Part shown: positions 1 through 64,000 of the stretch, piece after piece
How the letters are laid out: each line of letters begins with the position of its first letter
Position numbering within the stretch: the stretch's first letter is position 1
From: Planococcus wigleyi
GTDB taxonomy: Bacteria; Bacillota; Bacilli; Bacillales_A; Planococcaceae
Direction: 5' to 3'
DNA length: 64,000 nucleotides
Assembly (NCBI RefSeq): GCF_014836985.1
Contig: NZ_JACSPU010000005.1
Coordinates: 62,001-126,000 of the forward strand
Made by a program: the position numbers and the translations under genes
The notes under the pieces: generated by a model
What the model was told of the DNA's origin: nothing
What the model saw: the letters and a program-made list of their open reading frames with translations, nothing else
The model's database searches: none

Positions 1-129
1 GAATTTAATGCCTTTTTAACCTTGTCGTTCCTGTCTTTACCGGTCATTCCACATTTGAAACTGACGGATTGCGGCTTGTTCGACGTCAGCAGCTTCCAGC
101 ATATCCGAGTTGCTGTGTCCGAAGGATGA
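1..129 (+). CDS. C-terminal end of a cut-off gene, function unknown
   Basis: The first reading frame is open from the left edge to a TGA at 127-129, and a strong hairpin terminator follows at 153-190. The 42 visible residues read like a real protein end, with coding-type codon use (many codons ending in C or G) and the segment [14 protein letters not shown]. The start lies outside the window. A patatin-like phospholipase tail is conceivable from the pattern 'P-L-x-x-x-x-GLFD-x-S', but that is a weak resemblance and I do not assign a function. The overlapping arginine-rich frame starting at 69 runs into the terminator and looks spurious. Confidence 0.45.
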
Positions 130-152
130 AGGGATTGACATTTTGTGAAATG

Positions 153-190
153 AAAAAACCCGCGCTGCCTTCAAAGCCAGCGCGGGTTTT
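153..190. terminator. Bidirectional terminator between the left-edge gene and the sulfurtransferase
   Basis: A 9-bp GC-rich stem (159-167 CCCGCGCTG with 178-186 CAGCGCGGG) is flanked by an A-run on the left and TTTT on the right. It can therefore stop transcription from both converging genes. Confidence 0.85.
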
Positions 191-193
191 CAT

Positions 194-1087
194 TCAGTTT
201 CCAGTTACCAGGGGACAGGATGGATCGCTCGCCCATTCATTCATCGATCCGTCGTAGACGGCAACGTTTTTCTGCCCAAGCTTATTCAGCAGCAAAGCAT
301 TCCAAGTTGCCGCAATCCCGCCGCCGCAATACGTGATGACTTTTTTATCCGGATCCAAAGCACCAACTTTTTCGAAAGGCTCCCGCAAGATCGAATCCTC
401 ATACACTTTTTTCGTTTGCTGGTCGCCATGAATACCGAAGAATACATTGACGCTGCTTGGAATATGCCCTTTTCTAGGATAGGTATCTGTTTCGCCTCTG
501 AAGTCTTCAGGAGACAAACTGTTGATCAAGATGACATTGTCATCATCCATCGCTTGCTGTACATCTTCTTTTGTCGCAATCAATTCCGGACGGCGCTGTC
601 CGGTAAAAACTGCAGGCGAATAATTCCCGGGAACAGCTGTCAACGGACGGCCTTCCTCTTTCCATTTCGGCAATCCGCCATCCAGAATCGCAATATTGTC
701 ATAACCTTCATACTGCATCTGCCACGCCAGTCTAGACGCCCAATAAGCGGCCACTACCGGATTTTCCACCAATGCTCCCTGGTCGTAGATGACTGTATAT
801 GTCCCGTCCCCTATCCCAAGTTCAGTCATCTTTTTGACAAAATGATCATGTGGAGGTGCCATAAATGGCAGTGATGATTCAGGATCTGACAGTTCATTCA
901 ACAAGTCAGCATACACCGCTCCTGGAATGTGTCCTTCATCATAAGAAGCTCTTCCTGACTCAACTGATGGCGGTCCGCCATTTTCAGGAATGTCCATGAA
1001 CGTCGTTGCATCCACAATACGCAGTTTCGGATCATCCAATCGTTGTTCCAACCAATCTGTACTGACGATTAACGGTATTCTTTCCAT
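194..1087 (-). CDS. Sulfurtransferase, two-domain rhodanese (SseA type)
   Basis: A 297-residue protein with two rhodanese domains (about 1-150 and 160-297). The C-terminal domain has the active-site loop CGGGIAA with the persulfide-forming Cys at residue 254, and the N-terminal domain has none, as usual for thiosulfate or 3-mercaptopyruvate sulfurtransferases. The loop is closer to the mercaptopyruvate type (CGSGVTA) than to the thiosulfate type (CRxGxT/R), so transfer of sulfur from 3-mercaptopyruvate is the better guess. It is cytoplasmic, with no signal peptide. The ATG at 1087 has a GGAG-type site just upstream. Transcribed divergently from cysteine synthase, it fits a sulfur metabolism region. 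Rhodaneses can also deliver selenium, but nothing here shows that this one does. Confidence 0.9.
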   Translation of the reverse strand: MERIPLIVSTDWLEQRLDDPKLRIVDATTFMDIPENGGPPSVESGRASYDEGHIPGAVYADLLNELSDPESSLPFMAPPHDHFVKKMTELGIGDGTYTVIYDQGALVENPVVAAYWASRLAWQMQYEGYDNIAILDGGLPKWKEEGRPLTAVPGNYSPAVFTGQRRPELIATKEDVQQAMDDDNVILINSLSPEDFRGETDTYPRKGHIPSSVNVFFGIHGDQQTKKVYEDSILREPFEKVGALDPDKKVITYCGGGIAATWNALLLNKLGQKNVAVYDGSMNEWASDPSCPLVTGN

Positions 1088-1128
1088 TTAGCATTCTCCT
1101 CACTTTTAAACCGACCAATCCAATACGA

Positions 1129-1157
1129 TTAACAAAAATGCGTTATACTAGTACAAT
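1129..1157 (+). promoter_or_regulatory. Probable sigma-A promoter of the cysteine synthase gene
   Basis: TTAACA at 1129-1134 and TACAAT at 1152-1157 are separated by 17 bp, in the gap between the divergent sulfurtransferase and cysteine synthase genes. The leader to the ATG at 1276 is about 110 nt. I found no clear T-box or SAM-box in it. Confidence 0.5.
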
Positions 1158-1275
1158 AAAGTTTGGGTTTAACTTCGTCAACTGAAAAACTTCAGCGCGT
1201 ACATTCCTTCCTATTCAACAATAGATCCAATGAAAACGCTGTTGATTCCATCATTTTAGAAAGGTTGTTTTCTCT

Positions 1276-2196
1276 ATGAAACCATACAATAATATCATTG
1301 AACTGATCGGCGATACGCCGGTTGTAAAATTAAACCGCATTGTGCCCCAAGGTGCGGCTGATGTATACGTAAAACTCGAAATGTTCAATCCATCAAAAAG
1401 CGTCAAAGACCGTGCTGCCTTCAACATGATTGAAATGGCTGAAAAAGAAGGCTTGATTGAAGAAGGAGCTACCATCATCGAACCGACCAGCGGCAATACA
1501 GGCATCGGCTTGGCAATGGTCGCTGCTGCAAAAGGCTACCGCTCTATTCTGGTCTTGCCGGATAATGCCACAAAAGAACGCATCAATCTATTGAAGGCAT
1601 TTGGTTCTGAGGTGGTGTTGACCCCTAGCGATGCCAAAATGCCTGGAGCAATCAGCAAAGCACTGGAGCTGCAAAAAGAGATTCCAAACAGCTTTATCCC
1701 GCAGCAATTCGAAAATAAAGCCAATCCTGATATCCACCGCACAACAACAGCGATGGAAATCCTCGAGCAGATGGATGGCAAACTGGATGCGTTTGTGGCA
1801 TCCGCTGGAACTGGCGGCACCATCACAGGCACTGGAGAAACCTTGAAAGAGCATCTTCCGGAGCTGTATATTGCGGTTGTAGAACCAAAAGGATCGCCTG
1901 TATTGTCAGGCGGAAAACCCGGCAAGCACCTGCTAGTGGGTACGAGCCCCGGTTTCATTCCTGATATTTTAAACACGGACGTATACGACGAGATTATGGC
2001 CATCAACGATGAAGATGCCATTGATATCTTTAAAAGAGTGGCTCGTGAAGAAGGAATTTTCGTTGGCCCTTCTGCCGGTGCTACCATCTACGCTGCCATT
2101 GAATTGGCCAAACGCCTCGGCACAGGCAAAAAAGTATTGTGCATCGCTCCTGATACAGGCGAACGGTATTTGAGCATGAATCTGTTCGGCGAATAA
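1276..2196 (+). CDS. cysK: Cysteine synthase (O-acetylserine sulfhydrylase), PLP enzyme
   Basis: A 306-residue fold-type II PLP enzyme that makes L-cysteine from O-acetylserine and sulfide. The PLP lysine sits in NPSKSVKDRAA (around residue 43). The substrate loop EPTSGNTGIGLA and the phosphate-binding GTGGTITGTGE are both intact. Length matches CysK (about 305-310) rather than cystathionine beta-synthase, because there is no C-terminal CBS domain. The ATG is preceded by AGAAAGG. A leader with its own promoter and a terminator after the gene suggest a single-gene transcript. Together with the ABC transporter downstream and the sulfurtransferase upstream it forms a sulfur assimilation block. 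CysM-type or O-phosphoserine use cannot be excluded from sequence alone. Confidence 0.93.
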   Translation: MKPYNNIIELIGDTPVVKLNRIVPQGAADVYVKLEMFNPSKSVKDRAAFNMIEMAEKEGLIEEGATIIEPTSGNTGIGLAMVAAAKGYRSILVLPDNATKERINLLKAFGSEVVLTPSDAKMPGAISKALELQKEIPNSFIPQQFENKANPDIHRTTTAMEILEQMDGKLDAFVASAGTGGTITGTGETLKEHLPELYIAVVEPKGSPVLSGGKPGKHLLVGTSPGFIPDILNTDVYDEIMAINDEDAIDIFKRVAREEGIFVGPSAGATIYAAIELAKRLGTGKKVLCIAPDTGERYLSMNLFGE

Positions 2197-2222
2197 AAAC
2201 ACAGACTCTTTTCTTATTTAAA

Positions 2223-2259
2223 CAGGCAGACCTGCAAGTTGGGTCTGCCTGTTTTTTTT
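2223..2259 (+). terminator. Terminator after cysK
   Basis: A 10-bp stem, CAGGCAGACC paired with GGTCTGCCTG, is followed by eight T residues. Confidence 0.9.
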
Positions 2260-2376
2260 GCTCTCAATTTTGGCATGAATCTACGTTATCGAAGAAATGG
2301 ATGCAACTACTTATCCTTATCCCTATCGCTATATTATTTGAAAAAGTAAAGAAACTGTTTTTTCAGCGTTTTCATC

Positions 2377-2404
2377 TTGACAATTCCTATCATTCTACTA
2401 TACT
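2377..2404 (+). promoter_or_regulatory. Near-consensus sigma-A promoter of the sulfonate-type ABC operon
   Basis: TTGACA at 2377-2382 and TATACT at 2399-2404 are spaced 16 bp apart. The roughly 45-nt leader to the TTG start contains ATAATATTATCCGATAGGAA, which is AT-rich and could hold a sulfur-response operator. I cannot name the regulator. Confidence 0.75.
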
Positions 2405-2455
2405 TTAATAATATTATCCGATAGGAAAGGTAGGTTTTATTACCGGTGATCTATT

Positions 2456-3244
2456 TTGTTTATTGAAGCCAAGCAAATCAATAAAGTTTATTACGATAAA
2501 AACAATAAACCGAATACGGTTTTGAAAGATATCGACTTATCGATCCAAAAAGGAGAATTTGTCTCTATCCTCGGACCTTCCGGCTGTGGCAAGTCCACTT
2601 TGTTGTCGATGATTGCCGGGCTTGTCAGCTCGACTTCCGGCGATATTATCGTGGATGGCAAAAAAGTCGTCAAGCCAGGAAAAGACCGGGGCATGGTATT
2701 TCAGCAAGCCGCCCTTTTCCCATGGATGAATGTAACTGAAAACGTCATGTTTCCTTTGCGCAAGGAAATGTCCAAAAAAGAAGGCTTGGAACGCGCACAG
2801 CATTTCTTAAAAATGGTACAGCTCAGCAATTACCCTTCCCACTATCCACACGAGCTTTCCGGAGGGATGCAGCAGCGGGTATCCATTGCCCGTTCGTTAG
2901 CCATGGACCCAGCTGTCCTGTTGATGGACGAACCTTTTGGCGCTTTGGATGAACAAACAAGAAGCCGCCTTCATGGTCAGCTCGAAGAAATTTGGATTGA
3001 TACGAAAAAGACCATCGTCTTTGTCACCCATAGCATTTCCGAATCGATCAAACTGTCGGACCGCATCATCGTCATGGGCACACGGCCCGGCACCATCCTG
3101 ACTGACATTCGGGTTGATATTCCCCGCCCCCGCGAACAGCATCGGCAGGAAATCGCTGCTTTGGAAGAACAGATTATGGGTCTTTTGAAAACAGAAATCG
3201 ATAAAGTCATAGATGAGGAGCAAGCATATGAAGCCGGCAGTTAA
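2456..3244 (+). CDS. ABC transporter ATP-binding protein, nitrate/sulfonate/taurine type (SsuB/TauB family)
   Basis: A 262-residue ATPase that energises import of a small organic anion, probably an organosulfur compound. Walker [10 protein letters not shown] is at 40-48, the signature LSGGMQQR at 134-141, and Walker B LLMDEP at 155-160. The C-terminal [14 protein letters not shown] motif is typical of the SsuB/TauB/NrtD group. The start is TTG, with a GGTGATC ribosome site 5 nt upstream. The next gene's ATG lies inside its 3' end, so translation is probably coupled. Neighbouring cysK and the sulfurtransferase favour sulfonate over nitrate, but the substrate is an inference. Confidence 0.88.
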
Positions 3245-3983
3245 ACGAATCATTTTCTTCGCCGCGCTCATTGTCTTCTGGGAACTGGGTTCCCGCTTTG
3301 AACTGTGGCATGAAACCATCCTTCCTTCCCCTATCAGCGTTTACGATTCGCTGGTAGCCGGATTTGCCGATATGACATTGGTCTACGACCTGATTGCGAG
3401 TTTCCGCAGATTGTTGATCGGCTTGGCTGCAGCTGTCATTATCGGAACCGGTATCGGTATCCTGCTGGCACGCTCGAAAACAGCAGATGAAACACTTGGA
3501 ACATTGGTGCTTGCTCTGCAAAGTGTACCAAGTATCGTTTGGCTGCCTCTGGCAATGATGTGGTTCGGCCTTGGCGAAGGTTCCATCATTTTCGTCGTCA
3601 TCTTGGGCGGAACGTTCGTGATGATTCTGAATGTCCGAACCGGCATCAAGAACGTCGATCCCCTTTTCATCAAAGCCGCACGGACAATGGGGTCGAACGG
3701 ACTGGACCTTTTTATTAAAGTGATCATTCCCGCTTCCGTTCCTTATTTCGTGACAGGCGCACGCCTTGCCTGGGCTTTCGCCTGGCGGGCATTGATGGCC
3801 GGAGAACTTCTCAGTTCCGGTCCCGGACTCGGATATACGCTCCGCTATGCATCCGATTTCGGCAATATGTCACTGGTCATCGGCGTGATGATCATCATTG
3901 GTGTCGTCGGCGCGATTGTCGATCTGATGATATTCCAGCGAATCGAGAAAAACGTCCTCAAGCGTTGGGGATTGGAAACATAA
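3228..3983 (+). CDS. ABC transporter permease, SsuC/TauC family
   Basis: A 251-residue inner-membrane permease with about six membrane segments and the binding-protein-dependent signature region around GLFIKV and IPASVPYFVTGARLA, which contacts the ATPase. I chose the ATG at 3228, not an in-frame ATG at 3213, because GAGGAG lies 7 nt before it. It overlaps the ATPase gene by 17 nt. It forms the channel of the importer with the preceding ATPase and the following lipoprotein. Confidence 0.88.
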   Translation: MKPAVKRIIFFAALIVFWELGSRFELWHETILPSPISVYDSLVAGFADMTLVYDLIASFRRLLIGLAAAVIIGTGIGILLARSKTADETLGTLVLALQSVPSIVWLPLAMMWFGLGEGSIIFVVILGGTFVMILNVRTGIKNVDPLFIKAARTMGSNGLDLFIKVIIPASVPYFVTGARLAWAFAWRALMAGELLSSGPGLGYTLRYASDFGNMSLVIGVMIIIGVVGAIVDLMIFQRIEKNVLKRWGLET

Positions 3984-4097
3984 ACTTATTTAACAGATGT
4001 TCACCAGGAAAAGCACTTTCAGCTATTGACCTTACGAATATTCGCCACGAATACTTTATTAAATAAAAAATTATTTTATACAGGAGGAACTCATCTT

Positions 4098-5084
4098 ATG
4101 AAACGTATCTTTTCACTTATTGCACCTGTCGCTATGGTCGGCGTGCTGGCAGCTTGTGGTTCACCTGAAGCTGGCGACGACTCATCTTCTGTCACTATCG
4201 GCTATTTCCCTAACCTGGACCACGTTCCTGCAATGGTTGCAAAAGACCAGGAAATGTATGAAAAGAACCTGGAAGACGGCACAGCTGTCGAATATGTAAC
4301 TTTCGCTGATGGAGCCGACTTTATGACAGCACTGAAAACCGGAGATATTGATGCCGGCCTTGTTGGACCTGGCCCCGCGATGAACAACTACACGAACGGT
4401 GCAGACGTTACCATGATTGCTGGCGGCGCTTCAGGCGGTACCGTAGTCATGGCCAGAAATGGCAGCGGCGTTGAGTCTGTTGAAGATTTCGCAGGCAAGA
4501 CGTTCATTACGCCACGCGTCGGCTGCACACACGATGTGCAATTTGAAACTTTCATGAAAGAGCATGGCATCACTTCTAACCGGATCGGCGGAGAAATGCT
4601 ACACCAAACTGGCAACCCGGCTCAGTATGAAGCGATGTTCGCTACTGAAAAAGTCGATGTTGCCGTTGCTCCTGAACCTTGGGCTTCTGTACTGAAGCAA
4701 AAGACTGGCGCTAAAGTGATTATTGAGCCGGATGAAATTTCATTCGGAACGACCTTGCCGGCTTCCGTTTTGGTGACTTCAAGCAAACTGATTGAGGAAA
4801 ATCCTGAAATGGTGCAAGGCATTGTTGATGCACATAAAGAAGCGACAGAATTTATCGCACAAAATCCGGATCAGGCAAAAGAGATCACGATCAACACAAT
4901 CGATGACATCACCGGCCAAAAGCTCGAAGCCTCTATCATTGACGGTGCATGGGAAAACATGATTTTTGATACTGCTCTTGCACCTGAAGAAATTCAAGCA
5001 TTCGGCGATTCATCGTTCGACTTGAAGTTCCTGAAAGAGCAACCGGATTTCGCTTTATTGACGGATACACAATTCCTTGATTAA
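4098..5084 (+). CDS. ABC transporter substrate-binding lipoprotein, SsuA/TauA/NMT1 type
   Basis: A 328-residue lipoprotein that captures substrate outside the membrane for the importer encoded just upstream. The signal peptide ends in the lipobox VLAAC. The mature part begins with the family start VTIGYFPNLDHVPAMVA, and DAGLVGPGPAMNNY and VAVAPEPWASVL are typical of the NMT1/SsuA fold. The ATG at 4098 has AGGAGG 10 nt upstream, and a longer frame from 4026 lacks a site. The 114-nt gap after the permease holds no clear terminator, so it is probably the last gene of the operon. The ligand is likely a sulfonate or related organosulfur compound, inferred from the neighbours only. Confidence 0.87.
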   Translation: MKRIFSLIAPVAMVGVLAACGSPEAGDDSSSVTIGYFPNLDHVPAMVAKDQEMYEKNLEDGTAVEYVTFADGADFMTALKTGDIDAGLVGPGPAMNNYTNGADVTMIAGGASGGTVVMARNGSGVESVEDFAGKTFITPRVGCTHDVQFETFMKEHGITSNRIGGEMLHQTGNPAQYEAMFATEKVDVAVAPEPWASVLKQKTGAKVIIEPDEISFGTTLPASVLVTSSKLIEENPEMVQGIVDAHKEATEFIAQNPDQAKEITINTIDDITGQKLEASIIDGAWENMIFDTALAPEEIQAFGDSSFDLKFLKEQPDFALLTDTQFLD

Positions 5085-5094
5085 AACTTCAATT

Positions 5095-5124
5095 AGCAGC
5101 AGAAATTTTTTCTGCTGCTTTTTT
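5095..5124 (+). terminator. Terminator of the sulfonate-type ABC operon
   Basis: An 11-bp stem, AGCAGCAGAAA with TTTCTGCTGCT, is followed by a T-run. Confidence 0.88.
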
Positions 5125-5232
5125 GTATCCTTTTAACAAAAAACTCCTTTTTGAGCTCTTCCTGAAGGTTTTCTAAGTTGGTTTTGCTACACTAGAAGAT
5201 GGAAATGATTTGTGAAAAAAGGAGCTGTCTAT

Positions 5233-5949
5233 ATGCAAAACTTAACAGGAAAAAATGCGTTGATTACAGGAGCTGGGAGAGGGATTGGAAGAGCAACCGC
5301 GATTGCTTTTGCTGCAGAAGGAATCAACGTCGGACTTGTGGGACGCACTGCAAGCAATTTGGAGAAAGTTGCAGCAGAGCTGGAGCAGTACGGTGTGAAA
5401 ACTGTATTTGCTGTTGCTGATGTAGCTGACCCTGAAGCGGTCAATGCAGCAGTCGAGCATATTGCAAGCGAGCTGGGATCAATTGACATTCTGATCAACA
5501 ATGCCGGGATCGGCAAATTCGGCAAATTCCTGGAACTGTCGGCTGAAGAATTCAAAGGGATTATCGATACCAACTTGATGGGTGTCTACTATGTGACACG
5601 TGCCGTCCTGCCGCAAATGATCGAGCGCCAATCAGGGGATATCATCAATATTTCATCAACAGCCGGACAAAAAGGAGCGCCGGTGACAAGTGCTTATAGT
5701 GCATCGAAATTCGGTGTCATGGGATTGACGGAATCATTGATGCTGGAAGTCAGAAAACACAATATCCGTGTCAGTGCTTTAACCCCGAGTACCGTTGCCA
5801 CTGACTTGGCAGTTGAAGCAAATCTGACCGATGGCAACCCCGACAAAGTTATTCAGCCGGAAGATCTCGCTGAAATGATGGTTGCTCAATTGAAGCTGCA
5901 TCCCCGTGTTTTATTGAAATCGGCTGGACTTTGGTCGACCAACCCTTAA
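5233..5949 (+). CDS. yoxD: Short-chain dehydrogenase, YoxD-like 3-oxoacyl-ACP reductase homologue
   Basis: A 238-residue classical SDR with an NAD(P)-binding [10 protein letters not shown] near the N-terminus, NNAGIG, the catalytic Ser of ISSTAG, and YSASK. The whole sequence, including the ending AGLWSTNP, closely matches my memory of Bacillus YoxD. The exact substrate is not known. FabG-type 3-oxoacyl reduction is the usual annotation, but the cell's essential fabG is normally in a fatty-acid cluster, not here. I chose the ATG at 5233 because AAAGGAG ends 8 nt before it. An upstream in-frame GTG at 5212 lies before that site. It is flanked by terminators, so probably monocistronic. Confidence 0.85.
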
Positions 5950-5963
5950 AACCTAAATCCTAT

Positions 5964-6019
5964 AAAAGAGACTGTCCCAAATGTCATTTATAATTGACAA
6001 AAGGACAGCCTCTTTTTTT
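5964..6019. terminator. Terminator between the YoxD-like gene and the MFS gene
   Basis: AAAGAG-A-CTGTCC pairs with GGACAG-C-CTCTTT around a 20-nt loop. It is followed by a T-run on the plus strand and a shorter one on the minus strand. Confidence 0.75.
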
Positions 6020-6099
6020 GTATAATATCCATGCCGTTTCATTCGCTTCAGCAGACTCGCGATAAACCGGCTGGGACTGCCGCCTGAATTTTTTTCATT

Positions 6100-7389
6100 T
6101 CAAGTATCCACCTGTGCCGTCTTTTTCATAGACCAAACAACAACCGGAATCAAGAGAAGCGCAAGAAACCCGCCGCCCAAAGACATCACTGCGTAGCTTG
6201 ACTGGGCCATGACCATTCCCGAAAACCCGCCGCCTGCAGCGCCTGCTAAAGCAACCAGCACATCAACGGTTCCTTGTGTTTTGGCGCGCGTAGATGGATG
6301 GGTTGAATCGACAATAAGCGTAGTGCCGCTGATCAATCCGAAATTCCAACCCAGTCCCAACAACGCAAGCGCAACAATCAGAACGGCTAAAGAATCAGCC
6401 GGCGCCAATGCGGCTACAACTCCAGCTGCCATAAATGTCACACCAGCTGCTGTTGCCATGACTACCCTTCCTAATTTGTCGACAAGGATTCCCGTGACGA
6501 TGGATGGCAGATACATCGCAGCAATATGGATGCTGATGACCAGCCCAACGGCTCCCAAATCGTGGCCATGATGCCCCATATGGATCGGCGTCATAGTCAT
6601 AATGGCAAACATGATCAATTGCGTCAGCACCATAACTGTAGCTCCCAGATACACGCCTTTCTTATTGATGGTTGAATCTACAGGTTCCATATCCGCTTTA
6701 CTCTCTTGGCGAACTTGCCGATGCTCCTGGATTGCCAGTGACACCAGCAACGGATCCGGCCGCAAGAAAATCAGCAGAACAATCCCAGCCAGAAGATAGG
6801 CAATCGCCGCCAAAATAAAAGGTCCGGCTAGAGCCGGAATGCCGATGGATTCGGCAAAACGACCCATCACTCCCACCAAATTAGGGCCGGCAAATGCACC
6901 AAACGTTGTCGACACTAATGCAATGCTGATAGCTGTACCGCGCTGTTTGGCACTCGCCAAATCTGTCCCTGCATAGCGCGCCTGCAAATTAGCGGCTGTT
7001 CCGGCACCATAAATCAGCAAAGCGGCAAACAGCAACCAGACATTAGTTGAGAGGGCTGCCAAAATTACTCCAATTGCACCGATTCCGCCAGCTAAAAATC
7101 CGGAAGCCAAACCGGTTCTTCGGCTGAAACGTTGGGATACTCTGCCGATCACGAGCGCCGCTGCAGCCGATCCCAGCGTAAACAGTGCCACCGGCAACCC
7201 TGCAAAGCGATCCGTCCCCAGCATATCCTGCGCAAGAAGTGCGCCCACTGTCACCCCAGCTGCCAGGCCGGCTCCTCCAAAAATCTGCGACAGCACAACA
7301 ATCCATAAGGTTCGCCGATACAGCTCCTTGATTTTTTCCGGAGATTCGATATAGCCCTGCAGCATCTGTTGATTGGTTTTTCTGTTCAT
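6100..7389 (-). CDS. MFS transporter, probable drug or metabolite exporter
   Basis: A 429-residue membrane protein with about twelve hydrophobic segments. The MFS A-motif-like region GRVSQRFSRRTG follows segment 2, and LVDKLGRVVMA in the second half is its internal repeat. I chose the ATG at 7389, which has GAGGG 5 nt upstream. The in-frame ATG at 7434 has no ribosome site. It has no operon partner, and the substrate cannot be read from sequence. Confidence 0.85.
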   Translation of the reverse strand: MNRKTNQQMLQGYIESPEKIKELYRRTLWIVVLSQIFGGAGLAAGVTVGALLAQDMLGTDRFAGLPVALFTLGSAAAALVIGRVSQRFSRRTGLASGFLAGGIGAIGVILAALSTNVWLLFAALLIYGAGTAANLQARYAGTDLASAKQRGTAISIALVSTTFGAFAGPNLVGVMGRFAESIGIPALAGPFILAAIAYLLAGIVLLIFLRPDPLLVSLAIQEHRQVRQESKADMEPVDSTINKKGVYLGATVMVLTQLIMFAIMTMTPIHMGHHGHDLGAVGLVISIHIAAMYLPSIVTGILVDKLGRVVMATAAGVTFMAAGVVAALAPADSLAVLIVALALLGLGWNFGLISGTTLIVDSTHPSTRAKTQGTVDVLVALAGAAGGGFSGMVMAQSSYAVMSLGGGFLALLLIPVVVWSMKKTAQVDT

Positions 7390-7514
7390 GTTTTCCCTCG
7401 TTTCTATGCCAATTTTCTTAAAGGATTTTGTCATTAAAGCTTTGCATCTAAAAAATCCAATTCTATTCTCAGTATAACGGTTTCCTTAATGTCAATCATT
7501 GCCTTTCCAAAATA

Positions 7515-7542
7515 AAAAGGACCTTTGCAGGCCCTTCTTGGC
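7515..7542 (-). terminator. Terminator of the 124-residue unknown gene
   Basis: On the minus strand AAGG-GCC pairs with GGT-CCTT around TGCAAA and is followed by TTTTTATTTT. Confidence 0.55.
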
Positions 7543-7566
7543 TTCCCATTCTATTGTGCTTGTCTT

Positions 7567-7941
7567 TTAGGCAAGCGGCTGTTCTCCTGCATCTATCGGG
7601 CGCAGCCATTTTCTCATCTTTTGGCGTTGCCGCTTTTCTCTCGGCATAACTTTTTTAGCACGCTGCAATAAAGATTCCATCTCTGCTTCCGCCTGCAGAT
7701 TTTCTGGCCAGCAATACTTGGTTAAGAAATAATACAGAAACTGGATAGCTTCAATATGCTCTTCTTGATTGTACGGTGCCAGCATATTCAAATTGCCGAT
7801 CATCCGTGCCGCTTCCTCTTGGTCTTTGAGCTGTTCCAAATCTGGTCTGTATTTATAATAAAATTTTTTCATATCTCCATAAAGACCGTTCAATTCCTCC
7901 AGTTTCACTGGCGACATTTCGTCAGCATGCAATTCACTCAT
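7567..7941 (-). CDS. Conserved-looking small protein of unknown function
   Basis: A 124-residue soluble, highly charged protein with no membrane segment. AAAGGAGG lies 8 nt before the ATG, so it is very likely translated. The C-terminal 30 residues are strongly basic (REKRQRQKMRKWLRP), which could bind nucleic acid, but I recognise no family. It is followed by a probable terminator and faces away from the next gene at 8098. Confidence 0.7.
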   Translation of the reverse strand: MSELHADEMSPVKLEELNGLYGDMKKFYYKYRPDLEQLKDQEEAARMIGNLNMLAPYNQEEHIEAIQFLYYFLTKYCWPENLQAEAEMESLLQRAKKVMPREKRQRQKMRKWLRPIDAGEQPLA

Positions 7942-8097
7942 CTGTTCTTCCTCCTTTTCAGCCGCGCGAGAGTTTTCATTGATTCTTTTTGTTCTGTATG
8001 TATTAAAAAATACCCTTCTTTGGTCCTAATAAACAAAGATCTTTAGAAATCTTCTATATAATATAAGATGAATAGACTGAAATGGAGTTGTGAGCCA

Positions 8098-8631
8098 ATG
8101 GCGAATATGCAAAAAAAGAAGTCAGGCCTCTCTTTTGCCTGGCCATGGGTATTGGGGCTGGTCCTTATTCTTCTTGTTGTCGGTGGCTGGATGCTAAAGC
8201 CCGAATCCGAGGAAGCAAAAAACTTAACAGCCAGACTGCAGATAACCGTCATTGAAGAACTTGGAGAAAAGAGCAATATGGATAAAGAACGTATCGTAGA
8301 TATCTCAGTTTATCAGGTGTCATCGGGGTGGGATGCAGAGTTTATCTTAAATGCGGATAAAGGATTCACCACTATTTCAACCAAACAGCTCATGTGGCAG
8401 CAGGCAATCGCCATCCTGGCGCCTTTATCAGAATTCGGGGAACTGAAGGATATCTCTATTTCCTGGGTTTACCCAGTGGCTGGGCCAAACGATAAAGTAA
8501 CTGACCAAAGTGTCATGTCCTTCAGGTTGGACAAGACTACACGCAATCAATTGATTTGGGAAAATGTCGAGCCCTCTCTCCTCCCTGATATTGCATTTGA
8601 TTACAAAGAACATTCCGTTTTGAATGAATAA
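8098..8631 (+). CDS. Membrane-anchored protein of unknown function
   Basis: A 177-residue protein with one membrane segment near residues 11-30 after a lysine-rich N-terminus, so the remaining 145 residues probably face outside. No cysteines or catalytic motif are visible. I chose the ATG at 8098 because GGAG lies 10 nt upstream. A TATAAT-like -10 lies at about 8056, next to AAGATCTT-type dyad sequence. It is convergent with selA, with which it shares a terminator. No function is assigned. Confidence 0.7.
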   Translation: MANMQKKKSGLSFAWPWVLGLVLILLVVGGWMLKPESEEAKNLTARLQITVIEELGEKSNMDKERIVDISVYQVSSGWDAEFILNADKGFTTISTKQLMWQQAIAILAPLSEFGELKDISISWVYPVAGPNDKVTDQSVMSFRLDKTTRNQLIWENVEPSLLPDIAFDYKEHSVLNE

Positions 8632-8640
8632 CAGCAATCA

Positions 8641-8675
8641 AAAAGGTGAACCGGATTATTCCCGGTTCACCTTTT
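8641..8675. terminator. Bidirectional terminator shared by the unknown membrane gene and selA
   Basis: A 14-bp stem (AAAAGGTGAACCGG with CCGGTTCACCTTTT) has A- and T-rich flanks on both sides. Confidence 0.9.
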
Positions 8676-8688
8676 CCATCCTGCACGA

Positions 8689-10092
8689 TTATTCACAAGC
8701 CACAAATCCCGCGACCAAAGCGACCATCTCTGAATTTTCGACAGTCCGAAAATCCAGACATACCCCGTCATCTTGAATGCGGGTTATGATGGCCGGCTTG
8801 GACTGCCTTAAGCGAGCCGCTACTTGTTCAGCACTCAATGTCTGATGTTTCACTGCTGCCACATAGGTGGGGATTTCCACTCCTGGCATTGTGCCGCCGC
8901 CTATTTGGGAAGTGCTTGCCTTGAGCTCACTATGATACTTCGAAGACTGTGACTGCAACCTATCCACAAATGACTGTGCCTGCACTTGAATAGCTGCCGC
9001 CGGGCGGATTATGTCCCGGACCGTGGGCAGTTCATTGATTTTTTCAGGATCGCCCAAATACTGTTTCAAGGTTTCTTCCAATGCCGCCAACGTCATTTTA
9101 TCGACACGCAGGACACGTGCCAATTGATGCTTTTTCAATCGGTCGATCCATTCCTTTTTACCGGCAATCAACCCTGCCTGTGGACCGCCCAACAGCTTGT
9201 CACCACTGAAGGAAACGAGGTCTGCACCGCTTTCGATCACTTCACGGACAACCGGTTCATCTCCGATTCCGTGCTTTTTAAAGTCATATAGCGCGCCACT
9301 GCCTAAGTCTTCATAGAAAATGACGTCATGATGATTTTTCGCCAATGCGGCTAATTGAGACGTTTCCACAGTTTCTGTGAAACCGATCATCTTGAAATTG
9401 CTGGTATGGACTTTCATGATCATGGCGGTTTCTTCATTTATCGCCTGCTCGTAATCATAGAGATGGGTCTTGTTGGTCGTTCCGACTTCAACAAGCCGTG
9501 CGCCGCTTTCTTCCATAATAGAAGAGACACGGAAAGAACCGCCGATCTCCACCAATTGGCCGCGAGAGACAATAACTTCCTGCTCTTTGGCCAATGCACT
9601 TAGAACAAGAAACACAGCTGCTGCATTATTATTTACGACCATTGCAGCTTCAGCACCGGTTGCTTCCACTAATAAATCTTCAATAATATCGTGGCGCGAT
9701 CCACGCTTTCCTTCCGTTAAGCGATATTCCAGGTTCGAATAATTTTCTGCTGTTTTTACAACATGGGCGATAGACGCGGCACTTAAACGGGAACGCCCTA
9801 AATTGGTGTGCAGAACCGTACCCGTCGCATTGATTACCCGTTCCAAACGGTCTTTCTGCCACTCACTGATCCGGTCTTCAACCAAGTTGAAAAGCTGCCC
9901 GGCAAAATCCGGAACTTTTTCTTTAACCAGCGTCTCTTCCGCCAGCAAACTCTGCCGCAGTTTGCCTATTTCTTTTTGCAGGAATTCAGTCAGCTGCACA
10001 TCGCTCAGCTGGAACAGCATTTTCAATTCTTTAAAGCGAGGATCTTTCTGTAATTCATGAATCGCCGGAAGCTGCCGCAAATACTGTTTCAT
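8689..10092 (-). CDS. selA: L-seryl-tRNA(Sec) selenium transferase (selenocysteine synthase)
   Basis: A 467-residue PLP enzyme that converts seryl-tRNA(Sec) into selenocysteyl-tRNA(Sec) with selenophosphate from SelD. The PLP lysine is in SFSGDKLLGGPQAG (Lys 299). The N-terminal tRNA-binding helices and the RVINATGTVLHTNLGRS motif are typical of SelA. Length matches the family (about 460). I chose the ATG at 10092: its A overlaps the selB stop (TGATG), and GGAGGAG lies just upstream, so selB and selA are translationally coupled. A GTG one codon earlier is less likely. It is cytoplasmic, where SelA forms a large ring-shaped oligomer. Confidence 0.97.
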   Translation of the reverse strand: MKQYLRQLPAIHELQKDPRFKELKMLFQLSDVQLTEFLQKEIGKLRQSLLAEETLVKEKVPDFAGQLFNLVEDRISEWQKDRLERVINATGTVLHTNLGRSRLSAASIAHVVKTAENYSNLEYRLTEGKRGSRHDIIEDLLVEATGAEAAMVVNNNAAAVFLVLSALAKEQEVIVSRGQLVEIGGSFRVSSIMEESGARLVEVGTTNKTHLYDYEQAINEETAMIMKVHTSNFKMIGFTETVETSQLAALAKNHHDVIFYEDLGSGALYDFKKHGIGDEPVVREVIESGADLVSFSGDKLLGGPQAGLIAGKKEWIDRLKKHQLARVLRVDKMTLAALEETLKQYLGDPEKINELPTVRDIIRPAAAIQVQAQSFVDRLQSQSSKYHSELKASTSQIGGGTMPGVEIPTYVAAVKHQTLSAEQVAARLRQSKPAIITRIQDDGVCLDFRTVENSEMVALVAGFVACE

Positions 10093-12002
10093 CACTTCTC
10101 CTCCATCCAGTAACGCTGGTCTTCTGCCCGTCTCGTATAGTTTTGCTCATCCAGCAATTCCAAAAACGGGATCATGTATTTTCTCGATAAATTAAGGATA
10201 TCCTTTGCCTGTTTCAAATCAAATGAAGATCCCGTGTTATTTTTCAACAGCTGAAACGCTTCTTGAAACGCAGTCCGGTGGATCAACGTATCTTCCTTTA
10301 ATCGATAAGCTTGAGAAGTTTCGAGCAAATAAACTGTCAATTCAGCGATTTCCATTTTAGGCAACGGTGATCCAAGGAAATACTCTTCCCATTTCTTCAC
10401 TTGGAAACCGTCCTTCTCTAACGCAACAATTACCTGTTCCATTCGCGCACGCCACTTTTTCGGTAAATGCGGCTGGAAATGTGCAATCGCTACAAATTGA
10501 CCAGTTCGCTTGATTTCCTGTTGTTCACCCAATAAGTTCAAACTGTATTCAAGAAGCGGCTTCGGATAGGCCCCACTCGCCGACTGAATCATTTCCGCTT
10601 TGCCCATGCCGGTGCGCATTGGAAACTCCTCATGAAATTTCCGCAGCCTTTCCAGAAACTCATCTTTTATTTTAATGAAGGTTTTGCTTAAGCTATAGCC
10701 TTGTCGCGGAATTTCCATCCACAATCCCGAAGCCACCCCATCTGCTAAAGCAGCTTTCAAGACGCCGGCATCCAGTGAAGTCTGTTGCATCAGCTGCTGT
10801 TCATCAAGCAGCTGATATTTGTTCAGTGCATCCGCCACCAAATCCTGCGGCGTCCCTTGTTGGTATTGGCGAAGCATTTCAATGGTTTCTGTGCCAAAGC
10901 GGTACTTGCCGCCAGTTGGCTGGATCACCCAACCGCCTCCAATCGTCTCCATTGGACTTGGCCGGCGCAAAATAAACCGGTCGCCCCGGCGGACTACAAT
11001 TTTTTCATCCAAGCGAATTTGGCATAGTACTTCGTCCGGTGTCTGCTCCAGTTCCTTGCGGTCAAAAAAGACAATCTTCCCCATCACTTCAGATGTGCCG
11101 ATATGAACTTTGACAGCTGTGCGTTGTTTTAAAGGAGTGAATTTACGGCCAATCACCTGCAATGCAACATCGAGAGTATCCGTCACCAGGAAATTCTCGG
11201 AATCCACCAATACATCTCCACGTTTTACAGCTGTCCGATCGATGCCGCCAAGATTGATGGCTGTCCGCTGGCCTGCCCGTGCCTGTTCGCGTTCTTCGTG
11301 ATGCACTTGAATTTGTCTCGCTTTCACGGGAATTTCTCCCGGCAAGATCAGCAGCTGCGCCGCTTTCCGGACCACTCCTTCATACACGGTCCCTCTGACT
11401 ACTGTCCCTTGTCCTTGAACCGAAAAAACCTGATCAATCGGCAACCGGAAAGAACCGTAAGCGTCGCGGAATTCGGCAGTATTCAATTCTGTTAGAATCG
11501 TCTGCTTCAATTCATCTATCCCTGTACCTGAAAGGCTATCGAGCGTGACATAAGGCGCTCCGTGAAAAACAGTTCCCGACAACCGTTCTTTGATATCATC
11601 CATCACCAATTCGAGCATCACTTCATCAACCCGATCGATTTTTGAAATGGCCACAATGCAGCGTTTCACTCCCAAAAACTGCAGAATTTCCAGATGTTCT
11701 TCTGTCTGCGGCATAATGCCTTCGTCCGCTGCCACCACCAAAATCACCAAATCAATTCCCGCAACGCCCGCAATCATCTGGCGGATAAACCGCTCATGAC
11801 CCGGCACATCCACAATCGACGCGAAGACACCGTTTTCCAACTGCAAAGGCGCATAGCCCAATTCAATGGAAATGCCCCGTTCTTTCTCTTCTTTTAATCG
11901 GTCCGTATCAACATTCGTCAAAGCTTTCGTCAAACTCGTTTTGCCATGATCGATATGCCCAGCCATGCCGATGGTAAAATACCGTTCTTCCATTTTCTTC
12001 AC
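10092..12002 (-). CDS. selB: Selenocysteine-specific translation elongation factor
   Basis: A 636-residue GTPase that carries selenocysteyl-tRNA(Sec) to ribosomes stalled at UGA next to a SECIS hairpin. The EF-Tu-like part has G1 GHIDHGKT (15-22), G3 DVPGHERF and G4 SKID. It is followed by two beta-barrel domains and four C-terminal winged helices (about 380-636) that bind the SECIS. Length matches bacterial SelB (610-640). The GTG at 12002 has AGAAGG 3 nt upstream, and an ATG three codons later (11993) is an equally fair start. It is the first gene of the selB-selA pair, divergent from tRNA-Sec. Confidence 0.97.
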   Translation of the reverse strand: MKKMEERYFTIGMAGHIDHGKTSLTKALTNVDTDRLKEEKERGISIELGYAPLQLENGVFASIVDVPGHERFIRQMIAGVAGIDLVILVVAADEGIMPQTEEHLEILQFLGVKRCIVAISKIDRVDEVMLELVMDDIKERLSGTVFHGAPYVTLDSLSGTGIDELKQTILTELNTAEFRDAYGSFRLPIDQVFSVQGQGTVVRGTVYEGVVRKAAQLLILPGEIPVKARQIQVHHEEREQARAGQRTAINLGGIDRTAVKRGDVLVDSENFLVTDTLDVALQVIGRKFTPLKQRTAVKVHIGTSEVMGKIVFFDRKELEQTPDEVLCQIRLDEKIVVRRGDRFILRRPSPMETIGGGWVIQPTGGKYRFGTETIEMLRQYQQGTPQDLVADALNKYQLLDEQQLMQQTSLDAGVLKAALADGVASGLWMEIPRQGYSLSKTFIKIKDEFLERLRKFHEEFPMRTGMGKAEMIQSASGAYPKPLLEYSLNLLGEQQEIKRTGQFVAIAHFQPHLPKKWRARMEQVIVALEKDGFQVKKWEEYFLGSPLPKMEIAELTVYLLETSQAYRLKEDTLIHRTAFQEAFQLLKNNTGSSFDLKQAKDILNLSRKYMIPFLELLDEQNYTRRAEDQRYWMEEK

Positions 12003-12151
12003 ACGCCTTCTCTTATTGCTTCTCCCTTTACTTTAGTCTTCACTAAAGGCGGTTTCAAGCCTGAGCCTCACATCCAAACGCATATTTAAGCACCTGTCTT
12101 GCACAGAACTTTTTTTCAGTATAAACTTGTACAAGTCCGCTACTACTATAT

Positions 12152-12248
12152 GGGGTTGGATGGGTGACTGGTGTCTTCCTGGGTCTTCAAAACCCTGAGG
12201 GGCCTGCGTGCCAGGCTCGGTGGGTTCGATTCCCACACAATCCCGCCA
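12152..12248 (+). tRNA. selC: tRNA-Sec (anticodon TCA), selenocysteine tRNA
   Basis: A 97-nt tRNA with the selenocysteine hallmarks: a long acceptor helix (GGGGTTG at 12152-12158 pairs with CAATCCC), an extended D arm, the anticodon loop CTTCAAA with TCA, and a long variable arm (GCCTG/CAGGC). The T arm is GTGGG-TTCGATT-CCCAC, and CCA is encoded at 12246-12248. The discriminator base is G, as in other tRNA-Sec. The expected eighth acceptor pair appears as G-A, so the acceptor may have only seven true pairs. A weak promoter candidate (TTGCAC at 12099, TATAAA at 12120, spacer 15) lies upstream. It is not confused with a suppressor tRNA because of the long variable and D arms. Confidence 0.95.
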
Positions 12249-12261
12249 AATACATACTGAA

Positions 12262-12369
12262 ATGCTGAAGCGCCCGTGTAGATTCGACGGGCATAAGACG
12301 CACTGGCGAAGCGGCATCTTTTCAGCCGCATAGCCACCAAAAGATTGCCTCTTAGGCAGTCTTTTTTTC
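12262..12369 (+). ncRNA. Structured trailer or small RNA downstream of tRNA-Sec, ending in a terminator
   Basis: Three hairpins follow the tRNA in order. The first is a 6-bp GCCCGT/ACGGGC (12272-12292). The second is a two-part stem, TGGC/GCCA outside and GCGGC/GCCGC inside with a symmetric GAA/ATA internal loop (12304-12336). The third is an intrinsic terminator, AAGA-T-TGCC/GGCA-G-TCTT, followed by seven T residues (12341-12369). This is more structure than a simple tRNA trailer needs. It may be processed trailer RNA, a separate small RNA, or a binding element. No protein of credible length is encoded. Confidence 0.45.
12341..12369 (+). terminator. Terminator after tRNA-Sec
   Basis: The stem AAGATTGCC/GGCAGTCTT with a TCTTA loop and a T-run separates tRNA-Sec from the glycosyltransferase gene. 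Confidence 0.82.
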
Positions 12370-12427
12370 TTGATGAAAGACAAGTTAAGTGACAAGCCCC
12401 ACAGGCTTCCGGATAATCTAATAGACC

Positions 12428-12446
12428 AGAAGTGTTTATAACTTCT
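12428..12446 (+). promoter_or_regulatory. Perfect dyad upstream of the glycosyltransferase gene
   Basis: AGAAGT at 12428-12433 and ACTTCT at 12441-12446 are separated by 7 nt (GTTTATA) and lie 27 nt before the ATG at 12473. The dyad could be an operator or a short leader hairpin. No regulator gene lies next to it. Confidence 0.4.
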
Positions 12447-12472
12447 AATCACGGAATAAAAGGATGAAGAAA

Positions 12473-13468
12473 ATGAAAATTGTTTTAGCTTCACCGAATT
12501 ACCCGCAGCTGCGCGGCAACACAATAACAGTACAACGAATCGCAGATAATCTAAAAAAACTGGGTCTAGATACGGAAATTGTCTCGACAACAGACGACAA
12601 TACCATTCATTCGTTTCCGCCAGCTGATATCGTCCATGGATTTCATGCTTATAATTTCTATAAATTTCTGCAAAAGCTGGATCGAATGCCCGACCATTAC
12701 ATTGTCACGATCACAGGCACTGATCTCAACCATGACCTTTTTGATCCGGAGAAACGAAAAGATGTCCTCGCTTCTTTGCACGGAGCAGAAGCCATTCATG
12801 TATTCGATGAAAAAGCCAAAAATCTGTTGTTGAAAGAAGTTCCGGGAGTGGCTGATAAAGTGTTTATTATGCCCCAAGGCAATCTCCCTGCTCCCGAAGG
12901 AACTTCTCCTGTCAAAAAAGAACCGGGCAGTTTTTTGTTTTTCTTGCCTGCAGGCATTCGAAAAGTCAAAAACATACCTGCTGCAATTTCAATGCTCCAT
13001 GATTTGCATTTGCGCTATCCACAGCTTCGGCTCTGGCTGGTGGGACCCGTTCTGGAAGAAGCGGAAGGGCAAACCGTTCTCGGCCTTGTTAACCGCCACC
13101 AAGAATGGATTCGTTATCTTGGTCAAGTGCCGCATGAAGACATGGCGGCTATTTATCAACAGGCAGACGTGGTCTTGAACACTTCCCTGTCAGAAGGGCA
13201 ACCTGCAACGATACTTGAAGCGATGGGCTATGCTGTGCCTGTGCTTGCTTCGGATATTCCCGGCAACAGCAGCATCCTTTCCAATGGGGAAACAGGGCTT
13301 TTATACAAAAGCCGAAACGAATTCCTTGATTATGCTGAAAAGCTCATGAATAATAACAAAATAAGGGAAAGTATTGGCCATGCCGCTGAAGCTTATGTGA
13401 GAAAACATCATTCAAGTGAACGCGAAGCCGAAACTTTGCTGGAAATTTACAAGCGTATTGTAAAATAA
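12473..13468 (+). CDS. GT4-type glycosyltransferase, candidate selenosugar synthase (SenB-like)
   Basis: A 331-residue GT-B glycosyltransferase with no signal peptide or membrane segment, encoded between tRNA-Sec and selD. Family 4 marks are GNTITVQRIADNL at 15-27, TGTDLNHD at 81-88, and SLSEGQPATILEA, in which E241-x7-E249 binds the nucleotide sugar. From memory, the order and spacing of GN-x2-T-x2-R-x-A, TGTDLxxD, LGxxPH (217-221) and PVLASxIxGN (256-265) match SenB, the enzyme that joins selenophosphate to UDP-GlcNAc to give a selenosugar. SenB genes sit beside selD-like genes. It differs from BshA (about 377 residues, GGSG N-terminus). I chose the ATG at 12473, 10 nt after AAAGG. The selenium role is an inference from context and motifs. 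Confidence 0.6.
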   Translation: MKIVLASPNYPQLRGNTITVQRIADNLKKLGLDTEIVSTTDDNTIHSFPPADIVHGFHAYNFYKFLQKLDRMPDHYIVTITGTDLNHDLFDPEKRKDVLASLHGAEAIHVFDEKAKNLLLKEVPGVADKVFIMPQGNLPAPEGTSPVKKEPGSFLFFLPAGIRKVKNIPAAISMLHDLHLRYPQLRLWLVGPVLEEAEGQTVLGLVNRHQEWIRYLGQVPHEDMAAIYQQADVVLNTSLSEGQPATILEAMGYAVPVLASDIPGNSSILSNGETGLLYKSRNEFLDYAEKLMNNNKIRESIGHAAEAYVRKHHSSEREAETLLEIYKRIVK

Positions 13469-13482
13469 AAAAATTTACATTG

Positions 13483-13488
13483 TATAAT
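13483..13488 (+). promoter_or_regulatory. -10 element for selD
   Basis: A perfect TATAAT lies in the short gap between the glycosyltransferase and selD. A TTGTAA upstream, inside the preceding gene's end, is spaced about 19 bp, so the -35 is poor. selD could thus have its own promoter as well as read-through from the gene before it. Confidence 0.4.
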
Positions 13489-13518
13489 AGAATATGATTT
13501 TGAAAAGGAGAGATTGAC

Positions 13519-14568
13519 ATGGTTGAAAAAGAAACTGTAAAACTAACTTCTTTATCTACAAAAGGCGGTTGAGGCTGCAAAATTGGTCCTGAGGACCTGG
13601 CGCAGGTTCTGCGTCACTTACCGAAAAATGTAGATGATCCCAACCTTTTGGTCGGCCTGGAAACAGCTGACGATGCAGGTGTTTATAAAATCAATGATGA
13701 AACAGCATTAGTACAGACTTTGGATTTCTTTACCCCGATTGTGGACGATGCCTATATGTTCGGCCAAATTGGTGCAGCCAATGCCTTAAGCGATGTTTAT
13801 GCGATGGGTGGCAAGCCGCTGACTGTCATGAATATTGTCGCTTTCCCAATCAACACATTGGATAAAAGCATTTTAGCTGATATCCTGGCTGGTGCTTCTG
13901 ACAAGGTCAAGGAATCAGGCGCCACTTTGGTCGGCGGCCATTCAATCGATGATCAGGAACCGAAATTCGGACTTTCCGTAACCGGCACAATCCACCCCGA
14001 CCGGATCCGTTCCAACGCCGGTGCAAAACCGGGAGACCGGCTGATTTTGACCAAACCGATTGGTGTTGGCATCTTAACGACTGCCATCAAACAGGGTATT
14101 TTGGAAAAAGAGGATTTGGATGAAGTCATGAATGTCATGGCCACATTGAATAAAACCGCAGCAGAAGTGATGGAAAAATACACCGTCAATGCCTGTACGG
14201 ACGTGACCGGATTTGGCTTGCTTGGCCATACGATGGAAATCGCCAAAGGCGGCAATGTCGGCGTAACCGTGACAAACCAGGATGTCCCTGTCCTGAAGCG
14301 TGCAAAAGAGCTCGCCGAACAAAATGTCATTCCAGGCGGCACGAGAAAAAACCGTCAATGGCTTGCAGATGACATCGATTATGCCGATAACATCAGTGAA
14401 ATCGATCAATTGATCTTATGTGATGCTGTCACTTCTGGAGGACTGCTGATATCAGTCCCTGAATCAGAAGCCGAGGCTTTGCAGCAGGAGCTGTTGGAAA
14501 ACCACGTCCAATCAGCCATTATCGGCAATGTAAGCAGTGACAATGCCGGACGGATCCAAGTAGTTTAA
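13519..14568 (+). CDS. selD: Selenophosphate synthetase, itself a selenoprotein (UGA at codon 18)
   Basis: A 349-residue enzyme that makes selenophosphate from selenide and ATP, the selenium donor for SelA. The ATG at 13519 has AAAAGGAG 8 nt upstream. Codon 18 is TGA (13570-13572), in KGG-U-GCKIGPEDL, where other SelD proteins have the catalytic Cys of GCGCK, and the frame stays open to 14566. The following lysine and the ATP/Mg loops (ADDAGVYKI, GGHSIDDQEPKFG, TDVTGFGLLGH) are intact. A SECIS-like hairpin lies 17 nt after the UGA. An annotation that starts at 13648 would cut off the active site. Sec-containing SelD is known in several Firmicutes. Its synthesis needs SelA, SelB and tRNA-Sec, all encoded next to it. 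Confidence 0.96.
13585..13597 (+). promoter_or_regulatory. SECIS-like hairpin for the UGA codon of selD
   Basis: A 5-bp stem, GGTCC (13585-13589) with GGACC (13593-13597), closes a UGA triloop. The loop starts 17 nt after the UGA codon and has G as its second base. This agrees with the known bacterial SECIS rule of a G within the first two loop bases and a spacing of about 16-37 nt. Confidence 0.8.
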
Positions 14569-14593
14569 GATCACCGGCTGTTCAAAAGAATGA

Positions 14594-14643
14594 AAAGCTT
14601 AAAATTAAGCTTTGTGCAAGGACTCTGCAGGAGTCCTTGTTTT
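14594..14643 (+). terminator. Hairpin plus terminator between selD and the PhnD-like gene
   Basis: AAAGCTTAA/TTAAGCTTT (14594-14613) is followed at once by a 9-bp terminator stem, CAAGGACTC/GAGTCCTTG (14617-14639), and TTTT. The transporter genes therefore need their own promoter or controlled read-through from selD. Confidence 0.75.
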
Positions 14644-14684
14644 GATATATGCTCTATACCCAAAACGATAAAGAGGTGCTTGTA

Positions 14685-15587
14685 TTGAAAAAATGGATTT
14701 TAACCGTTTCTATACTTTTGCTGGCCTTGTTCCTGTCAGCCTGCGGAAACGATTCAGCTGAAGAAGAAAGTTCAACAACAGGCGACACCCAGGAACCCTT
14801 CACTATCGGTGTAATTCCAGCCCAAACAGAAGGTGAAATGCAGACGGCAATGGATAAACTGCAAACTATCCTTGCTGAAGAATTGGATCGCGAAGTCGAA
14901 ATTGAAGTATATCCCGACTACAATGGCGTCGTTGAATCCATGAATTACGATCAAATTGATATGGCTTACCTTGGTCCGTTAACCTATGTAATCGCTGAAG
15001 CAAACAGCAACGCCAAAGCCATCATTACCCAATTGGTTGATGGCGAACCTTTCTACAATGCCTATGTCATCACCCATACAGACAATCCAGTTGCTTCTTT
15101 AGACGAGTTATTGGAAAATCCCGGTGAAGTGCAGTTCGCTTTCGGCGATCCAAATTCAACTTCCGGTTCCTTGATTCCATCTATTGAACTGCAGGACCGC
15201 GGTGTCTATGAGTCTGAGCAGGAAAATGAATTTGAAACTGTTCGTTTTACCGGATCACACGATGCAACGGCATTGGCTGTTCAAAACAAACAAGTTGATG
15301 CAGGTGCTATCGACAGCGCCATTTATAATCAATTATTGGAATCAGGTAAAATCGATGAAGACCAATTAAAAATCATCTGGGAGTCTGAGCCTTTGTTCCA
15401 ATACCCATGGGCTGTGCTTGAAAGCACTGATGATGAAACTGTCGCAAAACTGCGGGAAGCATTTTTGGCGATAGAAGATCCCGAAATCCTTGATGCATTC
15501 GGCGCAACCGGTTTTACGGAAGCTGACAATGCAGATTACGAAAGCATCAAACAAGCCGCGATAAAGCAAGGAATCATTGAAGAATAG
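14685..15587 (+). CDS. PhnD-like ABC substrate-binding lipoprotein, candidate selenium-compound binder
   Basis: A 300-residue lipoprotein of the phosphate/phosphite/phosphonate-binding PhnD superfamily. The signal peptide ends in LFLSAC (lipid-modified Cys 20). The mature part shows the family segments FTIGVIPAQTEGEM, MAYLGPLTYVIA and FGDPNSTSGSLIPS, where the last forms the anion-binding loop. The start is TTG at 14685, with AAAGAGGTG upstream. It sits directly after selD and heads a three-gene importer. From memory, one PhnD-superfamily clade is annotated as a putative selenate/selenium binding protein because it lies beside selD. A phosphonate substrate is the alternative, but no phn catabolic genes are in the window. 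Confidence 0.78.
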   Translation: MKKWILTVSILLLALFLSACGNDSAEEESSTTGDTQEPFTIGVIPAQTEGEMQTAMDKLQTILAEELDREVEIEVYPDYNGVVESMNYDQIDMAYLGPLTYVIAEANSNAKAIITQLVDGEPFYNAYVITHTDNPVASLDELLENPGEVQFAFGDPNSTSGSLIPSIELQDRGVYESEQENEFETVRFTGSHDATALAVQNKQVDAGAIDSAIYNQLLESGKIDEDQLKIIWESEPLFQYPWAVLESTDDETVAKLREAFLAIEDPEILDAFGATGFTEADNADYESIKQAAIKQGIIEE

Positions 15588-15589
15588 AG

Positions 15590-16354
15590 TTGATTAGCTT
15601 GTGGTTTAAGAAAAGCAATTTTATTACAGTATTAATCGTTCTGGTGCTGATTTATTTCAGCATGAGGATTACGGAGTTCGACCTCACTAAGTTCAAGGAT
15701 TTCCGCAACATGATCGACTTCCTGGCCCAATGGTGGCCGATGGATTTTTCCAAGTTGCCGGGTATGCTGGAAGATACATTCGAAACTTTGGCAATGGCCT
15801 TTCTGGGAAGTGTCTTCGGTTTATTGATCGCTTTGCCGATCAGCTTCCTTGCGGCACGCAATACCGCGCCTTCAAAGGCCCTTTTCCAATTTACACGTGT
15901 CACACTCAGCTTTGTACGTTCCATCCCTGAAATTGTATTCGGCTTGATTTTGCTGACAACACTCGGTCTCGGACCATTTCCCGCTGTCATCGCCATTATG
16001 TTCCATAATATCGGCGTTTTTGGGAAGCTTGTTTCCGAGTTGATCGAAGCCGCCGATCCGGGTCCACAGGAAGCGATGCGTGCAGTCGGCGCCAAAAACT
16101 GGCTGGCCAACCTGTTCAGCATCCTTCCACAAATTTGGCCGAATGTGCTGTCCCAGTTTTTCTATCGTTTTGAAGTCGCCATCCGCACCTCGCTTATTTT
16201 AGGGTTTATCGGCGGCGGCGGTATTGGCCAGCGCTTGTTCAATGACTTTAAAACGTTTCAATACTCTTCCGTATCGCTGGATGTCTTGATCATTATGATC
16301 ATGGTTATTGCCATCGACTTTTTGGCCAGCACCATTCGAAATCGCGTCATTTAA
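15590..16354 (+). CDS. PhnE-like ABC transporter permease
   Basis: A 254-residue membrane protein with about six segments and a permease coupling loop around DPGPQEAMRAVGAKNWLA. GGGGIGQRLFNDFKTFQYS near the end is typical of PhnE/PtxC permeases. The start is TTG, 2 nt after the lipoprotein stop, with only a weak ribosome site, so translation is probably coupled. It forms the channel of the importer with the genes on either side. Confidence 0.85.
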   Translation: MISLWFKKSNFITVLIVLVLIYFSMRITEFDLTKFKDFRNMIDFLAQWWPMDFSKLPGMLEDTFETLAMAFLGSVFGLLIALPISFLAARNTAPSKALFQFTRVTLSFVRSIPEIVFGLILLTTLGLGPFPAVIAIMFHNIGVFGKLVSELIEAADPGPQEAMRAVGAKNWLANLFSILPQIWPNVLSQFFYRFEVAIRTSLILGFIGGGGIGQRLFNDFKTFQYSSVSLDVLIIMIMVIAIDFLASTIRNRVI

Positions 16355-16366
16355 AGGAGTGGCTAT

Positions 16367-17137
16367 ATGATTCAAGTGAAAAATTTAACTGTACGTTACC
16401 CAAATATGAAAACCGAAGCGCTTGCTGATGTCAGCCTGTCTCTCGAAAAAGACGATTTTGTCTGTGTACTAGGCAAAAGTGGTGCAGGAAAGTCAACATT
16501 CATCCGTTGCTTGAACGGCCTCCAAAAGCCCACTGGCGGGGAAATCCATTTTGATGGGCAAGACATTTCTTTTCATAACGAAGAACAGCTGCGCAAAGTA
16601 CGCCGCCAGACCGGGATGATCTTTCAACATTTCAGCCTGATTCCCCGCTTAAGCGTCATGCAAAATGTCCTGACCGGCATGTTCGGCTACCGTTCTTCTT
16701 TCAAAAACCTGATTGGTTGGTTCACAGCTGAGGAGTTGGCTTTAGCTAAAAAAGTCATTGAAGATGTCGGCTTGTCGGAAATGGCATATCGGAAAGTCGA
16801 GCACCTGAGCGGCGGACAGAAACAGCGTGTGGGCATTGCCCGTGCCTTGGCCCAACAACCAAAAATTTTGCTTGGAGATGAACCGGTTGCAAGCTTGGAC
16901 CCCGGCACTTCCAATCATATCTTCACGCTGCTGACGGAAATGCATGAGCGTTTGAACCTGCTGACCATCATCAATGTTCATGACATTGAATTGGCGAAAC
17001 GCTATGCTACCCGCATCCTGGCTTTAAAAGACGGCAAGTTGATCTTCGACGGGCCACCTGAAAAATTCTCTGATTCCCAATACCGGGAAACTTATACATC
17101 CGAACCGCAAACGGCTTATTTCGATGCTGGAATTTGA
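16367..17137 (+). CDS. PhnC-like ABC transporter ATP-binding protein
   Basis: A 256-residue ATPase with Walker A GKSGAGKST (35-43), signature LSGGQKQR and Walker B ILLGDEPVASLDP. The GDEPVASLDP form and the FKNLIGWF insert are characteristic of the PhnC/PtxA group. AAAGGAG lies 6 nt before the ATG. It completes the PhnD-PhnE-PhnC-like importer. The next gene begins only 21 nt after its stop, so the deacetylase is in the same operon. Confidence 0.88.
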   Translation: MIQVKNLTVRYPNMKTEALADVSLSLEKDDFVCVLGKSGAGKSTFIRCLNGLQKPTGGEIHFDGQDISFHNEEQLRKVRRQTGMIFQHFSLIPRLSVMQNVLTGMFGYRSSFKNLIGWFTAEELALAKKVIEDVGLSEMAYRKVEHLSGGQKQRVGIARALAQQPKILLGDEPVASLDPGTSNHIFTLLTEMHERLNLLTIINVHDIELAKRYATRILALKDGKLIFDGPPEKFSDSQYRETYTSEPQTAYFDAGI

Positions 17138-17158
17138 CAGCAAAAGGAGATGATCTTC

Positions 17159-17794
17159 GTGATTAAAAGTCCATGAGCAGTTGACCAATCCAGGGTCGTG
17201 TACGACTCTACTCACCCGCAAATCGTAACGCTCAATCAAGACGGCAGCAACAAGTCTGTGGTCCTCAGTTTTGACGATGGCCCAAGCAAAGTGCTGCCGC
17301 AGATTTTAGACATCCTGAAACAGGAAGCCGTGCCTGCCCTGTTCTTTTGGCAGTCTCGCCTGTTATATCCGGCAAGGCCATGGCAACGGCTGCTGGACGA
17401 GGGACATGTTGTCGGCACACATTCCATGAAACACCGCAATTTGGTGCAGCTGTCCTACGAGGAACAATACCTGGATCTCAAGAACAGCGTAACCCATATT
17501 GAAAGCATCACCGGCACACGGGTTAATTATTTCCGTCCGCCCTATGGACGTTTTGATTCCAATACCTTAAAAGCAGCAAAGGCATTAGGCTTAACAACCG
17601 TCTTGTGGCGAATTGCCTCGATGGATTGGGAACTGAAAGACAATCCCGATCAAATCATTCGCTATGTGGCAGAAAACCTGGAGGATGGCGCCATCATTCT
17701 CTTGCATGAATTAGAGCAAACCGTAGCTATCCTGCCTCAACTGATCCAAGCCATCAAAAAACAGGGCTACAGCTTCTCTTTGCTTCATGAATAG
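17159..17794 (+). CDS. NodB-type deacetylase, candidate selenoprotein (UGA at codon 6)
   Basis: A metal-dependent NodB-fold deacetylase of 211 residues if read from the GTG at 17159, which has AAAAGGAG 9 nt upstream. Codon 6 is TGA (17174-17176), giving MIKSP-U-AVDQSR, and the frame then stays open to the stop. A SECIS-like hairpin follows 22 nt later. Catalytic motifs are intact: SFDDGP (37-42, base D39 and metal D40), H88/H92 in HSMKH, RPPYG (126-130), DW (156-157) and LLHE (181-184). No signal peptide is seen, unlike peptidoglycan deacetylases, so a cytoplasmic small-molecule substrate is likely. A start at the GTG at 17198 would avoid the UGA but has only CAGGG 4 nt upstream. The Sec reading is an inference. 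It is the last gene of the PhnDEC-like operon. Confidence 0.65.
17192..17209 (+). promoter_or_regulatory. SECIS-like hairpin after the UGA of the deacetylase gene
   Basis: A 7-bp stem, AGGGTCG (17192-17198) with CGACTCT (17203-17209, one G-U pair), closes the tetraloop UGUA. The loop starts 22 nt after the UGA and has G in second place, meeting the bacterial SECIS rule. It is longer than the selD hairpin but has the same loop logic. Confidence 0.55.
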
Positions 17795-17799
17795 TAAAA

Positions 17800-17830
17800 A
17801 ACAGCGCCGATTTCCGGCGCTGTTTTTTTA
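17800..17830. terminator. Terminator of the PhnDEC-like/deacetylase operon
   Basis: A 10-bp stem, AACAGCGCCG with CGGCGCTGTT, is followed by seven T residues. It also has an A-run on the left for the converging DinB gene. Confidence 0.9.
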
Positions 17831-17842
17831 TTGACACTCGTT

Positions 17843-18316
17843 TTAATTGTCGTCTTGAGTAGAAGGCGGTGGCCAGGCACCGATCAAACGGCGGGCAAAG
17901 ACCACCTGTCCACCATGGTAGCTATTGTGATTGATGAGAACCATCAACAAATCTGCAGGCGTTCTTTTTCTTCCCCCGATTCCTTCTTCCAATGAATCTT
18001 TGGAAGCTTGCTGCGTCGCTCTTCCCAAGCCTTTCAAAAATCGGGTTACCGCGTCTGTATATTCTTTTTCGTTTGAAGGAGACGGAGAACTGGGCCATGA
18101 TTTTAAATCTTCAGGACTTTCCGTTTTTTCTTCATTCAACTCCACCAATATAAAATCCTGCCAGTAATTCATATGAAACAACAGTTCCCAGACAGAATGG
18201 GGACTGCCTTCCGGTTTTTCGCCAGCCTGTTCCCAACTCAAACCATCAAATAGCATGTCCGTCTGATAATGTGCATACTTTCCTTGCAGCCCGTTCTGTA
18301 AATAACGATTGATCAT
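17843..18316 (-). CDS. DinB-family protein
   Basis: A 157-residue four-helix-bundle protein of the DinB/YfiT type. The three metal-ligand histidines are suggested by LLFHMNYWQD (His near 48) and NHNSYHGGQ (two His near 130-134), followed by the typical RLIGAWPP ending. Such proteins are often metal-dependent transferases that use low-molecular-weight thiols such as bacillithiol, but the substrate here is unknown. AGGAGG lies upstream of the ATG. It is transcribed toward the deacetylase operon. Confidence 0.85.
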   Translation of the reverse strand: MINRYLQNGLQGKYAHYQTDMLFDGLSWEQAGEKPEGSPHSVWELLFHMNYWQDFILVELNEEKTESPEDLKSWPSSPSPSNEKEYTDAVTRFLKGLGRATQQASKDSLEEGIGGRKRTPADLLMVLINHNSYHGGQVVFARRLIGAWPPPSTQDDN

Positions 18317-18463
18317 CCAACATTCCTCCTTCGCATATTATTAATAAAGATTCAACGAAAAAGTCTAAATCCCTTTCAAAAGCGTTGAACCCTATTCAGT
18401 TAGGCCGAGAACTGTGGATAGATCAGATAGCTCTACTAGCAAAATCTCTTAGACAGACACCAA

Positions 18464-20497
18464 TCATTCTCCGTGCTCGTGCAACGTGACACTTTCAATG
18501 TAATTGATGAAGCGCCTCAATTCTTTGGATTGCTCTCTTGTGATGTCGCCTGCAGCATACATCTGGTAAATCTCTGAGCGGCCCATGTCCATGACAATGA
18601 CCCGCAATTCTTCTTTCTGCAGCTCGTATTTCTCATCATACAAAGCTTCCGGCTTTTTCAAACGGCTGATCATCTGCTTGTAATCAGAGATGACTGCATC
18701 CATAATTTTTTTAGGTTTGTATTTTCCTGCTGTTTTTTCAAGCCCTTGCAACGCTGCCTGCAATGCGTGCAACTGAATTTCGCGCCCTTCCTGGAATTCA
18801 ACCAAACGCGTCTCTTCTTCTTTGAGATTCTGTCCTCTAAAGCGCCGCCATGCCCGAATCAGCTTACCTTGCAAATACAAGAACGTTGAACGCGTAGTAT
18901 CAGCAATCACTTCTTCCCGGCGGTCCAAAGAACTTTCAAAGGCTTCGTACACTTCACCAGTCAGCTCTTTTTTGCGATGGAGCTCCTGAATGTATTTTCG
19001 TTCAAGCTTCAATGCCTGTAGGCGGACTTCCCGCATTTTCCGCTGGTACTTTTTATTCGCTTGCTCTGCGGCATCTTCTTCGGGCTGAATCTGTTGGAAC
19101 CGCAATTTGTATTCATCCATCAATTCGTAAGCGGCGGCTTCATTTTCTTCTGTTATTTCAGATTTGATTTTTTTGATCGAATCAAGCAAAATGCGGCGCC
19201 GTGCTTCCTCCAAATCCATTTTCAATTCTTCTTTCCCGTCGGACAGCTGCCCCTTGCTCAGCAGCGGCAGCAGAATCGTCGCAACGATCAACGTGAATAA
19301 AATCGTCCCTGCAGCTAAAAAGAGAATGAGTGAACGATTGGGGAAGGCCTCTCCGGTATCCAATAGAAAAGGCAATGACAAGACCCCGACCATCGTTACT
19401 GTTCCGCGTACTCCCGTTAAACTGACGTATAACGTTAATTTCAAACTGGGTTTAGCGGCTTCTTCCATTTTACCGAAGCGGTATTCATAAACGGAAAACA
19501 GATAAGCCCAAATAAAACGGATTCCAAGAATCATTAAACCGATAGCAACCACATATGAAAAAATCAGCCATAAGCTGGAATTCGGATTTTCCAGAACACC
19601 GCTCATTGAGGTGGGGATATTCAAGCCAAGCAACAGGAACACAATACCGTTCAAAACAAAGAGAATGATTGTCCAAATATTCTCAGTCGCCACTTGTTCT
19701 TCGGCTATAAAGGTTTCAGTCTGCTCCCTAACCAGGGAATGCACAATTCCCGCAACCACCACCGCGATGACACCGGAAGCATGGAGAATATCTTCTGTGA
19801 CAATGAAAATCAAAAACGGAGTCATGATCTGCAACAGGGTATGAAACGTTACATCATTGATGCCTTGCTTACGGAGAACCAAACGGATTCCAATAATCAG
19901 CAATCCGAGTAGGAGACCCAACAACCCGCCAGCAAAAAATTTATAAGAAAAGTCCAAGACAGCTTCCGACAACGAAAAATACCCTGTGACAACAGCCGTC
20001 ACCGCATAGTTAAATGCCACAAGACCTGAGGCGTCATTAATCAGTGACTCGCCTCTCACCAGACTCAGCACTTTCTGCGGAATCCGAATTCGCTGTGCAA
20101 TGCCGTTCACTGCCACCGGATCTGTAGGCGACAGGATAGCCGCTAAGGCAAATGCAGCAGCAAGCGGAATCTCATCAATCAGCCAGTGAATAAAATAACC
20201 GCCGACGATAGTTGTCAGCAACACCAAAATAATGGCATTGCCTAAGATAGGACCTTTCATTTGCCAGAGTTCTTCCCGCGGAAAATGGCGGCCGTCATTA
20301 AATAACAACGGTGCGATAAACAGCAGCAAAAACCATTCCGTTTCGATTTCAAAGGAAATGTCCTGATAAACCAAAACCAAAATAATTCCAAGAGCCACTT
20401 GGATTAATGCCGTAGGGATAAAAGGAATATAATGGCTCACGACATTTGAAATAAGCAGACAAATCAGCAAAAGAAAGATGGTAAGCAATAAGTCCAT
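18464..20497 (-). CDS. Na+/H+ antiporter, CPA1 family (NhaK/NhaP type)
   Basis: A 677-residue antiporter that exports Na+ or K+ in exchange for protons. The N-terminal 400 residues hold about twelve membrane segments, with SPTDPVAV and GESLINDASGLVAF carrying the ion-binding acidic residues, and GVRGTVTMV. The remaining 270 residues are a charged, helical cytoplasmic tail, as in Bacillus NhaK (about 670 residues). I chose the ATG at 20497 (MDLLLT) because GGAG lies 7 nt upstream. A longer frame to 20575 lacks a site. Confidence 0.9.
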   Translation of the reverse strand: MDLLLTIFLLLICLLISNVVSHYIPFIPTALIQVALGIILVLVYQDISFEIETEWFLLLFIAPLLFNDGRHFPREELWQMKGPILGNAIILVLLTTIVGGYFIHWLIDEIPLAAAFALAAILSPTDPVAVNGIAQRIRIPQKVLSLVRGESLINDASGLVAFNYAVTAVVTGYFSLSEAVLDFSYKFFAGGLLGLLLGLLIIGIRLVLRKQGINDVTFHTLLQIMTPFLIFIVTEDILHASGVIAVVVAGIVHSLVREQTETFIAEEQVATENIWTIILFVLNGIVFLLLGLNIPTSMSGVLENPNSSLWLIFSYVVAIGLMILGIRFIWAYLFSVYEYRFGKMEEAAKPSLKLTLYVSLTGVRGTVTMVGVLSLPFLLDTGEAFPNRSLILFLAAGTILFTLIVATILLPLLSKGQLSDGKEELKMDLEEARRRILLDSIKKIKSEITEENEAAAYELMDEYKLRFQQIQPEEDAAEQANKKYQRKMREVRLQALKLERKYIQELHRKKELTGEVYEAFESSLDRREEVIADTTRSTFLYLQGKLIRAWRRFRGQNLKEEETRLVEFQEGREIQLHALQAALQGLEKTAGKYKPKKIMDAVISDYKQMISRLKKPEALYDEKYELQKEELRVIVMDMGRSEIYQMYAAGDITREQSKELRRFINYIESVTLHEHGE

Positions 20498-20709
20498 AAC
20501 TGTTCTCCATTCCGCTCTAATTTTGAGCCTTCTCAATATGAGTATTTTATGTATACCCAAAATCTGTTGCTGCATACGCAGATTCGGAGTATTTCGTTCA
20601 GAGTTTTGATCTTGCAGCCCTTTGTTTCCGTTAAACTATTTTCTTCAACTCAAAGATCTTGTTATGTGAATTCGGGTATAGGTAGTTAAAATACTCAGGA
20701 GGTGCTTCG

Positions 20710-21447
20710 ATGTTCTATCTGAGCCTGGCGTTTATTATCGGTTTCATGTTAATTCATATCTTTACGAATTACATTAAGTTCCTGGATCGCAAACCGAAAA
20801 ACAGGTTAATGTCTTTTGTATCCGGCGGCTCGATTGCTTACGTCTTCCTGCACCTGGTCCCTGAGTTGACCCATTATCAAGAAGTAGCCGAAGAGGCTCA
20901 TTTGCCGACTTGGTTGGAAAACCTTGATTATGTGACTTACCTTGCGACTCTTGCCGGCATCGCTTTTTTCTACGGGATCAGTCAATTGAATGACAAATCC
21001 CAAGAAAAAAACAAAAGACAAAAAGACCTCACACGACCGAGCAAACCGGTTTTCGCATTGGATATTCTTTCGTTCTCCCTTTATAACGTGCTGATCGGCT
21101 ATCTGCTTATTGATTTGAGCGGCGATAAGCTCATCGATTACTTCATTTACTTTATTGTTTTTTCCTTTCATTTTATCGCCAATAATCGGGTCCTGCATTT
21201 GACCCATGAAGAACTTTATACCCGAATTGGCCGCTGGACCCTTGCTTTGTCCGTATTAGCTGGATGGGTACTTTATAATTTCACGGAAACTACCGAGTTG
21301 AATATTGCGTTTTTCTCTGCCTTCCTTACTGGAGGCGTCATTTTGAATATCTTAAACGATGAACTTCCAGTCGAGAAAAACAGCAGCTATCCTTCATTCG
21401 TCGCTGGCCTAGTTATTATCACTGTATTATTGCAAGTCATCCTGTAA
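20710..21447 (+). CDS. Multi-pass membrane protein of unknown function, ZIP-like features
   Basis: A 245-residue protein with about seven hydrophobic segments. VFLHLVPEL and FSFHFIANN recall the histidine/acidic metal sites of ZIP-type transporters, but the match is partial and the protein may not move metals. AGGAGG lies 7 nt before the ATG. It is divergent from the Na+/H+ antiporter gene, with about 210 nt between them. Confidence 0.7.
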   Translation: MFYLSLAFIIGFMLIHIFTNYIKFLDRKPKNRLMSFVSGGSIAYVFLHLVPELTHYQEVAEEAHLPTWLENLDYVTYLATLAGIAFFYGISQLNDKSQEKNKRQKDLTRPSKPVFALDILSFSLYNVLIGYLLIDLSGDKLIDYFIYFIVFSFHFIANNRVLHLTHEELYTRIGRWTLALSVLAGWVLYNFTETTELNIAFFSAFLTGGVILNILNDELPVEKNSSYPSFVAGLVIITVLLQVIL

Positions 21448-21536
21448 GGGATGGCTTTTCGGTTTGAATGTTTACTTTTCACCTTAAAGTGGTACAAAAG
21501 ATATATGTATTAATCTGAAAAATCTGATATTAATAA

Positions 21537-22736
<1,200 letters not shown>

Positions 22737-22779
22737 GTAGTCGTCGCCGAAACGAATATTTCCGGAGGGAGCTGTTTCT

Positions 22780-23919
22780 ATGAAGATCATGATCGTCACC
22801 GAAACTTTTCTGCCTTCTACGGACGGAATCGTTACGCGATTGACAGCCTGTATCCGTTGGCTTCACCGTGATGGCCACGAAGTCCAAATCATTGCACCAG
22901 ATTTGGGTGTTCGTGAATTTGACGGGGCTTTCATAAAAGGAGTCCCAGCTTTTGCATTCCCATTTTATCGTTCCAAAAAATTCGCTTTTCCCAATCCTGT
23001 AGTCAAAAAATATATGGCAGCGTTTAATCCGGATATCGTTCACGTCGTCAATCCTGCAGTTGTCGGTTATTCCGGAGTCACTTACGCGAAAAAACTGGAC
23101 ATTCCATTGATTGCTTCCTACCATACCCATATCCCTCAGTATATGTCCTATTACAAATTGGGCAAATTAGATTGGCTGATGTGGTGGTTTATGAAAAAGA
23201 TGCACAATCAGGCTGACCTCAATTTATGTACTTCTCACACTGTTTTGGAGGAGTTGAATCAAAAGGGCTTTGAACGGATGCAGGTCTGGAAGCGCGGCGT
23301 TGATACCCAACAATTCCATCCAAAGCATTCCAGTACAGCTATGCGTAACAGGTTATCCGGGGGACAACCAGATAAAATCCTCCTTCTCCACGTTGGCCGC
23401 CTGGCAGCTGAAAAAGAAATCGAAAAAATCCGGGATGTCTTAACTGCATCAAGCCAGTTTTGTATGGCACTTGTCGGAGATGGCCCGCACCGAAAGCAAC
23501 TCGAAAAACATTTTGCTGGTACACCCACCGTATTTACCGGCTTTATTCATGGACAGGAACTGGCTTCAGCCTTTGCTTCATCTGATGCGTTCATCTTCCC
23601 TTCCACTACCGAAACCTTGGGGCTGGTCATCATGGAAGCAATGGCTTCGGGTCTTCCGGTAGTGGCAGCTGAAAGTGGACCTACAAAAGAACAAGTTACC
23701 CATCGGAGAAACGGACTGCTCTACAATTCAAAAGATCCCGACAGTTTCAAGAAAACCGTTCGCCTATTGGAAAATAGCTCCTTTCGAAAACAGCTGGCAC
23801 AACAAGCTGTGGCTGATGTGTCAGAGTTAGGCTGGGCTGCCGCCGCAGAACAAATTCGGGATTTGTACAGACAGGTAGCCGATGCGAAGACCGCGAATTC
23901 CTTGGAAGCAGCTGAATAA
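22780..23919 (+). CDS. sqdX: Sulfoquinovosyl/glycosyl transferase, SqdX-like GT4
   Basis: A 379-residue GT-B enzyme that probably transfers sulfoquinovose from its UDP form to diacylglycerol. The N-terminus reads VTETFLPSTDGIVTRL, typical of SqdX and MgtA-like lipid glycosyltransferases. SYHTHIPQYMSYY and WKRGVDTQQFHP follow, with the donor motif TETLGLVIMEAMASG (E-x7-E). There is no membrane segment, so it is peripheral to the membrane. GGAGGG lies 9 nt before the ATG, 43 nt after sqdB. A mannosyl or glucosyl lipid transferase is the alternative, but the partner gene favours sulfolipid. Confidence 0.82.
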   Translation: MKIMIVTETFLPSTDGIVTRLTACIRWLHRDGHEVQIIAPDLGVREFDGAFIKGVPAFAFPFYRSKKFAFPNPVVKKYMAAFNPDIVHVVNPAVVGYSGVTYAKKLDIPLIASYHTHIPQYMSYYKLGKLDWLMWWFMKKMHNQADLNLCTSHTVLEELNQKGFERMQVWKRGVDTQQFHPKHSSTAMRNRLSGGQPDKILLLHVGRLAAEKEIEKIRDVLTASSQFCMALVGDGPHRKQLEKHFAGTPTVFTGFIHGQELASAFASSDAFIFPSTTETLGLVIMEAMASGLPVVAAESGPTKEQVTHRRNGLLYNSKDPDSFKKTVRLLENSSFRKQLAQQAVADVSELGWAAAAEQIRDLYRQVADAKTANSLEAAE

Positions 23920-23953
23920 GGGATTCAGCATTCCGCCAGAACTGAGGAGCCTC

Positions 23954-24409
23954 ATGGGAAACAACGAAAAATCAAAAACTTCTATCCAAACTTTGCAGTT
24001 TACGATTATCGGTTTATCGAATGCGGCGGTGGATATCGGTTCGCTCAATCTATTGCTGCTGCTGCACCCAACTAACCATAACCTTACTTTGACGATTTTC
24101 AATACTGTTGCCTATTGCTTAGCGGTGGGCAATAGCTATATCTGGAATTCCATGATTACATTTCGTTATGCCGCACGTGGAAGTTCCAAGCAGCGCTTCG
24201 GCTTTATCCTGCAGGGCTTGTTCAGTCTATTGATTAATAACAGCGTTTTCTTGGTATTTAATTTCTTTTTCCAATTCATTGGCATGCCAACATGGATTCG
24301 CCATAATTCAGCAAAAGCTTTGGCAATGTTCGCTTCCTTTACAGCCAGTTTCTTTATGATGAAGTACTTTGTTTTTGAAGAACAGCCAAGAAGAAACCAT
24401 CGTCCATAA
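23954..24409 (+). CDS. GtrA-family membrane protein
   Basis: A 151-residue protein with four hydrophobic segments and the GtrA pattern (QFTIIGLSNAAVDIGSLN at the start, NSYIWNSMITF in the middle). GtrA proteins are thought to help flip lipid-linked sugars, so moving a glycolipid of this operon across the membrane is a reasonable guess. I chose the ATG at 23954, 4 nt after GAGGAG. An in-frame ATG at 23882 would overlap sqdX by 38 nt. It is followed by a terminator. Confidence 0.82.
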   Translation: MGNNEKSKTSIQTLQFTIIGLSNAAVDIGSLNLLLLLHPTNHNLTLTIFNTVAYCLAVGNSYIWNSMITFRYAARGSSKQRFGFILQGLFSLLINNSVFLVFNFFFQFIGMPTWIRHNSAKALAMFASFTASFFMMKYFVFEEQPRRNHRP

Positions 24410-24419
24410 GAAGCTACAC

Positions 24420-24452
24420 CCAAACGCCTATCGACATTAGATAGGCGTTTAG
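24420..24452 (+). terminator. Terminator of the sulfolipid operon
   Basis: A 10-bp stem, AAACGCCTAT/ATAGGCGTTT, with a short loop. The T-run is weak (TTTAG). Confidence 0.6.
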
Positions 24453-24671
24453 CGCAATTCTCAGAAATAGGAGAGACAATCGGTTTTCAAGCAATGCTCG
24501 CATAAAATAATCCGCTTCACACATATGGTTAAAACTTCAATTTCGTAGTATTCTGTATGTAACGATTATCTAATAATTTTATTATTGGTAAAGATAAACA
24601 GATGGAATTTATTTGACTTTTACTCAGGGACATTCCGCTCGCCATCTTATTAACTTCAAGGAGTGAAATCA

Positions 24672-25817
24672 GTGAATTCCCGCAGAAAATATATTATTCC
24701 ATCCATAATTGCCGCAGCGCTTTTTCTAACTGGGTGTGCCACCGAGCAGACCTCCGTTGCCGATGAAAACCACGAGCTTGTTTTTGAAGGCCGCAAGCTA
24801 CCAATTGCCACCTCTCCTTCGGAAGTGGGCTTGACTGCGTCTGCGACATTGTCAGCAGTCGGAGACATACTCATACACGAACGCGTCTATAAAGATGCCT
24901 TAACCGAAGAAGGCTATGATTTCAATCCTATGCTCGAAACAGTGAAACCTTTCATGGAACAAGCGGATATTACCGTCGCCAATTCGGAAAGTATAATTGG
25001 AGGAAGCGAAATCGGCCTCTCCACCTATCCTGCTTTCAACAGCCCTTACGAAGTGGGAGATGCTTTAAAGCAGGCAGGCGTTGATGTCGTGACTCTCGCC
25101 AATAACCATACACTCGATCGTGGAGTTCCAGCCATTGAAAATGCTGTCCGTTATTGGGACCAAATCGGAATGGTCCATGCTGGCTCTTATTTATCCGCTG
25201 ATGACCGCTCGGCAATCGCTTTGATGACGCGAAATGATATCACGTTTTCTTTCTTATCCTATACCTATGGAACGAATGGAATCGAGACACCCGCTGGCAG
25301 GGACTATTTGGTTAACCGGATTGATCCGGCTATCATTCAGCAAGATTTGAAACGCGCACGAGAGAAATCAGATGTAGTCGTTTTAAACCTTCACTTTGGA
25401 GTAGAATATCAAAAAATGCCAAATGCCGAACAGATTGAACTGGCACAGTTTGCCGCTGAAAATGGAGCCGATATTATACTCGGGCATCATCCGCATGTGC
25501 TGCAGCCCCCTGAATGGATTGACACTGCAGATGGCCGCAAAGTGTTCGTGGTTTATTCTCTGGGGAATTTTCTGTCTGGCCAAGATGAACCGGACCGTCA
25601 AATCGGCGCGATTCTCCATCTTGATATTGAAAAAAAAGTGACGGCTGATTCAACTGCCATCACCATTCAGAATCCAGCTTTTACACCAACATTTGTCCGA
25701 AGCTCAAATGAAAAAGGCTATCACGTGGATTTATTGAAAAACGTTGATCCCGCTTTAAACACAGTCACCAAAAATCATCTCTCCACTTGGATCAGCGATC
25801 TTCAGTTTATTGAATAA
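24672..25817 (+). CDS. CapA-like lipoprotein (poly-gamma-glutamate synthesis/metallophosphatase fold)
   Basis: A 381-residue lipoprotein with lipobox FLTGC and a calcineurin-like CapA domain. VGDILIHERVY, ANSES, LANNHTLDRG, HFGVEYQ, HHPHVLQP and YSLGNFL are the metal-site and family motifs. Proteins of this type act in capsular polyglutamate production or on cell-wall material. No capB or capC is nearby, so a poly-gamma-glutamate role is unproven. I chose the GTG at 24672, 8 nt after AAGGAG, over one at 24663 that overlaps the site. Confidence 0.85.
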   Translation: MNSRRKYIIPSIIAAALFLTGCATEQTSVADENHELVFEGRKLPIATSPSEVGLTASATLSAVGDILIHERVYKDALTEEGYDFNPMLETVKPFMEQADITVANSESIIGGSEIGLSTYPAFNSPYEVGDALKQAGVDVVTLANNHTLDRGVPAIENAVRYWDQIGMVHAGSYLSADDRSAIALMTRNDITFSFLSYTYGTNGIETPAGRDYLVNRIDPAIIQQDLKRAREKSDVVVLNLHFGVEYQKMPNAEQIELAQFAAENGADIILGHHPHVLQPPEWIDTADGRKVFVVYSLGNFLSGQDEPDRQIGAILHLDIEKKVTADSTAITIQNPAFTPTFVRSSNEKGYHVDLLKNVDPALNTVTKNHLSTWISDLQFIE

Positions 25818-25850
25818 ACACATAGAGCCAATAGCTCTATGTGTTTTTTT
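25817..25850 (+). terminator. Terminator of the CapA-like gene
   Basis: A 12-bp stem, AACACATAGAGC/GCTCTATGTGTT, is followed by a run of T. Confidence 0.92.
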
Positions 25851-25923
25851 ATAAAAACAAACGGGGTTTGAACTCCTTTATAGTTCGGGTATTTGATATT
25901 ATCATTAAAAAGGTGGGATGGTT

Positions 25924-26010
25924 ATGCGAATTTCCTGTATGGGCAGCCTGCTCATTTCAATTATTCTCTCGATTATTTTGACGATTTTATTGAACCTGCT
26001 GTTTTTTTAG
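25924..26010 (+). CDS. 28-residue hydrophobic peptide
   Basis: A short frame encoding MRISCMGSLLISII followed by an Ile/Leu-rich stretch that ends LLNLLFF, forming a single membrane segment with a basic residue at the N-terminus. AAAGGTGG lies 6-8 nt before the ATG. It stands alone between two terminators. Its size and composition resemble small membrane peptides and type I toxin-like peptides, but no antisense RNA or family is recognised. Confidence 0.45.
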   Translation: MRISCMGSLLISIILSIILTILLNLLFF

Positions 26011-26018
26011 ACAAAAAA

Positions 26019-26053
26019 ACAAACCCGCCCTCTTAGTCATGAGAGCGGGTTTG
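26019..26053. terminator. Bidirectional terminator between the small peptide and the alpha/beta hydrolase
   Basis: The stem AAACCCGC-CTCT pairs with AGAGCGGGTTT. An A-run on the left serves the minus-strand gene. Confidence 0.8.
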
Positions 26054-26057
26054 CTGA

Positions 26058-26609
26058 TCAGTTCCTTCGAATTTCGTCCACCAGCTCCTGAAGGCCTTCC
26101 TGAAAAACATGATCATTACCGGGGATTTGCTTGATGGTTGCGCTTGGCAGATTTTCCATGTATTTTTCCAAGTGTTTGAAAGGGACCGTGTCATCTCCAA
26201 TACTGTGGAAAAGAACAACATCCGGCAAAAGTGAATTTCGGGAAACAAAATCTTCCGCCAAAGTAAAATCTTCTAATTGCCAATCTTCATCCTTTCCCCA
26301 AAATGGTGCGGCCACCGAAATGAGCTTTGCGAATGACTTGCCCATTTCTTCTTCAGATAAGAATTTCAATAAAGCCGACCCACCGATGGAATGCCCGACC
26401 AAAACGGCTCCATCACCCAAAGAAGCAATCTCTTCCTTTAATCTTTTCTTCCAGTTTTCGTACTTTGGGTCTTCCGGGTTTGGCATGGCTGGAGCACGTA
26501 CTTCATAAGCTGTTCCTAATTCGTTTCGCAAATAGTGCACTAAGCCCCAACTCCCCTCCTGCTCACCTTGAGGGCCGGCGCTGTGAATGAACAAAACCTG
26601 CTGCACCAT
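26058..26609 (-). CDS. Alpha/beta hydrolase, RBBP9/YdeN type
   Basis: A 183-residue serine hydrolase. LFIHSAGPQG forms the oxyanion region, GHSIGGS carries the nucleophile Ser, GDDTVPF the acidic residue and GNDHVFQ the His. Size fits the short RBBP9/YdeN group. The substrate is unknown. I chose the ATG at 26609, 8 nt after AAGGAGG. The GTG three codons earlier overlaps the site. Confidence 0.87.
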   Translation of the reverse strand: MVQQVLFIHSAGPQGEQEGSWGLVHYLRNELGTAYEVRAPAMPNPEDPKYENWKKRLKEEIASLGDGAVLVGHSIGGSALLKFLSEEEMGKSFAKLISVAAPFWGKDEDWQLEDFTLAEDFVSRNSLLPDVVLFHSIGDDTVPFKHLEKYMENLPSATIKQIPGNDHVFQEGLQELVDEIRRN

Positions 26610-26924
26610 CGCAGCCACCTCCTTATCTTTTCTCCTGTCAGTACATCAAACTGCTCACCCAAAAGATCATTTCACTACTTGTTTCTCCGTTACCCGTTTT
26701 TTCAAACATACCTTTCTTGCACCATTCCTGATAAAATAGCGGTAACGAATGGTGCTGGAAATACAAAGTCATAGAAGAAGTATTCGACGAAGCCGCTATA
26801 GAGTTCATCTCTGAACTGATCGATCATAGGGAAGGAAAGATTTATCCATTGCCTTCCTCAACGCTTGTCTCGAATATGGCGTCAACCTATGTGCAGCACT
26901 CATTAAATAGGAGGTGGAATTGTG
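26610..26924. other. 315-nt gap with a possible gene remnant
   Basis: This stretch separates the divergent hydrolase and HhH genes. On the plus strand one frame is open from about 26735 to 26941 without any plausible start codon. It would read like protein (VIEEVFDEAAIEFISEL, then IDHREGKIYPLPSS), so it may be the decayed end of a lost gene. Otherwise I see only the AGGAGG site of the next gene at 26909-26914. Confidence 0.3.
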
Positions 26925-27137
26925 ATGAAAGGAAAATCATCTGACACAGTGCACGACTTCCCAAGCACCATCGGCAAGCCGGCAAAGCGGGCTTTACTGG
27001 CAGCGGGCTATCTACACTTGCAGGATTTGACCTCTGCTACTGAACAGGATTTACTGAAACTGCATGGCTTCGGACCAAAGGCGTTGCGGATTTTGCGCGA
27101 GACTCTTGCTGCCCAAGGAAAGAGCTTCAAATCGTGA
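26925..27137 (+). CDS. Small helix-hairpin-helix protein, RNA polymerase alpha-CTD-like
   Basis: A 70-residue protein made mostly of a helix-hairpin-helix fold: GKPAKRALLAAGY, then LTSATEQDLLKLHGFGPKAL, resembling the DNA-binding end of the RNA polymerase alpha subunit. It probably binds DNA without sequence specificity. The role is unknown. AGGAGG lies 10 nt before the ATG, and a GTG one codon earlier is also possible. Confidence 0.78.
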   Translation: MKGKSSDTVHDFPSTIGKPAKRALLAAGYLHLQDLTSATEQDLLKLHGFGPKALRILRETLAAQGKSFKS

Positions 27138-27186
27138 ATGCCAGTTCCCCCTCGCTCTTAAGATTTGAATAAAGGAGAGGTCATTT

Positions 27187-28029
27187 ATGAGGAAATCTGG
27201 AAGAATCATTTTATTGATTGTCTTCTTTTTACTCTTGGCCATCGGATTAATCATCTTCTTATTCAACACCTTTACTGCAAGCGGCAGTTCACAGGAAGTT
27301 TTTTTCGATGAAGAAATCCGTGACATCACCATCAAGGTTGAAAATGCGAATGTCATCATGCTCTCTTCTGAAAACGAAAGCACCACGATCGAATTGTCCG
27401 ACAGCAACAATGACTCCAAATTATTGACCCAACTTAAGGGAACGCAGCTTACTGTTGAAGCCAGAAGCAACTCAAGTTTTTTTGATTTTGGCTCTTCCAA
27501 TCCCCCCGTCTTAACGGTCCATATTCCTTTAGCCAACACCACGATTCTCAAAGTCAATAGCGGCGACGGCAATTTGAATCTGGCTGATATCGGTCCCTAT
27601 GAATTCGAAGCATACACAGCCAATGGAGATATTGCCATACAAAATGTCTATGCCAAATATTTCTCAGCAGAAACAGCGAATGGCTCGATTTTCATGAAAG
27701 ACAGTGCAGCGCAAGGGATTTCGGCAAACTCTTCAAATGGCGATATCCAACTGGAGAATATAACTTCAGACGTAAATTTAATCGCCCACTCCTCCAATGG
27801 CAGCATCGAAATGAAAACTGAAATGCTGAATTCTCCTATCGAGTTTACAACAGATAATGGAGATGTCACTATTCATACAAAAAACAAACCCACGCAAGGT
27901 TATGTTCAAGCGAAAGCTTCAAATGGCATGATCGACATTTTCGGGGATGATTCCGGGAATGTGTCATTTGGCGGGGAGTTCCCTAAGCTAAAAGTGGATG
28001 TTGTGAATGGTGATATTGTCATGGAGTAA
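27187..28029 (+). CDS. Membrane-anchored DUF4097-type beta-repeat protein
   Basis: A 280-residue protein with one membrane segment (about 8-30). It is followed outside by a right-handed beta-solenoid of repeats such as TANGDIAIQN, TANGSIFMKD, SSNGDIQLEN, SSNGSIEMKT and TDNGDVTIHT, typical of the DUF4097/putative adhesin family. In other Bacillales such proteins accompany envelope-stress regulators. None is present here. AAAGGAG lies 8 nt before the ATG. It is 49 nt after the HhH gene, possibly co-transcribed. Confidence 0.82.
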   Translation: MRKSGRIILLIVFFLLLAIGLIIFLFNTFTASGSSQEVFFDEEIRDITIKVENANVIMLSSENESTTIELSDSNNDSKLLTQLKGTQLTVEARSNSSFFDFGSSNPPVLTVHIPLANTTILKVNSGDGNLNLADIGPYEFEAYTANGDIAIQNVYAKYFSAETANGSIFMKDSAAQGISANSSNGDIQLENITSDVNLIAHSSNGSIEMKTEMLNSPIEFTTDNGDVTIHTKNKPTQGYVQAKASNGMIDIFGDDSGNVSFGGEFPKLKVDVVNGDIVME

Positions 28030-28080
28030 AGAATCTTATAGTCCTTTGGATGATGCCAAATTCAAATCAGAAACCAGATG

Positions 28081-28122
28081 AAAACCGCCGATGAAATCAG
28101 TATCGATTTCATCGGCGGTTTT
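28081..28122. terminator. Bidirectional terminator between the DUF4097 and flavoprotein genes
   Basis: An 18-bp stem, AAAACCGCCGATGAAATC/GATTTCATCGGCGGTTTT, with A and T flanks. Confidence 0.92.
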
Positions 28123-28131
28123 CTGCACAAT

Positions 28132-29190
28132 CTATAGTTGGCGCAGCTTCTCCAAATGCTTAATAGTCGGGGTCAGGTTCGCAAAGAAATAGGCTTCCCG
28201 CATCCGTCGAGACGGTGCACTGTCCTGGATATAACCTGCGCTGCCATTGTGCAGCATGCTTGCTTGGACCGCTTCCAATGTTAGATACGCGGTTTCAAGC
28301 CGAAGGCCCGCAATGTCTTTCCAGTGTATGTCTTTTTGATTCAGTAACTCGCTTATTTTCCCTTTCAAAAGCATTTCTTTTTGCTGCAGTTCATTCGATT
28401 GTGTCTGCAAAAAGCTGTTGCAGCCATTCTGCTTTTTGCTGACTTTATCAATCGATTCGATGGATGCTTGAGTGACTCCAAGGCCAAGTGGAATCTGATA
28501 CGAGATAAATGCGGGACGTATTTTTTCGACATAGCTTCCCGCATCTTCAGAAACAATCCACGTGTTTGGAATAAAGACATCTTTGAATGAACAGGCATAG
28601 GTTGCACTGCCATTCACTGCCAAGTAATTCACTTTTTCCTTCATGCTCAACCCATCAGTTCCACATTGGACTAGACCCATAATTTTCTTGTTGTCGTTCA
28701 CTTTTGCTACAAAACCCATCCAATGGCCTTCACCAAGGTTTGAAACAGAAGGAAGAATTCCCGAAACGGTATAACCTCCATCTGTCGATTCTGCTTTCAG
28801 ATGAAGTTTTTCAAGTCCTGCAAAATGCTTCATCGGATTGGACAGTCCTGTCGCTCCAAGCACTTGGCCACTTTCCAATGAAAATAAAAGCCTTTCTTTC
28901 AGTTGTATATTTTCCGTATTCCGAAGATATGTTAGAGCAGCAAGATGGCACCAAAGACAAAAAGCGGTTGTCATACATACTCGTGCAACACGTTCCACCA
29001 ATTCCATTTCATCAAACAAGAGATCCTTCTGTGATTTCCCATCAGATGACAACAAGCCAGCCTGTCCGATTTTCTTCAGAAAACCTTCAGCATAAAAAGC
29101 TTCCGTATCGATTTTCTTCACATAAGGCTTTAACTCCTGCTCAATTATCTGTTCAAGCGTTAAAGTGTTTTCCAATCCGCTTTTTACCAT
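28132..29190 (-). CDS. Acyl-CoA dehydrogenase-fold flavoprotein, possible FMN-dependent monooxygenase
   Basis: A 352-residue protein with the three-domain acyl-CoA dehydrogenase fold: helical N-terminus, a beta middle domain (ATGLSNPMKHF, GYTVSGILPSVSNLG) and a C-terminal helix bundle. I see no clear catalytic Glu or CoA pocket, and the protein is shorter than true dehydrogenases (about 380). It may be closer to the FMN monooxygenase branch (SfnC/DszC-like). It sits 29 nt downstream of the DUF4242 gene in one operon, with a sulfonate-type ABC transporter nearby. I chose the ATG at 29190, 9 nt after CAGGAG. Confidence 0.7.
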   Translation of the reverse strand: MVKSGLENTLTLEQIIEQELKPYVKKIDTEAFYAEGFLKKIGQAGLLSSDGKSQKDLLFDEMELVERVARVCMTTAFCLWCHLAALTYLRNTENIQLKERLLFSLESGQVLGATGLSNPMKHFAGLEKLHLKAESTDGGYTVSGILPSVSNLGEGHWMGFVAKVNDNKKIMGLVQCGTDGLSMKEKVNYLAVNGSATYACSFKDVFIPNTWIVSEDAGSYVEKIRPAFISYQIPLGLGVTQASIESIDKVSKKQNGCNSFLQTQSNELQQKEMLLKGKISELLNQKDIHWKDIAGLRLETAYLTLEAVQASMLHNGSAGYIQDSAPSRRMREAYFFANLTPTIKHLEKLRQL

Positions 29191-29219
29191 CTCAACCAAC
29201 TCCTGCTGTTTGTTTTTTC

Positions 29220-29750
29220 TTAGTTTGACTGAATTTCAGTAATAGAATCAATCGGTGTTTTTACTGCTTCACGAGCGCGTTTAACGGCAGCTTCATCCGG
29301 AGCATCGTAGAAGCAAAGGCATTTGGACATATCTTCACAGACATAGGTTCTGGAGAATGCCACTTCCGGTACCTCTTCATAGTGGACTGAATTCTTTTTC
29401 TTTCTTGCTAAATATTGATCCATTGTCAAATCTTCAGGCAAATTCCATTCCACTAGATAGTTGATGACATCGTTGCCGGATTTTACATCGTCCAATTCTT
29501 TACCGACCAAACGTACATCCTTTACTAGTTCTGCAGCGATTCCTTCATTTTTCAATACGTTAACCGCTGTCGACTGGTCAGTGCCTTCAATGATGAAGAA
29601 TGAACGCGCGAAATCTTTTGATACTTGAACTTCAATCAATTCAGCAGAATTTTGTTTCAATTGTCCCTGTAAAGCAGTCACCTTCTGCTCCAATTCTTCT
29701 TTATTCGAAACGACTTCTTTTAATGATGATTCAATAAGATATAATGTCAT
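29220..29750 (-). CDS. DUF4242-type protein
   Basis: A 176-residue soluble protein. The C-terminal 90 residues (YLVEWNLPEDLTMDQYLA, then EDMSKCLCFYDAPDE) match the DUF4242/SCO4226-like ferredoxin-fold family, some of whose members bind nickel. The N-terminal part carries a short coiled coil. Its function is unknown. It is first in the operon with the flavoprotein and is divergent from the HxlR regulator, which probably controls it. Confidence 0.75.
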   Translation of the reverse strand: MTLYLIESSLKEVVSNKEELEQKVTALQGQLKQNSAELIEVQVSKDFARSFFIIEGTDQSTAVNVLKNEGIAAELVKDVRLVGKELDDVKSGNDVINYLVEWNLPEDLTMDQYLARKKKNSVHYEEVPEVAFSRTYVCEDMSKCLCFYDAPDEAAVKRAREAVKTPIDSITEIQSN

Positions 29751-29793
29751 GCTAATCCCTCTTTTCTTTTTTTGGAAGATTCTCTCTTCTATT

Positions 29794-29812
29794 AAGTAAT
29801 ATTATTATACTT
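29794..29812. promoter_or_regulatory. Candidate HxlR operator in the divergent promoter region
   Basis: AAGTA at 29794-29798 and TACTT at 29808-29812 form a dyad with a 9-nt spacer between the DUF4242 and HxlR genes. HxlR/YodB regulators bind AGTA/TACT-type dyads, so this may serve autoregulation and control of the operon. Confidence 0.5.
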
Positions 29813-29882
29813 AGTTAATTAAATCAACCTTGTTCACTTTTATTTAGCTTATGTTACTATATAAATTAAAGGGGTGCTGAAT

Positions 29883-30332
29883 ATGAAAACAAGATACAAT
29901 TTGCCTTGCAATATCGCCCAATCATTAAATATCATCGGCGATCGCTGGACTTTATTGATTATCCATGAAATTTTAATTGGTCAACAGACCTTCAATAACA
30001 TTAAGAAATCCTTGGATGGCATATCATCCAATCTTTTATCTGAACGGCTGAGAGAGTTGGAAGAAGAAGGAATAGTCGTTTCCGAACTCTATTCTGCACA
30101 TCCGCCTCGCTATCAATACTCCCTAACCGAAAAAGGCAAAGAACTGGAGCCTGTTTTTAATGCGCTAGTCGTCTGGGGAAGCAGTAATCTGGAGAAATGC
30201 TATAAGACATTGGTAGATCCTGCGACTGGTGAAGAGCTTGAAATCGGCTATTACTCGAAAAAAACAGGTGAACGGGTAGAAACAATTCAGGTCAAGTCAG
30301 TTGAATACGAATTGCAACAGAATGGAGAATGA
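29883..30332 (+). CDS. HxlR-family transcriptional regulator
   Basis: A 149-residue winged-helix regulator with the family start CNIAQSLNIIGDRWTLLI and the recognition part NNIKKSLDGISSNLLSERL. Cys 9 sits where YodB/CatR-type members carry their redox- or quinone-sensing cysteine, so an electrophile signal is possible. I chose the ATG at 29883, preceded by AAAGGGG. It is divergent from the DUF4242-flavoprotein operon. Confidence 0.88.
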   Translation: MKTRYNLPCNIAQSLNIIGDRWTLLIIHEILIGQQTFNNIKKSLDGISSNLLSERLRELEEEGIVVSELYSAHPPRYQYSLTEKGKELEPVFNALVVWGSSNLEKCYKTLVDPATGEELEIGYYSKKTGERVETIQVKSVEYELQQNGE

Positions 30333-30353
30333 TCCTCTCCATTCTGTTTTTAT
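30317..30353 (+). terminator. Terminator of the HxlR gene, overlapping its stop codon
   Basis: A 12-bp stem, ACAGAATGGAGA/TCTCCATTCTGT, followed by TTTT. The left arm lies inside the coding end. Confidence 0.85.
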
Positions 30354-30397
30354 TTTCCATGCCAAAACTAGGAATCAATCAGACGAATTAAATTTAC

Positions 30398-31159
30398 TTA
30401 TGCGGTAATTCCATATTGTTTACCCACCCACCGCTCCAGCAAGCTGATTAAGCGATCCAGCAAGAACCCACAGACTCCTATAAAAATAATACCTGCCAGC
30501 ACATAGTCAAGGTTCAGCGTATTCCGAGAATCCACTATCAGAAAACCAAGCCCGGATTGTGCACCAATCATTTCGCCGGCAACAAGGAATATCCAGGCCG
30601 TGCCTAGTGCAAGACGCAAACCACTCACCACAGCCGGAAAAGCGGCAGGAAAAATAAATTTATACATCAGCTCCCAATTGCGGATTTCCAAGTTCTCTGC
30701 AATTTTCAAATACGAAGGGTTGATTTTTTTCACTCCTGCTACCGTTGAGAGCAGGACTGGAAAGAATGCAGCAATAAAAATAATGGCGATTGCCGGCATA
30801 TTTCCGATTCCGAACCATAACACAATAAACGGAGACCAAGCGACCGGAGCTACCGGGCGAAGCACTTGGACAATCGGGTCGATAAGCTGCCAAATTTTTG
30901 GAGATCTCCCCAAAAACATCCCTAGTAGAATTGCGGGAATCGCAGCCATTAAGTAGCCTGCTGCAAATCTACCCAGGCTTACCTGCAGGTGGACAAAAAT
31001 GATGCCATCAACGATCAAGTCAATAATTGCATTGCCAACACTCAATGGGGAAGGAAGCAACGCTTCCTGATAATCCCCTATCCAAATCACCGCTTGCCAA
31101 ATGAATACAAGGATTGCCATTCCAATGGCGAAATTCATAAGCTTCTTCATCACATTCAT
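30398..31159 (-). CDS. ABC transporter permease, SsuC/TauC family (second system)
   Basis: A 253-residue permease with about six membrane segments and the coupling loop around NLEIRNWELMYKFIFPAAFPAV. It is last of a three-gene operon (ATPase, binding lipoprotein, permease) that encodes a second sulfonate/taurine/nitrate-type importer in this window. The start overlaps the upstream region by a few bases, with a 6-nt gap to the lipoprotein stop. Confidence 0.87.
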   Translation of the reverse strand: MNVMKKLMNFAIGMAILVFIWQAVIWIGDYQEALLPSPLSVGNAIIDLIVDGIIFVHLQVSLGRFAAGYLMAAIPAILLGMFLGRSPKIWQLIDPIVQVLRPVAPVAWSPFIVLWFGIGNMPAIAIIFIAAFFPVLLSTVAGVKKINPSYLKIAENLEIRNWELMYKFIFPAAFPAVVSGLRLALGTAWIFLVAGEMIGAQSGLGFLIVDSRNTLNLDYVLAGIIFIGVCGFLLDRLISLLERWVGKQYGITA

Positions 31160-31165
31160 CTGCTG

Positions 31166-32125
31166 TCACATCGCTTCATCAATATAAGTATTGTCTACAA
31201 AGTCTTCGAAAACAGGAGGATTTTCCATCAATTCCATTTCAAGAACAAAATCACGCAATGTATTATATTCATCTTCTTCAATCCGCAGATTTTCAAATGA
31301 TATCCAGCCAAGGGAAAGTTCAAGCACTTCTCTTTCCATCTTCATGTATTGGCTAAACGCGCCATAAACCGCTTCATCCTTCTTCTCCGCATGCTCCCCG
31401 GACTCTACATATTGGCTAACCAGCGATTGCGTAGCTTTCGGCTGACGTTCCATAAACTCCTGCCTTAACACTAAGACACAGCAATAAGAATCGGCCCATA
31501 TCTCATCAGAATGGTGAAGCACTTTACCGATTTCATTTTCTACGGCCAAGGCGCCGAAAGGTTCAGCAACTGCATAACCGGCTATCCGCTTTTCCGATAA
31601 TGCAGCCGGCATTTCGGCGGGGGCCATCTCCACTATATTGACATCCTCGAGTGAAAGACCTTCTTTTTTCAACATCTCATACAAAAGAATATTATGGCTC
31701 GAGTATGTGTGGGGAATTGCAAATGTCTCCCCTTTCAGATCTTTTGCACTTTCAATTTCCTCAGCTGCAATCACGACATTCCCGTCTTTATGGCCGAGTG
31801 CAACAGCTTTCAAATCAATGCCTTTTTCTTTAGCTTTCATCGCCAGTTCAACCAATACCGATGCCCCGTCTATCCGACCTGTATTTAAAGCATCCATAAG
31901 ATCTGGCCAGGAATTGAATTTGACCATTTCAATTTCATACTCCCCGTACTTCCCTTCTTCCATATGTTCATCCATATAAAGAGGCCCGGCGTGCGTAATG
32001 GGCAAGTAGCCGATTTTGATAACTGGCTTCTCTACTGCTGCCTGCATCCTTGCTTGCCCACAAGCCGATAAAAAAAACAATAAAGTAACCATTAATAAAG
32101 ACAAGATGATTTTTCTTTTCTTCAC
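31166..32125 (-). CDS. ABC transporter substrate-binding lipoprotein, SsuA/NMT1 type (second system)
   Basis: A 319-residue lipoprotein with lipobox FFLSAC. It has the family start VIKIGYLPITHAGPLYM, GETFAIPHTYSSHNILLYE and GYAVAEPFGALA. The GYLPITHA start and PHTYSSHN region recall the NrtA/SsuA-like branch that binds small organic anions. The ligand is unknown. It sits between the ATPase and permease genes in the same operon, 15 nt after the ATPase stop. Confidence 0.86.
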   Translation of the reverse strand: MKKRKIILSLLMVTLLFFLSACGQARMQAAVEKPVIKIGYLPITHAGPLYMDEHMEEGKYGEYEIEMVKFNSWPDLMDALNTGRIDGASVLVELAMKAKEKGIDLKAVALGHKDGNVVIAAEEIESAKDLKGETFAIPHTYSSHNILLYEMLKKEGLSLEDVNIVEMAPAEMPAALSEKRIAGYAVAEPFGALAVENEIGKVLHHSDEIWADSYCCVLVLRQEFMERQPKATQSLVSQYVESGEHAEKKDEAVYGAFSQYMKMEREVLELSLGWISFENLRIEEDEYNTLRDFVLEMELMENPPVFEDFVDNTYIDEAM

Positions 32126-32140
32126 GCATCCACCTCTTCC

Positions 32141-32911
32141 CTAAATGTTGTATTCAGGAGCTATTAATTCCGTACTCAATTGGAATTCGTCCAGAATTTT
32201 TCTTCTGAAATACTGAAAATCAGCATGCGTTCGGCTTCTTGGTTTCATCTGAGTAATTGTAATTTCCTTTTGAATTCTGCCAGGATGTGAACTCATTATG
32301 ATTACGCGATCTGATAGATACACCGCTTCATCAATATCATGAGTGACAAGAACAATAGTTGTATTCTTCTTCTTTTGGATACGCAGCAACTCTTGCTGAA
32401 GGTTATAGCGATTAAACGAATCTAGTGCAGCAAACGGCTCGTCCATTAAAATCACATCAGGTTGAATCGCTAAAGCTCTTGCAATTGCCACCCGCTGCTG
32501 CATTCCGCCTGACAATTCATGCGGGAACTTATCCAACGAATTCTCAAGGCCGACTAGTTTTAAGGCATCCATGACGCGTGCCCACTTTTCCTTTGGCTTC
32601 AATTTCTCACCTTCAAGTCCAAGTTCTACATTCTTCAGCACCGAACGCCAAGGCAATAAATTAATTTGTTGGAAAAGCATTACACACGTCTTGGTCGGTT
32701 TTAAAACCGGTTCACCATTATGCCGGATTGATCCTTTGTCTGCTTTTTCAAAGCCTCCGAGGATATTCAACAATGTACTTTTTCCGCATCCGCTTTTCCC
32801 GAATAAAGTGACGATTTCTCCTTTCTTCACATGGAATGTTGCCTGTGAAAGGACCTTCACCTGTTTTTCTCCGGAACCGAACGACTTATCAACATTTATT
32901 ACTTCCATCAT
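32141..32911 (-). CDS. ABC transporter ATP-binding protein, SsuB/TauB type (second system)
   Basis: A 256-residue ATPase with Walker [11 protein letters not shown], signature ELSGGMQQR, Walker B ILMDEPF and [14 protein letters not shown]. The start is uncertain. The ATG at 32911 (MMEVINV) matches the family start, but the visible AAAGAGGTG lies 19 nt upstream, right before a TTG at 32929 that would add six residues. It is first gene of the second importer operon. Confidence 0.85.
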
Positions 32912-33159
32912 AGGAATAGCTATTTTCAACACCTCTTTCTCAATGCAAATAAACCCTATCAACTTAGTATGCTTTAAGTCATCTTAATATACTGAATATA
33001 AAAAAACAACCCACTTTTATGATTTGCCAGAAAATTAATCACCCCATTATTCGAAATTTCTTTTTATTCCTCATTCCTTTATACTTAAAAGATCATCAGT
33101 TTTTCCGATTTCGGATTGCCGAATTTCTGAAACCACTTATTTTCGGGAGGAGAAATGAA

Positions 33160-33537
33160 ATGTCGCGACAATCATATCGAAAAGAAAAAAATCAGCTGAT
33201 GTACACTCAACAGCACCTTGCCAATGAACGCACTTATCTGGCATGGATCCGGACTGTTATTTCAATTGTCGGCGTCGGTTTTCTGGCTACAAGCCTGCAT
33301 TTCACGATGGGCGTGACGCGCAATCAATTTGTCGATGTCTTTACCATCGCTCTCGGCATTTTTGCCTGTATTTTCGGGCTCACTGTTATTTTTTCAGCAA
33401 CACAAAATTATAAAAAGAAACGCCAGCAAATCATCAACGAGACCTTTACACCATCAAATATGCACATCACATTGATTTCATCAATGTTGGCAGTCATGAT
33501 CATCATGGTCATCATTTATTTCTTTATGATCATGTAG
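33160..33537 (+). CDS. DUF202 (YidH-type) membrane protein
   Basis: A 125-residue protein with three membrane segments. The DUF202 mark LANERTYLAWIRT precedes the first segment. The function is unknown. I chose the ATG at 33160, 7 nt after GGGAGGAG, although the frame is open further upstream. Confidence 0.82.
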   Translation: MSRQSYRKEKNQLMYTQQHLANERTYLAWIRTVISIVGVGFLATSLHFTMGVTRNQFVDVFTIALGIFACIFGLTVIFSATQNYKKKRQQIINETFTPSNMHITLISSMLAVMIIMVIIYFFMIM

Positions 33538-33583
33538 GCTGTCCATTGATGCTTTACAGATTGGCAGCAAAGGAGAACAAATT

Positions 33584-34801
33584 ATGGACCCATTAGATAT
33601 ACTCGAGAACTTAGATAAAGTAAAACCTGCTTTCCAACCGATTGTCAGTGCAGTTAAGCATACTGTTATTGGCTATGAAGTTTTGGGACGGTTCCAAGTT
33701 GAGAACGACTGGAGCAGCTTGGGTGATTTTTTTCAAGACAATGATGTTCCGGATGAATACAAAGTAGAAGTCGATCAACATTTATTGAAGTTGGCGATTA
33801 GCCGTATGCTCGATTCCGGCAATGAAGGACTGCTATTCATCAATCGCAACGCCCGGCAATTGATGATCAACAATGGGGAAGATTTTTTGAAAACGCTGCA
33901 AGCGTTTGTGGAGAAGGGTTTTGCCATGGACCGGATCGTTCTTGAAATCACTGAACATGACTTTGATGAAGACTTTGATCAACTGGCGCATTTATTGATT
34001 TACTATAAAACCTACGGCATACAAATTGCCGTTGATCATGTAGGAGCAAAAAGCTCCAATATTGACCGGATCCGCCAACTCAGACCCCACATCTTAAAAA
34101 TTGATACCAGTTTTGTCCGAAATGTTAATTCAGACGTGTTCCAAGACGTCATTCAGACATTGTCAGTACTGGCACGCCGCATCGGAGCTAAGCTGTCTTA
34201 TGAAAATATTGAAGACGATTACCAATTGTATTTTGCTTGGAAACACGGCGGCCATTATTACCAGGGGTTCTATTTGGCTAAACCTGATTTTGACTTGCCG
34301 ATAAACGGTGCCATGTCACTTGATGTGGGAGATAAGATTAAGGCTTTTGTCCAACGGGAAAAATCGATGGTGGAAGGGCGCTATGCTTTTGTAGTGAGCC
34401 GTGAAGAAAAAGTAAAAAAATTGATTTCCAACTGGCACGGACCTGAAAAAGCTGATGATTTTATTGAATTGGTCTCCGAGGCTTTCGATGAAGAAAGTTT
34501 CCGTTTGTATATCTGCAACAGCGATGGGCAACAAGTGTCATCCAACTTCAGAAAACACAATAAGCAGTGGGGATTTGAACGGGATCAAATTGGGTCTCAT
34601 TGGGCATTCCGCCCTTTCTTCCTGGAAAACACGATGCAGATGAAAACCTGGCATAAAGGGATATTATCGGACATCTATTCGGATATTGAAACAGGTGAAA
34701 TAATTCGTACATTCAGTTATCCTTTATCAGAGGACTGTTATTTATTCGTTGATATCAGCAATGATTTTTTGTCCGAATCAGACTACCTGCTGTTTCAATA
34801 A
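33584..34801 (+). CDS. ykuI: YkuI-like degenerate EAL-domain protein
   Basis: A 405-residue protein with an EAL domain (about 15-240) and a C-terminal PAS-like YkuI_C domain (about 250-405), the same size and layout as Bacillus YkuI. EVLGR (32-36) replaces EALxR, and the metal-binding DDFG is DHVG at 151-154. It probably binds c-di-GMP as a sensor and hydrolyses it poorly, as reported for YkuI. AAAGGAG lies 10 nt before the ATG. It is followed 69 nt later by the STAS protein gene. Confidence 0.85.
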   Translation: MDPLDILENLDKVKPAFQPIVSAVKHTVIGYEVLGRFQVENDWSSLGDFFQDNDVPDEYKVEVDQHLLKLAISRMLDSGNEGLLFINRNARQLMINNGEDFLKTLQAFVEKGFAMDRIVLEITEHDFDEDFDQLAHLLIYYKTYGIQIAVDHVGAKSSNIDRIRQLRPHILKIDTSFVRNVNSDVFQDVIQTLSVLARRIGAKLSYENIEDDYQLYFAWKHGGHYYQGFYLAKPDFDLPINGAMSLDVGDKIKAFVQREKSMVEGRYAFVVSREEKVKKLISNWHGPEKADDFIELVSEAFDEESFRLYICNSDGQQVSSNFRKHNKQWGFERDQIGSHWAFRPFFLENTMQMKTWHKGILSDIYSDIETGEIIRTFSYPLSEDCYLFVDISNDFLSESDYLLFQ

Positions 34802-34870
34802 ACGATTTGATATTAATTAGAAAATCATCATAGCAGTTTGTTAGATTTGAAAGAAAGAAGGAGAAAAGAA

Positions 34871-35695
34871 ATGGCACACTCTCTGCAGAATTCTTTAGAG
34901 CTGCAAATTTTTTTTGATACCCATAATCAAGAATTTGAAGATAGCCTCTTAATAGAGGCTGTGAACGTCAAAGATAAAATTGAGGAAATTTTATCGATTG
35001 GCAACATTGATTTGGTGACGAACGCCCATAAACTGGTTATTTATATTATTGATGGACAGGAAGCAGAACTGGAATTATTCGCAAAACAAGAAGGAATTGC
35101 ATGGGCAACTCATTCGATTGAACTTTCATTCAAGCTCGAATGGGTGCAAGCCATTCGCCGTACTTTATGGAAATTCATTGAAAAGTTCAATCAGGATGTT
35201 CCAGCAGGAAAAGACATGGATTTTTTCCGCATGGAAAAAGATGTTAACACGCGAATCGACTCATTTTTGAATTCTTTTTTCCTGAACTATTCTACATACA
35301 AAGACACTTTGTTGAAGGCACATCGCCAATTGGTTGAAAACCTTTCAGTTCCCATCATCCCGATTAACAGTACGGTCTGTATCCTGCCGGTTATCGGTGC
35401 AGTCGATGCTCAACGGGCCTCGATTATCGAAGAAAAAGTGTTGACTGAAATAGGAAAACTGCAGATCCAGACATTGATCATCGATTTGTCCGGGATTGCT
35501 GAAATGGAAGCGCAGGTCATCCACCACTTGATGAAACTTATCGATGGGACAAGCTTAATGGGGTGCAGCACAATCATCACAGGATTGCGTGCAGAAGTAG
35601 TCCGCCAAATGATTCATTCAGGGATGAAATTCGACGAAAAAACGAAAACTGCTGGTACCCTGCAGCAAGCACTGAAAGAATACTTGATTTTCTAG
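34871..35695 (+). CDS. RsbR-like STAS-domain protein, phosphosites altered
   Basis: A 274-residue protein with a helical N-terminal part (globin-like in other RsbR proteins) and a C-terminal STAS domain beginning near VPIIPINSTVCILPVIG. RsbR proteins form the stressosome that controls the general stress sigma factor. Here the phosphorylated Thr in the DLSG region is replaced (DLSGIAEMEAQVI, Ala), and the second Thr site (GLRAEVVRQM) has Gln. It may therefore be a fixed, non-switching member. I chose the ATG at 34871, 8 nt after AAGGAG. Confidence 0.8.
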   Translation: MAHSLQNSLELQIFFDTHNQEFEDSLLIEAVNVKDKIEEILSIGNIDLVTNAHKLVIYIIDGQEAELELFAKQEGIAWATHSIELSFKLEWVQAIRRTLWKFIEKFNQDVPAGKDMDFFRMEKDVNTRIDSFLNSFFLNYSTYKDTLLKAHRQLVENLSVPIIPINSTVCILPVIGAVDAQRASIIEEKVLTEIGKLQIQTLIIDLSGIAEMEAQVIHHLMKLIDGTSLMGCSTIITGLRAEVVRQMIHSGMKFDEKTKTAGTLQQALKEYLIF

Positions 35696-35723
35696 CACTG
35701 GTTAAGCTCGGTTTCATTAAAAT

Positions 35724-35770
35724 AAAAACCACCTTTTCTGTAAGCTCGGCTTACAGAAAAGGTGGTTTTT
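35724..35770. terminator. Long bidirectional terminator between the STAS and YitT genes
   Basis: A stem of about 21 bp (AAAACCACCTTTTCTGTAAG with its complement) closes a TCG loop, with A and T flanks. Confidence 0.95.
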
Positions 35771-35772
35771 CG

Positions 35773-36621
35773 TTACATCGGAAGTTTCATGAAGTTATCG
35801 TCTTTTCTGAAGTTCCCCATGACTTCCATCGTTTCGCTGATGCTGACAAATGCTTTCGGGTCAATGTTTTTAATCAATGGCCGTACAAAAGCCAATTCAT
35901 GGCGGCTGATTACGCTATAAAGCACTTTTACTTTTGCCGATGAATAAGCCCCCTCACCATCAACTACGGTGATGCCGCGGTAAAGGTTATCAAGCAACTC
36001 TTTTTTGACTGCTTCGCCTTGATTGGTCACTACCATCAAGCTTAGCTTAATGTGGCGGGTATGGACTCGGTCGATCACCAAACCGGTGATGTAGATGGAA
36101 GCCATCGTATACATCGCCAATTCCCATGAAAAGATAAATCCAGATACAAAAACCACAGCACTGTTCAAGATAAATACCAAGGTTCCAAGCGGAATATCGC
36201 GCTTCATCGACAACAACAATCCAATCACATCAAAACCGCCGGTCGAGCTGTAGAAACGGATGATAAGCCCAATGGCCACTCCTGCCACTACTCCTCCAAA
36301 AACGGATGACAGCAATGCATCTTCCGTCAACTTGACTACTGGAATGTACAGCATTGAAACGGATGTCACGACTACAGAAAACAGGCTATTGGCGATGAAC
36401 GTCTTGCCCAGTTTCATCCAGCCCACAATCAGAATCGGGATATTCAAAATAATCATCCAAATCCCGGCATTCAAAGGCGTCACTAAGCCCAGCATCATCG
36501 CAATTCCCGTTACTCCGCCCGCCAGTATTTCGTGGGGCAGCAAAAACATATTAAACGCAAATCCAAGCACTATTGAAGAAATAAAAATAATCATTAATCT
36601 CGTCCATTTATTCATGTCCAT
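35773..36621 (-). CDS. YitT-family membrane protein (DUF2179 at the C-terminus)
   Basis: A 282-residue protein with about five to six N-terminal membrane segments and a cytoplasmic C-terminal DUF2179 domain of about 80 residues (FVRPLIKNIDPKAFVSIS). YitT-type proteins are widespread in Firmicutes. Their transported substrate is unknown. It is monocistronic. Confidence 0.87.
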   Translation of the reverse strand: MDMNKWTRLMIIFISSIVLGFAFNMFLLPHEILAGGVTGIAMMLGLVTPLNAGIWMIILNIPILIVGWMKLGKTFIANSLFSVVVTSVSMLYIPVVKLTEDALLSSVFGGVVAGVAIGLIIRFYSSTGGFDVIGLLLSMKRDIPLGTLVFILNSAVVFVSGFIFSWELAMYTMASIYITGLVIDRVHTRHIKLSLMVVTNQGEAVKKELLDNLYRGITVVDGEGAYSSAKVKVLYSVISRHELAFVRPLIKNIDPKAFVSISETMEVMGNFRKDDNFMKLPM

Positions 36622-36861
36622 ACTCCATTCTTAAGGATATTCTTAATCATTCTATTTTGTTCAAGCCACAAAAAAAGGCCGTGCAGAGGCACGTCACCTT
36701 AAGAGCATTTATTTTTATGTAATCTTACTTTGCAATAAAAACTACGTGAAAAAGATAAATTGTTCTTTTTATAGTGAACCAACGTTTCATATTATAGTAG
36801 CTTTATGGATACAAATGCAAGCCTTTCTTCTTTTGGACACGTTCTTTTCACATATTAAAAA

Positions 36862-36893
36862 AGGACTCGGAATGACAATTCCGAACCCTCTTA
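36862..36893 (-). terminator. Terminator of the PPK2 gene
   Basis: A CGGAAT/ATTCCG hairpin, followed on the minus strand by a TTTTTT run after a few bases. Confidence 0.55.
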
Positions 36894-36894
36894 G

Positions 36895-37758
36895 TTAATC
36901 CTCTTCTTCCAGCTTGCGTATCGCTTTTTCCAGTTCTTCTTTTTCCTCACCCGTAATTTCGGGGTACTGCGGATCGATTTGCTCCAAGGTTTTGACCATC
37001 ACTTCTGATATGATATAGCGTGAAAACCATTCATCGTCGGCAGGAAGGGCATACCACGGCGCATACTCAGTCGACGTATGGTTCAACAGATCTTCGAATA
37101 TTTCTTGATAGCCGTCCCAATGCTCACGTTCTTTTACATCATTGAACGAAAACTCCCAGTTTTTCTCCGGGTTTTTCATGCGTTCAAGCAAGCGGTTCCG
37201 CTGTTCTTCAAAAGACATATTAAAAAAGAACTTCACTACGGGGAAACCGTTCTCCCCCATATAGCGTTCAAAATCCGTAATTTGGCGATAACGGACTGCC
37301 CAAATATTCTCGTCAATCAGTTCGTCCGGAAGCGGTGTCTCTCCGAGCAGGTCATGAACCCTTGGTGCAATTACTTCTTCGTAATAGGATCGGTTCAAGA
37401 CACCGATTTGCCCTCTAGATGGCATGCCTTCCTTGAAACGCCATAAGTAGTCATGGGCAAGTTCAGTGTCTGATGGTTTTTTAAATGACGTCACTTTCAG
37501 TCCCTGTGCCGTCAAGTTCGAAAAGATGTATGTAATGGCTTCATCTTTCCCAGCAGCATCCATCGCCTGTAGCACCACTACAATTCCTTTCTCTTCTTGA
37601 GCATGCAGTTTCATATGCAATTCCTTGAGCTTTTCAAGACTTTCCGGAATTAATTTTTCTTTCAGTTCTTCTTCACTGTATTTATCTTTTTCTGTCGTGG
37701 GATAATCAGAGAGTTTGATCTTCTTGTCTTTTTTTACTAAGTATTTATCGGTATCCAT
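36895..37758 (-). CDS. Polyphosphate kinase 2 family protein
   Basis: A 287-residue PPK2 protein, which moves phosphate between polyphosphate and nucleoside di- or monophosphates. QAMDAAGKDEAI is the Walker A loop, LNRSYYEEVIAPRVH holds the conserved catalytic Arg/Tyr region, and RYRQITDFERYM is the lid. It is a single PPK2 domain. Whether it phosphorylates AMP (class II) or NDPs (class I) is not decidable here. I chose the ATG at 37758, 7 nt after GAAGGAGG. Confidence 0.9.
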   Translation of the reverse strand: MDTDKYLVKKDKKIKLSDYPTTEKDKYSEEELKEKLIPESLEKLKELHMKLHAQEEKGIVVVLQAMDAAGKDEAITYIFSNLTAQGLKVTSFKKPSDTELAHDYLWRFKEGMPSRGQIGVLNRSYYEEVIAPRVHDLLGETPLPDELIDENIWAVRYRQITDFERYMGENGFPVVKFFFNMSFEEQRNRLLERMKNPEKNWEFSFNDVKEREHWDGYQEIFEDLLNHTSTEYAPWYALPADDEWFSRYIISEVMVKTLEQIDPQYPEITGEEKEELEKAIRKLEEED

Positions 37759-37912
37759 GGTCATCCTCCTTCGTGCTTTTTGTAGCTTTAGCTTGATTGG
37801 CTGTCCCTTTCTTCCATACCCTCATATGTGAAGACTCTAACACACTGATACAGAGGATCCTTAAAACAGAAAAAAGTTTCTTCACCTCCTGCTATCCAAA
37901 AAAAACTGACAA

Positions 37913-37944
37913 AAAACCGCAACCCTTGAAAGGAGTGCGGTTTA
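37913..37944 (-). terminator. Terminator of the VOC gene
   Basis: An AAACCGCA/TGCGGTTT hairpin. On the minus strand it is followed by a T-rich tract. Confidence 0.6.
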
Positions 37945-37951
37945 CAAAAAT

Positions 37952-38389
37952 CTATTCCATCTCCCCTTCCACGGAAATCTGCCAGTCGATTCCGAAACGA
38001 TCTGTCAAATTCCCATACAATGGACTCCAAAACGTTTCCTGCAATTCCATGATGACAGTGCCGCCCTCAGCCAACTTGCCGAATACGGTTCTTGCTTCCT
38101 CTATGTCGTCATAAAGGATAGTAATTGATACATTGTTTCCTTTTTTGAATGGCATGCCCATTCCGGGAGGCACATCTGAAATCATTAAGGTATTGCCGTC
38201 ATTAAAATTGATCTGCGCATTCATGACCATGTCTTTTGCTTCTTCCGGCACCTCACCACCACCCATATCAGGGGCTTCGCCGTATGTGGATATTCCAGCC
38301 AATTCTCCACCAAGGACCTCCGCATAAAAATGAGTAGCTTCCTGTCCCTCGCCTTCAAAGTTCAGATAGGGAAAAACTTTTGTAATCAT
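37952..38389 (-). CDS. VOC-superfamily protein, PhnB-like
   Basis: A 145-residue protein with the PhnB/glyoxalase-like fold. FPYLNFEGEGQEATHFYAEV is the family start, and TFWSPLYGNLTDRFGIDWQ is the typical PhnB ending. The function is unknown; PhnB-type proteins have no agreed reaction. I chose the ATG at 38389. It is 10-30 nt after the SRPBCC gene and probably co-transcribed. Confidence 0.82.
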   Translation of the reverse strand: MITKVFPYLNFEGEGQEATHFYAEVLGGELAGISTYGEAPDMGGGEVPEEAKDMVMNAQINFNDGNTLMISDVPPGMGMPFKKGNNVSITILYDDIEEARTVFGKLAEGGTVIMELQETFWSPLYGNLTDRFGIDWQISVEGEME

Positions 38390-38417
38390 TAGAGTTCCAC
38401 TCTCCAAAAATCAGATT

Positions 38418-38918
38418 TTATTCGGATGGCTGAAGCTTAGCCAGATAGGCTTCAAGTCGGTCATAAGTTTGGGACATGCCCTCTACAGCCTGCATATCGA
38501 TTACCTTTTGCAATTCTTCTTTTGAATCGAACTTCGTGCTGGAACTAACTGTGCATCCAGGTCCATCGGAAGAAAAAACCATCGTAATCAGCATTTTCGG
38601 CATACCATCAACTTCGTTTCCCTGCTCATCGGAAAAAGCATCGGTATAAACCAATTTGTTCGGCGGGTCGACTTCTTGGTAAATGGATTTCCCCCAGGCT
38701 TCCTGTCCATCCGGCGAGCGCATACAATAATGCCAGATGCCGCCTGGTTTGACATCCATTTTATAAACAGCTGTTTCCCAATCAAACGGTCCCCACCAAC
38801 GAACAAGATGATCAGGTTCTGTAAACATTGAAAACACCAGATCTTTTGGCGCGTCAAACGATCTTTCCATCAAAAGTGCCAACCCCTCAACTCTTGAAGA
38901 AACCTTATTTGCAGACAT
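38418..38918 (-). CDS. SRPBCC (AHSA1/START-like) protein
   Basis: A 166-residue protein with the AHSA1 start (LLMERSFDAPKDLVFSMFTE, then WWGPFDW) and the typical GMSQTYDRLEAYL end. Such proteins form a hydrophobic pocket for small ligands, and no specific ligand is known. AAGGAGG lies 7 nt before the ATG. It is first in a two-gene unit with the VOC protein. Confidence 0.85.
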   Translation of the reverse strand: MSANKVSSRVEGLALLMERSFDAPKDLVFSMFTEPDHLVRWWGPFDWETAVYKMDVKPGGIWHYCMRSPDGQEAWGKSIYQEVDPPNKLVYTDAFSDEQGNEVDGMPKMLITMVFSSDGPGCTVSSSTKFDSKEELQKVIDMQAVEGMSQTYDRLEAYLAKLQPSE

Positions 38919-39053
38919 GGTAAATCCTCCTTGTTTGTACTTGCTCCCTTGGCTCTGCGGCAGCAGAAACTCGGGCTGCCTCCTTTCTTATTTTCTATCC
39001 CCGTTGCGAATTTCATTTGAACAGGCGAAAAATACTGCCGGTAATCGAATCAG

Positions 39054-40178
39054 TTAAAACTTAATGATGATCCGTGAAGATTCGCCTTTTGCCAAAATAT
39101 CGAATCCTTTATTCACTTCATCCAAAGTGATAAAGTCCGTGATTAATTTATCGACAGGCAGCCGGTCTTCCTGAAACAGATTCATATAACGCGGAATATC
39201 CCGGCTCGGCACACAGCTTCCCAGATAGGATCCCTTCAATGTGCGCTCTTCAGCGGTCAGCGACACATATGGAAATGAAAATTGATGTTCCGGATGAGGC
39301 AAACCGGTTGTTACAGTAGTTCCCCCTCGTTTGGTTATCCCATATGCGACTTCCATTGCCGGTACGGCACCTGCTGTTTCAAAAGCATAATCCAAGCCCC
39401 CGCCTGTCGCTTGACGTATCTGTTCAATGACATTTGGGTCTTTGGAATTGAAGACATCGGCAGCCCCCAATTCTTTTGCTTGCTTCAACTTGGTTTCGTT
39501 GATATCCACGGCGACAATCCGGCTCGCCCCAGCAGCGATGGCCCCCAGCAGTGCGCTCAGCCCTACCCCACCAAGTCCGACCACTGCGACTGTGCTGCCC
39601 AATTTAATACTTGCAGTATTCACTACTGCACCAACTCCTGTTATGACAGCACAACCAAACAATGCCGCTTTTTCAAAAGGGATGTCTTTGCTTATTTTAA
39701 TGATGGAATTTCTTGAAACCACTGCGTATTCCGAAAATGCAGAGACGCCTAGATGGTGGTTGATGGTTTCGGATTCCTTATGAAGACGCTGCCCGCCACC
39801 CAGCAATGTCCCAGCTGTATTGGCAGCGGCCCCTCGCTCACATAAAGCTGGGCGTCCTTCCCGGCATGGTCCGCATTGTCCGCAGCTTGGAACAAAGACG
39901 CAGACAACATGATCTCCCGGCTCCAAATCCGTAACTTCTTGCCCTATGTCAACGACCACTCCTGCCGCTTCATGGCCCAGCGCCATCGGTACCGGCCGTG
40001 GCCGGCTGCCATTCATCACCGATAAATCGGAATGGCACAAGCTGGCCGCCTTTATTTGAATCAATACTTCGTCTTTTTCCGGTGAATCCAATTCCAATGT
40101 TTCAATCTTTATTGGCTGGCTCTCCTCATAAGGGACAGATGCCCCAATTTCACGCAGTACCGCTGATTTCACTTGCAT
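39054..40178 (-). CDS. Zinc-dependent alcohol dehydrogenase, class III/MDR type
   Basis: A 374-residue MDR enzyme. Catalytic zinc ligands are C-H-S-D (about Cys 48) and GHEAAG. The structural zinc loop has Cys-x2-Cys-x2-Cys (CGQCGPC) and a later Cys. The Rossmann segment VGLGGVGLSALLGA binds NAD. Length fits class III-like or aryl-alcohol dehydrogenases. The alcohol is unknown. It is in the same unit as the aldehyde dehydrogenase homologue just upstream. Confidence 0.9.
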   Translation of the reverse strand: MQVKSAVLREIGASVPYEESQPIKIETLELDSPEKDEVLIQIKAASLCHSDLSVMNGSRPRPVPMALGHEAAGVVVDIGQEVTDLEPGDHVVCVFVPSCGQCGPCREGRPALCERGAAANTAGTLLGGGQRLHKESETINHHLGVSAFSEYAVVSRNSIIKISKDIPFEKAALFGCAVITGVGAVVNTASIKLGSTVAVVGLGGVGLSALLGAIAAGASRIVAVDINETKLKQAKELGAADVFNSKDPNVIEQIRQATGGGLDYAFETAGAVPAMEVAYGITKRGGTTVTTGLPHPEHQFSFPYVSLTAEERTLKGSYLGSCVPSRDIPRYMNLFQEDRLPVDKLITDFITLDEVNKGFDILAKGESSRIIIKF

Positions 40179-40212
40179 ATTGCCACCCTCTCCTCCGCCA
40201 AATTTTCCAAAC

Positions 40213-41667
40213 TCATTGCTGTTTCAATTGCATACTGACTAATTTCAATTCTGTCATGTCTTCAATAGCACGATACGTCTCTTTTCGTCTCATGCCACTA
40301 TTGTTTACACCACCATATGGCATTTGATCATAACGGTTGACTGCCACTTCGTTGATCCAGACTGCCTCCCTCCCCAGAACATCAGCCACACGCACCGCCT
40401 TTCTGATGTCTGCTGTGAATACGGCTGCATATCTGTCTAAGTTCAACTCCGTGATACCAGTCAGGGCTTGTTCTTCTTTATCGAAAGGCATGACACTGAC
40501 AACCGGCGCCAGCATCTGTTTACTGACGACTTTCATACGGATTGTCGCATGACTGATAAGGGTCGGTTCCATCACAGCTTCACGCCGGTTCCCCCCGGTT
40601 AAAAGAGTCGCACCTTGTTCAATAGCTTCCCTCACCCAAGCCATCGCTTTTTCAGCGGACTCTTTGGTGATCATCGGGCCTATATCGGTTAATTCATCCA
40701 GTGGATCACCAATTTTAAGCGTTTTCACTTTGGAAGACAGCTTATCCAAAAATTCCATATAGACAATCTCCTGTACGTAAACCCGTTGAGTGGATACAAA
40801 GGATTGTCCGGCAAACCTAAATCCGCCAATGACGACTGCATTGACCGCCGTATCCAAATCAGCATCATCAAAGATGACATTCACGACTTTCGATTCCGTC
40901 TCCAGTTTCAACTTTTTCCGTTTCACCATTTCCTTCACTTTCCAACCCGTCTCATCTTTCCCGGTAAAAAACACTTTTTTTACTTTCGGATGAGTCACCA
41001 ATGCTTGAGTTAGGTCCTCTCCCACTCCCAGAACGATGGTAAAAGCTCCCTTCGGCAATCCGGCCTTTTCGAATAACCTGTACAGATATATGGAAGAACG
41101 TGCCGTTTTTAATGAAGGCCTAAAGACTACTGTATTTCCTGCTGCTATTGCTGGCGCTATATGATAAAGCACAAGGTTGAGCGGAAGATTAAACGGCATG
41201 ACAATGACCACTGTTCCGATTGAAACCCGCTTCGACATGCCGAGTCGGCTTTCTGCACCTCCCGAACTTCCCAAAGGAATCAATTCTCTGTAGATTGACT
41301 GTGCTCCTGTCGAAGAAAAAAGCAGCACTTGAATGGCACGTTCCACTTCCTGACGGCTTTCTTTAACGGTCTTGCCAGTTTCGTTTGACAGGAGATGTAT
41401 AAATTCATCACTTTCAGCCTGCAGATATTCGGCTGTTTTCTTCAATATTTCAGCCCGCAGATGAGCAGGCACTTTCTTTATATTCATACTGTATGCACGA
41501 TGAGCGCCTGCCACTGCATTCCTTGCATCCTCAGGTGTAGCACAGATAATCTTGGAAATGATTTCATGGGTGAACGGATTAACGCCCATCAATTTACTGC
41601 GGCCATCTTCAGGCAATTCCATACCGTTTATGATGGAAGAAAGACGGTTATTTCCAGTTTCAGCCAT
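40213..41667 (-). CDS. Aldehyde dehydrogenase homologue without the catalytic cysteine
   Basis: A 484-residue protein of the ALDH fold. The start at 41667 has AAAGGAGG 8 nt upstream. The active-site loop reads GQSFVSTQRV, so the essential Cys (GQxC) is Phe 290. The codon is TTT, one base from TGT. Other changes agree: the NAD(P)-binding lysine of the KPS motif is Arg 183, FTGS is FTGK (Lys 237), and LELGG is LETES, though Glu 256 stays. It therefore cannot act as a normal aldehyde dehydrogenase. The frame is intact along its full length, so it may be a pseudoenzyme with a structural or binding role rather than a dead gene. Confidence 0.85.
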   Translation of the reverse strand: MAETGNNRLSSIINGMELPEDGRSKLMGVNPFTHEIISKIICATPEDARNAVAGAHRAYSMNIKKVPAHLRAEILKKTAEYLQAESDEFIHLLSNETGKTVKESRQEVERAIQVLLFSSTGAQSIYRELIPLGSSGGAESRLGMSKRVSIGTVVIVMPFNLPLNLVLYHIAPAIAAGNTVVFRPSLKTARSSIYLYRLFEKAGLPKGAFTIVLGVGEDLTQALVTHPKVKKVFFTGKDETGWKVKEMVKRKKLKLETESKVVNVIFDDADLDTAVNAVVIGGFRFAGQSFVSTQRVYVQEIVYMEFLDKLSSKVKTLKIGDPLDELTDIGPMITKESAEKAMAWVREAIEQGATLLTGGNRREAVMEPTLISHATIRMKVVSKQMLAPVVSVMPFDKEEQALTGITELNLDRYAAVFTADIRKAVRVADVLGREAVWINEVAVNRYDQMPYGGVNNSGMRRKETYRAIEDMTELKLVSMQLKQQ

Positions 41668-41804
41668 TGTGGCTCCTCCTTTCTTCGTTCCACCAAACTT
41701 CGCCTTTATTCCCAAGAACAATTTTCATTTTTAAGGTCTTGTTACTTAATATAGTATGCCCTTTTGTATAATTGTCAATATTCTGTCAATATTTTTTGCG
41801 ACAA

Positions 41805-41840
41805 AAAACCTTTCCTGATAATAAAATAAGGAAAGGTTTT
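41805..41840. terminator. Terminator of the MEDS gene
   Basis: A 13-bp stem, AAAAACCTTTCCT/AGGAAAGGTTTTT, around an AT-rich loop. Confidence 0.85.
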
Positions 41841-41856
41841 TCTGTTTGTATTGATG

Positions 41857-42423
41857 CTAAATCGCATTTATAGAAATCGATGAAAAGTCATCGTCTGTCA
41901 TAAGAAATTTATGGGAGTTCATCAAAATTTCCTTGAGTGAATCTGAAACCCTTGGCGCATCGTAGGCACATACCGAAACGGCCTTGATTTGAGGAACAAG
42001 CTGATCCACAGCACTTTCATATTCCTTGATCTTCTGTTTAATCTCCGTTTCATCCCGCCACTCGACGTGCCCCCATGTACGGAAGCTCAAATTTTCTTCC
42101 ATAAAAGGGCTGACCAAATCTGAAAAATAAGCAAGAATAGTAGGAGGATGAAAGTTCCCCTTCCGCCAATAAAAGGTGAAATTATTGACGAAATGAATAT
42201 TCTTTAGCTGTTCTTCTGAAACGAGGTCCTTCACACGCTTAAAGATGATCGGATACAAACGTTCGCTTTCGACGAATAGAACCTGATCTCCATGTTCAAT
42301 TCCTGAAACGATATAAGAAACAGCATTATCAATATACCGCTCCAGTTCTTCCACATAATAAAAAATATGGACACCTTCAGACTTTTTTAAAATGTCCTGA
42401 ATATCTGCAATTTCTTTTTTCAA
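41857..42423 (-). CDS. MEDS-domain protein (sensory/adaptor type)
   Basis: A 188-residue protein matching the MEDS (methanogen/methylotroph, DcmR) sensory domain: VHIFYYVEELERYIDNAVSYI, HGDQVLFVESERLYP, and FRTWGHVEW near residue 118. MEDS proteins occur with kinases and anti-sigma-type regulators and are thought to sense hydrocarbon derivatives. No kinase is fused here. It is monocistronic. Confidence 0.75.
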   Translation of the reverse strand: MKKEIADIQDILKKSEGVHIFYYVEELERYIDNAVSYIVSGIEHGDQVLFVESERLYPIIFKRVKDLVSEEQLKNIHFVNNFTFYWRKGNFHPPTILAYFSDLVSPFMEENLSFRTWGHVEWRDETEIKQKIKEYESAVDQLVPQIKAVSVCAYDAPRVSDSLKEILMNSHKFLMTDDDFSSISINAI

Positions 42424-42555
42424 ATGGCTGGTCTCCTTTTAATCAACAAGTCATTAATGGTCCAAATTCCTTTTTTACTCTATTAACTATACACAAGTAT
42501 AAGGGCAAAAGATAATACAACGCTGTACTTGCCACTAAGCAGTACTGCTGCTGCT

Positions 42556-43356
42556 TCATCTCAAGACGCTTCCACCTGAGATTTTAACCGATTCACCCAC
42601 GATATTCCGAGCAGCATCCGTCAGTAAAAAAGCGGTGGTATTAGCGACTTCCAAAGCAGTCGACAAGCGCCCAGAGGGAATCGACTTTTCAGCCAGCTCC
42701 AATTCTTCCGTAAAGCTGGTTTGATTTCTTTCCGCTTTTCTGCGCAGGCTATTTCGCGCCATTTCAGTATCCACATACCCTGGGCAGACAGCATTGACAC
42801 GAATGCCGTATTCAATGGCTCCTACCGCCATCGATTGGGTCCAGCCGACAACCGCAAATTTGCTGGCTGAATAAGCCGTGTTGGCGTAGGTCCCCCTCAG
42901 TCCCGATAAGGAAGCCAAATTGACGATGTCCCCTTCTTTACGTTCCATCATCTTCCGGTATACCTCTTGCGTCAGAAGGAACGTCGATACGAAGTTCAAG
43001 TTGATCATATCGGCAAGAAATGCCTCATCAATGTCTTCCACGACTCTTCCTCCCGAAACGCCGGCTGAATTCACCAGCCCATTGATGAAGCCAAGTTCAC
43101 TTTCTGCTCGTTCAATCAGGCGCAACCGGTCTTCCGGTTTGGTCAAATCCGCTTCCACCACACAAATCCGATCAGCTGACACCTGATCGAGAAGCTCCAT
43201 CTCTAACTCTTTCAGCTTATCTCTATTCCGGCCCGTAATGGTGATGCGCGCACCCATCCCGGCCAATATGCGAGCTGTTTCCATGCCGATGCCTCCAGTG
43301 GCCCCGGTAATCAATACGTGTTTATGCGCTAATGCTTCCGTTGAAAAAACAGTCAT
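42556..43356 (-). CDS. Short-chain dehydrogenase/reductase
   Basis: A 266-residue classical SDR: TGATGGIGMETA near the N-terminus, NSAGVSGG, the catalytic ASLSG, YSASK (Tyr/Lys pair) and AVCPGYVDTEMA. It is FabG-like in overall form, but the substrate is not known. I chose the ATG at 43356, 7 nt after AAAGGAGG. The longer frame to 43536 overlaps the divergent GNAT gene's promoter and is not credible. Confidence 0.85.
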   Translation of the reverse strand: MTVFSTEALAHKHVLITGATGGIGMETARILAGMGARITITGRNRDKLKELEMELLDQVSADRICVVEADLTKPEDRLRLIERAESELGFINGLVNSAGVSGGRVVEDIDEAFLADMINLNFVSTFLLTQEVYRKMMERKEGDIVNLASLSGLRGTYANTAYSASKFAVVGWTQSMAVGAIEYGIRVNAVCPGYVDTEMARNSLRRKAERNQTSFTEELELAEKSIPSGRLSTALEVANTTAFLLTDAARNIVGESVKISGGSVLR

Positions 43357-43534
43357 GCCGGCAACCTCCTTTAAAATATGTCTTTTCTTTTCCCGCTCGC
43401 TCGCGTTCCTCAAACATACGGCCCTCTGCAAGCTTCTCATTTCCTGAACTCGGCAGGCCTCACGCATGCACGCTACGGTTTTTTCCGTATATAATACAAG
43501 TAGTATTTTCAACATGAGCAAGGGGTGCCCATAC

Positions 43535-44398
43535 ATGGAAAAATTAATTCGCCAGCTGGACCTGGAAGATCTGCATTACCTGGAAAAGATGAAGACTGGA
43601 ATAGAAGATGACTACATTCTTCGGGTATACAACCGCATAGCCGGAGGCTCCAGCCGCTTATTCGGCCTGTTCCAAGATGGCCAGCTTGCCAGCATTGGGG
43701 GATACACAATTTTCGCCAATCAATATGCTATGCTCGGCCGAATGCGGAGTGATCTGCGCTACCGCGGCAACAATCTATCCACACAATTGATGGCCCATAT
43801 CATGGAAGAGGTTTTGTCCCTGCCTGCTGTGCAATGGGTGGGTGCGAATACACAAGTGGAAAACGGCTCTGCCCGTCGCGTCATGGACAAATTGGGGCTC
43901 ACAGAAGTGTCTACGCTCTACAGTGCTGTTTCCTCGGATGTTGCTTCACTTGCCTGTGATGCTGTTTGGCAGGAACTCTCAGACCTCACACAGAAGCAAG
44001 AGTGGATCAATCAGCTATATATTCAAACTGGGGAAGTATTCCCTTATGAGTGCTACTACACGTTCCCAGCTTCTCAAGCCTTGTTTGCTGATGCCGATTT
44101 GTCCCAATGGGCATTTTTTGAAAATCGGGATAAGAGCCGTGTGTTGATTGCCAAAAAGGATTATAAACGGAATTATTACCTGCATGCCGTCTATCCATGG
44201 GATGACCTCATGGAACAGCCTGGGCTTTGGGAAACCATTTCAACAGCGCAGCATCGCTTAAGCGAAAAAGTGAAATCCGAAACATTGATCTGGATGGATC
44301 TAACCCCTGATCAAGCCAGCAGTTTGCCGGCACATCATCCCTTTGACCTCCCATCTCCCTGGATATTGTATGGAACTAACCGCAGCAATCGGCTGTAG
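43535..44398 (+). CDS. GNAT-family N-acetyltransferase-like protein
   Basis: A 287-residue protein whose first 150 residues have the GNAT fold: LASIGGYTIFANQYAMLGRMR, RYRGNNLSTQLMAHIME (the acetyl-CoA loop), and NGSARRVMDKLGL. The C-terminal half may be a second degenerate GNAT or substrate domain. I chose the ATG at 43535, 6 nt after AGGGGTG. It is divergent from the SDR. The acceptor is unknown. Confidence 0.82.
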   Translation: MEKLIRQLDLEDLHYLEKMKTGIEDDYILRVYNRIAGGSSRLFGLFQDGQLASIGGYTIFANQYAMLGRMRSDLRYRGNNLSTQLMAHIMEEVLSLPAVQWVGANTQVENGSARRVMDKLGLTEVSTLYSAVSSDVASLACDAVWQELSDLTQKQEWINQLYIQTGEVFPYECYYTFPASQALFADADLSQWAFFENRDKSRVLIAKKDYKRNYYLHAVYPWDDLMEQPGLWETISTAQHRLSEKVKSETLIWMDLTPDQASSLPAHHPFDLPSPWILYGTNRSNRL

Positions 44399-44427
44399 GC
44401 TTGGAGCCTGCTCGAGGATAGAATAAA

Positions 44428-44482
44428 AATAAAAGCGAGCCATACCCTCTTCAATGTCAAAAGAGGGTGGCTCGCTTTATTT
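44428..44482. terminator. Terminator between the GNAT and NhaC genes
   Basis: A long stem, AAAGCGAGCCA/TGGCTCGCTTT, extended by ACCCTCTT/AAGAGGGT, with A and T flanks. Confidence 0.93.
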
Positions 44483-44505
44483 GCATAAGAGCAGGAAAGG
44501 AAAAA

Positions 44506-45963
44506 CTAAACGCCTTCTGTCAATTCGTTTTCGCGATCGATTCGTTGCTGTTTTATTTTCAACTGCTGCATTTCATCTTCTGTTAAAAATTGAACTTTAT
44601 AGCCGATTATAGCCATGACGATGCCGATGATCGGTACTGCGTAATTCAGCACCGCATAGGGAGCATACGCAAATGGACTGACCGATAAAGTGGCAAGTAT
44701 GAAGACCCCGCAAGTATTCCAGGGGATAAATGGTGAAGTCAATGTTCCTCCGTCTTCAAGGGCCCGTGAAAGGTTTTTCGAATGCAGGCCTTTGTCCTGG
44801 AAAGCTGTAGCATACATTCTTCCCGGCAACAGGATGGAAATGTACTGCTCGGAAGCAGTAGCGTTTGTGAAGAATGCGGAAACGATTGTCGCTGCAATCA
44901 GACTGCCGGCTGATTTGGCTACTTTCAGAATTTGTTTAACAATGGCTTTCAGCATGCCGGTATGTTCCAGCACACCGCCAAAGACCATGGCAAAAATCGT
45001 CAGCGAAACCGTGAACATCATAGAAGCGATGCCGCCGCGGTTAAACAACTCGTCAACCATTTCATTGCCCGAAGCAATGGCAAAACCGTCGTGAAGTGTA
45101 TTGACAGCCTCTCCGATATTTCCGCCTTGCACAAAAATCTGGCAAATGAAACCTAGGAATACTCCGACCACCAATGCTGGCAAAGCCGGTACTTTCAACG
45201 CCACTAATACAACAATCGCCGCAGGAACCAGCAATAGCCAGGGGGATATAACAAAATTGCTGTTCAATGCCGACAAGATGTTCTGGATATTGCCTTCATC
45301 AATAGCCGCTCCTGCAAATTGGCGGCCAAGGAAAAAGTACACCACCAATGCAATAACCAATCCTGGAATTGTCGTATACATCATATGTTTGATGTGTTCG
45401 AATAGATTGGTGTCGGTAATGCCCGCCGCCAGATTTGTGGTATCCGATAAAGGTGACATTTTGTCTCCAAAGTAAGAACCGGATATCACGGCTCCCGCTA
45501 CCATGGCAACCGGGATCCCCATACTTGCGCCAATCCCCATGCCGGCAACACCGATAGTTCCCATTGTGGACCAGGAACTTCCGATGGCAAGTGCCACGAT
45601 GGCGCAAATGATGCAAATCGTCATTAAAAATAATGAAGGCGTGATGATCTGCAGACCATAATAAATCATGGTAGCGATAATCCCACCGCCAATCCAAGAT
45701 GCGATGATCATGCCCACCACGATGATGATGAGCACTGCGGGCAAAGCAAGACGGATTCCTTTATATGCGCCTTCTTCGATGGTTTCCCATTTATAACCGA
45801 TGCGCCAGGCGATGAGCCCTGCAATCACTGTTCCAACAGCCAACGGAATATGCGGACTGCCTTCGAATACGATAATGGTGACGGCCATTAATGCAATCAT
45901 GGCCACTAACGGAATAAGTGCCAATAAAAAAGGTGTTTCGATCTCTTGGTGTTTTTTCTTCAT
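44506..45963 (-). CDS. nhaC: Na+/H+ antiporter, NhaC family
   Basis: A 485-residue antiporter with about twelve membrane segments. AGAVISGSYFGDKMSPLSDTTNLA is the central NhaC ion-path motif, here in two overlapping parts (SGSYFGDKMSPLSD, TNLAAG). FGGVLEHTGML is also typical. It exchanges Na+ for H+ or malate/lactate in some relatives. There is no adjacent partner gene. Confidence 0.9.
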   Translation of the reverse strand: MKKKHQEIETPFLLALIPLVAMIALMAVTIIVFEGSPHIPLAVGTVIAGLIAWRIGYKWETIEEGAYKGIRLALPAVLIIIVVGMIIASWIGGGIIATMIYYGLQIITPSLFLMTICIICAIVALAIGSSWSTMGTIGVAGMGIGASMGIPVAMVAGAVISGSYFGDKMSPLSDTTNLAAGITDTNLFEHIKHMMYTTIPGLVIALVVYFFLGRQFAGAAIDEGNIQNILSALNSNFVISPWLLLVPAAIVVLVALKVPALPALVVGVFLGFICQIFVQGGNIGEAVNTLHDGFAIASGNEMVDELFNRGGIASMMFTVSLTIFAMVFGGVLEHTGMLKAIVKQILKVAKSAGSLIAATIVSAFFTNATASEQYISILLPGRMYATAFQDKGLHSKNLSRALEDGGTLTSPFIPWNTCGVFILATLSVSPFAYAPYAVLNYAVPIIGIVMAIIGYKVQFLTEDEMQQLKIKQQRIDRENELTEGV

Positions 45964-46099
45964 TTTATGTATTCCCCTTACTGTATGTTGTATGTTTTTA
46001 TATTACAGCAAAATTTGAAATAATCTATCTATATTTTAAAGAGTTCCTTCAGTCCTTGATGTAAATCCCTGCAGCTGCCGGAAACCAAACCTCACAAAA

Positions 46100-46128
46100 A
46101 AACCGTCCACTGGTTACAGGACGGTTTC
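46100..46128 (-). terminator. Terminator of the 109-residue unknown gene
   Basis: The stem AACCGTCC/GGACGGTT, with a TTTTTT run on the minus strand. Confidence 0.75.
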
Positions 46129-46147
46129 ATCGGTCTGTTCTTCTTCC

Positions 46148-46477
46148 TCATTCTTCCTTTTCCAATGCCAGATAAATTTCCCTTTCGAAAAATTTGCGTC
46201 GATGGTCTGCTGATTTCCGCCTTGACAATGTACCATTTTCAAAAACACGCTGGCACAAGTAAAAGGGGGCTTCGTCGTTCACTACGACTTGCCATTTGCC
46301 ATGAAGCGCTTTTTGCCTACCAAAGTCCACTACAAAGTTCTGCCCGACAGGCAACACGGGATACTGGCATTCTGCGCGGGCTGGCGGCGGGCCGTTGTGC
46401 ATGTTCCTATATAGATCCACATTAAACACTCCTTCATTTAACTGCTGTAATTCAACTGTTGATAATGGCAATCCCAC
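46148..46477 (-). CDS. Small protein of unknown function
   Basis: A 109-residue soluble protein, read from a GTG with AAAGGG 11 nt upstream. Segments such as YPVLPVGQNFVVDFG and GKWQVVVNDEAPFYLC look folded. No family is recognised. It has its own terminator. Confidence 0.6.
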   Translation of the reverse strand: MGLPLSTVELQQLNEGVFNVDLYRNMHNGPPPARAECQYPVLPVGQNFVVDFGRQKALHGKWQVVVNDEAPFYLCQRVFENGTLSRRKSADHRRKFFEREIYLALEKEE

Positions 46478-46719
46478 TGGCTGAACATCCCTTTAAATCT
46501 GATATTATCCTCTCTTTCTAAATACCCGAAACCCCCTTCCATTCAAACTAAACAGGAACCTACTCTAGTTGACACAATACAGACATCTCTACAGGTTTCT
46601 GCTTGCCCGCTAAGTGGTAATGAAAAAGAACAGACTCGTTTTGCAGGAAGAAAAAATGGTTCACTGGCAAGTGCTTCATTTACATAGGCAAAGCGGCTTA
46701 ACTTGTTCGGAGGTGCGCC

Positions 46720-48546
46720 ATGAAATTCCTTGAATACTGGATCTACCTGGTATTGTCCATATCAAAAATTGTCCTCTTCAGTGTTTATTCCGGAACTGAG
46801 TTCCAATTCAGTTTCTTTATCCTAAACCTTGCTTCCATCGTCGTTTTGTCCAGCTGGACGCTTTTACTAAGCTATCGGAAACGCCGGTGGATTTTAATGC
46901 TTTTATTGTTTTTACACAGTACACTGCTTGTTTCCGACCTTTGGTACTACCGTTATTTTGATGATCTGTTGTCCATCAGTCTGCTTTCTGATGTCACGCA
47001 GATGAGTGATGTCGGGGGCGGCTTTATGACTTTGATCCAAGCCGAAGATCTATTCTTTTTTGCTGATTTGCTCCTCTTTTCCCTGGTCCTTTTTGCTGGC
47101 CGTAAAAATCAGGAAACCTCAACCCGTAAGACAAAAAGACTTCTTGCGGGAGCTGGCTTTGCCCTTGGTTTTCTCTTGTTTGCCATTCCGTTGGCAAATA
47201 GCTACATCAACGAAGAAAAGTGGCTGGTCGATGAACCGATTTCAAATATGCGTGAGTATTACCAGCTTGGATTTTGGGGTTACCATGGATTGGATTTTGC
47301 AAAAGGTGTCAGTGGACTGTTCACTAATGACAGCATCACAGCACAGGAAGCCTCATGGATCAAAGACCTGGATCCCGAGACACCTTCAGCTGTATCCGAC
47401 TCTGAAAAACCCAACATCATCCTTGTGCAACTGGAATCTTTCCAGACTTCAGTGATTGGACAACAAGTGAATGGGCAGGAACTGACTCCCCATTTAAATG
47501 CCTTGAAAGAAGAAACTTTGTTCTTCCCATCGTTTTACCATCAGACGCACGAAGGCCGAACGTCAGATGCTGAATTCATTACATTGGCTTCGTTGCAACC
47601 ATTAAAATCTGGATCCGTTTATACGCAATATGCGGAAAATGAATTTGACGGGCTGCCAGAATTGTTGAAAGATGCCGGCTACGATACTGCGGCCATGCAT
47701 GCTTTCGAGAAGGATTTCTGGAATCGTGATGATTTCTATCAAAACATCGGTTTTAATCAATTCTTCAGCCAACCTGATTTCCCGGATAACCAGAAAATCG
47801 GCATGGCTGTGAATGATGAGGACTTCTTCACAACATCCATCGACCATGCAGCACAGTTGAAAGAACCTTATTTCGCTTTCCTGGTGGCATTGTCGAGCCA
47901 TACCCCTTATGAGATTCCAGAGGATTTGAAACAATTGGATTTGACCGGTTATGAAGATCCGTTGCTGAGAGGTTATTACGAAACCATCCATTACGTGGAT
48001 GGAGCTGTTGGAGTGATGATTGAAGAGCTGAAAGAAAAGGATATGTGGGATGATTCTCTTATCTTGTTTTATGGTGACCATGACAGTGGATTAACACAAG
48101 CCGATAGTGAAATGGCCCAAGAACTGGGGGCTGAAACCGAAGTCGAGTTATTCGAACTGGATCAACAGGTCCCTCTCTTCATTAAAGAACCTCGCATGGA
48201 AGAGGGTCGCGTCATTGAAAACAGCGGCGGCCAAATTGATATTGCCCCAACCATTTTGGATATCGTAAACATCGACCCTCCTTATATGCTTGGACAATCT
48301 CTGCTCGACGAAGACAATAATTTGACCGTTTTCCGTGATGGTTCGTTCCGCGTCGAGGAATTTTATTTCAAGCCTGACCTGACTTCTCCAAGCGGAAGCG
48401 GCACATGTTACGACACGTCATCCGGCGAGAAAGTTGAATTTGCAGAATGTGAACCTCATGTCAAAACAGCAGCAGAACAGCTTCGGATTTCGGATTTAAT
48501 TATCCAGAAAAATGCCCTTGACCAATTGAATACCGATGGAGACTGA
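46720..48546 (+). CDS. Lipoteichoic acid synthase-like sulfatase-fold protein
   Basis: A 608-residue LtaS-type enzyme that adds glycerol phosphate to cell-surface polymers. There are five membrane segments (about 1-170), then an outside sulfatase domain. VQLESFQ, HEGRTSDAEF (catalytic Thr), and YGDHDSGL are the Mn/active-site motifs. The protein may be an LtaS paralogue or primase. GGAGGTG lies 7 nt before the ATG. It is followed by its own terminator. Confidence 0.9.
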   Translation: MKFLEYWIYLVLSISKIVLFSVYSGTEFQFSFFILNLASIVVLSSWTLLLSYRKRRWILMLLLFLHSTLLVSDLWYYRYFDDLLSISLLSDVTQMSDVGGGFMTLIQAEDLFFFADLLLFSLVLFAGRKNQETSTRKTKRLLAGAGFALGFLLFAIPLANSYINEEKWLVDEPISNMREYYQLGFWGYHGLDFAKGVSGLFTNDSITAQEASWIKDLDPETPSAVSDSEKPNIILVQLESFQTSVIGQQVNGQELTPHLNALKEETLFFPSFYHQTHEGRTSDAEFITLASLQPLKSGSVYTQYAENEFDGLPELLKDAGYDTAAMHAFEKDFWNRDDFYQNIGFNQFFSQPDFPDNQKIGMAVNDEDFFTTSIDHAAQLKEPYFAFLVALSSHTPYEIPEDLKQLDLTGYEDPLLRGYYETIHYVDGAVGVMIEELKEKDMWDDSLILFYGDHDSGLTQADSEMAQELGAETEVELFELDQQVPLFIKEPRMEEGRVIENSGGQIDIAPTILDIVNIDPPYMLGQSLLDEDNNLTVFRDGSFRVEEFYFKPDLTSPSGSGTCYDTSSGEKVEFAECEPHVKTAAEQLRISDLIIQKNALDQLNTDGD

Positions 48547-48554
48547 CCACCCCC

Positions 48555-48583
48555 CTCTTCGTATAAAGAAGAAGAGGGGTTTT
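48555..48583 (+). terminator. Terminator of the LtaS-like gene
   Basis: The stem CCCCTCTTC/GAAGAGGGG, followed by TTTT. Confidence 0.85.
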
Positions 48584-48683
48584 CTAAACTTCCTGAGGCG
48601 CTCTAATTTCTTTTATCGGAGTTCCGCTATATGATGGGGGTATAAAAAGATGAGCCGCAATTCCACAGTAAAGGATGATTGCA

Positions 48684-49199
48684 ATGAACGCATCGATAAA
48701 ATCCATCTTGCTGCTCTTTCTTCTTATCGTATTGAGCGCCTGCAGCAGTTCCCAAGGTGCTGGAGAATTGAACGATGGCAATCCTGCCCCTTCCTTTGAA
48801 CTGATCGATTTGGATGGCAACCAGCATAACCTTGCCGATTATGCCGGCCAAAAAGTCTACGTGAAATTTTGGGCATCCTGGTGTTCAATTTGCCTCGGAG
48901 GCATGGAAGAACTGAATACCTTAGCTGCTGAAGAAAATGATTTTGCTGTGTTGACGATTGTGTCCCCCAGCTCCAATGCAGAAAAAAGCGCCGAGTCCTT
49001 CGCCAAATGGTTTGAAGGGCTCCCGAATGCTGAAAATGTTACCGTGTTATTGGACGAAGGCGGAACCTTTTTCGATGAATACGGCGTCATCGGCTATCCG
49101 ACATCTGTCTATATCGGCTCAGACGGTACACTTGTCAAAAGCCTGACCGGCCATGTCGGCAATGCTGAAATTAAAGAAAGCTTTGACGCCATCAATTGA
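48684..49199 (+). CDS. TlpA-type thioredoxin-fold lipoprotein
   Basis: A 171-residue lipoprotein (lipobox IVLSAC) with the outside redox motif WCSIC, followed by GVIGYPTSVYIG with the cis-Pro. It is a thiol-disulfide reductase, possibly feeding methionine sulfoxide reductase or a similar surface enzyme. No msrAB or ccdA is adjacent. I chose the ATG at 48684, 9 nt after AAAGGATG. Confidence 0.86.
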   Translation: MNASIKSILLLFLLIVLSACSSSQGAGELNDGNPAPSFELIDLDGNQHNLADYAGQKVYVKFWASWCSICLGGMEELNTLAAEENDFAVLTIVSPSSNAEKSAESFAKWFEGLPNAENVTVLLDEGGTFFDEYGVIGYPTSVYIGSDGTLVKSLTGHVGNAEIKESFDAIN

Positions 49200-49349
49200 T
49201 CCAATTTGTTTCTGATAGCCTGATGGCAGCAGGAAACATTTTTGTTGCTGGAAATTTGTCAGCATTTAAGGAGATTTATAAACGTTTGGCAAAAACTCAC
49301 TTTACTCCCGGACGTTATTCTGTCTAACTGAAGGGAGGAGGTGACCGAT

Positions 49350-49895
49350 ATGAATGAAGCAATTGAACAACTATTTCTGGATTCAAAATCGGCGGATAAA
49401 GACGTGAATTACCAAGCCTATCAACAAATTCTAATCTTGACCGAAGAAAAAGTCGATTGGGCATATGAAGTGTGGGAGCAATTGCTTGAAGATTTGAAGC
49501 ATCCGAACAATCATCAGCGTTCCAGGGCTGCGCAATACTTGGCTAATCTGGCCAAGAGCGATCCGGAGAACCGCATCCTCACAGACTTTCCTCTCCTTTG
49601 GCAAGTTACTAAAGATGAAAAGTTCGTTACAGCCCGTCATAGCCTGCAGGCAATCTGGAAAGTGGCGCTCGCCGGGTCCGCTCAAAAAAAAATGGTTCTC
49701 AACTATTTAATGGAACGCTTCCGCACTTGTGAAGACGAAAAAAACTTTACACTCATCCGTTCCGATATTCTGCAGGGGCTTCGGCAGTTGTATGATGAAA
49801 CGCTTGATCAGCAGATTAAACAAACTGCCTTGAACTTGATTGAAAACGTGGATGAGCCGAAATACAAGAAAAAATACACAGCTATCTGGAAATGA
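49350..49895 (+). CDS. HEAT-like repeat protein of unknown function
   Basis: A 181-residue all-helical protein resembling HEAT/armadillo repeats (QRSRAAQYLANLAKSDPENR, ARHSLQAIWKVALAGS). It is probably a protein-binding scaffold. I chose the ATG at 49350, 8 nt after GGGAGGAGG. It is convergent with the hydroxyacyl-CoA dehydrogenase gene. Confidence 0.72.
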   Translation: MNEAIEQLFLDSKSADKDVNYQAYQQILILTEEKVDWAYEVWEQLLEDLKHPNNHQRSRAAQYLANLAKSDPENRILTDFPLLWQVTKDEKFVTARHSLQAIWKVALAGSAQKKMVLNYLMERFRTCEDEKNFTLIRSDILQGLRQLYDETLDQQIKQTALNLIENVDEPKYKKKYTAIWK

Positions 49896-49947
49896 AAAAC
49901 AAGCCGTAATTGAAGGATTCCCTTCAATTACGGCTTGTTTTTTTTGC
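49896..49947. terminator. Bidirectional terminator after the HEAT-like gene
   Basis: A 19-bp stem, AACAAGCCGTAATTGAAGG with its complement, followed by eight T residues. Confidence 0.95.
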
Positions 49948-49991
49948 TTGTTTTATTTAAAGATTCATTGGATCAATCTCGCGGTCATTCA

Positions 49992-50891
49992 TCAGGTTTT
50001 CAGAAAATCATCTTTCATAAAAGCTGGATTGGGGTAGCTGTAAAACCCTTCACCTGTTTCTCTTCCAAGTTTGCCTTTATCCAGGTATTCGGTCTTCAGC
50101 ATATCGGCGAGTTTTACGAATTCCGCTTTGCCTGTGGCCGCAGCTTTCGCTTGGACAATATTATGGGCCGTATTGATGCCGACCACATCCAAAATAGCAA
50201 AAGGCCCAAGCGGCGCGCCTGTTGCGATCATCCAGGTTTTATCCACCGTTTCAATGTCTGCCACTTCTTTAACCAGCAGCAATTCGGCTGCTTCAAGGAA
50301 CGGAACCAATAGGGAATTCAAAATATAGCCCGGCTGTTCTTTATGTAAAGGCAATGGCACCATGCCAATCGCTTCAGCAAATTCAATCATATCTTCAAAC
50401 ACGGCGTCAGCCGTTCCCGGGTGCTTCATGATTTCAGCCGTGTTGTTGATACGGATGGTATTAGCAAAATGCAAGGCGAGGAACTTTTCCGGCCGCCCTG
50501 TCGCTTCTGCAAACTGGCTTGGCAGCAACGTCGATGAGTTGGTCGCAAACACTGTCTTTTCAGGAGCTGCATTGCCCAGTTCCTTATAGAAAGCCATCTT
50601 GATGTCTGTTACTTCAGGAATCGCCTCAATCACCAAATCCGCATCGGATACCGCTTCAGCCAAATTGGTTTTGAAAGACAATCGGCCATATGCAGCCTCC
50701 ACTTCCGCTTCACTTGAGCCAAAATCTTTGCGGTAGTTTTTCATCAGCTTGGCCAATCGTTGTTTCGACTTCTCGATCGCTTCTTCATTGATGTCATAGA
50801 TCACTACATCGAATCCTTTAAACGCTGTTTGATAGGCGATTTGGCTTCCCAACACGCCGCTTCCTGCCACTGTAATCTTTTTGTAATCCAT
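49992..50891 (-). CDS. 3-hydroxyacyl-CoA dehydrogenase
   Basis: A 299-residue NAD-dependent enzyme of fatty-acid or butyrate-type metabolism. GSGVLGSQIAYQ is the Rossmann loop. DLVIEAIPE, ATNSSTLLPSQFA and LHFANTIRINNTAEI (catalytic His, with Asn later) are conserved. RETGEGFYSY is the usual ending. Length fits the single-domain Hbd/PaaH group. It is monocistronic. Confidence 0.92.
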   Translation of the reverse strand: MDYKKITVAGSGVLGSQIAYQTAFKGFDVVIYDINEEAIEKSKQRLAKLMKNYRKDFGSSEAEVEAAYGRLSFKTNLAEAVSDADLVIEAIPEVTDIKMAFYKELGNAAPEKTVFATNSSTLLPSQFAEATGRPEKFLALHFANTIRINNTAEIMKHPGTADAVFEDMIEFAEAIGMVPLPLHKEQPGYILNSLLVPFLEAAELLLVKEVADIETVDKTWMIATGAPLGPFAILDVVGINTAHNIVQAKAAATGKAEFVKLADMLKTEYLDKGKLGRETGEGFYSYPNPAFMKDDFLKT

Positions 50892-50931
50892 CCTCTTTTC
50901 CTCCTTATCGATTCACCCAACTACTTCTTCT

Positions 50932-51678
50932 TTACCTGAAGAAAGGTATTTTTGTCCGCACTGTTCTGTAGAGAGGACCTAATAATTTTCGCAATGCCTG
51001 GACTGGTGGCACCGGACTTCTGCTATGCCATTGAATCCACTCTAAAGCGATCAAGCTTAAAATCAACCAGATAAGACCTGCTGCATAGCCGGCGAGTACG
51101 TCACTGGGAAAATGGGCGCCGAGGTAGATTCTACTGCTGCCGATCAACAAGACGAGCATCCCCAACAAAGTGACAGTCAGCCATTGGATCCACCGCCGTT
51201 GGTGCGTCCGGACAACCAGGTAAATCACAAAACCATAAAAAATCAGTGAACCCATCGAATGTCCGCTTGGAAAGCTGTATCCGACAGCATCAATTTCAGC
51301 ATTGATGCTCGGACGCTGTCTGTCATATACATTTTTCAGCAACAGCGTTAAGAGCGAACCGCCTCCTACTGCAATAGCAAAAAACAACATGCCCCATTTG
51401 TCTTTCATTTTAACTCCTAGTACGATCAGGACAAGTATGGACAACATAGTCAAAAACCAAGCCGATCCCGTTTCTGTGATAATGAACATCACATTATCCA
51501 TTGTTCCGCCCGCTATGGCCCCAAAGCTGTCAATGATCGAACTGTCAAATTGGCCAAGTTCCTTTTCCATCACTTCTTCAGCAAGTTCTGCAAACAACAC
51601 AATAAACAAGGCAGCCAGACCAAGTCCGCCCAGCAGCAACAAAAAAGCCAAGCCCGCCAACTTCTCATTTTTCTCCAT
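50932..51678 (-). CDS. PAP2-family phosphatase
   Basis: A 248-residue membrane enzyme with six segments and the three PAP2 motifs KNVYDRQRP, PSGHS and SRIYLGAHFPSD. It probably dephosphorylates a lipid pyrophosphate or phosphatidylglycerophosphate outside the membrane. The exact substrate is not known. Confidence 0.88.
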   Translation of the reverse strand: MEKNEKLAGLAFLLLLGGLGLAALFIVLFAELAEEVMEKELGQFDSSIIDSFGAIAGGTMDNVMFIITETGSAWFLTMLSILVLIVLGVKMKDKWGMLFFAIAVGGGSLLTLLLKNVYDRQRPSINAEIDAVGYSFPSGHSMGSLIFYGFVIYLVVRTHQRRWIQWLTVTLLGMLVLLIGSSRIYLGAHFPSDVLAGYAAGLIWLILSLIALEWIQWHSRSPVPPVQALRKLLGPLYRTVRTKIPFFR

Positions 51679-51834
51679 CTTATCGCTCCCATTTCTTGCA
51701 GATACTTTCTCTTTACCCTTCTCTTCAGCCGAATATGTAAAAAAATCAATTTTATGGATCCAATAATTTGTTGTAGGAAGGACTCCATGGTATTTTTATC
51801 AGCAGAATAAGTAAATTACTCAGGAGCTGATTGT

Positions 51835-52740
51835 TTGGAACAGTTAACCGGAAAGACCGCCATCATCACTGGCGCCAACAGTGGAATTGGATTGGAAGCC
51901 GCTAAAGTATTGGCAGAACGCGGTGCAACCATCGTCATGGCCGTGCGCGATACGGAGAAAGGTGAAGCTGCGCGCCAGTTAATCCTTAACGACAATAAAG
52001 AAGCATCGATATCTGTAATGAAATTGGATTTATCGGACCTGGCGAGCGTCAATGGGTTTGCGGACAGTTTTAAGCGCCAACATAATTCACTCGACCTGCT
52101 GATCAATAACGCCGGCGTCATGACTCCTCCTTACTCCAAAACGAAAGATGGATTTGAATTGCAGTTCGGCAGCAACCACCTTGGCCATTTCGCATTAACC
52201 GGACTGTTGCTGCTCTTGCTAAAGAATACGCCTGGTTCACGCGTCGTCTCTCTTAGCAGTCTTGCCCATAAAGGAGCTAGTATCGATTTCGATAACCTTG
52301 ACGGCACAAAAGGCTATAAGCCAATGAAGTTCTACAGCCAAAGCAAATTGGCCAATCTGTTGTTTGCACAGGAACTGGATAAGCGCTTTAAGCAGTATGG
52401 GCTGCAATCGATGAGTCTGTCCTGCCATCCCGGCATTTCCGCAACCAACCTTTTTAAGTTCGGCAAGCGGGATGCGCCCAAATTCTTGAAAACCTTAATG
52501 CATAACTTTCTGCAGCCGCCTGACATGGGGGCTTTGCCGACCATTTATGCAGCTACAGATCCGAATTTGAAAGGCGGTGAATACATCGGCCCTGACGGCA
52601 AAGGCCAGCGCAAAGGTTATCCGGCGCTGGATACGCCCCATGCATCAGCCGGTGATGAAGCCGTTTCCCGGAAACTTTGGGAAGTCTCAGAAAAACTGAC
52701 CGGCGTAACGTTTGATTTCAGTAATGCCTCTGCACAGTAA
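51835..52740 (+). CDS. Short-chain dehydrogenase, retinol-dehydrogenase-like, paralogue A
   Basis: A 301-residue SDR with TGANSGIGLEAA, the NAD loop, NNAGVMTPPY, HLGHFALTGLL, the catalytic SLSSLAH, and YSQSKLANLLFA. The end carries TYAATDPNLKGGEYIGPDG, typical of the retinol/oxidoreductase type. The start is TTG, with AGGAG 8 nt upstream. It is very similar to paralogue B at 54942. The substrate is unknown. Confidence 0.85.
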   Translation: MEQLTGKTAIITGANSGIGLEAAKVLAERGATIVMAVRDTEKGEAARQLILNDNKEASISVMKLDLSDLASVNGFADSFKRQHNSLDLLINNAGVMTPPYSKTKDGFELQFGSNHLGHFALTGLLLLLLKNTPGSRVVSLSSLAHKGASIDFDNLDGTKGYKPMKFYSQSKLANLLFAQELDKRFKQYGLQSMSLSCHPGISATNLFKFGKRDAPKFLKTLMHNFLQPPDMGALPTIYAATDPNLKGGEYIGPDGKGQRKGYPALDTPHASAGDEAVSRKLWEVSEKLTGVTFDFSNASAQ

Positions 52741-52784
52741 AAGAGCCACTTTCATGTTCATTCATGAAAGTGGCTTTTTCTGTT
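52741..52784. terminator. Terminator between SDR paralogue A and the NUDIX gene
   Basis: A 12-bp stem, GCCACTTTCATG/CATGAAAGTGGC, with A and T flanks on both sides. Confidence 0.92.
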
Positions 52785-52797
52785 CATTATTGTCTTG

Positions 52798-53271
52798 TCA
52801 CTCTGCAAATACAGATGAATAATGCTTGTGGAGAAATTCCTTAATCACAACGCGGTGGCTGCCGACCATCTTATCCGGAAGTTCATTCGGTGAAAAGAAT
52901 CGGAAGCTCAACGATTCTTTACGATCGACAATCAATTCACCCTGGTATTTATTCGAGTAATAGGCAAGCGTTACAACGTAGAACTCGTCTCCGTTTTCAG
53001 CAACCACAAAATGCTGCGGCCCTGAATAGACATTGATCAAATTCAGCTCATCGACCGTCAAGCCGGTTTCTTCCATGACTTCCCGCTTTGCGGTGTCTTC
53101 CGTCGACTCTCCCAGTTCCATCAATCCGCCTGGCAGCCCCCATAAATCTTTCGGAAATTTCCGCTCCTCCAAAAGCAAGCGCCCTTCCCCATCCACAATC
53201 ACCACAACTGCGCCCACGAAGATGAGCGGCCGGTGACCAACGACTGCACGAAGTTCTTCTACATAACCCAT
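52798..53271 (-). CDS. NUDIX hydrolase
   Basis: A 157-residue pyrophosphohydrolase with the NUDIX box GGLMELGESTEDTAKREVMEET. It acts on nucleoside diphosphate-linked compounds. The substrate is unknown. I chose the ATG at 53271, 9 nt after AAGGAG. Confidence 0.9.
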   Translation of the reverse strand: MGYVEELRAVVGHRPLIFVGAVVVIVDGEGRLLLEERKFPKDLWGLPGGLMELGESTEDTAKREVMEETGLTVDELNLINVYSGPQHFVVAENGDEFYVVTLAYYSNKYQGELIVDRKESLSFRFFSPNELPDKMVGSHRVVIKEFLHKHYSSVFAE

Positions 53272-53321
53272 TTTCAAAACTCCTTGTCTTTTAATTTAAA
53301 CAGTTCCATCCAAAAACCGAG

Positions 53322-54047
53322 TTATCCGCGCATCCTTTTCCTGAATCCCCATACCGCTACGCCGAAAATCACTACTGTATACGCAATAACCCACAGCATC
53401 GTTATGAAGACCTCGCTGTAATTGCCGGCAAACGCCGCCCTCACAGCATCTACCGCATGGGCGAATGGCAGCAGGTAAGCAACCGTCTCGAAAGTACCGC
53501 CGATCATTTCGAGCCCAAACCAGGTTCCGCTAAACCAGGTCGTGACATTGACGAAGATCGCAAAGATCGCCCCGACTTGCCGATCCGTGAAAAAGGTGCC
53601 GAAGAACAGGCCGAATGCGATATAAAGAAATGAAATGATGACCAGCAAACCAAATGCAGGAATAGCGTCATATGTAAATGGCATCCCCAAAAGCAGCGCT
53701 GCTCCGTAACAGGCAGACATCTGGATAAACGCTACCGGCAATAGCGGCAATGCATAGCCGATCAGGTAATCGGTGGCAGCCATCGGTGATGCGAAAATCC
53801 TCATTAAAAAAGAGCTGCTTTTGTCACGGCCAATGAGCATGCCGGTAAATAAAGTGATGAACGAAAAACTGAAGACGATGATGGCAGGAGCCAGCTTCTC
53901 CAGCGTAAAGAGATCAAACGGCATGTTTTCGGACATCATCGAAAACAGCCATAGCATCAGGACCGGCAAAACCATTCCAAAAAGCAGCGTCATGGGATCG
54001 CGCAAAATTTCCTTTCGATTCCGCTGTGCGAATGTTAGGGCCTTCAT
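53322..54047 (-). CDS. ABC-2 type transporter permease
   Basis: A 241-residue protein with about six membrane segments and the ABC-2 pattern (FAQRNRKEILRDPMTLL at the start, PFAHAVDAVRAAFAG near the end). It overlaps the ATPase gene by 4 nt, so both form one drug/lipid exporter. The cargo is unknown. Confidence 0.87.
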   Translation of the reverse strand: MKALTFAQRNRKEILRDPMTLLFGMVLPVLMLWLFSMMSENMPFDLFTLEKLAPAIIVFSFSFITLFTGMLIGRDKSSSFLMRIFASPMAATDYLIGYALPLLPVAFIQMSACYGAALLLGMPFTYDAIPAFGLLVIISFLYIAFGLFFGTFFTDRQVGAIFAIFVNVTTWFSGTWFGLEMIGGTFETVAYLLPFAHAVDAVRAAFAGNYSEVFITMLWVIAYTVVIFGVAVWGFRKRMRG

Positions 54048-54772
54048 GTACTTTCCCCCTCTGCTGTCAGTTGGAGAAATACATCCTGCAGCTTGATTTG
54101 CCCGGTCTGGTGTTTCAATTCCTCCAGTGTCCCCAGCGCCTGCAGCCTGCCTTTATGCATAATGCCAATGCGATCCGCCAGCGCTTCCACTTCTTCTAAA
54201 TAATGCGTCGTCAAAATAATAGTAATCTGCCCTTTCAAATTCAACAAAATCTGCCACAGATCCAAACGTGCCCGGACATCCAGCCCGACGGTCGGCTCAT
54301 CCAAAAAAATGATTTCCGGTTCTGAAATCATGGCCATTGCGATACTCAATCGGCGCTCCATTCCTCCTGACAGATTCCTTCCTTTGCTTTTGGCCCTTTC
54401 CGCCAAACCGAACATCTCCATCAGCCGGATTGCTTTTTGCTCTGCGTCCTGTTTTGTACTGCCATAAATTCTGGCAATGAACTCCAGATTTTCCTGTACA
54501 GACAAGTTGCGCGCCACTGCCGTTTCCTGAGGTGAAATGTTCAGCTTTTTCTTTACCGCTTGCGGATTTTCCACAATGCTGTCGCCCAGCATGATGGCGT
54601 CCCCACTTGTCGGTTCCATGAGGCAACTCAGCATTTTGATGGTGGTGGTCTTCCCCGCGCCATTTTCACCTAATAGGGCAAAAAACTCCCCTTGCCCTAT
54701 TGCTAAGGTAAGCTGGTCAACGGCAACTCGATCTTTGAACGTTTTGGTCAATTCCATAATTTTAATCTCCAT
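54044..54772 (-). CDS. ABC exporter ATP-binding protein
   Basis: A 242-residue ATPase with Walker A GENGAGKTT, signature NLSGGMERR, Walker B IIFLDEPTVGLD, and TTHYLEEVEAL. It belongs to the CcmA/DrrA export group and pairs with the ABC-2 permease. I chose the ATG at 54772 (MEIKIMEL), with AAGGAGG about 14 nt upstream. The frame continues upstream into the SDR region, but that is not credible coding. Confidence 0.88.
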   Translation of the reverse strand: MEIKIMELTKTFKDRVAVDQLTLAIGQGEFFALLGENGAGKTTTIKMLSCLMEPTSGDAIMLGDSIVENPQAVKKKLNISPQETAVARNLSVQENLEFIARIYGSTKQDAEQKAIRLMEMFGLAERAKSKGRNLSGGMERRLSIAMAMISEPEIIFLDEPTVGLDVRARLDLWQILLNLKGQITIILTTHYLEEVEALADRIGIMHKGRLQALGTLEELKHQTGQIKLQDVFLQLTAEGEST

Positions 54773-54941
54773 AAACCGGTTCCCGCCTCCTTTTCTCCAT
54801 TCTACCGCTAAGTCTCCTGAATAAATAATAAAGTGATATTCACATCTTTCCCCTGGGATTTCCAAAAAATCCGCACAACCGATAAAATAACCTTTAAAGA
54901 CTAAACCCAATTGAATGGGCTGAAAAAAAGGAAGTGATCGT

Positions 54942-55835
54942 TTGCTTACAGGAAATACAGTCATCATCACGGGCGGCAACAGCGGCATTGGATTGGAAAC
55001 GGCCAAAGGGCTACTGGCAATGGGGGCAAGAATCATCTTGGCTGTGCGTAATACGGAAAAAGGAAATGCCGCAAGAGCACTATTGGCTGAACTCCACCCC
55101 AGGGCTCAAATCGATGTGATGCAACTCGACTTAGCGGACCTGCAAAGTGTGAGAACCTTTGCCGACAAGTTCCAAAGTTCTTTTGACCAGCTCGATATTC
55201 TGATTAATAACGCCGGCATCATGGCACCGCCTTATGCCAAAACAAAAGACGGTTTTGAAATGCAGTTCGGCAGCAACCACCTGGGGCATTTTGCATTAAC
55301 CGGCCTGCTTTTGCCGCTGTTGGCAAACACCCCTGGCTCCCGGATTGTCACCATCAGCAGCCGGGCACACAGCCGGGGTTCAATCGACTTTGACAACCTC
55401 GACGGAGCAAAAGGATACCACGCAAAGAAATTCTATAACCAGAGCAAGCTGGCCAATTTGTACTTCGCTTTGGAACTGGATAAACGCTTGAAAGCACATG
55501 GCTTCCCAACCATCAGCATCGCCTGCCATCCGGGCGTCTCTGCCACCAATATCCTAAAGCTTGGCACGCGTGAAATACCGTCAGCTCTTAAACGCATCGC
55601 CAATCTTTTCCTCCAGCCTCCCGGCATGGGCGCTTTATCGACAATCTATGCGGCGACAGAACCGAACATGACAGGCGGCGAATACATCGGTCCTCTCGGC
55701 CAGTTTCAACGAAAAGGCTACCCTGCTCTTGGCACGCCCCATGCCAATGCAACGGACCAGGAAATCTCCCGAAGGCTGTGGGACGTATCGGAAAAATTGA
55801 CTCAGGTCAGTTATCCTTTTGATCTCTCCCATTAA
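54942..55835 (+). CDS. Short-chain dehydrogenase, retinol-dehydrogenase-like, paralogue B
   Basis: A 297-residue SDR very similar along its length to paralogue A, sharing KTKDGFE, FGSNHLGHFALTGLL, NQSKLAN and TGGEYIGPL. TTG is the start, with AAAGGAAG 7 nt upstream. The two paralogues likely arose by local duplication around the NUDIX and ABC-2 genes. Catalytic residues (ISSRAH Ser, YNQSK Tyr/Lys) are intact. Confidence 0.85.
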   Translation: MLTGNTVIITGGNSGIGLETAKGLLAMGARIILAVRNTEKGNAARALLAELHPRAQIDVMQLDLADLQSVRTFADKFQSSFDQLDILINNAGIMAPPYAKTKDGFEMQFGSNHLGHFALTGLLLPLLANTPGSRIVTISSRAHSRGSIDFDNLDGAKGYHAKKFYNQSKLANLYFALELDKRLKAHGFPTISIACHPGVSATNILKLGTREIPSALKRIANLFLQPPGMGALSTIYAATEPNMTGGEYIGPLGQFQRKGYPALGTPHANATDQEISRRLWDVSEKLTQVSYPFDLSH

Positions 55836-55990
55836 AAGATATTTACTGCATACCATTTCTCAAAGAAGAAGCTTCATCCGGGGTAAAAAAATTCCATATC
55901 CAGACATATTGTTTATTCTTGCGGGAATACTGAAAAGACGAGTTAGGATTTACGTTGCAATTATTTTTAAAAGATGGAGGAATTTATGGT

Positions 55991-57004
55991 ATGAACCAAA
56001 AAAACATTACGGTCGGTGGCATCGAATTGGAATGGAATTTGGAAACTGGCGAAGTTCTGTTTGAAGGAGGAGATGTGGTTCTCTTTTGGACCTCGGCAAT
56101 GGAAACATTCTTTGACACAATTAAAGACATTTCTGGAATCGAAGCCACACAATTGGTTTTGGAAACCACCGGATTTCGCCAAGGCGTCATTGTTGGAGAA
56201 GGGTTCAAAGACATGAAGCAAATTGATACATCAAATGTTGTTGAATGGATCTCCAATACATACGCTCCTGCCGGTTGGGGCAAAGTTGAAATCGTTGAAA
56301 TGGATAATGAAAAAAATACATTTACGATGCATATCCAGAACGATTGGGAGTATAAGATGAACCTGCTGAAAAACAAAAACTCAAAAGGCATTTTTGTGCC
56401 TTCGCACTATGCCGGTGTCCTAACCGGCTTGTTCGGCATCAATTTCTGGTATAAAATCATTCAGCATCAAAATGACAGTACGCCATATAGCATTGTGGAG
56501 TACTTCCCTTCAACCGTGACCGTCCAGCAAAACATCCATGAGCTGTCCCGCAAACAGGAAGCTGAACAAATCCGAAAGCTGGAAGCCCGGGTCAATGAGC
56601 ATACACAATCTCTTCAGAACCTGGTGAAGGAACTATCCTCTCCCATCATCCCTGTGCTGGAAGGCATTATTGTGGTGCCGATGATCGGCAGCTACGATGA
56701 ACAGCGGACTGAAGATTTGATTTTTAAAACTCTGACCGAGTTGCCGAAGCATAAAGCGGATTACCTGTTGGTAGATCTAAGCGGGCTGAATCAGCACATC
56801 ACGGAGCATACCGCATCGTTGATCGATAAACTTGGCGCTTCTGCGAGGCTGTTGGGAACTGAAGTCATTCTTGTCGGCATCTCCCCGGAACTCGCCATTA
56901 TCATTGCACAATCCCAAAACAGCCTGAATACTTTTGAATCGCTGCAAAGCCTCCAGCATGGCATCTACTATGCACTTGGCCGAAGCGGACGAAAAATTGT
57001 CTGA
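55991..57004 (+). CDS. RsbR-type STAS protein with a different N-terminal sensor domain
   Basis: A 337-residue protein with a V4R/haem-like or XylR-N-type N-terminal domain (about 1-190), a short coiled coil (EQIRKLEARVNEHTQ) and a C-terminal STAS domain. In the STAS part DLSGLNQHITEHTA keeps a Thr at the first RsbR phosphosite, unlike the STAS protein at 34871. The second site (GISPELAIIIA) has Ile. It may be a stressosome sensor. I chose the ATG at 55991, 9 nt after GGAGG. Confidence 0.78.
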   Translation: MNQKNITVGGIELEWNLETGEVLFEGGDVVLFWTSAMETFFDTIKDISGIEATQLVLETTGFRQGVIVGEGFKDMKQIDTSNVVEWISNTYAPAGWGKVEIVEMDNEKNTFTMHIQNDWEYKMNLLKNKNSKGIFVPSHYAGVLTGLFGINFWYKIIQHQNDSTPYSIVEYFPSTVTVQQNIHELSRKQEAEQIRKLEARVNEHTQSLQNLVKELSSPIIPVLEGIIVVPMIGSYDEQRTEDLIFKTLTELPKHKADYLLVDLSGLNQHITEHTASLIDKLGASARLLGTEVILVGISPELAIIIAQSQNSLNTFESLQSLQHGIYYALGRSGRKIV

Positions 57005-57139
57005 CAGGTTCGAGTTTCCAAAATGACCGTTTCTTCTTGAAGACTTTTCCTCCTGAAAAGAATATAATAATCTTTGTCTGTTTTATGATTGCAGGCAGGA
57101 TAGCCATTGGTTCAATCAATGGTTAATGGAGGAGATCAC

Positions 57140-58051
57140 TTGAACGCAAAAGCTTTTTCATTGGCATTATTCTCAGTTTTAATATGGGGCTCTTCCTTTG
57201 CCGCCATTCGCGTTGGACTGCAGGGCGGCTATGACGCAGGACAGAATGTGCTGGTCCGTTTCCTGATTGCCTCGGCATTGTTCCTGATTTATGCACTGTG
57301 GCCGGGAACCAAATTTCGGCTGCCCGAAAAAGGCGATGCCGTTCGGATCCTTATTCTCGGTTGGATCGGCATCAGCTTGTACCATATCTTCGTTACATTT
57401 GGCATGGAAACGATTTCTGCCGGCACCGCCGGCATGCTGGTCGGTTCCGGACCGATTTTTACAGCGCTGATTGCGGCTTTTGTTTTAAAGGAAAGATTGA
57501 CTGGCCTTGGCTGGATGGGTCTGGGCATTGGGTTTATCGGTATTCTGTTTATCGCTTTCGGATCTGCAGGTGCATCCCTCACTTTGACCAATGGTGCATT
57601 GCTGGTATTGGTCGCTGCGTTTGCATCAGCAATTTTCTTTGTTTTCCAGAAGCCGCTGCTGACACGCTACTCGGCGATTGAATTGACCGCTTACTTTACA
57701 TGGGCCGGCACTTTGCCATTTCTTATTTTTTCACCGGGCCTCTTCAGTGCCATGCAAAGCGCCACACTGGAAGCCCATTTAGCGATTCTTTATGTGGGCA
57801 TATTCCCTGCGGCAATCGCCTATGTCACATGGGCAACAGCTTTGTCACTTGCTAATGCCAGCTCTGTTTCAAGCCTGATTTATCTGGAACCGGCAGTAGC
57901 GATTATCGTTGCCTGGATGTGGCTCCATGAACTGCCGACTGCTTTGTCGCTTATCGGTGGCGTCATTGCAATCGGCGGGGTCATGATCGTCAATCTAATG
58001 GGCAGAAAACGCCCGGTACTTTCCGGTAAAACTGCGGAAAACTCGTTATAG
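57140..58051 (+). CDS. EamA/DMT-family transporter
   Basis: A 303-residue transporter with ten membrane segments in two EamA repeats (WGSSFAAIRVG; GTLPFLIF; WMWLHELP at the end). It is a metabolite exporter of unknown substrate. The start is TTG, 5 nt after GGAGGAG. Confidence 0.87.
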   Translation: MNAKAFSLALFSVLIWGSSFAAIRVGLQGGYDAGQNVLVRFLIASALFLIYALWPGTKFRLPEKGDAVRILILGWIGISLYHIFVTFGMETISAGTAGMLVGSGPIFTALIAAFVLKERLTGLGWMGLGIGFIGILFIAFGSAGASLTLTNGALLVLVAAFASAIFFVFQKPLLTRYSAIELTAYFTWAGTLPFLIFSPGLFSAMQSATLEAHLAILYVGIFPAAIAYVTWATALSLANASSVSSLIYLEPAVAIIVAWMWLHELPTALSLIGGVIAIGGVMIVNLMGRKRPVLSGKTAENSL

Positions 58052-58059
58052 AAACTCAA

Positions 58060-58098
58060 AAAAACGCTGTCTGGAATCAATCCAGACAGCGTTTTTTA
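58060..58098. terminator. Bidirectional terminator after the DMT gene
   Basis: A 15-bp stem, AAAACGCTGTCTGGA/TCCAGACAGCGTTTT, with T-runs. Confidence 0.95.
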
Positions 58099-58152
58099 TT
58101 AGATCAGCCCTAAAGTGCGGAATTCCCCGGCTTCCTTTAGTCCCTTGTTTTC

Positions 58153-59274
58153 TTACTCTTCAATCCGGAACCAGCCCGGTGCCTTGGTCACCATATTCCA
58201 TAAGTTCTCTGGAATATCCAGCTGTTCTTTTTTGCTCAAATGGATTGCCTGAAAAATCTCTTCGTCCCGGCTTTTTTTCACTTTCGCCAACCAGTCCGGG
58301 TCCATGATCAAGGCATGGCCAAGCGACACCAACGGCGTGACTTCCAATGCTTCTTTCACTTGCTTAAGCGTCTGTAAGCCCCCTACCCCGATCACCGGTA
58401 CACGGTTGCCAATATGCTGTTGGATCATTTCCACACGTGACCGGTTGTCTTCCTCACGGATCGATCCGCCGAAAAATTTGCCGACTGACGCATGGATGTA
58501 GTCGATGCCTTCGTCAGCAATGGCCTCCAAAAACTTCAATGTATCATCCATTGTGATGCCCGGTTCTTCACGTTCTTCCGGACTGATCCGGTAACCCACG
58601 ACAAAAGGCTTCTCTGCATATTCAGCAACAGCTTGCTGGATCGATCTGATGACGGCTATCGGAAACGCCATGCGCGCAGTCACATCGCCTCCCCATTTGT
58701 CGGTGCGGACATTGGAATGGGGAGAAAAGAATTGCTGGATCAAATACGTATTGGCGCCGTGTATTTCGACTCCATCAAAGCCTGCTTGGATAGCCCGTCT
58801 GGCGGCTTCTCCGAATGCCGCAATCGTTGCTTCAATTTCTTCCTCGGTCATTTCACGCGGAACCGCCGCATTGGGGCGCGGCGCCGGCACTGCGCTTGGT
58901 CCAACCGGCTGTTCGCCTTTCAGCAAGTCTTCATTCGACATGCGTCCGGCATGATAAAGCTGCAGGATTGCTTTAGCGCCTCCGTCTTGAATGGATGTTG
59001 CTAAACGGGTCAGACTGACAATTCGTTCATCGCTGTCTGCCCCTAATGGATCCGGAAATCCGACACCCAACGGCTCGACATGTGCACAAGCCGTAATGAC
59101 AGCTCCCAGTCCGCTTTCGGCACGCCTTTTGTAATAGATTAGTTCGTCTTCTGTCACATCGCCATTCGGATCTGAAGATGATGTGGTCATCGGTGCCATC
59201 AGAATGCGGTTTTTGACAGACAAACCGGATGTAAACGTATACGGTTCAAATATATTTTGTGTGGTAATGGCCAT
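58153..59274 (-). CDS. NADH:flavin oxidoreductase, old yellow enzyme type
   Basis: A 373-residue FMN beta-barrel enzyme that reduces activated double bonds. MAPMTTSS is the FMN region, GFDGVEIHGANTYLIQQF carries the catalytic His/Asn pair, and LGHALIMDPDWL closes the barrel. It is YqjM/NamA-like in length. The natural substrate is unknown. Confidence 0.92.
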   Translation of the reverse strand: MAITTQNIFEPYTFTSGLSVKNRILMAPMTTSSSDPNGDVTEDELIYYKRRAESGLGAVITACAHVEPLGVGFPDPLGADSDERIVSLTRLATSIQDGGAKAILQLYHAGRMSNEDLLKGEQPVGPSAVPAPRPNAAVPREMTEEEIEATIAAFGEAARRAIQAGFDGVEIHGANTYLIQQFFSPHSNVRTDKWGGDVTARMAFPIAVIRSIQQAVAEYAEKPFVVGYRISPEEREEPGITMDDTLKFLEAIADEGIDYIHASVGKFFGGSIREEDNRSRVEMIQQHIGNRVPVIGVGGLQTLKQVKEALEVTPLVSLGHALIMDPDWLAKVKKSRDEEIFQAIHLSKKEQLDIPENLWNMVTKAPGWFRIEE

Positions 59275-59428
59275 TTAAATTCCTCCTTGACTATCTCTTT
59301 ACCCTTACACTGGTGCCGACAAGCCTGGCCCCTTTATTTACATCGTATCCGATTAGCAGCCAGTTGAAAGCGCATCTGCTTTGCAATAGATAAATTCAGC
59401 CTTTTGGCTGACATGCAAAAGCACCGTC

Positions 59429-59474
59429 AAAAACAAACCACCTTCGATTGTGCCTAATCTCACAATCGAAGGTG
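59429..59474 (-). terminator. Terminator of the DJ-1/PfpI gene
   Basis: A 14-bp stem, CACCTTCGATTGTG/CACAATCGAAGGTG. On the minus strand it is followed by TTTGTTTTT. Confidence 0.85.
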
Positions 59475-59490
59475 ACCTATTCAGCTGACA

Positions 59491-60102
59491 TTATTGTTTA
59501 GTATTCATGTATTCGTGATAGCCTTGTTTAAAAAAGTCGTACCACTCATCGATTTCTTCCTGTGGAGCCGATTGAAGGGCTTCCATCACTTCTTTGCCGA
59601 ACTCCAAAAATGCCGAGCCGTTGGCAGTGATGACGTTTCCGCTCCGGACCGCCTGCTGCTGCAGGTAGCCTGCTTCATTCGTATAGCTGTCCCCTGCTGT
59701 TTCCTTTAAGTCTTCCAGGTAATTGCTGGTGTGCGGAATTTCATTCAACAGCCCATTTCTTCCCAGAAATACCGTAGCATCGCAAATTGCACCAAACACC
59801 ACTTTCTTTTCGATGGCTTTGCCGACCAGTTTCATGATCCGTTCGCTGCCTTCTTTTCGCCAAGAATTGCCGCCGATCAGAATCAGTCCCGCAAACTCTT
59901 CCGGTGCATCATCCAGTCCGTAATCCGGGAGCACCGTAAAGCCGCCGATTGATCGGATCGGTTCCTTTGTCAGCGACACCGTCTTGACATCGAATCTTCG
60001 TCCCTGGCCCTCCGGCTCTTCGTTAAGCGCCGCAGCCAATGAAGCTGCTTCCCAGTCGGCATACTCGTCCAGCAACACAAACAAAACTTTTTGATCGCTC
60101 AT
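59491..60102 (-). CDS. DJ-1/PfpI-family protein
   Basis: A 203-residue protein with the nucleophile elbow GAICDATVFLGRNG (Cys) and the usual Glu near the start (LDEYADWE). It may be a stress chaperone, glyoxalase-like or YoaZ-like protein. I chose the ATG at 60102, 7 nt after AAAGGAGG. Confidence 0.87.
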   Translation of the reverse strand: MSDQKVLFVLLDEYADWEAASLAAALNEEPEGQGRRFDVKTVSLTKEPIRSIGGFTVLPDYGLDDAPEEFAGLILIGGNSWRKEGSERIMKLVGKAIEKKVVFGAICDATVFLGRNGLLNEIPHTSNYLEDLKETAGDSYTNEAGYLQQQAVRSGNVITANGSAFLEFGKEVMEALQSAPQEEIDEWYDFFKQGYHEYMNTKQ

Positions 60103-60249
60103 TTTCTCGCCTCCTTTTCGATTGAATATTCGATTTATTATTAAAGAGATTATAGCACAGGCAAAGAATCCCTTAAACAGCAAAGACATGATCGGCGGAC
60201 AGAGCGGGTATAATATAAGTAACACTTCAACAAAATAAGGAGGTCCATT

Positions 60250-61722
60250 ATGAATAAAAAGGAACTAACCCATACCGGCTGGCAGCTGGAAAATAGCTAT
60301 TCGCGGTTGCCTGAAGTTTTTTATAGAAAAATCACGGTCCATCCGGTGAAGTCGCCTAAATTGGTCATCTTTAATGAGGCATTGGCAGAAAAACTTGGTC
60401 TGGATCCTGCAGAATTAACAGCTGAAGACGGGGTCGCCATCCTGGCTGGAAATCAGGTTCCTGAAGGCAGCACACCGATTGCCCAGGCTTATGCAGGTCA
60501 TCAATTCGGCAATTTCACGATGCTTGGAGATGGCCGTGCTTTATTGATTGGCGAACAGCTCACACCATCCGGCAAACGATTGGATATCCAGTTGAAAGGC
60601 TCGGGCAGAACGCCTTATTCCCGCGGCGGCGACGGTCGTGCTGCATTAAGGCCTATGCTTCGCGAGTACCTCATCAGTGAAGCGATGCACGGTCTGGGCA
60701 TTGCGACGACCCGCAGCTTGTCCGTTGTCGAAACCGGTGAAATGGTCCGTCGGGAAACAGCGCTGCCTGGAGCGGTCATGACACGGATTGCTGACAGCCA
60801 TCTGCGCGTCGGCACATTCCAATACGCTGCAAGATTCGGTACCAAAGAAGACTTGAAAGCACTGGCCGACTATGCGCTGGAGCGCCACTTTCCGCATGTC
60901 CAAGACGCTTCGCACCCGTATCTTGCCTTATTCCAGGAAGTCATCAAACGGCAAGCAGCTTTGCTTGCCAAATGGCAGCTCGTCGGTTTTATTCACGGAG
61001 TTATGAATACCGACAACATGGCGATTAGTGGAGAAACCATCGATTATGGACCTTGCGCATTCATGGATAGCTATGATCCGAAGACGGTTTTCAGCTCCAT
61101 CGATGTTCAAGGCCGCTATGCTTACGGCAATCAGCCGATGATTGCCGGATGGAACTTGGCACGTTTTGCGGAGAGCCTGTTGCCTTTGCTGCATGATACT
61201 CCGGAGGAAGCGGTCAATATGGCACAGGAAGAACTCACCGGCTATATTGAGCAGTTCCAGAACCACTGGCTATCCGGCATGCGCAAAAAACTTGGGATCT
61301 TCAATGAAGAAGCTGAAGATTCCACATTGGTGGAAGCATTGCTGAATCTGATGCACCAACATGATGCCGATTACACCAATCTGTTCCGTGCGCTGACTTT
61401 CACGAAACTCCAGGGCAGTGAATTGTTTGAAACGCCAGAGTTCAAGGAATGGCACAGTTCTTGGCAGGCACGTCTGGAGCGCCAGAAGGAGTCGCAGGAA
61501 GAGAGCCAGCAATTGATGCGCAACAACAATCCGGCCATCATCCCCCGCAATCACCGGGTGGAAGAAGCCCTGGCCGCAGCAGAATTCCAGGGAGATTACA
61601 GCGTCCTTCACCGGCTGCTCACAGTCCTGGCTGACCCTTATGCCCATTCTGCCGAACAGGAAGCCTATACGGAACCGCCGGAGCCGACAAACGGGCCTTA
61701 TCAGACTTTCTGCGGAACGTAA
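60250..61722 (+). CDS. selO: SelO/YdiU-family protein AMPylase, cysteine form
   Basis: A 490-residue pseudokinase-fold enzyme that adds AMP to proteins, homologous to selenoprotein [29 protein letters not shown] and [22 protein letters not shown] are the active-site segments. The end is QTFCGT, then TAA, so the residue that is selenocysteine in animal SelO is Cys here. AAGGAGG lies 7 nt before the ATG. It is 45 kb from the sel cluster, so linkage is not evident. Confidence 0.93.
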
Positions 61723-61866
61723 TGATGATTCAACAAGCTCTCTATTCTCTAGGGTTTAAGGGGCAGTAGATCTATAATTTCTTCTCTTTCATCTGCCCAG
61801 CTAACGTTTGTAGAACTTCAATAAGGGAACATCCTAAGTACAGCTTAATCAGTAAAAAATTTCTTT

Positions 61867-61895
61867 TTGTAGTTTCCTCTTTATATTGTTACAAT
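61867..61895 (+). promoter_or_regulatory. Probable promoter of the aldolase gene
   Basis: TTGTAG at 61867-61872 and TACAAT at 61890-61895 have 17 bp between them. The leader to the ATG is about 80 nt. Confidence 0.55.
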
Positions 61896-61978
61896 ATTCA
61901 GTGAAAGAGGTTCTTTGCAGTAAATTTTTTATAATCAAGCGGTTAACTTTCTAAAAATTTATCTAAGGAGCTGGGACG

Positions 61979-62866
61979 ATGAATCAAGAACAATTGGAAT
62001 TCGTGAAAAATGGGAAAGGTTTTATTGCTGCGCTTGACCAAAGTGGTGGCAGCACACCAAAAGCACTCGCACTTTACGGGGTGTCAGAAGACCAATATTC
62101 AACAGAAGAGGAAATGTATGACCTGATCCACGAAATGCGGACACGCGTCATGACGGCTCCTTCCTTCAATTCCGATTCGATTATCGGCGCAATCCTTTTT
62201 GAACAGACGATGGACCGTAAAGTCGAGGGCCAATACACAGCTGATTATTTATGGCAGCAAAAAGGGGTTGTGCCTTTCTTGAAAGTCGACAAGGGCCTTG
62301 CAGATGAAGAAAACGGCGTTCAGGTCATGAAGCTGATTCCGGATTTGGACGATGTGCTGAAACGCGCCAACGAACGAAACATCTTCGGCACCAAAATGCG
62401 TTCGGTCATTAAGGAAGCCAATCCGGAAGGCATCAAGAAAGTAGTCGAGCAGCAATTCGAAGTCGGCAAGCAGATTCTGGCAGCTGGCTTGGTGCCGATT
62501 CTTGAACCGGAAGTCGATATCAACAGCACGGACAAAGAACAAATCGAACAAATCCTGAAAGAGGAAATGTTGAAGCACTTGGACCAATTGAGTGAGGATC
62601 AAAATATCATGATCAAAATCACCATTCCAACAGTCGATAACTTCTTCAAGGAATTGATTGACCACCCTCGTGTACTCCGCGTAGTGGCTTTGTCCGGCGG
62701 CTATAAACGAGATGATGCCAATCAGAAATTGGCTGCCAACGAAGGGCTGATCGCCAGCTTTTCTCGCGCCTTGTCCGAAGGCGTCAGCGCCAGCCAATCC
62801 GATGAAGAATTCAATGCCATGCTGGAAAACTCCATCAAAGGCATTTACGAAGCTTCCATTACATGA
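61979..62866 (+). CDS. fda: Fructose-bisphosphate aldolase, class I
   Basis: A 295-residue Schiff-base aldolase of glycolysis. [13 protein letters not shown] is the start typical of bacterial class I enzymes, [11 protein letters not shown] carries one lysine, LVPILEPEV the Glu, and IMIKITIP holds the Schiff-base Lys. Firmicutes usually also have a class II enzyme. AAGGAG lies 8 nt before the ATG. Confidence 0.93.
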
Positions 62867-62872
62867 CTCCAC

Positions 62873-62912
62873 GAAAATGCCCTGCAGCGATTAACGCTGC
62901 AGGGCATTTTTG
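62873..62912. terminator. Bidirectional terminator between the aldolase and acyl-CoA synthetase genes
   Basis: A 16-bp stem, AAAATGCCCTGCAGCG with its complement, followed by a T-run. Confidence 0.95.
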
Positions 62913-62921
62913 TTTTGAGAA

Positions 62922-64000
62922 TCAGTAACGGCTGGCCGGAGTTTTCCGGAACCATTCGAATTCACTGATGTGAAGTTCACGCAATTGGTATTTCATGATT
63001 TTCCCCGAGGAGTTCCGCGGCAAGGAATCGGTGACCAAGTACTTGCGCGGAATCTTGTAGCCTGGAAGTTTTTCCAGGAGGTAGTCCATCAATTGGTCTT
63101 CGTCGATGGTCTCACCTTCTTTCGGAACAATGATCACACCGACAATTTCTCCCCATTCCTCTTCCGGCAAGCCGACTGTCGCAGCTTCTTCCACTTGAGG
63201 ATGACTGTTGATGACCTGTTCCACTTCAATGGAATAGATATTTTCTCCGGCTGAAATGATGCGGTCCGCTTTTCGGTCCACGAGAGAGATAAAGCCATCC
63301 TCATCAATTGTGGCCAAATCGCCCGTCAACAGCCAGCCGTTTCGGAAAGCCTCTGCGGTTTCTTCAGGTTTATAGAAGTATTCCTTCATGACCGTATCGC
63401 CTTTGATGACAAATTCACCGATGGTTCCCGGCTGGACATCCAAAAATTCATCGTCCACCACCCGCACTTCTGTGAAGTACATCGGTTTTCCGCCTGATCC
63501 CACCTTGTGTTCATGCTGCTCAGGCAATAAGAAAACACCTCCCGGCCCGCCTTCCGTCAACAGGCATAGGTTATAGAACTGCTGATGGCCGAAAACCTCC
63601 ATTGCCCGCTTGACAAGTTCCGGATCAATCGGATCTGCCCCGTACATGCATTTTTTAACCGAAGACAGATCTGCCTCTTCGATATTCGGCAACTGCAACA
63701 ACCTGGTGTACGTTTCCGGCAAGCCGAAGAATATGGAAATCTGGAATTCGGTGATGGCCTCAGCCACTTTTTCCGGATTGAAATCACGCAGAATGATGTT
63801 GGATGTACCCAACATGATGCCGGTTACCAAAAACAGATTCAATTGAACCGAATGAAATAAAGGCACTGCATGAAGAATGCGGTCCTTTGCCCCGAGTTCC
63901 ACGCCAAACACGAATGACGAACTGGCAGCGGTCAGCCGCTGATGATCAAATAATGCCCCTTTTGGTTTCCCGGTTGTACCGGAAGTATAAAGGATTTCCG
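62922..64000 (-). CDS. Acyl-CoA synthetase (AMP-binding), cut by the right edge
   Basis: The C-terminal 359 residues of an AMP-dependent ligase that activates a carboxylic acid with CoA. The frame is open to the window end, where YTSGTTGKPKGA (the phosphate loop) is visible, so the true start lies outside. TGDLATIDEDGF, DRKADRIISAGENIYS and NSSGKIMKY (acyl-adenylate Lys) are intact. A start at 63911 would remove the phosphate loop and is wrong. The chain length of the substrate is unknown. Confidence 0.92.
   Translation of the reverse strand, partial: EILYTSGTTGKPKGALFDHQRLTAASSSFVFGVELGAKDRILHAVPLFHSVQLNLFLVTGIMLGTSNIILRDFNPEKVAEAITEFQISIFFGLPETYTRLLQLPNIEEADLSSVKKCMYGADPIDPELVKRAMEVFGHQQFYNLCLLTEGGPGGVFLLPEQHEHKVGSGGKPMYFTEVRVVDDEFLDVQPGTIGEFVIKGDTVMKEYFYKPEETAEAFRNGWLLTGDLATIDEDGFISLVDRKADRIISAGENIYSIEVEQVINSHPQVEEAATVGLPEEEWGEIVGVIIVPKEGETIDEDQLMDYLLEKLPGYKIPRKYLVTDSLPRNSSGKIMKYQLRELHISEFEWFRKTPASRY

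Follow-up and report, generated by a model that had tools for sequence, protein, structure and literature searches.

A gene at 17159..17794 on the forward strand of the window (i.e., the whole 64,000-nt stretch of Planococcus wigleyi DNA analyzed here) almost certainly encodes a genuine selenoprotein, a cytosolic deacetylase of the CE4/NodB type for which we use the working name SecPDA. In this gene, SelB, tRNA-Sec and a SECIS-like hairpin would recode the UGA at codon 6 as selenocysteine (Sec), giving a full product of 211 aa. The evidence is comparative and computational only, without wet-lab, protein or labelling data. An initial annotation, made from the sequence alone, had proposed a candidate new deacetylase selenoprotein at this locus; the proposal is supported by the cross-genome evidence, and no such family was found in the literature searched.

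The SecPDA reading frame

SecPDA starts with a GTG at 17159, which is preceded, after a 9-nt spacer, by the ribosome-binding site AAAAGGAG (17142..17149, forward strand). As the initial annotation had stated, direct reading of the sequence gives five codons from this start (V/M-I-K-S-P), the Sec UGA codon (17174..17176, forward strand) and 205 in-frame codons before the TAG stop at 17792-17794. Directly 3' of this stop is an intrinsic-terminator-like hairpin with a T run (17796..17829, forward strand), which was seen by eye and not by pattern scan. The phnC gene just upstream ends in an ordinary TGA, 21 nt 5' of the SecPDA GTG, and UGA decoding therefore depends on context. Recoding of UGA as Trp was ruled out by this phnC stop and by the presence of the Sec machinery.

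The claim that this genome uses Sec also held. The window carries selA (8689..10095, reverse strand), selB (10092..12002, reverse strand) and the tRNA-Sec gene, selC (12152..12244, forward strand), and selD (13519..14568, forward strand), too, encodes a selenoprotein, its in-frame UGA lying at 13570-13572 (GG-U-GCKI). The hairpin of selD had been described as comparable to that of SecPDA; selD does have a hairpin, but a different one (GGUCC-UGA-GGACC).

Conservation and distribution of the UGA codon

A total of 48 SecPDA orthologues were found in 46 genomes, from 24 species of Planococcus plus about 20 further lineages of Bacillales type. Each of the 48 has UGA at the same place and none has Cys; the consensus around the UGA is [S/N/T/C]-P-U-[A/V/I]. 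The search of 46 Planococcus genomes yielded 24 orthologues with 59-99% identity, and every one reads [M/V]-[I/R/M]-K-[S/N]-P-UGA-[A/V]-V, preceded by an SD-like site; sequence comparison also showed such a site before ATG in the orthologues. Other genera of the family also have Sec-type SecPDA genes, as do MAGs and Pseudalkalibacillus, Aquibacillus, Salinibacillus, Evansella, Anaerobacillus, Halalkalibacter, Alkalihalobacillus and Salipaludibacillus, with still more among further genomes of the class and phylum; the lowest identity among members is 38%. Two copies per genome occur in Anaerobacillus arseniciselenatis (L083 and L089) and in genome G074 (L061 and L062), where one copy adjoins a lone phnD-like gene. 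These counts represent related sequences, not independent events or separate gains. In a tree against 80 other CE4 domains, SecPDA forms a monophyletic clade (support 100/100) and thus has one origin.

The codons on both sides of the SecPDA UGA carry an in-frame coding signature. For codon pairs with a single difference beside the UGA, the synonymous share on either side is 58% in the coding frame, compared with 4-27% in the other frames. In addition, the 24 of 46 Planococcus genomes that have SecPDA are exactly the 24 with tRNA-Sec and a SelB over cut-off, while all 22 genomes without SecPDA are also without Sec machinery. Outside Planococcus, SelB was present in 21 of 21 SecPDA genomes tested (G837 was not among them). 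The comparative evidence shows that the UGA is translated and that SecPDA requires the Sec machinery, and the initial expectation that this UGA would occur only in genomes with Sec machinery was met.

A second expectation, Cys at the Sec position (SPC) in Sec-lacking relatives, failed. No Cys homologue was found in the genome contigs or among the matches in the samples of the order (261 genomes), the class (399) and the phylum (398); in Sec-less relatives, the SecPDA gene is missing altogether rather than Cys-substituted. Such homologues are usual, though not defining, for bacterial selenoproteins, and their absence from the genomes searched is unusual and counts against the selenoprotein interpretation. 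An apparent SecPDA pseudogene was found in Alkalihalophilus pseudofirmus OF4 (10001-10539 of L090), where SP-UGA is kept, the hairpin is lost and the frame is broken; this strain retains SelB.

The SECIS-like hairpin

The SECIS-like hairpin of SecPDA (AGGGTCG-TGTA-CGACTCT; 17192..17209, forward strand) pairs 17192-17198 with 17203-17209. The 7-bp stem and the UGUA loop, beginning 22 nt past the UGA with G in the second position, are as initially described. Viewed in a single genome, this hairpin is not significant, since 6.5% of TGA trinucleotides throughout the window precede a stem of at least 7 bp satisfying the loop and distance rules, and the 77-nt SecPDA stretch folds just 1 sd better than shuffles. 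Comparison across genomes, by contrast, places it far beyond chance. The bSECIS criteria (i.e., a stem of 4-16 bp, a loop of 3-9 nt with G in the first two positions, and 16-37 nt from the UGA; PMC13188914) are satisfied by sequence in 47 of the 48 members, with stems of 5-8 bp located 19-28 nt from the UGA and loops that are UGUA throughout, except for one CGUA. At an MFE limit of -7.5, the window hairpin and most members pass and a few fold weaker. One divergent member, L162, has a hairpin of a different kind. In another, L163 (7877-8530, genome G349), the tail contains two UGA codons (D-V-U-L-U) and the hairpin is farther off, 28 nt from the first of these; this gene also adjoins a Rieske-type gene.

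The stem covaries across lineages. In 30 distinct hairpins, 92.4% of cells are paired, as compared to 28-40% when the partner is slid, and both-sided changes (e.g., C-G to U-A) occur in five of the seven stem pairs. For example, the stem has GUUG/CAAC in Halalkalibacter-type sequences and GUCG/CGAC in Planococcus. Within the hairpin, the codons for V13-V14-Y15 show no variation even at synonymous sites, in contrast to those of most other invariant SecPDA residues.

The SecPDA protein

SecPDA matches the Pfam family Polysacc_deac_1 (PF01522). Its AlphaFold model is confident (pLDDT 90.8) and matches CE4 enzymes, with a Z of 26 to BC1960, and D39, D40, H88, H92 and H183 are invariant in the alignment. 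Family match, fold, D-H-H metal site and catalytic D and H identify an intact CE4/NodB deacetylase; the deacetylase activity is inferred. While SecPDA has these features in common with the polysaccharide deacetylases PdaA, PdaB, PgdA and BC1960, it differs from them in lacking a signal peptide or membrane anchor and in carrying an N-terminal Sec, and it stands apart from other CE4/NodB deacetylases as a clade of its own that reaches none of the NCBIfam equivalog cut-offs. Sec6 and Y15 are the sole invariant residues of the N-terminal tail. That Sec would sit in a short tail ahead of the catalytic domain, as first proposed, held; the suggested redox or metal-ligand role is undecided, with residues 1-9 disordered and Sec not placed in the model. 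No signal peptide, membrane segment or hydrophobic stretch was found in SecPDA (best 15-residue hydropathy 0.41), and we therefore infer that its substrate is likely soluble and cytosolic.

The selenium gene cluster and its SenB-like glycosyltransferase

The initial annotation missed the link of SecPDA to a putative PhnDEC importer and a glycosyltransferase (GT). Upstream of SecPDA, all on the forward strand, are genes encoding a phnD-like substrate-binding lipoprotein (14649..15587), which also has a sub-cut-off match to TIGR04553, a model for a putative selenate SBP, a phnE-like ABC permease (15590..16354) and the phnC-like ABC ATPase (16367..17137). A GT4/GT-B glycosyltransferase resembling SenB (12464..13468, forward strand) is encoded between selC and selD. 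The order selAB - selC - GT - selD - phnD - phnE - phnC - SecPDA is conserved in Planococcus and several other genera. Halalkalibacter-type genomes keep selB-GT-phnDEC with SecPDA elsewhere, and SecPDA directly adjoins the GT in two genomes (L163 and L196). A terminator-like site 3' of selD (14616-14640) makes it possible that phnDEC-SecPDA is transcribed separately from GT-selD. Upstream of the sel genes, beside cysK, the window also contains an ABC transporter nearest to the SaoA/SaoP models, below cut-off (2456-5084).

A structure search of the PDB with the GT gave SenB in complex with UDP-Glc as the top match, with BshA near-tied. The SenB model TIGR04348 is usually the second-best NCBIfam model for the GT, at 72-96 bits. 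This is below its cut-off of 300 bits, and the GT is therefore not filed as SenB. The window GT scored 303 bits to NF038229, a 'GPMC system' GT (cut-off 400); no relevant paper on the 'GPMC system' was found in the literature searched. Although identity to SenB is only about 20%, the two share fold, length and matching active-site residues. The invariant GT residues G18, N19, T22, H58, D87, R166, K169, E244 and E252 have as SenB counterparts G19, N20, T23, H58, D86, R155, K158, E231 and E239 (SenB active-site residues are described in PMC10891094 and PMC10702425); RxVK and EGx6E were matched by alignment to 8k5u, and GNxxT and the rest by motif and spacing.

GT homologues were found in 22 of 22 genomes checked, including A. 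pseudofirmus with its broken SecPDA; the 11 Sec-less Planococcus checked had none. An exclusive GT-SecPDA link was rejected at class level, where 45 of 399 genomes had the GT and 15 had SecPDA. GT homologues (E <= 1e-30) were present in 30 class genomes without SecPDA; some adjoin selD, selA, selB or phnDEC and many do not. Because the GT is wider than SecPDA and is linked to sel genes or phnDEC without it, the GT is placed in a selenium cluster, with SecPDA as an added part of this cluster.

A proposed pathway and the role of Sec

Our preferred reading is that SecPDA acts on a soluble selenium-linked amino sugar in a pathway formed with SelD, the SenB-like GT and PhnDEC. This reading is inferred, as regards both the substrate and what Sec does, and we hold it tentatively, with the balance tipping slightly against it. 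In the proposed pathway, PhnDEC, encoded directly 5' of SecPDA in the window, would import a selenium source, SelD would make selenophosphate, and the SenB-like GT would join selenium to an N-acetyl amino sugar taken from a UDP-sugar. SecPDA would then take off the acetyl group through its CE4 metal centre (D40, H88 and H92), with D39 and H183 acting in catalysis. By analogy, GT followed by deacetylase would parallel the start of bacillithiol and mycothiol synthesis, where BshA/MshA and BshB/MshB follow the same logic, a GT and then deacetylation of a GlcNAc conjugate. BshB and MshB are LmbE-type enzymes, whereas SecPDA is CE4, and the SecPDA cluster, unlike those pathways, contains selenium genes. 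With regard to the selenoneine pathway of SenB, the cluster differs by an added deacetylase gene and by the failure to find EgtD in Planococcus.

Sec in the flexible N-terminal tail may bind a selenol substrate by forming a Se-Se adduct, or may couple enzyme production to selenium supply. Chemistry on a selenol substrate, redox or metal binding, and a translational selenium gate each remain possible, and no evidence presented here decides among them. The failure to find a Cys form fits a function that depends on selenium as such. A bolder version, in which the dedicated SelD/SenB-like GT/SecPDA/PhnDEC pathway makes or uses an amino-selenosugar and Sec is chemically involved (e.g., through a Se-Se bond with a selenol substrate), is no more than a possibility.

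Alternative explanations

The alternative that survives best, and is possible, puts Sec chemistry at the centre but has SecPDA act on something other than a selenosugar; the tail would be a redox switch or metal ligand, and the substrate a cell-wall precursor or another cytosolic N-acetyl sugar. Peptidoglycan or chitin are the substrates of the nearest characterised relatives, and some members have C-P-U, which is similar to redox motifs of the CxU type. However, the absence of a signal peptide or membrane segment and the neighbouring selenium genes and SenB-like GT argue against this alternative.

It is unlikely that Sec is mainly a selenium gate. In that case a UGA at codon 4-6 would end translation early, and at little cost, under selenium shortage, the deacetylase would be produced only while Sec-tRNA is at hand, and the chemistry of the residue would be minor. 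Favouring a gate, the UGA always lies within a few codons of the start, in a disordered tail, and Sec is not replaced by any other cysteine; on the other hand, the P that precedes the UGA and the V/I/A that follows it are conserved outside the hairpin, and this, with the C-P-U of some lineages, suggests chemistry.

Synthesis of selenoneine, by the SenB-like GT and SelD followed by a SenA/EgtB-type enzyme, is very unlikely. The GT is SenB-like, as this explanation needs, and in Salipaludibacillus neizhouensis (10001-13403 of L088) SecPDA is followed by the ergothioneine genes egtB and egtD. However, this neighbour is EgtB above its cut-off and not SenA, and selenoneine synthesis needs no deacetylase. 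For Planococcus, selenoneine was rejected on the absence of EgtD matches in 46 genomes; no control genome matched either, though the model gives the L088 EgtD 390 bits.

Finally, that the UGA is a real stop, with the protein beginning at GTG 17195/17198 (V-Y-D) and the five codons being a leader peptide or chance, is very unlikely: ordinary gene calling does give a 198-aa ORF from GTG 17198, and the GTG at the V-Y-D place does not vary (its position in the SECIS loop explains this), but no consistent SD precedes it at a proper distance, the UGA is never replaced and SecPDA tracks the Sec machinery exactly. The internal start at 17198 was rejected on the coding signature, in one and the same frame, on both sides of the UGA. 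Homologues that start at V-Y-D without upstream conservation, which the initial annotation had named as refuting its proposal, were not what was seen; upstream residues including the UGA are conserved.

SecPDA among known selenoproteins

Like known bacterial selenoproteins, SecPDA combines an in-frame UGA with a downstream bSECIS-like hairpin and occurs only in selABC genomes. Listed families are mostly redox proteins with Cys forms, whereas SecPDA is a hydrolase. A deacetylase selenoprotein is absent from the table of 87 families in PMC9312934 and from the main texts of PMC13188914 (a 2026 review) and PMC12013277 (deep-Sep), and no NodB or polysaccharide-deacetylase selenoprotein was found in the openly licensed literature searched. 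Methods that depend on Cys homologues would miss SecPDA, and gene callers truncate it to a start at V-Y-D.

Formate dehydrogenase is a common reason for bacteria to keep Sec. In Planococcus, formate dehydrogenase alpha subunits were found in Sec-using and Sec-less species alike and have no in-frame stop, and a Sec-containing formate dehydrogenase was therefore rejected as the explanation for the sel genes; SecPDA and selD may thus be main reasons for Sec retention in this genus. With SecPDA, the known selenoproteins gain a family of an unexpected kind, widespread in Bacillales, including haloalkaliphiles. The genes around SecPDA point to a selenium metabolite not yet reported, and the SenB-like GT may mark selenium clusters more widely.
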